Program-made: the position numbers and the translations under genes
DNA from: Coriobacteriales bacterium
Lineage (GTDB): Bacteria > Actinomycetota > Coriobacteriia > Coriobacteriales > UMGS124
DNA length: 39,775 nucleotides
Reading direction: 5' to 3'
NCBI GenBank assembly: GCA_017515595.1
Contig: JAFWFL010000001.1
Span: 1 to 39,775, forward strand
Notes under the pieces: generated by a model
Database searches by the model: none
Told to the model about the DNA's origin: nothing
Seen by the model: the letters and a program-made list of their open reading frames with translations, nothing else
Shown here: positions 1 through 39,775 of the stretch, in pieces
Layout: every line of letters starts with the position of its first letter
Position numbering within the stretch: position 1 is the stretch's first letter

Positions 1-247
1 TGGAGACTACGGCGAAGCCGGCGCTGAGATCGACTACAAAATCATTATGTTCTATCCATGCGTAGGCTACGCCTATATAGAATATCAGGGTCAGAATAAT
101 ATTGAGCCATCCAAAAATGTTGATGAGCAGCACCTTCGCATGGTCTTTGGACGTACGTGACGCGACGGTAAAATAAATGATGGCTGCCAGAACCGCAAGC
201 AGTATGATGAGAGGGAACGCTCTGACCAAACGAATCATAGCATTCAT
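1..247 (-). CDS. Small membrane protein, partial (3' end outside window)
   Basis: An open frame runs leftward from an ATG at 247 off the edge of the window, giving at least 82 residues without a stop. An AGGAGG-type ribosome binding site lies just upstream (about 253-258) at good spacing; a second in-frame ATG follows three codons later. The N-terminus begins MNAMIRLV and contains a hydrophobic helix of about 20 residues (roughly 6-26). A basic stretch and a second hydrophobic segment (about 43-62) follow, so it is an integral membrane protein with at least two helices. I do not recognise the family. It is the last visible gene of the minus-strand run after thpR, from which it is separated by about 50 bases. 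A different frame at 45-293 is a shadow. Confidence 0.6.
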   Translation of the reverse strand, partial: MNAMIRLVRAFPLIILLAVLAAIIYFTVASRTSKDHAKVLLINIFGWLNIILTLIFYIGVAYAWIEHNDFVVDLSAGFAVVS

Positions 248-297
248 GTACGCCTCCTTGTCTGTACGGTATTCTGTCCGGTAAGTTTAGCATACTC

Positions 298-840
298 TTA
301 TGAGATCAGTTCGACTGAATCTATCTCCTCATATACCGGGAAGGGACCAGAGAGATCGCTTTTAAAGAGGGTTACCTGAGAAATGATTCCCTGAGCGCTT
401 ACCGGCATGGGAAGTTCGCTGAGCTTCTCGATATTCGCATTGCGCATAAGGGTGACATGGGGTACAAATGATTTGTCATCAAACGAGAAACCAGCGGCTT
501 TAACTGCCTTTCGTACATCCTTTGCAAGGTCGCTCCAGGCGCCGGTTGCTTTGAGTGTTGAATCAAATCCCTGCCAGAGCGTGCAGTAGCGCGGTTTACC
601 GAATGAGCCCAGGTGAGTGAGCCTTGTCTCAAAAGCCTCATGCCCTCGGCAGCCTTCTTCGAGCGCGGCTGTTACCTCGGGGATGCGCATGCAGTCGACC
701 TCACCCAAAAAGGCAAGCGTCACGTGGAACAAATCGCTCCCCACAAAGCGCCCGTGAACGGTATCGCGCAAAAGCGCCTGTGTCTCGGCGAGAGCGTCGA
801 GCATGTTCTGCGGTAGCTGTACTGCAATAAAAAGCCTCAT
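298..840 (-). CDS. thpR: RNA 2',3'-cyclic phosphodiesterase
   Basis: A 180-residue protein of the 2H phosphoesterase family (LigT/ThpR, formerly called 2'-5' RNA ligase). It hydrolyses 2',3'-cyclic phosphate ends of RNA to 2'-phosphates in the cytoplasm; the cellular substrate is not known for most members. Both catalytic HxT signatures are visible: HVT at residues 39-41 and HVT at 128-130, each followed by leucine, with the spacing and total length normal for the family. The N-terminus MRLFIAVQLP is also typical. The ATG at 840 has GGAG eight bases upstream. It lies downstream of the helicase gene on the same strand, separated by 65 bases that contain a hairpin, so the two may share a transcript. 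The nearby RNA helicase hints at an RNA-processing role, which is inference. Confidence 0.93.
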   Translation of the reverse strand: MRLFIAVQLPQNMLDALAETQALLRDTVHGRFVGSDLFHVTLAFLGEVDCMRIPEVTAALEEGCRGHEAFETRLTHLGSFGKPRYCTLWQGFDSTLKATGAWSDLAKDVRKAVKAAGFSFDDKSFVPHVTLMRNANIEKLSELPMPVSAQGIISQVTLFKSDLSGPFPVYEEIDSVELIS

Positions 841-870
841 AAAACTCCTTACTACGTATAATTATTGTCC

Positions 871-899
871 GAGAAGCCCGCGCAAATGCCGGGCTTCTC
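871..899 (-). terminator. Hairpin between helicase gene and thpR
   Basis: A perfect 10-bp stem (871-880 with 890-899; GAGAAGCCCG and its complement) closes a 9-base loop just after the helicase stop codon. No run of U follows on the minus strand, so it may be a weak terminator or an RNA-processing or stabilising structure rather than a full stop. Confidence 0.5.
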
Positions 900-905
900 C
901 CGAGT

Positions 906-3569
906 TTATGAATCATGCAACAATTCTTCTATACTGCCCGCCTTATAGCCGCTAAACACTGCTTCGCCGGCTTCCTGGGTAGCGTCGAGATCGAGTGTTG
1001 CCATAATGCCAAAGTCACAGTCGCCGTCGCTGTCGCAAAAGACCTGATGCACACGCCAGGCATGCTCGGTTTTCTCGGGTGTCTCATCAATCGAGAAATA
1101 CTTGGCGCTACGGGCATTGGCATCGGTAAGAAGCTCTTCGTGCTCTTCATAGAAGGCGTCGAGTACTTTGCGCCACTTGGCCTCACCAAATCCAAAGTCA
1201 AGGTCGAGTTCTCCGAGTTCGCGGAGAGCTTTTTCCTGCTCCAGTGAACGTGCGGCCAAAAGTACGCGGCGCATGAGAGCGTTGCGAACCAAGAGGGTAA
1301 CCGCATGACGGTCGTGGACAACCTCGTCGGGAGGGGGAGGAGGTGCAATCTCGAGGCCGGCGGTTCCGGCGCGTGCCCACTCGTCCACAAGGCTCGAGTC
1401 AACGCTGCGCACAATGAGTTCGAGCCAGCCAATGATCTCTTTCAGACGGTCATCGCGCTTCTCGGGAGGTACGGTACGGGCAAGCACACGGTAGCAGTCA
1501 GAAAGATAGCGCAAAAGCGTGCCCTCCGAGCGGCTCAGGCCCAGGCCCGCGATGTATCCCTTAAAGTCAGCGGCGCTCTCAAGCATGTCGCGAAGGACCG
1601 ATTTTGGACTGAGCTCGTAATCGTTTGCCCAGGGGACCTGTTTGCAATACTCGGCAAAGGCAACGTCGAGAAGTTCTTCGAGCGGTTTGGGGTAGGTGAC
1701 TTCCTGAAGTCGTTCCATACGCTCGTCATACTCAACACCGTCGGCTTTCATCTGCGCAACAGCTTTGTCACGCTCGCGCTTCTCCTGAATACGGAGGATC
1801 TGCCGGGGATCCTCAATGGTTGCTTCGCACATGCTTACCACGTCGAGGGCATAGGTTTCGCTCTCGGGGTCAAGAAGCTCGAGAGCTGCGAACAAAAACG
1901 GCGAGAGCGGCTGGTCAAGCGCAAAGTCGCTGGGAAGCTCAACGGTGAGTGAGTAGCGGGGTTCAGGCTCGCCGGGTTCTTGCTCAACCACAATAACACC
2001 GGCGTCAATGAGGGTGGCAAATATCTCGGCCGCACGGTCGCGGAGCTTGGCTTTTTGCTCGTCGGTTTGCGCGGACTTCTCAATAATCTGCTCAATGCGA
2101 GCCACCGCATTGCCGCCCTGCGATACCTCGGCCAATACCATCGAATGGGTAATCTTGAGGCGGGGCACGAGGGTTTCGGGAGGCTGGGATATGAGCTTCT
2201 CAAAGGTGTCTTTGCTCCATCCTACAAAGCCCTCGGGTGGTTTCTTCTTTTTAATGCTTTTGATCTTTTGGGGGTTGCCGCCCGCTTTTGCCATAGCACG
2301 TGCGTTTTCTATGTCATGTTCGGGCGCCTCGGCAATAACCATGCCCTCGGTATCAAAACCGCTGCGTCCGGCACGTCCGGCTATCTGGTGGAACTCACGC
2401 GACGCGAGGCGGCGCATCTTTGAGCCGTCAAACTTGGTAAGCTGTGTGAGAAGAACGGTGTGAATGGGCACGTTAATGCCCACGCCAAGGGTGCCGGTGC
2501 CGCAGATTACCGGCAAAAGGCCTTTTTGAGCGAGCTGCTCTACCAAAAGGCGGTAACGGGGGAGCATGCCGGCATGGTGCACACCGACTCCACAGCCCAA
2601 CAGGCGCTGGAGTGTTTTACCAAAAGCTGTGGAGAAGCGCGTCCCTTTGATGGCGTCTTTAAGCGCATCCCGCTCTTCTTTGGAGCTGACGCCGTAGCTT
2701 GCGAGCGACTGCGCGCTTGAGAGGGCTGCGTCCTGTGAAAAATGCACAATGTAGAGCGGAGCCTGCGCGTTGCGAATCGCGAGTTCAACGGTGCCTTCGA
2801 GCGGGGTATCAACATATTCATAGGTAAGGGGCACGGGGCGGGGAGCGTTTGCGATAACGTCAACGTCGCGTCCGGTGTGTTCTTTAAGGTCAGCCGCAAT
2901 GCGGGTTACATCGCCCAGCGTGGCGCTCATGAGTAAAAACTGGGCGTGAGGGAGAATAAGCAGGGGTACCTGCCAGGCCCAGCCGCGGTCAGGGTCGCTG
3001 TAAAAGTGGAACTCGTCCATGGCAACGCAGCCAATATCTGCATCTTCGCCCTCACGGAGAGCAGCATTTGCGAGAATCTCTGCCGTGCAGCAAATGACGG
3101 GTGCGCTTGCGTTAATAGACGTATCGCCGGTGATCATACCCACGTTTTCGCGGCCCAGTACATCTACGAGGTCAAAGAACTTCTCGTTTACCAAAGCTTT
3201 GATGGGAGCGGTGTAAAACGCACGCTTGCCGGTGCACAGGGCCATAAAGTGCATGCCCAATGCGACAAGCGACTTGCCCGAGCCTGTTGGCGTGCCCAAA
3301 ATTACGTGGTCGCCTACCATGAGGTCCATGAGGGCTTCTTCCTGGTGAGGCCATATATCAATGCCGCGGTTTGCAACCCATTCCAAAAAAGCGTCAAGCG
3401 CTGCGTCTGCTGCCGGAGATCCTATAGCGGCTACCTCGGGGTCCTTCTCGGCAGCTTCATCAAATTCGTCCCAAAGGTCGCAGGAAAGATCGCCCAACGA
3501 ACCAAACGCATGGGCGTCTTTGGCAGCTGGGTCTGACGGTAACATATTTGGGTCTGACGGCACGTACAT
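906..3569 (-). CDS. Ski2-like DEAD/DEAH-box RNA helicase with DUF3516 C-terminus
   Basis: An 887-residue superfamily 2 helicase. Motifs in order: Walker A GTPTGSGKS at 92-100, Walker B variant DEFH at 185-188, SAT at 215-217, the Ski2-type HHAGMLPRYR at about 331-340, and QIAGRAGR (motif VI) at 395-402. The long C-terminal part (from about 440) corresponds to the DUF3516-type region found in actinobacterial relatives of Ski2/Mtr4. The expected activity is ATP-dependent unwinding of RNA in the cytoplasm, perhaps feeding degradation or ribosomal RNA maturation; no partner nuclease is in the window. The start is uncertain. The ATG at 3569 directly abuts the AGGAG sequence, while a GTG two codons later (3563) has ideal six-base spacing. 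The gene begins 8 bases after the merR stop codon, so the two are probably co-transcribed. Confidence 0.88.
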   Translation of the reverse strand: MYVPSDPNMLPSDPAAKDAHAFGSLGDLSCDLWDEFDEAAEKDPEVAAIGSPAADAALDAFLEWVANRGIDIWPHQEEALMDLMVGDHVILGTPTGSGKSLVALGMHFMALCTGKRAFYTAPIKALVNEKFFDLVDVLGRENVGMITGDTSINASAPVICCTAEILANAALREGEDADIGCVAMDEFHFYSDPDRGWAWQVPLLILPHAQFLLMSATLGDVTRIAADLKEHTGRDVDVIANAPRPVPLTYEYVDTPLEGTVELAIRNAQAPLYIVHFSQDAALSSAQSLASYGVSSKEERDALKDAIKGTRFSTAFGKTLQRLLGCGVGVHHAGMLPRYRLLVEQLAQKGLLPVICGTGTLGVGINVPIHTVLLTQLTKFDGSKMRRLASREFHQIAGRAGRSGFDTEGMVIAEAPEHDIENARAMAKAGGNPQKIKSIKKKKPPEGFVGWSKDTFEKLISQPPETLVPRLKITHSMVLAEVSQGGNAVARIEQIIEKSAQTDEQKAKLRDRAAEIFATLIDAGVIVVEQEPGEPEPRYSLTVELPSDFALDQPLSPFLFAALELLDPESETYALDVVSMCEATIEDPRQILRIQEKRERDKAVAQMKADGVEYDERMERLQEVTYPKPLEELLDVAFAEYCKQVPWANDYELSPKSVLRDMLESAADFKGYIAGLGLSRSEGTLLRYLSDCYRVLARTVPPEKRDDRLKEIIGWLELIVRSVDSSLVDEWARAGTAGLEIAPPPPPDEVVHDRHAVTLLVRNALMRRVLLAARSLEQEKALRELGELDLDFGFGEAKWRKVLDAFYEEHEELLTDANARSAKYFSIDETPEKTEHAWRVHQVFCDSDGDCDFGIMATLDLDATQEAGEAVFSGYKAGSIEELLHDS

Positions 3570-3577
3570 CTCCTGTT

Positions 3578-4444
3578 CTAGCTTACGGGTACAAGCAGTG
3601 TCTCGATGTCGGCGCCTTGGCCGTCGAGGTTCATAAATGTGGGAAGTAGCAAAATATCGCTGCGCAGTTTATACCCGTGCAGCTCAAGATACTCAAAGAG
3701 CGGGTTAAATGTCTCTTTTTGCACGCTTTGCTCGCGGGTCAGTTCTCGTCTAAAGCGCACGCACTTACCAAGCGGGAGTCTGCTCACTTTGTTGAGGTCA
3801 CACCCCTTAAGGCGCCATGCCTCATGGATAGGCATGCTGATGATGTAGCTGGGGTTAATGGTTTGCGAGTCGCCTTCAAGATCAGCTTTTGAAATAATGC
3901 GGGCACAATTGGTAACGCTCAAAAGCTCATAAAATGCAGCAATCTCCTGGCGGTTTTCTACCGAGACGCTAAAGTCATATCCGTATGACGCATTAATATA
4001 GAGCTGGTCATCTGCATCAACCAATACAAAACCGTCGTCAAAGGCTAAAGTGGGTTCAAGGTTTGACGCGTTTAGTATATCGCCTCTTTTTTGATGGGCT
4101 TCGTTGAGAATACTCAATGCGCTTTCAAGGCGTGTAAGCCGGTATTTAAGGAGGTCAATGTCACGAATCAGCTGTTCGCGCTGGTCATGGAGGGAGTGTT
4201 CAAACTCGGTGCTGTTTTGACGGGAATCAAGCATCTCTATAGCTGTTTCGACCGTGAAGCCGTATTGCAAAAGTACGCGAAATGCATTGGCTCTAAAAGC
4301 ATCATGTGGGGTGAAGGTTCGGTACCCGTTATCTTCGCGCTGGCTCGATGTAAACAGCCCCGCCTTGTCATAAAAGCGTATTTTGGACGGCGACATTCCT
4401 GTCATAGCAGAAAACTCGCTGATTTTGTAAGTACGCTCCTCCAT
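3578..4444 (-). CDS. MerR family transcriptional regulator with BmrR-like effector domain
   Basis: A 288-residue regulator. Residues about 5-75 form the MerR winged helix (KISEFSAMTGMSPSKIRFYD, then the NGYR wing motif). A coiled-coil dimerisation helix follows at about 80-125. The C-terminal half ends with an RLPLGKCVRFRR stretch resembling the GyrI/BmrR small-molecule-binding fold. Such proteins untwist promoters whose -35 and -10 boxes are 19-20 bp apart when ligand binds. I chose the ATG at 4444 because AGGAG sits eight bases upstream and the HTH begins right after it; the frame is open 16 codons further upstream without a site. It diverges from the flavin reductase at 4729, whose promoter has the MerR-type 19-bp spacer, so that gene is the likely target. 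The ligand is unknown. Confidence 0.88.
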   Translation of the reverse strand: MEERTYKISEFSAMTGMSPSKIRFYDKAGLFTSSQREDNGYRTFTPHDAFRANAFRVLLQYGFTVETAIEMLDSRQNSTEFEHSLHDQREQLIRDIDLLKYRLTRLESALSILNEAHQKRGDILNASNLEPTLAFDDGFVLVDADDQLYINASYGYDFSVSVENRQEIAAFYELLSVTNCARIISKADLEGDSQTINPSYIISMPIHEAWRLKGCDLNKVSRLPLGKCVRFRRELTREQSVQKETFNPLFEYLELHGYKLRSDILLLPTFMNLDGQGADIETLLVPVS

Positions 4445-4634
4445 GTTGTAACTCCTAAAACAACCCGCTTTTGGCAAAAGATTCAATCGCAACCAGTCAA
4501 ATTGCGCAATCTCAAACCATGTAGTATATCACAATCAAAGAAGTATGCTCGAGGAAGGATAGTATGAAAGACTAGATAAACGGTATAGAGCGTTATCTTC
4601 TCACCCTATATTCCAAATTTATTAAAAAATATTC

Positions 4635-4665
4635 TTGACATTAAACTTGGTTCAGGCATTAGAGT
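4635..4665 (+). promoter_or_regulatory. MerR-type promoter with 19-bp spacer
   Basis: A perfect -35 TTGACA (4635-4640) and a -10 TAGAGT (4660-4665) are separated by 19 bp rather than 17. This is the hallmark of promoters activated by MerR proteins. The spacer has a short imperfect dyad, TAAAC-TTG-GTTCA (4642-4654). It lies about 64 bp upstream of the reductase start at 4729 and in the divergent gap shared with a merR gene. Confidence 0.7.
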
Positions 4666-4675
4666 GCGCAGTGGC

Positions 4676-4702
4676 CTGTACAGAAAGAGGAAATGCTGTA
4701 CA
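4676..4702 (+). repeat. Paired CTGTACA motifs in 5' leader
   Basis: CTGTACA occurs at 4676-4682 and again at 4696-4702, exactly 20 bp apart, two turns on the same face of the helix. They lie downstream of the predicted transcription start and upstream of the ribosome binding site. They could be a second regulator site or arms of an RNA hairpin (GTACAG with CTGTAC). No function can be assigned. Confidence 0.35.
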
Positions 4703-4728
4703 CAAAGACTTTGGAAGGAGTTTGTGTT

Positions 4729-6372
4729 ATGGATACTCGTATGGATCGTCGTAGTTTTATTGCCGCTTCTGCCGCTACAGCTGCCGTTGCTGCCTCAGGC
4801 ATAGCTCTTGCTCAGGCAGAGGAAGCTCCTGCACAGCCGGTTGCCGCCTATGATTGCGATATCGTTGTTGCCGGCCTTGGTGCCTCTGGTTTTATGGCTG
4901 CCATTACCGCAGCTAAGGCAGGCGCACATGTTATTGTGGTCGAGAAGGGCGAAGACATCACCGCTCCTAACGGTCTTTACGTCTCCGGTCCGTTCGCAGT
5001 AGACACCCAGGTCCTCCATGAGAAGGAGGGCGGTACCACCCTTACCGTTGACGACGTCTTTTATCATGTTATGTCCTACACCAAGTGGACTCCCAACCCC
5101 TCTCTTATGCGCCGCTGCCTCAATGAATCCAAGAACGCTGTTGCCAACCTGCTCGAGATTGGTTACACCTTCCGCGAGGCTAACTTCCGCTTTGAGACCC
5201 CGTTCATTGGCGAAAAGGGCGGTTTCCATCTGATTCTTACCCCGCTTGACGAGCGCTTTGAGCTTTGGACCAAGACACTTGAGAACTTGGGCGTTGAGGT
5301 ACAGTTTGCAACTACCATGACATCGCTCATCCAGGGCGACGACGGCGCAGTAACCGGTCTTTTGGCCGAGGGTCCCGAGGGTCTTATCCAGATCAATGCC
5401 AGCGCTGTAATTATTGCTACCGGTGGTTATCTGGGCAATGAGGACCTTCAGCAGCGCTTCCTCCACATCCGTGGCCTCAACGTTGCACGTGGCGGAGTTT
5501 CAAACTGCACCGGTGACGGTATTCTTGCCGCCGAGAAGATTGGCGCTGCACTTGACATCCAGTACGGTTATTGCCCCTGCGAGTACGGCGGAACCAACGA
5601 CAAGGCCAGCCGTCCGGCCAAGCAGGACAAGTATGATCAGAACTACGCCTTTAAGCTGGGTTACTACGGTAACCTCCTCATTGATGCCGAGGGCAAGCGC
5701 TTCATGAACGAGGGCATGCTCGTAGATTACCCCATGAGCTACGGTTCACAGCAGACCCTGCGCAACAACCCCTGGTTCGCGCTTGTTGACCAGACCTATG
5801 TTGACGCGCTCACCAATGAGGGTCTCTACAATTATATGAAGGCTCGCGGCGCTCAGGACGGCGCATACGGCGATCCCAATACCAACTGGTTCATTGGCGC
5901 ATACTTCAAGGATCGTATTCTTGACAGGCTTCCTGAGGACATTGAGGAAGGCATTGCCGAGGGTTGGCTCTGGAAGGGCGACACCATTGAGGAAGTTGCC
6001 GAGAAGGCCGGTCTTGATCCCGCACAGGTACTTGCTACCGTTGAGCGTTACAACAGCTTCTGCGAGAGCGGCGTTGACGAGGACTTTGGTGCAAACCCCT
6101 GGTACCTCACCCCTGTTAAGGACGGCCCGTTCTATATCACCGAGAACTTCCAGAGCGCATGGTCAACCTTTGGCGGCCTCCGCATTGACGACCAGTGCCG
6201 TGTTCTCTCCAACGAGAAGTTCCTCCCCATCCCCGGTCTGTACTGCGTAGGCACCGAGGCCGGTTCACTTTACTACGGACCTTACTACGACGTCCCCGGC
6301 TACTGCTACGGCCTCTGCATAGACTCCGGCTACATCGCCGGCAACGAAGCCGCAAGCTTTGTACAAGCATAA
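4729..6372 (+). CDS. Tat-exported FAD-dependent reductase (fumarate reductase flavoprotein family)
   Basis: A 547-residue flavoprotein predicted to be exported folded and to reduce an unknown organic acceptor outside the membrane. The twin-arginine signal is MDRRSFIA (arginines 7-8) with an alanine-rich hydrophobic stretch ending in ALAQA near residue 30. The Rossmann FAD motif GLGASG is at 49-54 with the acidic E72 after the second strand, GKRFMNE at about 322-328, and FGGLRID at about 481-487. The C-terminal PIPGLYCVGTEAG segment is typical of the family. The usual NRLGG-like motif bearing the substrate-binding arginine is replaced by a Tyr/Pro-rich stretch. There is no FMN or haem domain, so electrons must come from a partner. 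The start at 4729 follows GGAAGGAG with nine-base spacing. Probably regulated by the divergent MerR protein. Confidence 0.85.
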   Translation: MDTRMDRRSFIAASAATAAVAASGIALAQAEEAPAQPVAAYDCDIVVAGLGASGFMAAITAAKAGAHVIVVEKGEDITAPNGLYVSGPFAVDTQVLHEKEGGTTLTVDDVFYHVMSYTKWTPNPSLMRRCLNESKNAVANLLEIGYTFREANFRFETPFIGEKGGFHLILTPLDERFELWTKTLENLGVEVQFATTMTSLIQGDDGAVTGLLAEGPEGLIQINASAVIIATGGYLGNEDLQQRFLHIRGLNVARGGVSNCTGDGILAAEKIGAALDIQYGYCPCEYGGTNDKASRPAKQDKYDQNYAFKLGYYGNLLIDAEGKRFMNEGMLVDYPMSYGSQQTLRNNPWFALVDQTYVDALTNEGLYNYMKARGAQDGAYGDPNTNWFIGAYFKDRILDRLPEDIEEGIAEGWLWKGDTIEEVAEKAGLDPAQVLATVERYNSFCESGVDEDFGANPWYLTPVKDGPFYITENFQSAWSTFGGLRIDDQCRVLSNEKFLPIPGLYCVGTEAGSLYYGPYYDVPGYCYGLCIDSGYIAGNEAASFVQA

Positions 6373-6402
6373 ATAGCTCTGTATAATCCCACAGTATAGC
6401 CA

Positions 6403-6436
6403 GAGCCCCATCCTTAGATAATAAAAGGGTGGGGCT
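6403..6436 (+). terminator. Intrinsic terminator-like hairpin after first reductase
   Basis: GCCCCATCC (6405-6413) pairs with GGGTGGGGC (6427-6435), with one G-T wobble, followed by TTT. It lies 30 bases after the stop codon of the plus-strand reductase. Confidence 0.6.
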
Positions 6437-6450
6437 TTGAGGTGACAGAG

Positions 6451-6484
6451 AAATGCCCGGGCTGTGTGGACAGTCCGGGCATTT
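6451..6484. terminator. Strong bidirectional terminator between convergent reductase genes
   Basis: A 15-bp stem with one wobble pair (6451-6465 with 6470-6484) closes a four-base loop and is flanked by T or A runs on both sides. It sits between two convergent genes, and is placed to stop transcription from both directions. Confidence 0.75.
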
Positions 6485-6515
6485 TGGTCAATCAGTATGA
6501 TGCAAGCAAAATGTC

Positions 6516-8306
6516 TTACTTAAGAGCGTCGGCAACGGCAGAAATGATGCCGATAGAAGTCATTGTAGCGCCGGTAATGACGTCAACATCAGTGCTCTGA
6601 GCTTCGATGATGCGCTGCGGCATTTGCTCGAGGCACTTATCAACAAGGCCGAGAGTTTCGTAGTGCTCAAGGATCTCGATCTCAGAGATTTTATCGCCGT
6701 CCCTGGTTACGCGGACAACCATGGGCAGGCCGCCCTTGCCCTGACCCTTGCCAATGAACTGGTTCTCGCCGCACTCGTATACAACCTCCTCGCGAGGTGC
6801 GGGATGCCAGCCTTCACCGGTGAGCTGGGAGGCGGGGTCGGTATCGTCCGGGGTCTGGCAGACCTGGCGGGCAATGATACGGCCAAATGCCAGACCGCCA
6901 CCAACATTGCAGGAAGCGTTGTAGCAGTGGGAGTGGATATCGCCGAGCTCGCCGGCCTCATAGAGGTGCGGAATCGGGGTACCGTCAACTGCAATGACCT
7001 GGCCCTTCTCGTTGCGCTCGGGACCGCCCTGTGTGTTGCCGCACGGATAATCGCAGCGCAGTGCATAGAACGGAGCCTTAACAATGGGCATCCTGGGTTC
7101 GCTTGCATTGAAGGCCTCAACGGTCTCCAGGAACTTCTCGACAGGGACTTCAATCTGGGCGGCAAGGTCCTCGAGAGTGTCGGCAATGGAGTAGTAGCCG
7201 TGGTCGATCTCCCACTGGCAGTCGGCATCAAAGGACTTGTGCGGAGCGCCGGCATGGACAGAATCGTCGTCAAAGATGAAGAAGGTCCAACGCGGGCAGA
7301 AGAAGTTTACACGGTTGCCGTAATACAGGAACTTACCGTGACCAGAGGCACCAATGCTCGTGTACCTGGTACCGTCGGGAGCAACAGACAGGCCATAGAA
7401 CGAGTAAAGACCAAAGGTGTACACACCGGAGTTCTTGAACCTGTAGCCCATGTTGGGGCCAACGTAGTTGTGGACATGCCACAAGCGGGCACCGGCCTCC
7501 ATAGCCATGTTAATGCCGTCGCCCTCATTCCAGAAGCTGGCGCCCAGGGGGCCTACGCCAACAGCCTCGTTAAAGTCCTCAAGCATGCGGGGGTTGTTCT
7601 CATAGCCGCCGCAGGTAAGGGCAACGCCGTTCTTGGCGCGGACGCGGATGGTCTGGCCCTGGCACTCGCACTCAACACCGCGAACAACACCCTCGGCATC
7701 CTGGATCAGGTGGGTAGCACGGCAGCCAAACCAAGTCTCCAGGCCCTCGGTTGAGGCCACGAGTTTACGCAGCATACGGTACAGCGAGCTGTGCTGAGCT
7801 CTGTCCTGGCCGTCAACGGTTACGATGCTGATGGAGCCTGCGCCTTCCATATCCGGGAATTCGCCGGTGTAGTTCTCGCGGGGAACGCAGTTGGGTGCGC
7901 CATGAGCGATGAGCCACTCCTGGTTATGGGTAAGTTCTTCGATATAAACGTCAATCATCTCGTCGGTAGGGGTCTGGAAGCCCTCGCGCATGGCCTTCAT
8001 ATAGGTCTTGGCGCGCTCTACGTCATCAGGGAAAACCTGGGCGACCCACTGGTAGCACACCGCAGAGTTGCCACCCTCGTAACCCTGGGGGGCCTTCTCC
8101 ATAAGGAGAACGTTAGCGCCCATCTCGGCAGAGTTGATAGCGGTAGAGGCACCTGCAGCGCCAAAGCCCACAACGACTACGTCGTATTCTGCGTCCCACT
8201 GAATATCCTCGGCCTTAACCGGGGCAGCAGCGGCGGTACCGGCCGCGAAGGCGCCCATCATACCAGCAGCTGCACCGGCCAGGAACTGCTTACGGGTGAT
8301 ACTCAT
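6516..8306 (-). CDS. Exported FAD-dependent reductase with C-terminal FMN-binding domain
   Basis: A 596-residue flavoprotein. The signal region MSITRKQFLAG looks like a Tat signal in which the second arginine is lysine, followed by a hydrophobic alanine/glycine stretch and AAAAPVKAED. The FAD motif GFGAAG is at 48-53. The reductase core runs to about residue 500. The last 80 residues form an FMN_bind domain (about 518-596) with a good flavin-transferase acceptor motif, DVITGAT at 575-581, where ApbE is known to attach FMN to the final threonine. This domain would relay electrons from a membrane donor to FAD. The usual NRLGG arginine motif is missing; HCYNASCNVGGG stands in its place. The start at 8306 has AGGAGGT at ideal spacing; upstream in-frame codons have no site. 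Substrate unknown. Confidence 0.85.
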   Translation of the reverse strand: MSITRKQFLAGAAAGMMGAFAAGTAAAAPVKAEDIQWDAEYDVVVVGFGAAGASTAINSAEMGANVLLMEKAPQGYEGGNSAVCYQWVAQVFPDDVERAKTYMKAMREGFQTPTDEMIDVYIEELTHNQEWLIAHGAPNCVPRENYTGEFPDMEGAGSISIVTVDGQDRAQHSSLYRMLRKLVASTEGLETWFGCRATHLIQDAEGVVRGVECECQGQTIRVRAKNGVALTCGGYENNPRMLEDFNEAVGVGPLGASFWNEGDGINMAMEAGARLWHVHNYVGPNMGYRFKNSGVYTFGLYSFYGLSVAPDGTRYTSIGASGHGKFLYYGNRVNFFCPRWTFFIFDDDSVHAGAPHKSFDADCQWEIDHGYYSIADTLEDLAAQIEVPVEKFLETVEAFNASEPRMPIVKAPFYALRCDYPCGNTQGGPERNEKGQVIAVDGTPIPHLYEAGELGDIHSHCYNASCNVGGGLAFGRIIARQVCQTPDDTDPASQLTGEGWHPAPREEVVYECGENQFIGKGQGKGGLPMVVRVTRDGDKISEIEILEHYETLGLVDKCLEQMPQRIIEAQSTDVDVITGATMTSIGIISAVADALK

Positions 8307-8338
8307 GTTAAACCTCCTGAATAGACAAGATGTGTATG

Positions 8339-8434
8339 ACATTCGTGTGAAAAAATCACACATTAGTATTACATGTGAAAGCTCCACTGTTCATTCGCGG
8401 TATCTACACATATTGATCACATTCGTTGTGTGAA
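8339..8434. promoter_or_regulatory. Dyad-rich regulatory region upstream of FMN-binding reductase
   Basis: Two related elements sit here. GTGTGA-AAAAA-TCACAC (8345-8361) is a perfect dyad; TCACA (8417-8421) and TGTGA (8429-8433) form a second. The phrase ACATTCG occurs next to each, at 8339-8345 and 8419-8425, exactly 80 bp apart. They resemble half-sites of CRP/FNR-family operators, but the spacing is five or seven, not six. They probably control the reductase starting at 8306. No confident -35/-10 pair was identified. Confidence 0.45.
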
Positions 8435-8475
8435 CAAATATAGCTTCGAGACCTTCTCGTCATTATTCTGGTATT

Positions 8476-8600
8476 GGCAAGAGGTTCTGACAAAGAAGAG
8501 ATGCTTGGTAACCAATGAGAAGCCCAGATGACTTCTCGACAAGAGGTTTACGGCAGAGAAGAGACATTTGGTAACCGATGAGAAGCCCAAAGGGCTTCTC
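8476..8600. repeat. Two-copy tandem repeat of 62-63 bp
   Basis: Copy 1 (8476-8537) and copy 2 (8538-8600) abut exactly and are roughly three-quarters identical by eye. Each contains CAAGAGGTT, AGAAGAGA, TTGGTAACC and ATGAGAAGCCCA in the same order and ends in CTTCTC. Copy 2 folds into a perfect 9-bp hairpin (8580-8588 with 8592-8600); copy 1 has the same arms with weaker pairing. The repeat lies in the gap between the two minus-strand reductase genes, and no coding potential is evident. Confidence 0.7.
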
Positions 8601-8680
8601 TGCCATGGTGTCCTCCTGATTATGCTGAGGTTTGCATCAGTCGTCTGTGGCGACAGCTTCCCCTTAAGAGGAAGCCTAAA

Positions 8681-8713
8681 AAAGCGCTGCCCACGAGAGG
8701 TGGACAGCGCTTT
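8681..8713 (-). terminator. Intrinsic terminator after third reductase
   Basis: A 14-bp stem with one mismatch or wobble (8681-8694 with 8700-8713) has a five-base loop. On the minus strand six U follow (8675-8680). It ends the transcript of the reductase at 8744-10399. Between it and 8306 there is no gene in 437 bp; that gap holds only the dyads and the tandem repeat. Confidence 0.85.
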
Positions 8714-8743
8714 GCGTAGCTTAGATGCTAAGACAGCGGCGGA

Positions 8744-10399
8744 TTACAGGGCTGCGAGTTCCTTGCCGAGGACATAGGGCAAAGTTACGCAGGTTGCGCC
8801 GTAGTTTACACCCTCCATGGCGAAGGTGTAGGTGCCGCAATAGAAGTCACCAATCATGGTGCCAACATGATAAAGACCCGGGATGGGCTCGTCGTTGGCA
8901 TCGAGTACCTGGAGGTTGACGTTGGAGCGGGTGCCGCCGAGAACGGTGAGCAGCATCGGGGTAAATGCGCAGCCATAGAACGGAGCCTCAGTGATACCAA
9001 TCATCTTCGCAGGATCCTTGTAGAAGTCGGTGTCCTCACCGGCAGCGCACATCTCGTTGTAACGGTTGACGGTGTCAATGGTCTCAGCCGGAAGGCCAAG
9101 CTGCTCAATGATTTCCTCAACGGTGTCGGCCTTGATGACGCCAAAGCCATAGGAGTCATTGTCCCAGGTTGCCTGGAAGGCCTCGGGGCTCTCAAACTTG
9201 TCGCCGTATACAGCGTTGGGGATGCCCCAGGGGCCACCCTCAACAGCGCGGTTGGCGCCCCAGATCATGTAGGCGGTATCGCCCGGGAGCTGGAGGATAG
9301 TCATGCAGGCAGTGCCGCCCAGAACATCCTCGTTCATGAAGCGCTGGCCAAACTTGTCTACCATAAGGCCAGTGTGCGAAGTGTAAGGCTGGTCTGCGGG
9401 AAGGTTGGGACGACCGAGCATCATAACGTTTGGAGCCTTCTGCCAGGCAGCGCCTGCCCAGAGTTCCATCTTCTGGCCCTGGCCGGGCATAATGCCGTTA
9501 ACCATAAGGCCGGCGTCATAGTTAACCGGGCTGTCAAAGTTGCACATATGAGCAACTTCAGGAGCATAGCGATACATCATGTCGCGGTCATGGGTGAAGT
9601 CACCGGTTGCGAGAACAACAGCTTTATTGGCCATGTACTTAATGTAGGAGCCGTCTTCAGCCTGGGAGATGACGCCAACAACACGGTCGCCGTCTTTTAC
9701 GAGCTGGTTAGCAAGGCACTTGAAGTCAATCTCAACGCCCATGTCCTCCTGGAGCTTGCGGGCAAGCTCGGCTGCGATGTAGGGCTCGCCGCCGCCGACG
9801 CCGCCTGAGGTAAGCTCTGCGTCATCAACATAGAAGGAGTGTGCGCCGGCCGGGGTGTACATAATGTCGCCCTTGGGGAACTCGGTGCCGCTCTCGATAG
9901 TGGTCTTGATGCCTGCAGCTGCAGCATGGTCAATGAGCCAGTTCATAGCCTCTTCTGAATTCTTGTAATACTTGAACCACAGAGCCGGCTTGAAGTTACC
10001 GGTATTGATCATGTACTGCTCACGATACCAGGCACCGTCGAGCTTGGGAAGACCCATCTCTTCCATAACCTTTGAGTAAACGGCGTTGTTTGAGCCGCCG
10101 CGGCTTACGGCGCCCTCAGAAGCGGTGGTGATGATGACTGAGAGACCATTCTCAGCAGAAGAAAGTGCGGTAACCATACCGCTCATGCCGCAACCAACAA
10201 CGATGATGTCGGCACTCTTGGTCTCGGCAATCTGGTCGTCAGCAATAGGTGCCGGCGGAATCTCGAATGCCCACTTGTCGTCAGCGGTTACGCCGGCGGG
10301 AGCAGCGGCTTCACCAGCAAGGGCTACGTTTGCGGCAACAGCGGTTGCGGCAGCGGTGGCGCCTGCGGCCTTAATGAACGAACGACGATCCATAACCAT
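8744..10399 (-). CDS. Tat-exported FAD-dependent reductase without FMN domain
   Basis: A 551-residue flavoprotein with a clear Tat signal, MVMDRRSFIKAAG, and an alanine-rich stretch ending ALAGE near residue 30. The FAD motif GCGMSG is at 69-74, GQRFMNED marks the catalytic half, and the C-terminus carries PIPGLYHVGTMIG. The expected NRLGG-like arginine motif is replaced by a Tyr/Phe-rich segment (YCGTYTFAMEG). It has no FMN_bind or haem domain. AAAGGGGA precedes the ATG at 10399; the ATG two codons on (10393) is an alternative. The leader and first codons are almost identical to those of the upstream paralogue (10484-12424), pointing to tandem duplication followed by divergence. The two could be co-transcribed across an 84-bp gap and could work as partners, the upstream protein supplying FMN. 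Substrate unknown. Confidence 0.85.
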   Translation of the reverse strand: MVMDRRSFIKAAGATAAATAVAANVALAGEAAAPAGVTADDKWAFEIPPAPIADDQIAETKSADIIVVGCGMSGMVTALSSAENGLSVIITTASEGAVSRGGSNNAVYSKVMEEMGLPKLDGAWYREQYMINTGNFKPALWFKYYKNSEEAMNWLIDHAAAAGIKTTIESGTEFPKGDIMYTPAGAHSFYVDDAELTSGGVGGGEPYIAAELARKLQEDMGVEIDFKCLANQLVKDGDRVVGVISQAEDGSYIKYMANKAVVLATGDFTHDRDMMYRYAPEVAHMCNFDSPVNYDAGLMVNGIMPGQGQKMELWAGAAWQKAPNVMMLGRPNLPADQPYTSHTGLMVDKFGQRFMNEDVLGGTACMTILQLPGDTAYMIWGANRAVEGGPWGIPNAVYGDKFESPEAFQATWDNDSYGFGVIKADTVEEIIEQLGLPAETIDTVNRYNEMCAAGEDTDFYKDPAKMIGITEAPFYGCAFTPMLLTVLGGTRSNVNLQVLDANDEPIPGLYHVGTMIGDFYCGTYTFAMEGVNYGATCVTLPYVLGKELAAL

Positions 10400-10446
10400 A
10401 ATAAATCCCCTTTCAACGTGGTCTTTTTAAGACCGGTTATAGATGG

Positions 10447-10479
10447 CATAAGGGCTGCTCATAGAGAGCAGCCCTTATG
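10447..10479 (-). other. Perfect 14-bp hairpin between tandem reductase genes
   Basis: Arms 10447-10460 and 10466-10479 pair perfectly around a five-base loop, four bases after the stop codon of the upstream reductase. No U run follows on the minus strand. It may therefore stabilise or process the mRNA, or partly attenuate the downstream gene, rather than terminate fully. A smaller hairpin, GGTCTT-TTT-AAGACC (10420-10434), lies between it and the next start. Confidence 0.6.
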
Positions 10480-10483
10480 ACCA

Positions 10484-12424
10484 TTAGCAAAGATTGGCTG
10501 CCTGCTCAAGGCAAGACTGAACGGCACGACGGAAGCCGTTGCATGTCATGGTTGCGCCGCCAACGGTTGCAACATCTGGTGACTGTGCCTCAATAACGGC
10601 AGAAATAAGTACGTCATTCATAGCGGGAACGCCAACATAGGTGGTCTCAAGCTCGTTGGTCTGCTCAATGGCAGTGATCTTGCCGTCTTCAATGGTAACC
10701 GTAACTTGGATCCAGCCAAACATACCACGCTCGGTGTCGGTGTAGGTGCCGTCCTTCCAGGTTCCCTCAGGTGCGGGCCAGCTCAGATCGGGAGCGCTTG
10801 GGGTGTCGTCGCCCTCAACGGCAATGGCGCCAAGCTTGGCGTCGCCAATGTATGCAGCTGCATACTTAGCGGCAAAACGGCCTGAGTTGATGTTGTTGGC
10901 GTTGGTGCCGCCGGGAACGTTAATGGTGTAGATGTTGGGCCAGAGGTCTGCCGACTCTACGCCGCTTGAATACAGACCGGGGATGGGGTCACCGTTTTTA
11001 TCGACTACTTCCATCTTGCGGCTTGTGCGGATGCCGCCAAAGGTTACCATGCAGGCCTGCGGCATATAGCAGAAGTAATAAGGCGGGTTGTCGAGCTTTT
11101 GCATATACTCGGCAGGCTTGCCAAAGTATGCGTCCTCGCCGGTCTCGCACATTTCCTGGTAGGTGTTAACGGTGTTCATAAGAACTTCTGCGTCAAGACC
11201 AACAGCCGGAGCTGCCTTTGCGACAAGCTCCTCAAGGGTATCGGCGCTAAAGAAGTCATTGTAGGGGTTCTCGTCAATACGATCCTGGAGTTCTACGAGA
11301 GTTTCTTCCCAGCTGATGCGAGGCATAATCATGTTGTTGAATGCCTCTTCAAAGACGGCCGCGTCATAGATGGCATAAAGCTTGCGGTGCATGAGCGACG
11401 GGATCATGTCGGCCATCCAGTTCTCAACGCCGGCGTCTTCTGCGCAGAAGCGCTCTGCGTCCTCGTTGACCCAAATAGCCTTCTTGTCATGACCGGCAAC
11501 TACAAGACCGTCGCCCTGACCAAAGGTGCCGTACTCGCCGCCGGGAGCGCCGCTTACGGTGAGCTGCATAAGGCCGGAGATACGAGGAACGTTGCTTGCG
11601 CCGCCGGCTGCGATGGCCATGTTAATGCCCTCGCCGTCATAGCCATAGAGGAAGCGTACAACGTCGGTTGTGTCCTGGAAGCCGCCCTGCTGCAGGAGCT
11701 CGTCATTGTTGGCGAAGCCGCCGGTTGCAATAACGGCTGCCTTAGCGTTTACCTGTACGAGATCGCCGTTGTACTTCTCGGCAATAACGCCGGTAATGGC
11801 GCCTGACTCGTCCTGAATGAGGCTCTTGCCCGGTGTCCAGGTGAGGAACTGTACGCCAAGGTTCTTGGCGGTCTCTACCATATGGGGGGTGTAGTCGTCA
11901 TGAGCGCGGTTGGGGCCAAACCAGTGGAAGGTCTCAAACAGGCCGCCATGATAGTCGTCAACAACGCCGGTAAAGTTAACGCCGCACTCCTTGAGCCAGC
12001 TGATGTTTTCGCCCGAGGCGTTAATGAGGTCAAGCCACTTAAGGCCGTTTGCGCGATTGTGCGAATACTTCATTTCGGTAGAAATAACAGCTGCGGGCTC
12101 AATAACAATGCCGGCTTCTTTTTGCATTTCTGAACCAACGGCAAAAAGACCCTCGGTACCGATGCCGCCGCCGCCCGGGGCGCCCTGCTTCTCGAGAACA
12201 ATGACGCCAAGGCCCTGCTGAGCTGCTTCTACGGCAGCTGCAAGACCGGAGTTACCGGCACCGATAATGCAGATGTCGGCATCATAAACAACAACAGGCT
12301 TGGCAGAAGGGGCATCCTGAGCTGCAGCTTCACCGGCAAAGGCAACGCTTGCAGCCGGGACAACCGTAGCGGCTGCCGTTGCGGCACCGGCGGTCTTAAT
12401 AAAAGAACGACGATCCATAACCAT
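10484..12424 (-). CDS. Tat-exported FAD-dependent reductase with C-terminal FMN-binding domain
   Basis: A 646-residue flavoprotein. The Tat signal is MVMDRRSFIKTAG with a long Ala/Val stretch to about residue 30. The FAD motif GAGNSG is at 55-60, followed by the reductase core with FGGIRTS and PIPGLYSSGVESA. An FMN_bind domain occupies about 559-646. Its flavinylation motif is unusual: the family consensus Dxx(S/T)GAT is here ATVGGAT (619-625), so both the acidic residue and the S/T are missing, although an aspartate lies two residues earlier (617). The substrate-arginine motif NRLGG is also absent (PNIYTINVPGG instead). The start at 12424 follows GAAAGGGGAAA; an upstream extension of 31 codons has no ribosome binding site. 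Probably the first gene of a pair with the paralogue at 8744-10399. Confidence 0.85.
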   Translation of the reverse strand: MVMDRRSFIKTAGAATAAATVVPAASVAFAGEAAAQDAPSAKPVVVYDADICIIGAGNSGLAAAVEAAQQGLGVIVLEKQGAPGGGGIGTEGLFAVGSEMQKEAGIVIEPAAVISTEMKYSHNRANGLKWLDLINASGENISWLKECGVNFTGVVDDYHGGLFETFHWFGPNRAHDDYTPHMVETAKNLGVQFLTWTPGKSLIQDESGAITGVIAEKYNGDLVQVNAKAAVIATGGFANNDELLQQGGFQDTTDVVRFLYGYDGEGINMAIAAGGASNVPRISGLMQLTVSGAPGGEYGTFGQGDGLVVAGHDKKAIWVNEDAERFCAEDAGVENWMADMIPSLMHRKLYAIYDAAVFEEAFNNMIMPRISWEETLVELQDRIDENPYNDFFSADTLEELVAKAAPAVGLDAEVLMNTVNTYQEMCETGEDAYFGKPAEYMQKLDNPPYYFCYMPQACMVTFGGIRTSRKMEVVDKNGDPIPGLYSSGVESADLWPNIYTINVPGGTNANNINSGRFAAKYAAAYIGDAKLGAIAVEGDDTPSAPDLSWPAPEGTWKDGTYTDTERGMFGWIQVTVTIEDGKITAIEQTNELETTYVGVPAMNDVLISAVIEAQSPDVATVGGATMTCNGFRRAVQSCLEQAANLC

Positions 12425-12601
12425 AAAAGTTTCCCCTTTCGTTGCGGCTTCATGTGGAGCCTCAATAGAATGATTAACGCCTTGATGCGGAGAGGTTCGC
12501 GTTAAAGCGCCACTCACAGTGTAATCGCACAGAACAGTAAATACAAGTTTAATTCTTTATAATGCCGCAACAAGTCGCTGGAGGGTGTACCTTTTTGTTG
12601 A

Positions 12602-14053
12602 CTATGCCTGAGTGATGCTTGTGCGTTTGAGCCATGTTCCGCGCAAAAGACGGATCAAAAAGATAGTACCGCGTACACAGAGTTCAATAGCCATGGCTAC
12701 CCAAACGCCTACGAGACCGTAAGCGCCGGCCATGAAGATGGCAAGAGGTATGCGTATGCCCCACATGCATATGAGGTTCATGATACTCGGAATAAGAGTA
12801 TCGCCCGCTCCGCGCAATGCTCCCGCCGCGACAATCGAGGCGCCAAATAAAGGCTCGGCAATAAGTCCGGCGCGCAAAGAAAGAGCGCCGAGTTCCTGAA
12901 CTGCTACAACCGGTGTCAAAAGAGACATCACAAACGGCGCTGCAAAGAACATAATGAGCGCAGTAACACCCATAATAACCATGCCAAATACCGTGGTTAA
13001 GTTTGCGAATTGCTTGGCAAGGTCACGCCTTCCTGCGCCAAAGCTCTGGCCCACCAGGGTGGTTGCTGCTGTTGCAATGCCATATCCCGGCATGTAACAA
13101 AGACCTTCTGCAGTTATGGCGAGCGAATTTGCTGCGAGAGCGGTGGTCTTCAAAGGGGCAACAATTGCAGTTTGCACAACCTGTGCGCCGTTCATAACAA
13201 CGCGTTCAAACATAATGGGGCTTGCAATTTTGAGAGCAATTTTGCAGCAGCGTGATTCAACGTGCCAGCACTCCTGTGCGTCATTGGTAAGAAAACGCTC
13301 TTCAGGAGTACCTACCAGTCGGAGCATAGGTGATTTAACACAGGCGAACCACATGAGCACAACGCCCACAAAGAGCTCTGCCGCAGATGTACCCAGAGCC
13401 GCCCCAAGAACTCCGAGATCACATCCCGGCACAAATATATGCAAGCCAAAGATTTCATAGGTGGTTGAGGGGAAGATCAACACGAGGTTAAACAAGACGT
13501 CAAGCAAACAAGCGAGAGCGCTCCACACGCTTGGCGTGCGCATGTCTCCGGCACACTGAAGAGCGCCTACGCCTATGCGCTCAAGCATAAGCGCCGGTGT
13601 GGCAATCGAGAAAACCAAAAAATAAAGAACGCCTTCCTCGGCCGGCGTCCCTTCTCCGCCAAGCCAGTATGGCAAAGAACTGCTGATTGCAACCGTAATT
13701 ATGGTAAGAAGTACACTGAATGCCATAAGTACAATAATTGACTGTCGCAATACGTTGCGGGCCCGGCAGTATTCACCGGCGCCTACGTGTTGGGCAATCT
13801 GAACGCTGAATCCAACGCTTGAGGCTGCACAAAGGCCGCCAACGAGCCAGGTTGAGCTTGCAACAAGGCCAATGGCAGCGGTTGCCTCAGCACCAAGGCT
13901 GCCCACCATGGCGGCATCTATGTATTCCATGGCAATGACCGCAAACTCGGCCAATATGGTGGGCAGACTCAGCGAGAATACCAGCTTCGCGAGTTCGCGT
14001 CGCGAAGGAGATTCCCCCTGAGCCAATTGTTCCATATCAAGCTGCATTGCCAT
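12602..14053 (-). CDS. MATE family multidrug/drug-proton or sodium antiporter
   Basis: A 483-residue polytopic membrane protein with two similar halves of six helices, as in MATE transporters. The N-terminal part has the family-typical phrases LSLPTILAEFAVIAMEYIDA and AATAAIGLVAS; the second half has AANSLAITAEGLCYMPGYG and VGQSFGAGR. These proteins export cationic drugs or metabolites using a sodium or proton gradient. No good ribosome binding site precedes the ATG at 14053, and the preceding gene stops only 17 bases upstream, so translational coupling is plausible. Its place next to the exported reductases may mean export of a toxic substrate or product, but this is only context. Confidence 0.9.
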   Translation of the reverse strand: MAMQLDMEQLAQGESPSRRELAKLVFSLSLPTILAEFAVIAMEYIDAAMVGSLGAEATAAIGLVASSTWLVGGLCAASSVGFSVQIAQHVGAGEYCRARNVLRQSIIVLMAFSVLLTIITVAISSSLPYWLGGEGTPAEEGVLYFLVFSIATPALMLERIGVGALQCAGDMRTPSVWSALACLLDVLFNLVLIFPSTTYEIFGLHIFVPGCDLGVLGAALGTSAAELFVGVVLMWFACVKSPMLRLVGTPEERFLTNDAQECWHVESRCCKIALKIASPIMFERVVMNGAQVVQTAIVAPLKTTALAANSLAITAEGLCYMPGYGIATAATTLVGQSFGAGRRDLAKQFANLTTVFGMVIMGVTALIMFFAAPFVMSLLTPVVAVQELGALSLRAGLIAEPLFGASIVAAGALRGAGDTLIPSIMNLICMWGIRIPLAIFMAGAYGLVGVWVAMAIELCVRGTIFLIRLLRGTWLKRTSITQA

Positions 14054-14070
14054 GCAAAAAATCCGGTTTC

Positions 14071-14517
14071 TTACGCCTTCTTCTCAAACTTTTCTCCGCA
14101 CTTGGGGCAGGTAACTCTTATTTTACCTGCTCCTTTGGGCACACGTACGGTCTGGCCGCATTTGGGGCACGCAAAATACTTGTGCTCTTTATCTTTGGCC
14201 TGGGCGGCTGCTTTTTCTCCGCGTTTGGCAGCGCCTTTAAAGGGCGCCGTAATTTTTGCGAGAAGCTCATTACGTTTCTTAACGTATGATTCGTTCTCAC
14301 GGCTGCGCGAAACTATATCTGTGGAGAACAGACGCCAGTAAGAATATATGAGAGCAAAAACGCCGAGGATCATAAATGTGCTACGGAACGTATCGCCCAA
14401 AAGGACGCTCAGTACAAAGAGAATCAGTGCAATAACGAGCGCTAAACGTGCCAGATCATCTGGACCGTTGCGATGCTTCATAAACTCGCGGTACTTTTCT
14501 CCAAAATTCGATGCCAT
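14071..14517 (-). CDS. Two-TM protein with C-terminal zinc ribbon
   Basis: A 148-residue protein. It has a short charged N-terminus, two transmembrane helices (about 24-40 and 46-62), a long basic, alanine/lysine-rich linker (about 66-112) and a C-terminal zinc ribbon. The ribbon has two CPKC knuckles at 117-120 and 137-140. With both helices spanning, the ribbon would be cytoplasmic; it may bind zinc and perhaps nucleic acid or protein. No named family is recognised beyond the ribbon. The ATG at 14517 has GAAGG seven bases upstream; an in-frame TTG two codons earlier is too close to that site. It is upstream of the MATE gene on the same strand. Confidence 0.75.
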   Translation of the reverse strand: MASNFGEKYREFMKHRNGPDDLARLALVIALILFVLSVLLGDTFRSTFMILGVFALIYSYWRLFSTDIVSRSRENESYVKKRNELLAKITAPFKGAAKRGEKAAAQAKDKEHKYFACPKCGQTVRVPKGAGKIRVTCPKCGEKFEKKA

Positions 14518-14643
14518 GCCCAAACCTTCTTTCTTATGTTTGAGACGTAATAGTATCCAAGTGGGCGGGAAATTATGCGCACATTTTGTATAAGGAATAG
14601 TTTACACATGCAAGCCTTGGCAGGCCGGAGAAGGCAAGAAAAC

Positions 14644-14676
14644 GGCCGCAATAGAAAGCGGTTATCTATTGCGGCC
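14644..14676 (-). terminator. Intrinsic terminator of the LuxR-type gene
   Basis: A perfect 12-bp stem (14644-14655 with 14665-14676) with a nine-base loop is followed on the minus strand by GTTTTCTT. It lies 20 bases after the stop of the regulator gene. Confidence 0.75.
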
Positions 14677-14696
14677 CGAGTACAGATGGGGAATTA

Positions 14697-16133
14697 TTAT
14701 GCGGCTGCCGGGGGTTTCTTGGTCTCAGCTTCTGCCATGGTGAGCTCAATTAAACCTTGGCGGTCATAAACGCCGAGTTTTCTGTAGGTATTGCTTGCAT
14801 GGTGTTTAACCGTTCCTTGAGCGATTCCCAGAGCTTCGCTGATTTTTGCAAAGCTTGTGCCGCGTGCGAGGTAGTGCATGATTTCGAGCTCGCGGGCCGA
14901 GAGACCGGCAGAAGCGCCAATCATGTCGCAACGTTCGTCAAGGTCAGGTACATGCGGTTTTGAAGAAGGCGAAAAAATAGCTCTCAGCTGGGGCTGAGTG
15001 AACAGCGCGGTTCCCACAAGAACAACAATGCAGGCCAAAACGAGGACGATGATATGAATAGTCGCGATATCAATGTCTGGGCTTAAAACCCAGCGGAAGC
15101 TCAATTGCATGCCAAAAGTAGATGTGATGCGGGCAACAATAATGGCGACACCCAGGAGAATCGCAACCGGCTTGCGAGAACGGTATGACAGGTCAGCAGC
15201 AGTAAACATCATAAACATATCGAGGCAGTACGTTGCAAATACCACAAGACCGTTGCCCCAGAATACATTCTCGGGCGAGACCATAACGCAAATGAGCATT
15301 CCGCACACAAGCGCGGGAACTATGGGATACGCAAAGGTAAACGGATCGCTCACGCTCCGCTTTACAAGCATGATAGTTGCCATAATAACCAGGCATCCAA
15401 ACGCAATCAGCATGGTATAAAACTGAATTTGCATATGAATGGTGAACGGGATAACCAGGCGTTGTATACATCCAAAAGCAAACGAGAATACCGCTATAGA
15501 AACGAGAACGCCGGCTATGGGCGCCGGGCGGAGTTCTACCGGCGCAACCGGGTCTGAACGTGTGGGATGAGACTGGCTAATAGCAAGCGCCCAAGCCGAG
15601 ATAGCAGCAAAAGCTGCGTTTAAAATAATACCGGCAATAAGCGGGAGCGCACTGACTAAAAAGTAGAGCACAAATGCGAATGCAAAAGAAACAACCAAAT
15701 GCCTGCCCACGCTGCCTTCTGACAGAGTAACCCAGCGCTCCGCCCACATCAAGAGCAAAAGAGCGTTGGTAAAAGCCAGAATGACGGCGCCCGAGGCCTC
15801 AAGCACCATTCCCACAGCTAGAGTAAGATTAGTGTGGGTTGCAATGCTAATGAGGAGGGTTCCCGCAAAACCGCCGACTCCTACAAAGGTAAACATATGA
15901 GGTCTGCTGCTATACGGAGCAAACTTATGTGCCAAAAGAGCAATAATCGCATAGCCAATAAGCGTTGCGTAGAGAATCCAGTCTACCGCGCCTATTCCGT
16001 AATAAAACGGACCGTTTACAACAGCTGTGGTGCTTGAACACATCCACCATGCCTGCCAAAAGCCTAAACCGACTAAAGGCATGAATTTTTGGAGCCCCGA
16101 GAGTTCCTGTGACGAATCGCTATACTTTGTCAT
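14697..16133 (-). CDS. Membrane-bound LuxR-type transcriptional regulator (12-TM sensor plus HTH)
   Basis: A 478-residue protein. About 390 residues of hydrophobic helices, of the MFS-like 12-TM kind, are followed by a short linker and a C-terminal LuxR/GerE helix-turn-helix at about 411-464 (LSARELEIMHYLARG, then GTVKHHASNTYRKLGV). This architecture is abundant in Eggerthellaceae, often next to exported reductases. The membrane part is thought to sense a ligand and the HTH to control nearby genes, but no mechanism has been shown here. The ATG at 16133 has GAAGGA five bases upstream. The gene is separated from the reductases by the MATE and zinc-ribbon genes and has its own terminator, so its targets are not obvious. 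It shares a divergent promoter region with the DegV gene. Confidence 0.88.
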   Translation of the reverse strand: MTKYSDSSQELSGLQKFMPLVGLGFWQAWWMCSSTTAVVNGPFYYGIGAVDWILYATLIGYAIIALLAHKFAPYSSRPHMFTFVGVGGFAGTLLISIATHTNLTLAVGMVLEASGAVILAFTNALLLLMWAERWVTLSEGSVGRHLVVSFAFAFVLYFLVSALPLIAGIILNAAFAAISAWALAISQSHPTRSDPVAPVELRPAPIAGVLVSIAVFSFAFGCIQRLVIPFTIHMQIQFYTMLIAFGCLVIMATIMLVKRSVSDPFTFAYPIVPALVCGMLICVMVSPENVFWGNGLVVFATYCLDMFMMFTAADLSYRSRKPVAILLGVAIIVARITSTFGMQLSFRWVLSPDIDIATIHIIVLVLACIVVLVGTALFTQPQLRAIFSPSSKPHVPDLDERCDMIGASAGLSARELEIMHYLARGTSFAKISEALGIAQGTVKHHASNTYRKLGVYDRQGLIELTMAEAETKKPPAAA

Positions 16134-16172
16134 GAAAATCCTTCATGTGAGAGAGAAGCTTGCTAATTCTAC

Positions 16173-16178
16173 ATTATA
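16173..16178 (-). promoter_or_regulatory. Probable -10 box of the LuxR-type gene
   Basis: A perfect TATAAT on the minus strand lies about 40 bp upstream of the regulator start, in the AT-rich divergent gap 16134-16281. The matching -35 is weak, so the promoter may need an activator. Confidence 0.45.
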
Positions 16179-16281
16179 CAATATACAATACCGCACTGCA
16201 CAGATGTTTGGAGGAACGTTAAAAAATCCGAGCAGATGTGATGATATGTTTGTAACCGTCAGATTAAGGAGATTTATAACA

Positions 16282-17211
16282 GTGCATTCACAATTCAATC
16301 TTATTACCGATTCATGCTGTGACCTCCCTAAAGCATATCTTGATTTGCACAACGTTGGTGTGCTTCATTTTACCTATACAGAATCAGGCAAGCCCGACGG
16401 CGGGCTTTCGGGTGTTGACGACTTGTTCGAGAAACGCTCGGCCCATGAGTTTTATGATGCGATTCGTGCAGGCGCAAAACCAATGACTTCCCAGCCTTCG
16501 CCTGCCGAGTTCGAGAGCGTTTTCAGAGACGCGCTTGCAACAGGTATTCCTACGGTTTATCTGGCGTTTTCAAGCGGTATCAGCGGTTGCTATGAAGGCG
16601 CTATGGCCGTTCTTGGGCGTCTTAAAGAAGAACTGGGCGAAGACATTCCTCTCTATGTAGTTGACTCCCGTTTGGCCTCTACAGCTCAGACGCTCTACAT
16701 TATTGAAGCCATTAAGCAGCGTGATTCCGGTCTCACAGCTGAAGAAATGATAACCTGGGCTGAAGACGCTCTGTCACGGGTTCACGTTGTCTTCATGGTG
16801 GATGATCTTGAGGCTCTCGCGCGCGGCGGACGTATACCTTCAGGCGCTGCAAAGATAGGCTCAATCCTGGGCGTAAAGCCCCTGCTCTCAATTGATCTTG
16901 ACGGCAAGCTTACTATGGCCGGCATTGCGCGCGGACGCAAAAAAGCCTTCCACAGGTTCAATGATCTGTTCCAAAAAGTACATGACTCCGAGTTGTATGA
17001 TGATGTGGTATGTATTGGCAATGCCGACTGTCCTGACGAGGTTCCTGCACTTATAGATATGCTTAAGGTCTCTGACCCGGGCATTGATGTTATCCAAACG
17101 AGTATTGGCCCCACCATTGGCTGTCATGTGGGTCCCGGCATGATGGCCCTGTGCTTCTGGGGGCCTGATAAACGCGGCTCCTCAACAAACGGCGCCGATA
17201 CGCTTGATTAA
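16282..17211 (+). CDS. DegV family fatty-acid-binding protein
   Basis: A 309-residue DegV/FakB-type protein. These bind one fatty acid and, with the kinase FakA, present it for phosphorylation so that exogenous or recycled acyl chains can enter phospholipids. Visible family signatures are TDSCCDLP at 9-16, TSQPSP at 69-74 and the lipid carboxylate-binding SSGISGCY at 97-104, followed by the GGRIPSG-type motif. Length is normal for the family. I place the start at the GTG at 16282, because AAGGAGAT lies eight bases upstream and the conserved N-terminus begins immediately. An open extension of 85 codons to 16027 overlaps the divergent regulator gene and is not credible. No fakA is in the window. 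Confidence 0.88.
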   Translation: MHSQFNLITDSCCDLPKAYLDLHNVGVLHFTYTESGKPDGGLSGVDDLFEKRSAHEFYDAIRAGAKPMTSQPSPAEFESVFRDALATGIPTVYLAFSSGISGCYEGAMAVLGRLKEELGEDIPLYVVDSRLASTAQTLYIIEAIKQRDSGLTAEEMITWAEDALSRVHVVFMVDDLEALARGGRIPSGAAKIGSILGVKPLLSIDLDGKLTMAGIARGRKKAFHRFNDLFQKVHDSELYDDVVCIGNADCPDEVPALIDMLKVSDPGIDVIQTSIGPTIGCHVGPGMMALCFWGPDKRGSSTNGADTLD

Positions 17212-17230
17212 TGAGATAGCAGGTAAAGTG

Positions 17231-17264
17231 GGCCGAGAGGAACGGAATGTCCTCCCGGCCTTTT
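17231..17264 (+). terminator. Intrinsic terminator of the DegV gene
   Basis: GGCCGAGAGGA (17231-17241) pairs with TCCTCCCGGCC (17250-17260) with one mismatch, followed by TTTT. It lies 20 bases after the DegV stop. An ATG at 17247 lies in the loop. Confidence 0.8.
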
Positions 17265-17291
17265 GTATTAAACGGAGGGCTGCATACCGGT

Positions 17292-18056
17292 ATGCCGTCA
17301 ATAAAGATAGTTGTAGCTGCTCATAAGCCTTGTTGGACTCCTTCTGACAGTATGTATGTGCCGGTCATGGTTGGCGCAGCCGGCAAGCCCTCAATTGAGG
17401 GTTTTGTGCGCGATGATACAGGCGAGAATATCTCGGATAAAAATCCCAGATACAGCGAGCTGACGGCGCTCTATTGGGCGCGTCACAACATTCAGGCAGA
17501 CTATACAGGTCTTGTGCATTACCGGCGCTACTTTGCCGGTTCCGGCGAGAATCATATTGCGACCTGCGCAGACATGGAGCGGCTTATAGCCAAAGCGCCA
17601 ATTGTTGTTCCACATAAGCGGAGATATTATATTGAGACCATTGAGTCGCACTATGGCCATACATTTGATGCTTCGCAATTTGATCTCGTAAAAGCCGCCC
17701 TTAAGGAATTGCATCCAAACGACTTGCCTTTGTTCGAGAAGCACTTGCGTATGCGTTCAGCCCATATTTTTAACATGCTTGTTATGCGTACGGATCTGTT
17801 TTGCGCTTACTGTGACTGGCTCTTCCCGGTTGTAGACCATATTGATGCACATCTTGATTACTCAGGTTTAACACCGTTTTTGGCACGAGCACCGGGAAGG
17901 CTTGCCGAGAGGCTGCTCGATACCTGGCTCGACAGTGTGAGCGAGCCCTTTACCGAATGCAAAGTAACGTATTTGGACGGAGTCAACTGGTTCAAAAAGG
18001 GGAGTGCGTTCTTGCTCGCGAAATTTACCGGTAAAAAATATACCGAGAGCTTTTAG
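17292..18056 (+). CDS. DUF4422 glycosyltransferase-like protein
   Basis: A 254-residue protein of the DUF4422 family, found in capsule and exopolysaccharide loci and thought to be glycosyltransferases. Family phrases are KIVVAAHK at 5-12, a PSDSMYVPVMVGA stretch, DDTGENIS at 41-48, YSELTALYWARHN, and HYRRYF at 76-81. There is no signal peptide. A longer frame from an ATG at 17247 starts inside the preceding terminator hairpin, so I prefer the ATG at 17292, although its GGAGG is 13 bases away, longer than usual. It stands alone between the DegV and HIT genes without other polysaccharide genes, which is uncommon for the family. The sugar substrate is unknown. Confidence 0.78.
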   Translation: MPSIKIVVAAHKPCWTPSDSMYVPVMVGAAGKPSIEGFVRDDTGENISDKNPRYSELTALYWARHNIQADYTGLVHYRRYFAGSGENHIATCADMERLIAKAPIVVPHKRRYYIETIESHYGHTFDASQFDLVKAALKELHPNDLPLFEKHLRMRSAHIFNMLVMRTDLFCAYCDWLFPVVDHIDAHLDYSGLTPFLARAPGRLAERLLDTWLDSVSEPFTECKVTYLDGVNWFKKGSAFLLAKFTGKKYTESF

Positions 18057-18074
18057 AGGATTCTTTTAAGAGCT

Positions 18075-18102
18075 TTGCATTGCGTGCTAAATGCGGTATG
18101 CT
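18075..18102 (+). promoter_or_regulatory. Probable sigma-70 promoter of the HIT gene
   Basis: TTGCAT (18075-18080) and TATGCT (18097-18102) are separated by 16 bp. They lie just upstream of the HIT start at 18136. Confidence 0.45.
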
Positions 18103-18135
18103 CATGCGGTCCACAGAATCAAGGAGGTTTTTCTT

Positions 18136-18537
18136 ATGATTGATGAGAATTGCATTTTCTGCAAGATTGGTGCGGGCGAAATCCCTACCAATCCGGTATA
18201 CGAGGATGACCGGGTCATCGCGTTTGATGACCTCGAGCCCCTTATGCCTGTTCATACCCTTATTATTCCCAAGAATCACTATGCAAACATAGGCGATAAT
18301 GTACCTGAAGATGAACTCGGACATCTTTTTGGCACGGTTCAAAAAGTCGCCGAGATCAAAGGAATCGCCAAAGACGGTTACCGTTTGCTTATCAATACCG
18401 GCGAAAACGCGAGCCAGAGTGTAAAACACCTGCATATCCATGTGCTTGGCGGCGGCCTTATGCCTCGTCCCAATGACCAGGACTGGGGTTCTGCCGCAAC
18501 CAATGCAGATAAGTTTTACAGCGATGAAGATAAATAG
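18136..18537 (+). CDS. HIT family nucleotide-binding hydrolase
   Basis: A 133-residue histidine-triad protein, most like the HINT branch that hydrolyses purine nucleoside phosphoramidates and related adenylated compounds in the cytoplasm. The catalytic triad is HLHIHVLGG with histidines 98, 100 and 102. The N-terminal CIFC (cysteines 6 and 9) belongs to the zinc site often seen in this branch. AAGGAGG lies at good distance before the ATG at 18136. The protein has the expected length and looks intact. It appears monocistronic, with its own promoter and a strong terminator downstream. Confidence 0.93.
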   Translation: MIDENCIFCKIGAGEIPTNPVYEDDRVIAFDDLEPLMPVHTLIIPKNHYANIGDNVPEDELGHLFGTVQKVAEIKGIAKDGYRLLINTGENASQSVKHLHIHVLGGGLMPRPNDQDWGSAATNADKFYSDEDK

Positions 18538-18572
18538 CGCCTAAAACAGATGCATGGTTATACCCATTCATA

Positions 18573-18605
18573 AAAAAGAGACGTTATCTTCTAACGTCTC
18601 TTTTT
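18573..18605. terminator. Bidirectional terminator between HIT and DUF711 genes
   Basis: A perfect stem whose core is GAGACGTTA with TAACGTCTC (18578-18586 with 18592-18600), extended by A5 and T5 on the outside (18573-18605), closes a five-base loop. It sits between two convergent genes and has U runs in both directions. Confidence 0.88.
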
Positions 18606-18629
18606 ATTAACTAATTAATGCATGTTTCA

Positions 18630-19994
18630 CTAATTCTTAAGTGAGTTCAAAGGAGCCGGGATGCGTCCGCCGCGATGGGCAAAAATGTAGCCGGCATTGG
18701 GGTTGATTTCCTGAACCGGCGCACTGCCAAAGAGGCCGCCAAACTCAAGGCGGTCTCCCACCTTTTTACCGATAGCGGGGATAACGCGAACGGCAGTTGT
18801 TTTGTTATTGATAACACCAATAGCCATTTCGTCAGCAATAAAGCCCGCGAGAGTTTCGACACTTGTGTCTCCGGGTACGGCAACCATGTCAAGGCCAACC
18901 GAGCACACGCAGGTCATGGCTTCAAGTTTCTCGAGGCTCAAAGCGCCTGCTTCTACCGCGCGAATCATTCCGGCATCTTCTGATACGGGGATAAAGGCTC
19001 CGCTCAGGCCTCCAACGCTTGAGCTTGCCATGACGCCGCCCTTTTTAACCGCGTCGTTAAGCATGGCAAGAGCGGCGGTTGTTCCGGGTCCTCCGCAGCG
19101 TTCAACACCAATAGCTTCCAGAACATCTGCTACCGAGTCTCCAACTGCCGGTGTAGGAGCGAGCGAGAGGTCAACAATGCCCATCTGAACGCCGAGCCTG
19201 CGCGAGGCTTCGCGTGCCATGAGTTCGCCCACTCGAGTGATCTTAAAAGCAGTTGCTTTGATAGTCTCGGCCACGGTTTGCATGTCTGCAGAAGGCGAGA
19301 GGTTTTTGAGCGCGGCAAGCATGACGCCGGGGCCCGAAACGCCCACGTTAATAACCTCGTCTGCCTCACCGCTGCCGTGAACGGCGCCTGCCATAAAGGG
19401 AGAATCTTCTACCATATTTGAGAAAATAACGAGTTTTGCCGCACCGTAGCAGTTGATGTCTACGGTTGCCTGAGCTGCGTCTTTAACTACCTGAGCTGCC
19501 CTCAAAACCGCGTCCATGTTAATTCCGGCGCGCACGCTTGCTACATTAAGGCTCGAGCAAACGCGCGAGGTTGTTGAGAGTGCAGCAGGGATTGAATCCA
19601 TAAGGCGGGAATCTGCATTGCCAATGCCCTTTTGTACGAGCGCGCTAAAACCGCCCACAAAGTCAACTCCTACGGCTTCTGCCGCGCTGTCCATAGCGCG
19701 GGCAAGCGGGGTGAGGTCGCGTGCACGGGTAGCTGCTGCAATTTGAGCGACAGGAGTAACCGAGATACGCTTATTCACAATAGGGATACCGTATTCACGC
19801 TCAAGCGCCTGTGCGACTTCTACCAGGTGTTCTGCAGCCGTAGTCATGCGGTTATACAGTTTGCGTGACATAATGTCTATATCATCATCAGCACAGCTCA
19901 TGGTATTGATACCCATGGTGATGGTGCGTACGTCGAGATTCTGTTGGGCAACCATGTTGATGGTTTCGCCAATTTCCTGAATTGTAATTGCCAC
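18630..19994 (-). CDS. PFL family protein (UPF0210 / DUF711)
   Basis: A 454-residue member of the UPF0210/DUF711 family, whose fold is related to pyruvate formate-lyase-like enzymes but whose reaction is unknown. The family N-terminus ([18 protein letters not shown]) and the glycine-rich ending near [11 protein letters not shown] are present, and length is normal. I place the start at the GTG at 19994, because AAGGAG lies six bases upstream; the frame remains open 22 codons further without a site. In many bacteria the gene is paired with a small ACT-domain gene just upstream; none is seen here. The gene is followed by a strong bidirectional terminator. It is cytoplasmic by sequence. Confidence 0.88.
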
Positions 19995-20074
19995 TGCGTT
20001 CTCCTTTATGCATACGTATTCAAACGTAAACGTACATTCTATACCAGACAGTTTACGCAATTATTACTCACGAG

Positions 20075-20980
20075 TCATTCACATACGGCTTCTCGAGACG
20101 TAGTTTTTGCGTTCATGGCTATAACAGAGCCTACCACAAGCACAATGCCTGCGATTTCTGATATTGAGAGTGTCTGACCAAAGAGGACAAACCCCAAAAC
20201 CGTTGCAGTAACCGGTTCTATGGTTGCGAGCTGGGCAGCTTTTGATACTTCAAAACCGGCGAGTCCGGTTGTATAGAGTACATAAGAAGCGCAGCCGGTG
20301 AGAAGGCCGCACAAAAGCGCAAGCGCAGTTGCACCGGGCAGCTCAATAATCTGAGAGGCTGATCCTTCAGCAAAGCATAAGCAGGCAAAGACCACAATGG
20401 CAATTCCAAACGTATAAAACACGTTGGTATACGGAGAGTATCCGCGATTGAGGATAAGTCTGCTGAATATGCTGTAAAGCGCGTATCCCAAGCCTGCGCC
20501 AAGACCCAGAAGGAGTCCTTTTGGCGTAAGCGCAAGGCTTCCGCCGGCAAGTCCGCTCACGAGCGCACAACCAATAACCGCTACGACCACGCAAATAATT
20601 TTGCGAGGCGTGAGTTTCTCGGCAAAAATGATTGCCGAGAAAACCAGGACAATCGCCGGAGCGGTATAGAGTAAGGCTGCAGCGGTTGCAATTTTTGTTT
20701 CGCCTATTGCGGCGGTATAGCAAAGGGTAAAGAACACAATGCTCAGAATTCCGTTTGCTGCAAAGAGCCAGAGATCTTTGGCGTGAATCTTAAAGAGCGA
20801 CCGGTCTTTTATAAACATGAGTATGCCAACCGGGATAACCGTTGCCACGAACCGCAGGAATACGAGCGGTGTATTTTGCATTCCCATGCCGGTAATGACC
20901 GTTACAAACGAGCCGTATGTACCCCAAAGAACAGCGCTTATTATGATCATTACTGCGCAGAGCGCCGTTTTATCTGACAA
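20075..20980 (-). CDS. EamA/DMT family transporter
   Basis: A 301-residue membrane protein of ten predicted helices formed by two EamA repeats (first about 5-140, second about 150-290), as in drug/metabolite transporters. Such proteins usually export amino acids or other metabolites; the substrate cannot be read from the sequence. The start is TTG at 20980, two bases after the stop of the rhomboid gene. GGAG lies about nine bases upstream inside the rhomboid coding end, so translation is probably coupled. N-terminal text MSDKTALCAVMIIISAVLWGTYG fits the family. Confidence 0.85.
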   Translation of the reverse strand: MSDKTALCAVMIIISAVLWGTYGSFVTVITGMGMQNTPLVFLRFVATVIPVGILMFIKDRSLFKIHAKDLWLFAANGILSIVFFTLCYTAAIGETKIATAAALLYTAPAIVLVFSAIIFAEKLTPRKIICVVVAVIGCALVSGLAGGSLALTPKGLLLGLGAGLGYALYSIFSRLILNRGYSPYTNVFYTFGIAIVVFACLCFAEGSASQIIELPGATALALLCGLLTGCASYVLYTTGLAGFEVSKAAQLATIEPVTATVLGFVLFGQTLSISEIAGIVLVVGSVIAMNAKTTSREAVCE

Positions 20981-20982
20981 TG

Positions 20983-21663
20983 TTAGCCTCTCCAGTACAT
21001 TGGGTCATTTTGATTGTGATTCTCCATGAGGCTGCGTGCTTTTTTGCGAAGAATGCAGCAATATATCGCGCCAATAATACAACCCATGAACAGGCCGCCA
21101 AAATGGGCAGCTCCGGCGATGCCGGGCATAAAACTAATGGCAATATTAACTGCCAAAAGTCCGCCAAAAGAAGAAAGCGACCGCTTTGCGGATTCCCGGG
21201 AGAGAACCAAAGGCTTGCGGTACTCAATAAAAAGCAGAATGCCATAGGCTCCAAACAGGCCGAATATTGCTCCTGAAGCTCCTACTGTCCAGGAAATATT
21301 ACCGGTAAAAAACTGATACAGAATGGTTGCGACGCCGCCTGCAAGCCCGCTTGCAAAGTAGAGAATAGCAAACCGTACGGAGCCAAAAAGCCGCTCAAGC
21401 ATTGATCCAAGGTAATAGAGCGAAACCATGTTGCACATAATATGCATGGCGCTTCCATGCATAAACATCGAGGTGATAAACGACATAAAAAAGGTACTGT
21501 ACATGTGCCAATTGTACGTATGAAGACTAAGCGCATACATTGAGTATGTTCGCTTTGCCGGACCCTCCAAGAGCAAGCTTACAATAAACACAATACAGCA
21601 GATAACAATAATGGCAATGGTAACCGGCATATGTTTAACTTGGTTTTTCAGGTTTTCTGGCAT
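20983..21663 (-). CDS. Rhomboid family intramembrane serine protease
   Basis: A 226-residue six-helix rhomboid protease that cleaves membrane proteins within the bilayer. The catalytic serine is in GASG at 128-131 (S130) and the catalytic histidine is H187 in AAHFGG. The oxyanion residues fit HGSAMHIMCN (H69, H74, N78), and the conserved loop motif between helices 1 and 2 lies before them. All required residues are present, so the enzyme is probably active. Substrates are unknown. AAGGAG is 11 bases before the ATG at 21663. Tightly coupled to the downstream EamA gene. Confidence 0.92.
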   Translation of the reverse strand: MPENLKNQVKHMPVTIAIIVICCIVFIVSLLLEGPAKRTYSMYALSLHTYNWHMYSTFFMSFITSMFMHGSAMHIMCNMVSLYYLGSMLERLFGSVRFAILYFASGLAGGVATILYQFFTGNISWTVGASGAIFGLFGAYGILLFIEYRKPLVLSRESAKRSLSSFGGLLAVNIAISFMPGIAGAAHFGGLFMGCIIGAIYCCILRKKARSLMENHNQNDPMYWRG

Positions 21664-21719
21664 GGTATGCTTTACTCCTTACCGTGAGAGAAGTTCTTGA
21701 GAATTTTGGTTGCCCGGCG

Positions 21720-22754
21720 CTATACCGTAACGCTGAGCGCCTGGATGAGAAGCCCCGCCAGCACCGATATTATAAACAAACCGCCAATGATGGTAAGCGC
21801 TTCTTTGCGGTTGGTGTCTTCTTCGAGCAGAACAAGAACGCCAAGGCCACCGCCTGCGCAGAGCCCGGCGACAGTTGCACCAAAAGAAATCACTCCGTCA
21901 AGGTAGAGCTCCGTTACCACGACACTTGCTGCACAGTTTGGAATAAGACCAATCAAAGCTGCAAGTACAGGCTGCAAAAAGAGATGGCCTTCAAGAGCAT
22001 GCGCAATGGTTTCTTGTCCTACAAGCTCAAAAAGGAGCGCGAGTAAGAATGAGATTACAAGAATAAAACCGGCTACCTGAAGTGTATGGATAAGGGGATA
22101 CCACAGCATATTGCGTGCGGTTAACCTGCGCGTTGCGGGCTCTTGCGCTCCGTTGGCCGTACATCCGCAAGCGCACTCGTAAAGCGTGCTTTCATTTTGA
22201 ACAGAGGGGTCATCTGCATAGGTAATCTGAGCTGCTCGGGTAAAGGCTTCTTCGCGCAGAGCATCTTCCATCACACCGTCGAGAGGGACCATTGATTTGC
22301 TGCCGGCAAGAACACCGCGGTTCTCGAGCATTGTCCGGTTGCGCCTTTGCAGCACAAAATCAAGCGCATAGCCAACTACAATGGCAATAAGGAGCTTGGA
22401 TATAATAAGCGGCAGCAACACACCCACGGCCTCAGGTTGCGAAAGAATAATGGGTATGGCCTCGTCTGATGTGGCAATATAAACTGCAAAAAGCGTACCA
22501 ATGGTCACAAGTCGCTGCGTATACAAGGCGGTACCCACAACGGAGATTCCGCACTGTGGAATAATGCCTGCAACAGCGCCAATTGCAGGACCTGCCTTAC
22601 CGGCACGCTCCATGGCAGGACCAAGCTTATGACCAAACTTGGCTTCGAGAATCTCAATCAAAACGTATATTACAAATAAAAACGGCAGCATCTTAGCTGT
22701 ATCGATGCAGGCATCAAGAGCCGCATCCGCAAAGACCTCCATAAATTCACCCAT
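21720..22754 (-). CDS. Putative heavy-metal exporter (ArsP_2-like permease)
   Basis: A 344-residue polytopic membrane protein resembling the ArsP_2 / putative 10-TM heavy-metal exporter family, sometimes annotated as a manganese transporter. Two halves repeat a signature: IPQCGISVVGTALY (65-78) and IPNCAASVVVTELY (271-284), each with a buried cysteine. The central hydrophilic loop (about 137-212) carries ECACGC (193-198), likely a metal-binding cluster. Length and helix pattern fit the family. The ATG at 22754 follows GAGGAAG at good spacing. The transported ion is not established; manganese, arsenic or another thiophilic metal are all possible. Confidence 0.75.
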   Translation of the reverse strand: MGEFMEVFADAALDACIDTAKMLPFLFVIYVLIEILEAKFGHKLGPAMERAGKAGPAIGAVAGIIPQCGISVVGTALYTQRLVTIGTLFAVYIATSDEAIPIILSQPEAVGVLLPLIISKLLIAIVVGYALDFVLQRRNRTMLENRGVLAGSKSMVPLDGVMEDALREEAFTRAAQITYADDPSVQNESTLYECACGCTANGAQEPATRRLTARNMLWYPLIHTLQVAGFILVISFLLALLFELVGQETIAHALEGHLFLQPVLAALIGLIPNCAASVVVTELYLDGVISFGATVAGLCAGGGLGVLVLLEEDTNRKEALTIIGGLFIISVLAGLLIQALSVTV

Positions 22755-22885
22755 TAAGGCTTCCTCATTTCATCACAAATCGAACCTTATAATGATAGCA
22801 GAAATCTTTACTCAAAGTAATAATCACACCATACAAGCATAAGCAAGATTCTTCGGAAAAAATCAGATTATGTTAAAAAACCTCC

Positions 22886-23034
22886 GTCCCCTTTGGCACA
22901 CTCTGTTATCCCTAGGCTGAAGGTTATCAGGACCTTGTGGTCTCAGGAGGGAAGTTGTGAATATGAGTTCCAAAAATGAGCAATATCTGGGATACTTATT
23001 CTGACTGTGTCAAAAGAGGGTGCTTTTGTTGAGC
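22886..23034. repeat. REP-like palindrome remnants in divergent gap
   Basis: The minus strand here has GTGCCAAA followed by GGGGACGG (22884-22899), an arm-plus-GGGGAC arrangement typical of some REP/RAYT-type palindromes, but the second arm is missing. Further right, CAAAAG-agggtg-CTTTTG (23011-23028) is a small hairpin of similar design. These look like decayed repeat elements; the identification is tentative. The gap 22755-23057 otherwise holds only the leader ORF below. Confidence 0.3.
22957..23004 (+). CDS. Possible 15-residue leader peptide
   Basis: A perfect AGGAGG (22945-22950) precedes a GTG at 22957 by six bases, opening a 15-codon frame (MNMSSKNEQYLGYLF) that ends at TGA 23002-23004. 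An ATG at 22963 is an alternative start. It is out of frame with the following large gene, which starts 53 bases later. A strong initiation site on so short a frame suggests a leader peptide or upstream ORF, but it may be chance. Confidence 0.35.
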   Translation: MNMSSKNEQYLGYLF

Positions 23035-23057
23035 GGAGAGGAGGGGAGAATCCTTTT

Positions 23058-25172
23058 ATGGTGGCTTATAAAGTGCGCGGTATTCCAAAACTTCATAAAA
23101 GGATTAAAGATATCAGGCCTCCTCGCCGCCTGTGGTATATATTGCTCGTAATTGCCCTTCTGGCTGTATTCTATACACAGCGCCAAATGATTGCGGATGC
23201 ATTTATTGCAATGTCCAAGGGTGCTTTGATACCGCTGGCCATAGCTGCGATATGCGAGTTAGTGAGAATTGTCTTCCACGCGGGGGCGTATACCAAGTCG
23301 TTTAATACGGTTGGTTATGACGTGCCTTTTAAGACCACATTCCCGGCGTGGTTTAAATCTGTTTTTATGAATACCATTCTGCCTTCAGGGGGTACAAGCG
23401 GTCTTGCTCCGGTAATTGACGCGGGCAGACAACGCGGTGTTCCGGTTGGCTCCGCTACAACTGCCGCGCTTTTTACGCAGACATGCTATTACAGCGCGAT
23501 GGTTTTTGTAGTTTGCGCCGGCTTTTGGATCATGGCTCAAAGAGGGACGTTGACATCGCGCGATGTGTTAATAGGCTGTATCTTGGGCTTAGTAACGGTT
23601 ATATTCATACTTCTGTTGCTGATGGGTCACTTTAAACCCGGTTTTATGCAGCAAACATTGCGGAGGATGGAACGTAAGATTAAAGAAGTATGCAACAAGC
23701 TGCATTTACCGGTATCTTCTGACTCCTGGGCCGATTCAGTTTCGCACTCATTCAGCTCTGCGGCTACCCAGCTGGGCCGGCATCCTTCCAAAGCGCTCAG
23801 AGTACTTTTGTACATGGCTGTGGCGATGGTATTTGATGCCGCGGCTTTTGTGGCAAGCGGATACGCATTTGGTATTACGGGACTTGATGCGCTGTTTGGC
23901 GGCTATGTGACTACCCTTGCGTTTAGTATATTTACCATAACTCCCGGCGGTGTGGGCGTTGTAGAAGGATTGACCTCAACCGTTCTGATAAGCTACGGGT
24001 ACGAGGGAACCTTGTGTGTCTCGGCAATTCTTACCTATCGCGCTTTAGTTTATTGGATTCCTTTTGCTATTGGCGGAATCGCCATGCGCGTTACCAAGGC
24101 ATTTGGATCTGTGCAGGCGCCCATGCAAACGTCGTCTGTTGACCCGGGTGATGTAGTTTCGGCCCAAAGAACATGGGCTGAACTGGCTGTTGAAGCTGCA
24201 AAGCAAACAGCTCGGGTATCGCTGAGGGAAGAATCGGCTTATAGCAGAAAACGTAAAAGAGTTTCGATACGCGACTTGTTTTTGAGGTTTTTGCGGAGGA
24301 TGAAAGCACGCACCGTGGTGTGCGTGATTATGGTTGCTGTGACGGCATGCTACGGTTTGTTCTCGACTGTATTACCGCCGGATCCTGTGGTAAGCAGTGT
24401 GGTGGTTGAGTATATCCATCTCGAGAGTCCCGTGTCGCTTGTGTGGCTCGTTATGTTTTGTTATTTCCTGCTTATTGCGGTTCCGGGAATCTTGATGCAT
24501 GACCAGGGCAACTGGATTCTGGGTATCTTGGGTTTGGTAGCGGTAGGTATTTTGACCGGACTTACGGCACGCGGCATTACCGGCATTGTTCTGGTGGTAT
24601 TTACCCTCATGCTTATGGTAGTGTGGCACGGTTGCTTTACCGAACACGGTTTTTTGAACAGCGCGCTTCGTTTTGCGCTGCTGCTTGTGTATGCCGCATT
24701 GATTCCGTTTGTCTATATTCTTTTGGCTGCGCTGCGCGTGCAGCACCTGGTTGTTCCCGAGGCAGAATACTTGAATGCTGTGGGGATGGGTTTGCAGGCC
24801 ATGGTTTTTTCTACAGATTACGGTTCGTATGATGTAAGTGCTGTATCCTGGTATTTTGAGAGCCTGCAAGCGCTTATGCTGAGCTTTATTATATGTCTGG
24901 TTGTTGTAGTGTGTCTGCTTGCGATTCAACGGGCCATCAATTATAACCGCGCAGAGCTGAGAGCCGCCCGGGCAAAGGCTCATGAAGAAGCACAAAAAGC
25001 AGCCGAGGAACGCAAGCAAAAACGCAAAGATGCCCGTGCGCGTAAAATCAGCAAGATAAAAGTCCGTGTACAGGAAGCTTATAAAGGTCCGCTCGATATT
25101 GATTCTGAACCTGATGACACTGCAGCTTTACAAGAAGACGAGACCCCAGCTGCTCATGATCAGGAAGCATAA
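23058..25172 (+). CDS. Flippase-like membrane protein (LPG-synthase TM domain) with extra C-terminal membrane half
   Basis: A 704-residue membrane protein. Residues about 20-335 match the lysylphosphatidylglycerol-synthase transmembrane / flippase-like domain (UPF0104), with the typical PSGGTSGLAPV and TPGGVGVVEG motifs. A basic loop (about 340-415) leads into a second membrane region of roughly six helices (415-625) that I do not recognise. It ends in a highly charged, coiled-coil-prone cytoplasmic tail (about 630-704, rich in Ala/Lys/Arg/Glu). There is no lysyl-transferase domain, so it is not a complete MprF. It probably moves a lipid or lipid-linked molecule across the membrane. The ATG at 23058 has GGGGAG nine bases upstream; a longer frame from GTG 23007 lacks a site. 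Confidence 0.75.
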   Translation: MVAYKVRGIPKLHKRIKDIRPPRRLWYILLVIALLAVFYTQRQMIADAFIAMSKGALIPLAIAAICELVRIVFHAGAYTKSFNTVGYDVPFKTTFPAWFKSVFMNTILPSGGTSGLAPVIDAGRQRGVPVGSATTAALFTQTCYYSAMVFVVCAGFWIMAQRGTLTSRDVLIGCILGLVTVIFILLLLMGHFKPGFMQQTLRRMERKIKEVCNKLHLPVSSDSWADSVSHSFSSAATQLGRHPSKALRVLLYMAVAMVFDAAAFVASGYAFGITGLDALFGGYVTTLAFSIFTITPGGVGVVEGLTSTVLISYGYEGTLCVSAILTYRALVYWIPFAIGGIAMRVTKAFGSVQAPMQTSSVDPGDVVSAQRTWAELAVEAAKQTARVSLREESAYSRKRKRVSIRDLFLRFLRRMKARTVVCVIMVAVTACYGLFSTVLPPDPVVSSVVVEYIHLESPVSLVWLVMFCYFLLIAVPGILMHDQGNWILGILGLVAVGILTGLTARGITGIVLVVFTLMLMVVWHGCFTEHGFLNSALRFALLLVYAALIPFVYILLAALRVQHLVVPEAEYLNAVGMGLQAMVFSTDYGSYDVSAVSWYFESLQALMLSFIICLVVVVCLLAIQRAINYNRAELRAARAKAHEEAQKAAEERKQKRKDARARKISKIKVRVQEAYKGPLDIDSEPDDTAALQEDETPAAHDQEA

Positions 25173-25210
25173 GTAACAGGGAGTAACAGGGGGACATATC
25201 CCTGTTACTT
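25171..25210. terminator. Hairpin with tandem AGTAACAGGG between convergent genes
   Basis: A perfect 12-bp inverted repeat, AAGTAACAGGGA (25171-25182) with TCCCTGTTACTT (25199-25210), overlaps the stop codon of the flippase-like gene. The phrase AGTAACAGGG occurs twice in tandem on its left side (25172-25181, 25182-25191), followed by GGACATATCC. It lies between convergent stops and probably terminates. Its form also resembles REP-type palindromes. Confidence 0.6.
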
Positions 25211-25219
25211 ACCCTCATT

Positions 25220-26521
25220 CTACCTGAAGAGCTCCGGGAAGCGGTCTAACAATGAAGCATAGTCCGCAGGGTTGGCTACAAAGTAAACATCCCGGGCATT
25301 ATGAAGATCGAGGGTATGCGGTTCTTCGCCTGGAGTATCAGTTGATTCCCAATAAAGCTCATAGGTTACATAGGTTGTCTCGTATTGACCGGCTATATAG
25401 TATTGAATGGCGGAGGCATACGAATCGCCCACCAAAAGAGCTTCTCCTTGCTCGGTACCTGCTGCTTTATTGGTGATAAGCGTGTCAATAACGTCGCCGT
25501 AATAGTTCTCATAAAAAGCGTCAAAGCGGTCATGATCACTGTTTAAATAAGCTTCACGAATCTCCTGGGGAGTTGTTATGGTAGATTTTTCTTCATCCGG
25601 GCTTTTCTCGGCAGCCATTGCCTGTTCTGACGGAGGAAGTTCACCGTAAATATCCATTTCTAAGTTTGAAACATCAAAAGTACTGTCAAAGGGTATCTCG
25701 TCAACGGGATAACGCCCGTAGCGGGCAGTCGAGCCGTTAAATATGATGCCCTCCAGATTGGTAAACTCCACATCTTCTATAAGCGGTTTTGAAGCAAGCA
25801 ACGCGAGAGCGTTATACGCGGCGAGTGCGCCTTTATTGTTCCAATGGTGATCGCTGCGCCAATAGTTTTGCAGATATTCACCCACATCAGTATAGGCAAT
25901 ACCGGTAACGTGCACATTCGTAAGACCCGCGGTGCCGTCTTGCAAAAGTGTTATGAACTCTCTTGTGGAGGGAAGATCATCTTCGAGATCGCGCAGAGGA
26001 TTTGCTTCGCTGTAGGCAAATTGGTCAACCATATAAATATAGAAATTAACATCTTGGTGAGCCTGCGCATAGGCCGTCAGATTCTCGGCAAATGCACTGA
26101 GTCCGGCGTTTATCTGAGGATCAAAGTCAGCGGGGAGCGGGGCCAGAGCATCGTATTGATCGCTGTAGAAGGTGTCGCTGCCAAAATAGGTTGGATACCA
26201 GTCATAACTCGATGCAAATGCCATGCTCCCAATGATTGCATGCTCGGTCATAGACTTTGCAAGCACGGCGTTGTCGCGCAAAGGTACATGGTCAGCCAAA
26301 AAGAGCTCAAGGTTGTCCTGGAATTCTCCGCTTGTTATTGTCTGAGCAGACACCTGGGGAAACCCGTGCTTGAATCCACCGTCCAGATACGAGACGGGCT
26401 CACTGATGCCGGTCCATTTGGGGAAGACCACACCCAGTTTGCTCAAAACCGTACTCGTAAACGGCACGCAAAGCACAAGAGCAATTGATATAAATACAAG
26501 CGCATTTCTAAAGCGTAGCAT
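25220..26521 (-). CDS. DHHW family protein (AlgJ/AlgX-like, surface polysaccharide acylation)
   Basis: A 433-residue protein with an N-terminal hydrophobic anchor (about 7-27) and an extracytoplasmic SGNH-like domain. The DHHW motif that names the family is at 224-227 (RSDHHWNNKG) and GDSYAS is at 365-370, the two catalytic blocks of AlgJ/AlgX-type acetyl transfer proteins. It should act outside the membrane, receiving acyl groups from the MBOAT partner encoded 12 bases upstream and placing them on a surface glycan. An ATG at 26521 follows AGGGG. It is the last gene of the marR-MBOAT-DHHW run. The glycan is unknown; no other polysaccharide genes are adjacent. Confidence 0.87.
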   Translation of the reverse strand: MLRFRNALVFISIALVLCVPFTSTVLSKLGVVFPKWTGISEPVSYLDGGFKHGFPQVSAQTITSGEFQDNLELFLADHVPLRDNAVLAKSMTEHAIIGSMAFASSYDWYPTYFGSDTFYSDQYDALAPLPADFDPQINAGLSAFAENLTAYAQAHQDVNFYIYMVDQFAYSEANPLRDLEDDLPSTREFITLLQDGTAGLTNVHVTGIAYTDVGEYLQNYWRSDHHWNNKGALAAYNALALLASKPLIEDVEFTNLEGIIFNGSTARYGRYPVDEIPFDSTFDVSNLEMDIYGELPPSEQAMAAEKSPDEEKSTITTPQEIREAYLNSDHDRFDAFYENYYGDVIDTLITNKAAGTEQGEALLVGDSYASAIQYYIAGQYETTYVTYELYWESTDTPGEEPHTLDLHNARDVYFVANPADYASLLDRFPELFR

Positions 26522-26533
26522 GATGACACACCC

Positions 26534-28099
26534 CTAAAACCTAAAGTAGATAAACGGATTAAAGGAGCCCGAAATAACCGATATTGTCGCACACATAAAC
26601 AAAACGATAAGGCATATATCTGCAAGCAGCGCAACAACCTCAAGAACCCTGCGCCGCTTGACATCGCTCACTTTGCTCATATCAAAAATGCAGAGACGCT
26701 CGGTTGAAAGCATTTTTGGTGCAGGAAGGTCATGCTCGATGAAGTCGCCGCCCTTTACCTCCCTGTGTTCAGCCCATGCAACAAGCTTGAAGCGAATCCA
26801 GGGAATCACCGGCATACTCGCGCAGGCGCAAAGTGCAAAAACGGGCAGGTACTGCCAAACACCCAAAGCCGCAAAGCTCGATGTTCCCGTTAGCCCATAT
26901 GCTCCTACAAGCGCCGCAAAGAGCGTCCCAAGCTGCCCTATGTCTATTGATGCAAAAATAAGCCAGCCTACCATGATGGTTAACAGGGCATATATATGCT
27001 GGACAAAAGCGGGTAATCGCTTGAGCAGTTTAAGCAGCAAGGTTTTCTCGGCAATTAAAAGGAGACCGTAGTATGCGCCCCAAAGCACAAAGGTCCAGGC
27101 AGCGCCATGCCAAATACCGGTCAGGAGCCACACAATCGCAATGTTGAGAAGCCAGCGGGGCGTAGAGACGCGGTTGCCTCCCAAAGGGATATATACATAA
27201 TCGCGAAAGAACGATCCCAGCGAGATGTGCCATCTGCGCCAGAATTCGGTTGCCGAGCGCGAAATATACGGGTAATTAAAGTTGCGCAAATAGGTGAAGC
27301 CAAACATGCGGCCTAAGCCAATTGCCATGTCGGAGTATCCGGCAAAATCAAAATAGATTTGGAACGTGTAGGCTAAAAGTCCGCCCCACACACCAATAAG
27401 ACCAAGCTCAGACCCTTGCATTGAGAGAAGCTCGGTTGCGAGAATTGCTACAACGTTTGCCAAAAGTACCTTTTTGGCAAGTCCTACCGAGAAGAGCCGC
27501 AAACCGTCACAAAAACCGGCCATGGTCTCTTTGCGGTTAACAATTTGCTCTTGGATAGTGGAATAACGCACAATGGGACCTGCAACAAGCTGAGGGAAAC
27601 ATGCAATGTACATACCCAGAAAGAGAGGGTTACGTTGAGCTTCAACTTCGCCCCGGTATACGTCTATAACATACGAAACCGCCTGAAGCGTGTAAAATGA
27701 GATGCCCACCGGCAGGGGTAATGCCAGGTCAGGAATGAGCTCTGTCCCGAGCAAAGCATTGAGATTCTGAGCCAAAAAGCCTTCATATTTAAAGAATCCC
27801 AGCACACCCAGGTTAAAAACAAGATCAAGAATCAGGTAAAGGCGCGCCTTCTTGGTTGGTTTATGAACAGCCCGGTCAGAAGTGTGATCTGCCTCACGGC
27901 CCAGTAATGTTGCAAACATATAGTTGGCAAATACCGAGACAATCATAAGCACAACATATACCGGCTCACCCCATGCATAAAACACGAGTGAAGCCAAAAA
28001 AAGGAATATATTTTTAGCGGCTCTGCCGGGCATCAGATAATAAAGAGCTATGCATACCGGCATAAAGAGCAGCAAAAATACTGAACTTGAGAATACCAA
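26534..28099 (-). CDS. MBOAT family O-acyltransferase (AlgI-like)
   Basis: A 521-residue membrane-bound O-acyltransferase that passes acyl (usually acetyl) groups across the membrane for modification of a cell-surface polymer. Family motifs are FWRRWHISLGSFFRDYVYIP and the catalytic histidine in LTGIWHGAAW. About ten or more helices are evident. I place the start at TTG 28099, because the typical family N-terminus MVFSSSVFLLLF begins there and GGGAG is four bases upstream; a longer frame to 28129 has no site. The C-terminal 80 residues include an additional soluble stretch before the last helix. It works with the DHHW protein 12 bases downstream. Confidence 0.9.
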   Translation of the reverse strand: MVFSSSVFLLLFMPVCIALYYLMPGRAAKNIFLFLASLVFYAWGEPVYVVLMIVSVFANYMFATLLGREADHTSDRAVHKPTKKARLYLILDLVFNLGVLGFFKYEGFLAQNLNALLGTELIPDLALPLPVGISFYTLQAVSYVIDVYRGEVEAQRNPLFLGMYIACFPQLVAGPIVRYSTIQEQIVNRKETMAGFCDGLRLFSVGLAKKVLLANVVAILATELLSMQGSELGLIGVWGGLLAYTFQIYFDFAGYSDMAIGLGRMFGFTYLRNFNYPYISRSATEFWRRWHISLGSFFRDYVYIPLGGNRVSTPRWLLNIAIVWLLTGIWHGAAWTFVLWGAYYGLLLIAEKTLLLKLLKRLPAFVQHIYALLTIMVGWLIFASIDIGQLGTLFAALVGAYGLTGTSSFAALGVWQYLPVFALCACASMPVIPWIRFKLVAWAEHREVKGGDFIEHDLPAPKMLSTERLCIFDMSKVSDVKRRRVLEVVALLADICLIVLFMCATISVISGSFNPFIYFRF

Positions 28100-28125
28100 C
28101 GGTCTCCCATCACAATACACATAAA

Positions 28126-28165
28126 ACAAACTGTCTGTGTAATTCTACTACGACAGACAGTTTGT
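28126..28165. repeat. Perfect 13-bp inverted repeat upstream of the MBOAT gene
   Basis: ACAAACTGTCTGT (28126-28138) and its exact complement (28153-28165) flank a 14-base spacer, between the marR stop and the MBOAT start. On the minus strand the second arm runs into TTTGTTTTATG, so it could be a weak terminator or attenuator; it could equally be an operator for the double MarR protein. Confidence 0.6.
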
Positions 28166-28197
28166 TCTTACGGCATATGGTAAAAACTCAGGAACCG

Positions 28198-29163
28198 CTA
28201 CTCTTCCGCAGGAACCAGCTGTTCGACCTCAAGGGCCGCTACGGGTGTACGGGACTTGGCAAGATCCTGTTGAATAACAGTACCGACTTTTAACATTGCT
28301 TTTAGCTGTGTCGCGGGAACATACGGCATTACAAGCTCTTTTATAAGTGCAGCCATAACCATGCTTGCTTCTTGATTTACCGGTTGGCTGTTCTTGGTAA
28401 GTGCAAGATAAATTGCCTTTGCATCAGAGAGATTTGCGTACTTTTGTGCACATCCGCAGTCAAGAAGTGTTGCGGCGGCACGGGTGACCGCAACCGGACT
28501 CGTCTCGGTTCTGTAGCTGATATCGCCCATACGCAACGGCATATCTTCGGCTGTGAGTGTCTGCATAACTCTATATGCAACCAAATTGAGACCGAATTTC
28601 TTTTTAAGGGCCCTCTCGGCGGTGGTTGCCAGTCTCTCAAAGAGCGATAACAGGCAGGAGATGGGATACTTCTGAGCGTCTCCTTGGTCAATAATGGCTG
28701 ATTTTTGATTCATTATATCCAAAAATGACTGATAGACAGTGCTTCGTCCGGAAAAAACCTCTTCCATCTTTTTGACAAGAGCTTCTTCTGTAGCATTCAA
28801 ACACTCATAGCCTTTTGCGGTAAGGCGTACATTACGGGCCCGCTTGTCGGTTTGGGGGCCATCGATTCTCTCGGCATATCCCATAGTCTCCAAAACGTCA
28901 ATTGACTGAGACGCCAGGCTTGGGCTCAGAGCTAATGCCGAGCAACCCTCCGAGATGCCTACGCCGTTCTTTTTGCTCGATGTTAAATAAATCAGAATTC
29001 GATACTGCGTAACGCTCAGATCGCATACAGCCTTAATACCTTCATAAAACACATGGCGCAAACGGCTCCATGTCATAAAGAAAGCAGAATCAATAAGCTG
29101 CATCTCCGTAATTTTCTTTTGTGTGGATCGCGATGTCTGTGACCTGCTGGTTTTTGTAGCCAT
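28198..29163 (-). CDS. Tandem MarR-domain transcriptional regulator
   Basis: A 321-residue protein, about twice the length of a normal MarR protein. It contains two winged-helix units: the first about 22-150 (SVTQYRILIYLTSSKKNGV, recognition helix SPSLASQSIDVLE, wing TDKRARNVRLTAKG) and the second about 170-310 (GLNLVAYRVMQTLTAEDMP, TSPVAVTRAAATLL, wing LSDAKAIYLALTKN). MarR proteins bind palindromes as dimers, so this could be a single-chain dimer or a larger assembly. The ATG at 29163 has AGGAG nine bases upstream; a TTG two codons earlier is too close. It leads the operon with MBOAT and DHHW genes and probably controls it. The ligand is unknown. Confidence 0.82.
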   Translation of the reverse strand: MATKTSRSQTSRSTQKKITEMQLIDSAFFMTWSRLRHVFYEGIKAVCDLSVTQYRILIYLTSSKKNGVGISEGCSALALSPSLASQSIDVLETMGYAERIDGPQTDKRARNVRLTAKGYECLNATEEALVKKMEEVFSGRSTVYQSFLDIMNQKSAIIDQGDAQKYPISCLLSLFERLATTAERALKKKFGLNLVAYRVMQTLTAEDMPLRMGDISYRTETSPVAVTRAAATLLDCGCAQKYANLSDAKAIYLALTKNSQPVNQEASMVMAALIKELVMPYVPATQLKAMLKVGTVIQQDLAKSRTPVAALEVEQLVPAEE

Positions 29164-29206
29164 TCCCAATATCTCCTCCCCCGGAAAAGGGATATAAACA
29201 AAAACT

Positions 29207-29235
29207 ATTATATCATCTTTTTATGTAACTATCAA
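29207..29235 (-). promoter_or_regulatory. Sigma-70 promoter of the marR-MBOAT-DHHW operon
   Basis: On the minus strand, TTGATA (29235-29230) and a perfect TATAAT (29212-29207) are spaced by exactly 17 bp. The -35 lies inside the last codons of dnaE. The predicted start near 29200 gives a leader of about 37 bases. Confidence 0.75.
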
Positions 29236-32200
29236 TGTGCCTTTGGTGTTGATGAGATTTTCAATTTCGGCCAATAGCCCAAAATTCTTAGCATCTACAT
29301 GTAGCGGAAGCTCCGCGCGCATTGCAGCGCCAGAAGATTCCTCTATTAATAATTCAACATTGTCTCGTCCGGGGTAAAAACTCAGAACATGCGAAAGGCT
29401 CATGACAAACGTTTGGTTCAGAACGCTCGAGTTTACGCGTATCTCAATAACTTTTGGTTTGTTCGAAACGGCATCCAAGACCAGGGGCTCAATATCAGCA
29501 ACCATAATTTGGTTTCCGCGGTCGCTCCGGTCAAGATTCCCGCGAACTTTTACGAATATGTCATCCTGTGAATCCTGCTGTCCAAAGAGAATCGCACCTT
29601 TTTTGGCAAAGATTTTGGGGAAACAGACGCATGTTACGTCGCCCTGCATATCGGCCAGCGTAAAGACCGCCATTTGATCGCCGCTTTTAGTGATTTTCTT
29701 TTGGACATTGTCCACCATTCCTGCCCAGGAAAACACCTGTTTCTCGGGAACTTTGTAGCCGGTATCCTCGTCGCCCTCGTCAATGTCTGAAAGCGCATAG
29801 TCGCGTACCTGCGATAGCGCATATTCATATGGACGCAGGGGGTGGTCGCTTACATAAATTCCCAAAACTTCTTTTTCTTGTGTAAGTTTTGTGCGGTCGT
29901 CCCACTCGACTCCGTCAGGCGCAACATGCGTTACCACTGATCCGGCATCTTCAATGTTGTCAAAAAGATCAAACATAGATAGCTGTCCGGAAGCCTTGTT
30001 CTTTTGTTCGCGCGCAACCGCGTCCAAAATGTTGGCCGGATTGTCTTTAGAAAGCAAGAAGCACAGCTGTTTGCGCGTATAGCCTGTGGAATCAAACGCA
30101 CCGGCTTTAACGAGCGACTCAAGTACGCGGCGGTTGATTTTAGAGGTATCAAGGCGCTCCACAAAATCAAAGATATCCACAAACGGGCCGTGGGCTTCCC
30201 GCTCGGCCACAATAACGTCCGAGACACCCTCGCCCACGCCGCGGATGCCTGCCAAACCAAAACGGATTCCCTCGGGTACCGGGGTAAACTCGTTACCGCT
30301 CTGGTTAACGTCAGGGGGTAAAACGTCTATGCCGTCAAATTTGCAGGCGCCAATATAGTGAACAATTTTCTCGGTTTTACCGGTATAACTTGTGAGAACG
30401 GCCGCCATGTACTCGCGGGGGTAGTGGGCCTTAAGCCAGGCTGTTTGCATAACCAAAATGGCATAACCGGCGCTGTGGCTTTTGTTAAAGGCGTAACTTG
30501 CAAATTTAAGAACGTCGTCCCAAATACGCGTAGCGGTCTCGAGGGCAAAACCGTTGCGCACGGCTCCGTTCATCCAGTGGTCTTGCATGGTTTCTTCATT
30601 GCCGTCTTCCCATTTTTGGATGGTCTCGGTCATGAGCTTAATCTTCTTTTTGGCCACCGCTTTACGAACCTTGTCGCTTTCTCCGGCCGAGAAGCCACTC
30701 ATTTTCATGGAAATCTGCATGACCTGTTCCTGATACACAATGGTACCGTAGGTTTCGTCGAGAATATCGGCGAGACGGTCATCATAGAACACAACCTCGG
30801 TTCTGCCGTTCATACGGTTGATGTAGTCCTCAACCATACCGGCGCCCAAGGGGCCCGGGCGATACAGTGCAATAAGAGCTACGACGTGCTTATACTCGGT
30901 TGGCTTCATGCCTTTGATGGTGGCGGTCATACCGCCTGACTCAATCTGGAACACGCCGGCGGTATGGCCCGAGCTCATGAGCTCAAACGTTTTGGGATCA
31001 TCAAAGGGAATCTCATCAACATTAATTTCATCGCCGCAGGTAGTGCGTATGTTTTGGAGAGCGCGGGAGATGACGGTCAGGGTACGCAAGCCCAGGAAGT
31101 CCATTTTGAGAAGACCCATGTCAGCAACCATATGGCCTTCATACTGGGTAATTTCGACTTCCTGTTTGGTATCGAGTTTGGTGGGGACATGCTCGTTTAC
31201 GGGGTCACGGCAAATGAGCACCGCGCATGCATGTACGCCTTCGCCGCGTGTGAGACCTTCGAGTGCGAGAGCAAGGTCAATGACCCTCGTAGCATCGGGA
31301 TTCTCTTCATACTCTTGAATAAAATCAGGACTTTTATAATCTGCATGTTTGGGATCTCTGCCCATGGTCGCGTCGAGCGTGGTATCAGGAGCGCTCGAGA
31401 TCATCTTTGAGAGGCGCTGGCCAAAGGCAACCGGGTAACCGAGAACGCGGTTGGCGTCATTGATGGCTTGTTTTGCCTTAAGGACCGAGTAGGTTATGAC
31501 GTGCGTTACATGGTCTGAGCCGTAGCGATGGCGCACATAGTCAATAACCTCGAGGCGCCGCTCATCGTCAAAGTCCATGTCAATATCAGGCATCTCAACG
31601 CGTTCGGGCGACAAAAAGCGCTCAAACATGAGGCCGTTTGCAAGCGGGTCAAACGTGGTAATATCCATTGCATATGCAACAATAGCGCCTGCAGCCGAGC
31701 CACGTCCGGGTCCCACGCCAATACCGTGCTCTTTGGCCCAGCGCACATAGTCCTGAACAATTAAGAAGTACGCCGCAAAACCCTTGTCGCAGATGATTTT
31801 GTACTCGTATTCAAAACGCTCTTTGACATCAGGACGGGCGGTTTCCCAGTCATCGCCGTACCTGCGCGCAAGGCCTAACAGACACTCGCGGCGGAACTGG
31901 CTCTCGTTGGTTTCGCCTTCATCGAGCGGATACCTTGGGAGAATAATCTGGCTAAAGTCCAGATAAACGCCGGTTTTCTCGTCAAGAACATTGTCGGGGC
32001 GGGCGCCGCATTTTTGCGCGATTTCGAGCGTGGTGTCGCAGGCCTCGGGGAAGTCCGCCAGAGCGGCGCGCATCTCAGCTTCGTCTTTCATATAAAACTG
32101 GTTGTTATCAAAGCGCATGCGTTGCGGATCGTCAAGCTGCTTGCCCATGCCAATGCACATCATGGCATCCTGTGTGGGAGCGTCTTCTTGCAAAAGATAA

Positions 32201-32886
32201 TGGAAGTCGTTTGTTGCAACGGTTTTGATGCCAAGCTCTTTTGCGACGGAATCGAGCATATGGTTGAGGTCGTTTTGCGTGAGGTTGGGGTTTCCGGTGC
32301 GGTTCTCTGATTCACGCATAATGAGGCCCTGGTTTTGGAGCTCAATATAAAAGTCATCAGCGCCAAAAACAGAACCAAAGGTCCGGGCCCACGTAAGCGC
32401 CTTTTCGCGCTCATTGCGCAAGAGCATTTGCGGAATAATGCCTGCCAAACAAGCGCTTGTAGCAATGATTCCTTCATGGTGGTCGCGGAGCACGTTAAGC
32501 GTTACGCGCGGTTTGTAATAAAACCCGCGCGTCGCTGCCTGGCTCACAATGTTCATGAGGTTAACATAGCCTGTGTTGTCTTTAGCAAGCAGAATCATAT
32601 GGTAAAGCTCAGGCTTATGAACACGGGCAAGGGTATCATCAGGAGTAAAATAAACCTCACAACCAATTATGGGTTTGACGCCATACTCGGCGCCTTTACG
32701 ACCATCGGGAGAACCGGCGATCTGGGCATCAAGATACCACTGTGCACAGCCAAACATATATCCATGATCAGTGATGGCGCACGCCGGCATGCCCAGTTTC
32801 CAGGCACGCGTTGCCATATCTTTGAGGCGTGTAATACCGTCAAGCAGAGAATACTCGGTGTGGCAGTGCAGGTGGACAAAACCCAT
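29221..32886 (-). CDS. dnaE: DNA polymerase III alpha subunit
   Basis: The 1221-residue replicative polymerase of the DnaE type. An N-terminal PHP domain starts at HLHCHTEYS; the palm carries the catalytic aspartates in PDIDMDFDD (433-441). The fingers and helix-hairpin-helix regions follow, with an OB-fold (VFSWAGMVDNVQKK) near residue 1050. Length is normal. The PHP metal ligands appear complete (H7, H9, D16, H41, E77, H96, C146, D227, H229), as in actinobacterial DnaE1 whose PHP domain proofreads, unlike the degenerate E. coli domain. The ATG at 32886 has AAAGGAAG five bases upstream. No dnaQ-like gene is in the window. The 3' end contains the promoter of the next operon. Confidence 0.97.
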   Translation of the reverse strand: MGFVHLHCHTEYSLLDGITRLKDMATRAWKLGMPACAITDHGYMFGCAQWYLDAQIAGSPDGRKGAEYGVKPIIGCEVYFTPDDTLARVHKPELYHMILLAKDNTGYVNLMNIVSQAATRGFYYKPRVTLNVLRDHHEGIIATSACLAGIIPQMLLRNEREKALTWARTFGSVFGADDFYIELQNQGLIMRESENRTGNPNLTQNDLNHMLDSVAKELGIKTVATNDFHYLLQEDAPTQDAMMCIGMGKQLDDPQRMRFDNNQFYMKDEAEMRAALADFPEACDTTLEIAQKCGARPDNVLDEKTGVYLDFSQIILPRYPLDEGETNESQFRRECLLGLARRYGDDWETARPDVKERFEYEYKIICDKGFAAYFLIVQDYVRWAKEHGIGVGPGRGSAAGAIVAYAMDITTFDPLANGLMFERFLSPERVEMPDIDMDFDDERRLEVIDYVRHRYGSDHVTHVITYSVLKAKQAINDANRVLGYPVAFGQRLSKMISSAPDTTLDATMGRDPKHADYKSPDFIQEYEENPDATRVIDLALALEGLTRGEGVHACAVLICRDPVNEHVPTKLDTKQEVEITQYEGHMVADMGLLKMDFLGLRTLTVISRALQNIRTTCGDEINVDEIPFDDPKTFELMSSGHTAGVFQIESGGMTATIKGMKPTEYKHVVALIALYRPGPLGAGMVEDYINRMNGRTEVVFYDDRLADILDETYGTIVYQEQVMQISMKMSGFSAGESDKVRKAVAKKKIKLMTETIQKWEDGNEETMQDHWMNGAVRNGFALETATRIWDDVLKFASYAFNKSHSAGYAILVMQTAWLKAHYPREYMAAVLTSYTGKTEKIVHYIGACKFDGIDVLPPDVNQSGNEFTPVPEGIRFGLAGIRGVGEGVSDVIVAEREAHGPFVDIFDFVERLDTSKINRRVLESLVKAGAFDSTGYTRKQLCFLLSKDNPANILDAVAREQKNKASGQLSMFDLFDNIEDAGSVVTHVAPDGVEWDDRTKLTQEKEVLGIYVSDHPLRPYEYALSQVRDYALSDIDEGDEDTGYKVPEKQVFSWAGMVDNVQKKITKSGDQMAVFTLADMQGDVTCVCFPKIFAKKGAILFGQQDSQDDIFVKVRGNLDRSDRGNQIMVADIEPLVLDAVSNKPKVIEIRVNSSVLNQTFVMSLSHVLSFYPGRDNVELLIEESSGAAMRAELPLHVDAKNFGLLAEIENLINTKGTLIVT

Positions 32887-32925
32887 GCGGCTTCCTTTCT
32901 ACGGGACGTAAAACAGAAGTATTTC

Positions 32926-32931
32926 ATTATA
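32926..32931 (-). promoter_or_regulatory. Probable -10 box of dnaE
   Basis: TATAAT on the minus strand about 40 bp before the dnaE start. The -35 region is poor. Confidence 0.4.
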
Positions 32932-33003
32932 CAGCTTTTGCCGCTCCCGTTCGCCGATCCCTAAATTAACGCGAGGGGCTGCCGTGGACAGTATCTCGTA
33001 TTT

Positions 33004-33083
33004 ACACAACATTGTGTGCGCTTCATATAGACTGGGGAATTCTTCAATCTCTCATATACTTTAGCACTCTACTGTACTAAAGT
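33004..33083. promoter_or_regulatory. Dyads upstream of the histidine operon
   Basis: ACACAA-CA-TTGTGT (33004-33017) is a compact palindrome; ACTTTAG (33058-33064) and CTAAAGT (33077-33083) form a second dyad with a 12-base spacer. Both lie in the 247-bp gap between divergent dnaE and hisZ-hisG, within 130 bp of the operon start. A possible promoter (TTTACA near 33001, TATAGA near 33026) overlaps the first dyad. No T-box or histidine-rich leader peptide is evident. Confidence 0.35.
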
Positions 33084-33133
33084 GTCACAGCACAACTTTA
33101 TCGGGATTTTCTGACCAAGGGAGATTCTTTTTT

Positions 33134-34756
33134 ATGGCACTTTCTACCCCGCGCGGGATGCGCGACATTCTGCCTGATGAGGCGCTCTGGCGCGAGAATA
33201 TTGGCGCTCAGGTTACCAGGTGTTTTGCTGATGCCGGTTATAAGCCGGTCGAGACACCCCTGCTTGAACAGCGCGATCTGATTGATCCCACAGACCTGTC
33301 AGCCGAGCACACCTTCAGGTTGTTTGACCGCGACGGTTCTATGCTTATGCTGCGTCCTGATGTTACGCTGCCCATTGCGCGTATGGTCTCGGCCCGTATG
33401 AGTGATGTTTGTGAACCGGTTCGCCTGCGCTATACCGCTCCGGTTTTTACCGAGAAGGACGCGCTGCGCGGTGAGGCGAGACAGTTTACCCAGCTGGGTA
33501 TAGAGCTTATTGGAGATGCAGGCGTAGAGGCCGATGCCGAGGTGCTTTTGCTTATGGACAAAGCGCTTACGGCAAGCGGCCTTACACATCCTCTCATAGC
33601 TTTAGGTAGTGTTCAGCCCATGAATGCCCTGCTTGAGGCCAGCAATATGCCGCAAGCATGGTGCACGCAGGTGCGCGAAGCCTGTCGTGACAATAATATG
33701 GTTGCTTTGGATGAGCTCGTAGACAGCGCAAAAGATCAGACGGGCGACGCATTGGCGTATGCGCTTAAGGCTCTGGTACGCGTACAGGGCGGTCCAGAAG
33801 CAATTGCTCAAGCACGGGCTTTGATTGAGCCTTTGGGCTGTGTCGAAGATTGCGGGTTTGACGGTCTTGACTATCTTGTGAGCCATGTGACCTTTGAGTC
33901 TGAGCTGCGCATAGATTTTTCGCTCATGGGCTCGTTTGGTTATTACTCGGGCATTGTGTGCGCGGCATATGCACCCGGACTGGGAGCTTGCTTGGGTAGC
34001 GGCGGCCGTTATGACCATGTATTTGAGCGCTACGGAGCTCCGCGCCCCGCAGCCGGGTTCGCGCTTTCGCTCGATACGCTGCAGTTGGCGCTCGACAAAC
34101 AATCGCTCGCACAAAACCGTCCGCTCCGTGTTGCCATCTCAAAAGGTTCGCTCTTTAAAGATGCGGTGAGCCTTCTTGATAAGGCAGGCTATGACGTAAA
34201 AGATCTGGCAGATCCGGGCAGACAACTCACCATAATGGGACCTGACAATATTGAATATATTATTGTGCGGGCAACCGACGCTCCGGCATTTGTGGCTTTT
34301 GGCGGAGCAGACTGCGGAATCTGCGGCAAAGATTCGCTTTTTGAGGCGAACCTTGATGTTATGGATCTCGTGAATCTTGACTTTGGCGCATGCCGTTTTG
34401 TGGTGGCCGAGCCAGACGGTACCCGTGAGCAGGTAGAAGAGAACTACCGCCGCTTGGGCGCTATACGCGTTGCAACCAAGTATCCGCGCATTACGAGGGC
34501 TTATTATGCGAGCCACGGCATCGCGGCAGATATTCTCAAGTTCCATGGTAACATTGAACTTGCCCCTCTGGTAGGAATGGCTGACCGCATTGTAGATATT
34601 ACTGCGACGGGCACAACTCTGAGGGAGAATAACCTCGTAGTGGTAGATGAAGTGATGCAGTGCACAGCGCATCTGTTTGCAAACCCGGCCTCGGCACGCA
34701 CTGACCCGAGAGTCTATGAATTTGCCAAATCCTTAAAAGCCGCCGTTACAAAGTAA
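33134..34756 (+). CDS. hisG: Fused HisZ-HisG ATP phosphoribosyltransferase
   Basis: A single 540-residue chain joins two proteins that are normally separate. Residues 1 to about 322 are HisZ, the histidyl-tRNA-synthetase-like regulatory subunit: STPRGMRDILPDEA, RLRYTAPVFTE in place of motif 2, GSGGRYDHVFERYG (288-301) in place of motif 3. Residues about 329-540 are a short-form HisG: GGADCGICGKD (390-400) and the PRPP-binding VDITATGTTLREN (487-499). Together they catalyse and feedback-regulate the first step of histidine synthesis, ATP plus PRPP to phosphoribosyl-ATP. The frame is continuous with a short linker (about 322-329), so this is a true fusion. The ATG at 33134 follows AAGGGAG at about ten bases. 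It heads the his operon. Confidence 0.93.
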   Translation: MALSTPRGMRDILPDEALWRENIGAQVTRCFADAGYKPVETPLLEQRDLIDPTDLSAEHTFRLFDRDGSMLMLRPDVTLPIARMVSARMSDVCEPVRLRYTAPVFTEKDALRGEARQFTQLGIELIGDAGVEADAEVLLLMDKALTASGLTHPLIALGSVQPMNALLEASNMPQAWCTQVREACRDNNMVALDELVDSAKDQTGDALAYALKALVRVQGGPEAIAQARALIEPLGCVEDCGFDGLDYLVSHVTFESELRIDFSLMGSFGYYSGIVCAAYAPGLGACLGSGGRYDHVFERYGAPRPAAGFALSLDTLQLALDKQSLAQNRPLRVAISKGSLFKDAVSLLDKAGYDVKDLADPGRQLTIMGPDNIEYIIVRATDAPAFVAFGGADCGICGKDSLFEANLDVMDLVNLDFGACRFVVAEPDGTREQVEENYRRLGAIRVATKYPRITRAYYASHGIAADILKFHGNIELAPLVGMADRIVDITATGTTLRENNLVVVDEVMQCTAHLFANPASARTDPRVYEFAKSLKAAVTK

Positions 34757-34870
34757 GCGTTTTTGCAATCACTTTGCGACAGTTCCGGTTCCTAAACATA
34801 TTGGACATCTACGCGGTATACACTACGTATGTTGAATAATGAAACCAGCTAAGAAAAGGAGTTTCTCCAA

Positions 34871-36232
34871 ATGAAGATTATAAATCTTGCACAAGACGAG
34901 CACCTGGTTGAGTCCATGCTTTCGCGCAAGGGATCTCTGCCGGCCGAGGTTCTCGAGGCAGCCGGCAAAATTGTGAACGACTTTCGCGAACGTGGCGACG
35001 CTGCACTTCTGGAGTATGAGAGCCGTTTTGACCACGTTGAGCTCGAGACTTTTGCCGTAGACCCAGAGATGGTTAAAGAAGCGCTCCAGGTAGTGGGCGA
35101 AGAGTTCCTGGAATCCTGCAAAAAAGCCGCAGAACAAATTCGCGATTTTCATCGCCGGGAAGTACAGCAGTCCTGGTTTATGACGCGTGAGGACGGAACC
35201 ATTTTAGGTCAGAAGGTAACCCCTCTTGAGAGTGTGGGCATTTATGTTCCGGGAGGCCGTGCCCAATACCCCTCTACCGTGCTTATGAACGCGATCCCGG
35301 CCAAGGTTGCCGGTGTCAAGCGCGTCATTATGGTTACGCCTCCCCAGGCAGACGGTCTGCTTTCTCCCTATACGCTTTGCGCCGCATATATTGCCGGCGT
35401 TGATGAGATTTATACCGTGGGCGGAGCTCAGGCAATTGCCGCCCTTGCTTACGGTACAGAATCAATTCCCAAGGTTGCCAAAATCACGGGACCCGGTAAC
35501 GCATATGTTGCCGCCGCGAAAAAGCTCGTCTCGGGCGATTGCGGTATTGATATGGTAGCCGGTCCTTCAGAGGTTTGTGTTCTGGCAGATGAAACAGCAG
35601 ATCCGCGTTTGGTTGCGATGGATCTTATGGCTCAGGCCGAGCATGACCCCATGGCTACCTCGTATTTGGTAACCATTGATCCAACGCTTCCGAGTTTAAT
35701 TGAGAAATACATTGAGGAATATCTCCTGAGGAGTCCCCGCCAGGAAATTACCCGTGCATCTTGGGAAAACAACGGAACCATTGTGGTGTGCGAATACATG
35801 GATCAGGCAATAGAAGCAGTTAACGTCATTGCTCCCGAACATCTTGAGATTCAGACGTTTGAGGGCATGGAGCTTTTGGGCCGCATTGTAAACGCAGGCG
35901 CAATATTTGTAGGAACCTGGAGTTCAGAGCCGTTGGGCGACTATGTTGCCGGACCAAACCACACGCTCCCCACGGGCGGTACCGCGCGCTTCTCGAGTCC
36001 GCTTTCGGTTGAGCAGTTTGTTAAGAAGTCCTCGGTCATTTGCTATTCATACGAGGGCCTTGAGGCTGACTGTGATGATGTAGTAACGCTTGCCACGGCA
36101 GAGGGTTTGTGGGCGCACGCACAAAGCGCGCTTTTGCGCCGTACGGTCATGGAGGAATACCAGCAAGAAGCCCAGGCTGAGATCATGAACGATGTATATG
36201 CAGAATACGACGAAGAAGAAGACATTCAGTAA
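34871..36232 (+). CDS. hisD: Histidinol dehydrogenase
   Basis: A 453-residue enzyme for the last two steps, oxidising L-histidinol to L-histidine with two NAD. Catalytic E323-H324 lies in APEHLEIQ; the zinc ligands match Q255, H258, D356 and H415; GPGNAYVAAAK is also typical. The protein ends with an acidic tail (EYDEEEDIQ), a little longer than usual. AAAGGAG is nine bases before the ATG at 34871. It is separated from hisZ-hisG by 114 bases, in which I find no convincing terminator, so the genes are probably co-transcribed, perhaps with an extra internal promoter. Confidence 0.97.
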   Translation: MKIINLAQDEHLVESMLSRKGSLPAEVLEAAGKIVNDFRERGDAALLEYESRFDHVELETFAVDPEMVKEALQVVGEEFLESCKKAAEQIRDFHRREVQQSWFMTREDGTILGQKVTPLESVGIYVPGGRAQYPSTVLMNAIPAKVAGVKRVIMVTPPQADGLLSPYTLCAAYIAGVDEIYTVGGAQAIAALAYGTESIPKVAKITGPGNAYVAAAKKLVSGDCGIDMVAGPSEVCVLADETADPRLVAMDLMAQAEHDPMATSYLVTIDPTLPSLIEKYIEEYLLRSPRQEITRASWENNGTIVVCEYMDQAIEAVNVIAPEHLEIQTFEGMELLGRIVNAGAIFVGTWSSEPLGDYVAGPNHTLPTGGTARFSSPLSVEQFVKKSSVICYSYEGLEADCDDVVTLATAEGLWAHAQSALLRRTVMEEYQQEAQAEIMNDVYAEYDEEEDIQ

Positions 36233-36254
36233 CGGTAAGGATACAAGAACGCCT

Positions 36255-37376
36255 ATGAACACGCCTTTAATTCGCGCTGATCTCGCTAATCTCGAGCCCT
36301 ATGACCCTGATATGCGCGAGGTTCGCATTATGCTCTCGGCAAACGAGAACTCCTACGGTATGCCTCAAAGTGTTTGGCAGGAGGCCTTATCGCGCCTTGC
36401 TGCCGTAGAAATTAACCGGTATCCGCTGGCAACGGCCCCGCGTCTGCGCGGGCTTCTCGCCCAGAAATGGAATGTGGAGCCGGCAAACATTGTTGTGTCA
36501 AATGGCGGAGATGAGCTTTTGTTTAACATTGAGCTCGCTTACGGCGGGCCGGGAAGAGCGCTTGTTAATTGCACACCCACCTTCTCGTCATATGCCCTGT
36601 ATGCTGAGCTTACGCTGACAAAGGTCATTGAGGCGCCGCGTCATTCCAACTTTGATGTAAATGAAGACGCGCTGCTCAAAGCCGCACAGGATCCCGAAGT
36701 GTCGCTTATTGTGGTGACCTCGCCCAATAACCCCACCGGCAACCTTGCCAACCCCGCTTTTGTGGAGAAACTCGCGCAATCTACCGGCGCTCTTGTGTTG
36801 GTTGACGAGGCATACGGCGAGTTTGCGCCAAGCGGTTCGAGCTGTGTCCCGCTTGTTTCCCGGTATGACAATGTTTGTGTATTGCGCACCCTGAGCAAAG
36901 CATATGCCCTGGCAGGAGCCCGGCTTGGCTACATAATTGCGCCTAAGCCCGTGGCAGATGTTCTTTTGGCAGTGCGCCAGCCCTACTCGGTATCGAGCTT
37001 AGACCAGACTGTGGCCGAGGTTGTGCTTGAACATGCATCTGAGCTTGATAAAATAACAACCCGGCTGGTCGAGAACCGCGCGGCTTTGCTGGAGGACCTC
37101 CTTCAGCTGGCACAGGATACCCGGGCTGCGTATGGCGCAACAGCTTTGGAGCCGTTCCCCAGCGAAGCAAACTTTATTATGCTGCGTATTCAGGAAAACG
37201 TTGCCGGAATGACCGCAACTGATGTTCATGAGATTCTCGCGAACAAGTACTCGATTTTGGTTCGCAATTTTTCGCGCACGCTAGGTTTGGGAGGATGTCT
37301 GCGCTTTACGGTTGGCACGCAGGAACAAAACGGACAGCTCATATGTGCTCTCCGTGAGATTTTTGGCTGTAAGTAA
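36255..37376 (+). CDS. hisC: Histidinol-phosphate aminotransferase
   Basis: A 373-residue fold-type I PLP enzyme that makes histidinol phosphate from imidazole-acetol phosphate and glutamate. The PLP lysine is K215 in RTLSKAYALAG, with SPNNPTGN (156-163) and DEAYGEF (184-190) also lining the cofactor. It starts at the ATG at 36255, 22 bases after hisD; a longer frame overlapping the end of hisD is less likely although the ribosome binding site here is weak (TAAGGAT, 13 bases away). Length and N-terminal RADLANLEPYDP are normal for the family. Confidence 0.95.
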   Translation: MNTPLIRADLANLEPYDPDMREVRIMLSANENSYGMPQSVWQEALSRLAAVEINRYPLATAPRLRGLLAQKWNVEPANIVVSNGGDELLFNIELAYGGPGRALVNCTPTFSSYALYAELTLTKVIEAPRHSNFDVNEDALLKAAQDPEVSLIVVTSPNNPTGNLANPAFVEKLAQSTGALVLVDEAYGEFAPSGSSCVPLVSRYDNVCVLRTLSKAYALAGARLGYIIAPKPVADVLLAVRQPYSVSSLDQTVAEVVLEHASELDKITTRLVENRAALLEDLLQLAQDTRAAYGATALEPFPSEANFIMLRIQENVAGMTATDVHEILANKYSILVRNFSRTLGLGGCLRFTVGTQEQNGQLICALREIFGCK

Positions 37377-37388
37377 GGAGTGTGCACT

Positions 37389-38006
37389 ATGTCTGAGCAA
37401 GAGAGCTATATGCCGCCCATTGGACGCGCTACACGTATTGGCAGACAAACGCGTGAGACCGACATCCGTGTGTTTCTCGACCTTGACGGTGAGGGCGATG
37501 CTACTATAGATACAGGTGTTCCGTTTCTTGACCACATGCTCGACGCTTTTGCGCGGCACGGCCTGTTTGACCTTGAGGTTATAGCGCACGGCGATGTCGA
37601 GGTAGATGACCATCATACGGTTGAGGATGTTGGCATTGTGCTGGGTAATGCAGTGCGCGAAGCTTTGGGAGAAGCCCGCGGTATTACGCGCTATGGCAAT
37701 GCGTTTGTTCCCATGGACGAGTCGCTTGTGCTTGCGGTAATAGATATCTCGGGCCGGGGCGCTGCGTTTTATGATCTTAACATCCCAACCGAGCGCGTTG
37801 GTACGTTTGACACCCAGCTGGTAAGAGAGTTTATGATTGCTTTTGCCGCAAACGCAGGCATTACGCTCCATGTGCGCCAGATTGTGGGTTCAAACTCCCA
37901 CCATATTATTGAAGCCGCGTTTAAGGCGGTTGCGCGTGCGCTCATGCAGGCGACGCGTCTTGACCCCCGGGTATCAGGTGTTCCCTCTACCAAGGGGAGC
38001 CTGTAA
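37389..38006 (+). CDS. hisB: Imidazoleglycerol-phosphate dehydratase
   Basis: A 205-residue monofunctional dehydratase, converting imidazole-glycerol phosphate to imidazole-acetol phosphate with two manganese ions. Metal-binding motifs are DHMLDAFARHG (48-58), DDHHTVED (73-80) and SNSHHIIEA near the C-terminus. AAGGAG overlapping the hisC stop is eight bases before the ATG at 37389. No phosphatase domain is fused, so histidinol phosphatase must be encoded elsewhere. Confidence 0.96.
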   Translation: MSEQESYMPPIGRATRIGRQTRETDIRVFLDLDGEGDATIDTGVPFLDHMLDAFARHGLFDLEVIAHGDVEVDDHHTVEDVGIVLGNAVREALGEARGITRYGNAFVPMDESLVLAVIDISGRGAAFYDLNIPTERVGTFDTQLVREFMIAFAANAGITLHVRQIVGSNSHHIIEAAFKAVARALMQATRLDPRVSGVPSTKGSL

Positions 38007-38720
38007 ATGAGCGGCTATATTGCAGTAGTAGATTATCATAAAGGGAATTTGCTCTCGGTTGAGCAGGCGGTAGACGCAGCCGGAGGCACGGCGTGTGTGA
38101 CCGATGCCCTTGATAAGATAACCCAAGCTCAGGGCGTTATTGTGCCGGGCGTTGGCGCGTTTGCCGACGCCATGGAATATATGGAGGCATCAGGCCAGGC
38201 GGAAGCCATTAAAGCCTGCGCGCAGGCAGGCGTTCCCATTTTGGGCATCTGCCTGGGAATGCAGCTTTTGTTTGAGCGCGGCAACGAGCATGCCGCATCG
38301 TTTGGTTCGCAGGTTGGCGGCGGGGCAACGTGCGCGCAGACCTCTGAAGGCGGGTCTTCTCAGGCGCCGCAGTGGGTAGCCGGACTCGGGCTCCTTGGCG
38401 GCGAAGTTGTGCGCATGGAAGGCAGCGGCGTTAAGGTGCCTCATATGGGCTGGAACTCAGCCATGCTTACCAAACAGGCGGATATTTGCCCCTTATGGCG
38501 CAGCATAGAAGAAGGTACGTACTTTTATTTCACGCATTCTTATGTGTGCGAGCCTCTTGACCCGGGCATCATTGTTGCACGTACCGAGCATGCGCTGCCC
38601 TTTGTGAGCGCCATTTGGGACGGCGGCAGAATCTTTGGCTGCCAGTTCCATCCCGAGAAATCAAGCGGCGCCGGAGCACGCATTATCAGCAACTTTGTGC
38701 GTCTCTGTGAGGAGGGATAA
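38007..38720 (+). CDS. hisH: Imidazole glycerol phosphate synthase, glutaminase subunit
   Basis: A 237-residue class I glutamine amidotransferase that supplies ammonia to HisF. The nucleophile is C82 in GICLGMQLLFE; the histidine and glutamate are in QFHPEKSS near the C-terminus. Between about residues 92 and 122 there is a Gly/Ser/Gln-rich insertion not present in most HisH proteins, before the standard GLGLLGG. The core is otherwise normal. The ATG directly follows the hisB stop codon (TAAATG), with AAGGGGAG seven bases upstream. Confidence 0.95.
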   Translation: MSGYIAVVDYHKGNLLSVEQAVDAAGGTACVTDALDKITQAQGVIVPGVGAFADAMEYMEASGQAEAIKACAQAGVPILGICLGMQLLFERGNEHAASFGSQVGGGATCAQTSEGGSSQAPQWVAGLGLLGGEVVRMEGSGVKVPHMGWNSAMLTKQADICPLWRSIEEGTYFYFTHSYVCEPLDPGIIVARTEHALPFVSAIWDGGRIFGCQFHPEKSSGAGARIISNFVRLCEEG

Positions 38721-38723
38721 CGC

Positions 38724-39497
38724 ATGATTGTGTTCCCGGCGATAGACCTCATAGCAGGTAATGTGGTGCGGCTCAAGCGCGGCAAGCGCGAAGACATGAA
38801 CATTTATTCAAATGACCCGGTAAGCATTGCCTACGGGTTCAAAGAACAAGGCGCTGTCTGGATTCACGTGGTTGACCTCTCGGCAACCTTTGAAGAAGAC
38901 GAGGCAGCGCAGGCTGCAAACAAGGCAGCCATTGGTGCGCTCTGCCAGATTGAAGGCATCCAAATTGATGTGGGCGGCGGCGTGCGTTCTCTGTCTCGCA
39001 TTGAGGAGCTCGCAAACCTTGGTGCATCGCGCATAGCCCTAGGCACCGTGCTGGTACGTGAACCTGAGTTTGCCTCAGAAGCGGCCCGCGAGTTCGGAGA
39101 TCTTTTGGTTGCCGACATTGCAGCTCAGGATGGAATAGTTGCCATTAACGGCTGGCGCGAAGACACCCGCATAAAGGCTGATGATCTCATAGCATCTCTG
39201 GCCGAGAAGGGCTTTAAGCACCTTGTATTTACCGACATTGCCCGCGACGGCATGCAAACCGGTATCAATACCTGTGCGTATTCCCACATAGCCCAGGTGG
39301 CCGGCTTCCCGGTGGTTGCCTCGGGCGGTATAGCAAACCTTGATGACCTCAAAGCTCTGGCAGCCCTGCCGGCAACGGTTATAGAAGGCGCCATCACAGG
39401 CCGGGCTCTTTATGAGGGCAATTTTACACTCAAAGAGGCTCTTGACGTTGTACAAGCCACCAAAGAAGGGAGCGGTCCATGCTCGCAAAACGTGTAA
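38724..39497 (+). CDS. hisA: ProFAR isomerase (HisA)
   Basis: A 257-residue (beta-alpha)8 isomerase that converts ProFAR to PRFAR. The catalytic aspartates are D8 in FPAIDL and D131 in LLVADIAA; the phosphate-binding loops VDVGGGVRS-like (IDVGGGVRS, 81-89) and VASGGI are present, as is FTDIARDG (169-176). It begins three bases after hisH behind a GAGGAGG site and overlaps hisF by 19 bases. It could in principle be the bifunctional PriA of other actinobacteria, which also acts in tryptophan synthesis; this cannot be told from the sequence alone. Confidence 0.93.
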
Positions 39498-39775
39498 TTC
39501 CCTGCATGGATGTAAAAGACGGCCGCGTAGTTAAAGGCGTGAATTTTGTGAATCTGCGCGATGCCGGTGACCCCGTGGAGCTTGCGAGTGTGTATGACCG
39601 CGAAGGCGCAGATGAAGTTATATTTTTGGACATTACCGCAACAAGCGATAACCGCGCTACTACCATTGACATGGCTTCGCGCGCGGCGCGGCAGGTGCGC
39701 ATTCCCTTTGCCGTGGGCGGAGGTTTTCGCGATGTTATGAGTCTGCGCACTATGATTGCTGCCGGAGCAGATAAA
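39479..39775 (+). CDS. hisF: Imidazole glycerol phosphate synthase, cyclase subunit, partial
   Basis: The first 99 codons of HisF, cut by the window end. The N-terminus reads [20 protein letters not shown] with catalytic D11, and FLDITAT and FAVGGGFR follow as in the family. It overlaps the end of hisA by 19 bases in another frame, with GGGAG seven bases before the ATG at 39479. It forms the ammonia-channelled enzyme with HisH. Confidence 0.95.

Follow-up and report, generated by a model that had tools for sequence, protein, structure and literature searches.

A gene located at positions 33134-34756 of the window analysed here (a stretch of 39,775 nucleotides from the contig JAFWFL010000001.1 of a Coriobacteriales bacterium, assembly GCA_017515595.1) encodes a fused short-form ATP phosphoribosyltransferase in which the regulatory HisZ and the catalytic HisG parts form one chain, an already known kind of fusion that is usual in its order. 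ATP phosphoribosyltransferase catalyses the first, feedback-controlled step of histidine synthesis, and the product of the fused gene is likely to be a single-chain short-form enzyme, equivalent with four chains to the 4+4 complex of separate subunits, inhibited by histidine, repressed through HisR and originated by the fusion of adjacent genes.

Identification of the fused hisZ-hisG gene

The existence of a single polypeptide of 540 residues at these coordinates had been proposed in a previous sequence-only reading, and both the position and the length were exact. Translation of the listed frame revealed one uninterrupted sequence from ATG to TAA with zero internal stops, in which the following parts were recognized:

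33134..34756, forward strand: fused hisZ-hisG gene, 540 amino acids, ATP phosphoribosyltransferase, regulatory plus catalytic
33134..34093, forward strand: HisZ domain, residues 1-320 (TIGR00443 at 10-320, PF13393 at 8-316, 3od1_A)
34094..34123, forward strand: junction or linker, residues 321-330, about 10 residues between HisZ and HisG
34124..34756, forward strand: HisG short-form catalytic domain, residues 331-540, plus the stop codon (TIGR00070, PF01634, 2vd2_A, 8oy0_E and others)

The proposed identity of both halves was borne out by NCBIfam, Pfam and solved-structure alignments. HisZ (TIGR00443) was the best NCBIfam family for the N-terminal half (E 1.5e-75), although the score of 254.2 bits is just below the cut-off of 271.65, and the HisG half matched TIGR00070 at residues 331-515 (E 6.9e-54) with 182.5 bits, exceeding the cut-off of 75.75. 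The Pfam families PF13393 (230.8 bits) and PF01634 (residues 379-534) both exceeded their cut-offs. In structure-sequence alignments, the solved HisZ 3od1_A covered residues 4-328 and the solved HisG 2vd2_A residues 328-534. The HisZ domain is a histidyl-tRNA-synthetase-like regulatory part without C-terminal tail. The HisG half is assigned to the short form, considering that it has about 210 residues, that the chain stops at residue 540 with the long-form C-terminal regulatory domain absent after the catalytic part, and that PF13393 and PF01634 were the only Pfam families found.

A stop codon or a frameshift near codon 325 had been named as a finding that would refute the fusion, and none is present there; the join is also in one frame in a related locus from an uncultured Coriobacteriales bacterium (L033), with 68% identity across both halves, and in 52 further fetched loci. 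The fusion is the sole HisZ/HisG copy found in the genome (3.30 Mb, 97.69% completeness), and the other two matches to HisZ/HisG correspond to two pieces of one HisS-like frame in contig C18.

The fused gene is the first of a run that continues with the following histidine genes:

34871..36232, forward strand: hisD (TIGR00069), next gene downstream of the fusion
36192..37376, forward strand: hisC (TIGR01141), with the listed start inside hisD, sharing its last 41 nt (36192-36232)
37380..38006, forward strand: hisB (dehydratase), NCBIfam match
38007..38720, forward strand: hisH (TIGR01855)
38724..39497, forward strand: hisA (TIGR00007, slightly below its cut-off)

The true start of hisC is likely a later ATG than the listed one. 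Elsewhere in the window, a frame at 26534-28129 on the reverse strand showed a DltB-like match under the family cut-off.

Distribution of the fusion in the Coriobacteriia and the phylum

A survey of HisZ-HisG architectures in the Coriobacteriia, suggested by the sequence-only reading, has been carried out with 197 genomes drawn evenly from a larger group, 114 of them from the same order, including the window genome. The fusion was found in one frame in 100 of the 114 order genomes: a single alignment covered both halves with no stop in 93 of them, the halves aligned separately yet share one frame in 6 others (L062-L067), and the alignment pieces lie within one 634-residue frame in the last one (G080). 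Neither hisZ nor hisG was found in the other 14 order genomes, which gave weak matches only (best E values from 6.6e-15 to 1.6e-5), comparable to the match of the HisS-like gene of the window genome itself (E 6.4e-9). Histidine auxotrophs are reported in the Coriobacteriales group in PMC9413887.

Among the 83 genomes from the rest of the class, at least 9 had the fusion and belong to three families, f5 (2/2), f7 (5/9) and f8 (2/3); the remaining four f7 genomes and one f8 genome, with 59-87% completeness, gave no usable HisZ/HisG pair. The fused f8 proteins (L054, L055) have a HisZ part reduced to about 250 residues through the loss of an internal region. Separate, adjacent hisZ and hisG genes on the same strand were present in all the loci fetched from other families of the class (20/20). 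The individual classification as fused or separate covered these 29 of the 83 genomes, and the other 54 include the five f7 and f8 genomes with no usable pair. The phylum survey included 296 genomes, 270 of them outside the class, and among the matches listed for these 270 genomes none covers both halves; the 16 out-of-class loci fetched, picked mostly by score, were all separate. A candidate fusion in G454, an actinobacterial genome from outside the class, was considered and rejected, since HisZ stops there at a TAG followed directly by an in-frame ATG and then HisG. A 687-residue open frame is nevertheless listed for both halves of this locus (L074), despite the TAG.

The fusion is, in conclusion, the usual form in the Coriobacteriales, the order being assigned from its named members (L033 and Collinsella aerofaciens), and is also found in three further families of the class. 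The idea that organisms with short HisG normally have a separate HisZ holds generally, but not for the Coriobacteriales, where fusion is the rule. The sequence-only reading had also allowed that the fusion could be already well described in the class, and this is true in part: it is usual in the genomes of the order, and hisZ-hisG is named among fused his genes in one sentence of a 2022 paper (PMC9413887), which refers to Fani 2007 and Fani 1995. Searches of an open-licence library revealed neither enzymological work on the fusion nor a survey of it. The term hisZ is not present in the text of Fani 2007 (PMC1963479).

Junction between HisZ and HisG

For the comparison of individual loci, 93 were read and 3 were dropped (two HisS-like pieces and one empty placeholder), resulting in 90 rows, 54 fused, counting the window and L033, and 36 separate. 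The distance from the equivalent of G308 to the equivalent of L331 was 21-109 residues in the 54 fused loci, with a median of 28 and a value of 23 in the window. In the separate rows, the distance from the equivalent of G308 to the end of HisZ was 63-125 residues in 33/36 and 23-26 residues in 3/36. All 20 separate loci of the class have a HisZ tail of 46-108 residues past residue 324, and their HisG domain (equivalent of residue 329) starts 8-32 nt past the HisZ stop. Compared with these fetched unfused relatives from the class, the fused proteins lack the HisZ tail and carry a variable linker and HisG in its position; the stretches between both domains differ in length and appear by eye linker-like or unstructured.

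No Pfam family of its own was detected for the tail in two unfused HisZ proteins. When one unfused HisZ was searched with phmmer, the alignments of certain HisRS and HisZ chains extended a short distance into the tail, which may derive from the tail domain of HisRS.

Origin of the fusion

In the HisZ tree of the 90 rows, a single branch (SH-aLRT 99) separated the 54 fused rows from the rest, and the fused rows of the class were also on one side of a branch in the careful HisZ tree of 43 rows (96/98) and together in the concatenation of HisZ and HisG (96). The HisG tree requires two changes, with the fused f5, f7 and f8 rows located beside unfused rows. With 43 HisG rows, none of the 200 bootstrap trees united all fused rows and the AU test gave a weak rejection (p 0.030), and with 90 rows holding the fused rows together was not rejected (AU p 0.497). 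As the HisZ trees unite the fused rows and the HisG trees are mixed, one or two fusion events within the Coriobacteriia are both possible.

A fused protein of 556 residues, annotated as hisZ only, is also encoded in Monoglobus pectinilyticus, from the Bacillota (WP_320690599.1, L126 3962-5632). It has the same domain order as the window protein and likewise lacks the HisZ tail, but hisA and hisIE are located downstream instead of hisD. The tail has 56-72 amino acids in five relatives of Monoglobus with separate genes (four from the Bacillota and one from the Fusobacteriota). The HisG half of Monoglobus clusters with rows from the Bacillota and Fusobacteriota (99/97), and its HisZ half is, by path, closest to unfused actinobacterial rows. 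A single origin of the fusions of Coriobacteriia and Monoglobus was rejected with AU p values of 0.005 for HisZ and 7.7e-6 for HisG, to be taken with caution given the long branches or unusual composition of several rows. The fusion of M. pectinilyticus apparently represents an independent event.

Conservation of regulatory and catalytic residues

The putative histidine-pocket columns D/E76, Q120, E124, Y270 and Y271, which we take to be HisRS Glu83, Gln127, Glu131, Tyr264 and Tyr265, were kept in 54/54 fused rows. In the HisRS numbering, T106 and G266 of the window presumably occupy the places of the catalytic Arg113 and Arg259, whose loss, beside a separate HisS, would distinguish HisZ from a working histidyl-tRNA synthetase. 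At the Arg113 place the window has T, but 50/54 fused rows have Arg. Arg was found at the Arg259 place in 31/36 separate HisZ and in 2/54 fused rows, and Ser occupies column 263 in 52/54 fused rows versus 3/36 separate ones, differences that do not amount to a statistical link with the fusion because the fused rows share one or two origins. According to the alignments of solved HisZ proteins, 8oy0_A has Arg and 3od1_A another residue at the Arg259 place, so that this residue varies among HisZ proteins.

In the HisG half, S339 and R363 are assumed to be at the places of the catalytic Arg32 and Arg56 of Psychrobacter arcticus, as deduced from the 8oy0_E alignment and the 5m8h_E coordinates together with the P. 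arcticus residue numbering. Arg is present at the R363 position in 90/90 rows, and at the S339 position in 0/90 actinobacterial short HisG rows, separate ones included. In the P. arcticus enzyme, Arg32 aids leaving-group departure (PMC9734150). The loss of the Arg32 equivalent was considered as a hallmark of the fusion and discarded, since none of the 90 rows, fused or separate, has this Arg.

HisR-type operator

A putative operator precedes the fused gene:

33065..33084, no strand assigned: HisR-type operator CACTCTACTGTACTAAAGTG, 49 nt before the ATG, with 1 mismatch to the consensus cacTTTAnnnnnnTAAAgtg printed in PMC9413887

It is the only site of the genome with one mismatch or less, and 10 other sites have two; a control scan with the reversed HisR pattern yielded 6 sites versus 11 with the true pattern. 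The number expected by chance at up to 3 mismatches is a mean of 1.50 in the window, and at up to 1 mismatch, by base composition, 5e-5 per 400 nt and 0.44 per genome, so the place and the conservation of the operator are what count. Sites with up to 3 mismatches within 400 nt upstream were present in 44/54 fused loci, 20/20 separate loci of the class and 6/16 separate loci out of the class, with 0-2 of 50 shuffles being equally good in each of these. As the operator is equally common or commoner before the unfused genes of the class, HisR-type control is independent of the fusion.

The genome also contains a TrpR-family gene (C101:14607-14852, PF01371 exceeding its cut-off) that may be hisR. 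A HisR regulon calls for a 20-bp palindrome upstream, predicted here from sequence, together with a gene of the TrpR family, and both were found. A search for RNA control (T-box or other) gave zero Rfam matches in the window at gathering thresholds.

Proposed assembly and regulation of the fused enzyme

The separate subunits form a hetero-octamer with four HisZ flanked by two HisG dimers, and in this 4+4 complex HisZ activates HisG and mediates inhibition by histidine, as described in PMC10795190 and PMC9734150. According to the proposed model, an ancestral pair of adjacent hisZ and hisG genes would have fused through loss of the HisZ tail together with its stop codon and the short spacer that preceded HisG, and four fused chains would assemble through the HisZ core and the HisG dimer contacts to give the equivalent of the 4+4 complex. 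The unliganded HisZ part would activate the HisG part, histidine would still bind to the HisZ pocket and inhibit, and HisR with histidine would repress transcription. The fused enzyme is probably still inhibited by histidine, and its response could differ, since the Arg259 place and column 263 differ in the fused rows. The sequence-only reading had argued that the fusion fixes the stoichiometry; one chain does hold one of each part, but this adds little because separate HisZ and HisG already assemble 4:4. It had further suggested a change in allosteric control by histidine, which may or may not have taken place, given the kept pocket columns on one side and the lost tail and Arg259 equivalent on the other. 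An AlphaFold2 model obtained from two sequences had a mean pLDDT of 33.4 and was unusable.

A more far-reaching interpretation is that HisG, by taking the place of the HisZ tail, has produced a differently assembled and regulated enzyme that evolved at least twice, once or twice in the Coriobacteriia and again in Monoglobus, and to this we give limited credence. It is somewhat less probable that the HisZ half has become mainly structural, with a weakened histidine feedback and control shifted to transcription through HisR. The loss of the Arg259 equivalent and of the tail in the fused rows, the HisZ part of f8 reduced in size and the operator upstream of most fused genes would agree with such a shift, but the pocket columns are intact in every fused row, the Arg259 place varies among solved HisZ, and the operator, found in all 20 unfused loci fetched from the class, did not arise as a replacement for lost feedback.

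The persistence of separate subunits through free HisG, also made from the fused chain by an internal start or by proteolysis, is still harder to sustain. In-frame ATG, GTG or TTG codons occur from 40 codons before to 9 after the HisG start in 52/54 fused loci, 15/54 have a start candidate with a loose purine-rich motif upstream, and the linkers vary in length and appear unstructured by eye; however, the sole candidate of the window in this region, a TTG located 11 codons upstream of the HisG start, lacks the purine-rich motif, L033 has no candidate there, and the positions of the motif-bearing candidates differ from locus to locus. The joining of two genes by an assembly or sequencing artefact can practically be dismissed, as nothing was found in its favour and the same single frame appears in 53 other fetched loci, which include one-contig genomes (e.g. 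G134), and in Collinsella aerofaciens as annotated in RefSeq.

Comparison with known systems

The single-chain, histidine-inhibited enzyme proposed here combines the same two families in the same functional pairing as the short-form hetero-octamer of HisZ and HisGS (PDB 5m8h, 8oy0, 1z7m), with which it shares the Arg56 equivalent and the HisZ pocket columns. It differs from this complex in having one chain instead of two, in lacking the C-terminal tail of HisZ, also missing in 3/36 separate HisZ, and in a residue other than Arg at the Arg259 place. Long-form HisG (HisGL) resembles the fusion in that a single chain is both catalytic and regulated by histidine (PMC10795190), but its regulatory part is the C-terminal HisG domain, described in PMC3896937 as non-homologous to HisZ. 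The fusion of C. aerofaciens (WP_320677953.1, NZ_OY725717.1) is of the same type, with one alignment that covers 99% of the window protein across both halves and with the gene order fused gene-hisD-hisC-hisB, as in the window; it has 571 residues and 46.8% identity to the window protein, and its match coordinates coincide with those of the surveyed order genome G108.

A natural one-chain HisZ-HisG is a handy system for studying the activation and inhibition of HisG by a tRNA-synthetase relative, because the partners cannot dissociate. Automatic annotation can name one half only of these proteins, hisG in Collinsella and hisZ in Monoglobus, so that a pathway survey could record the other half as absent.
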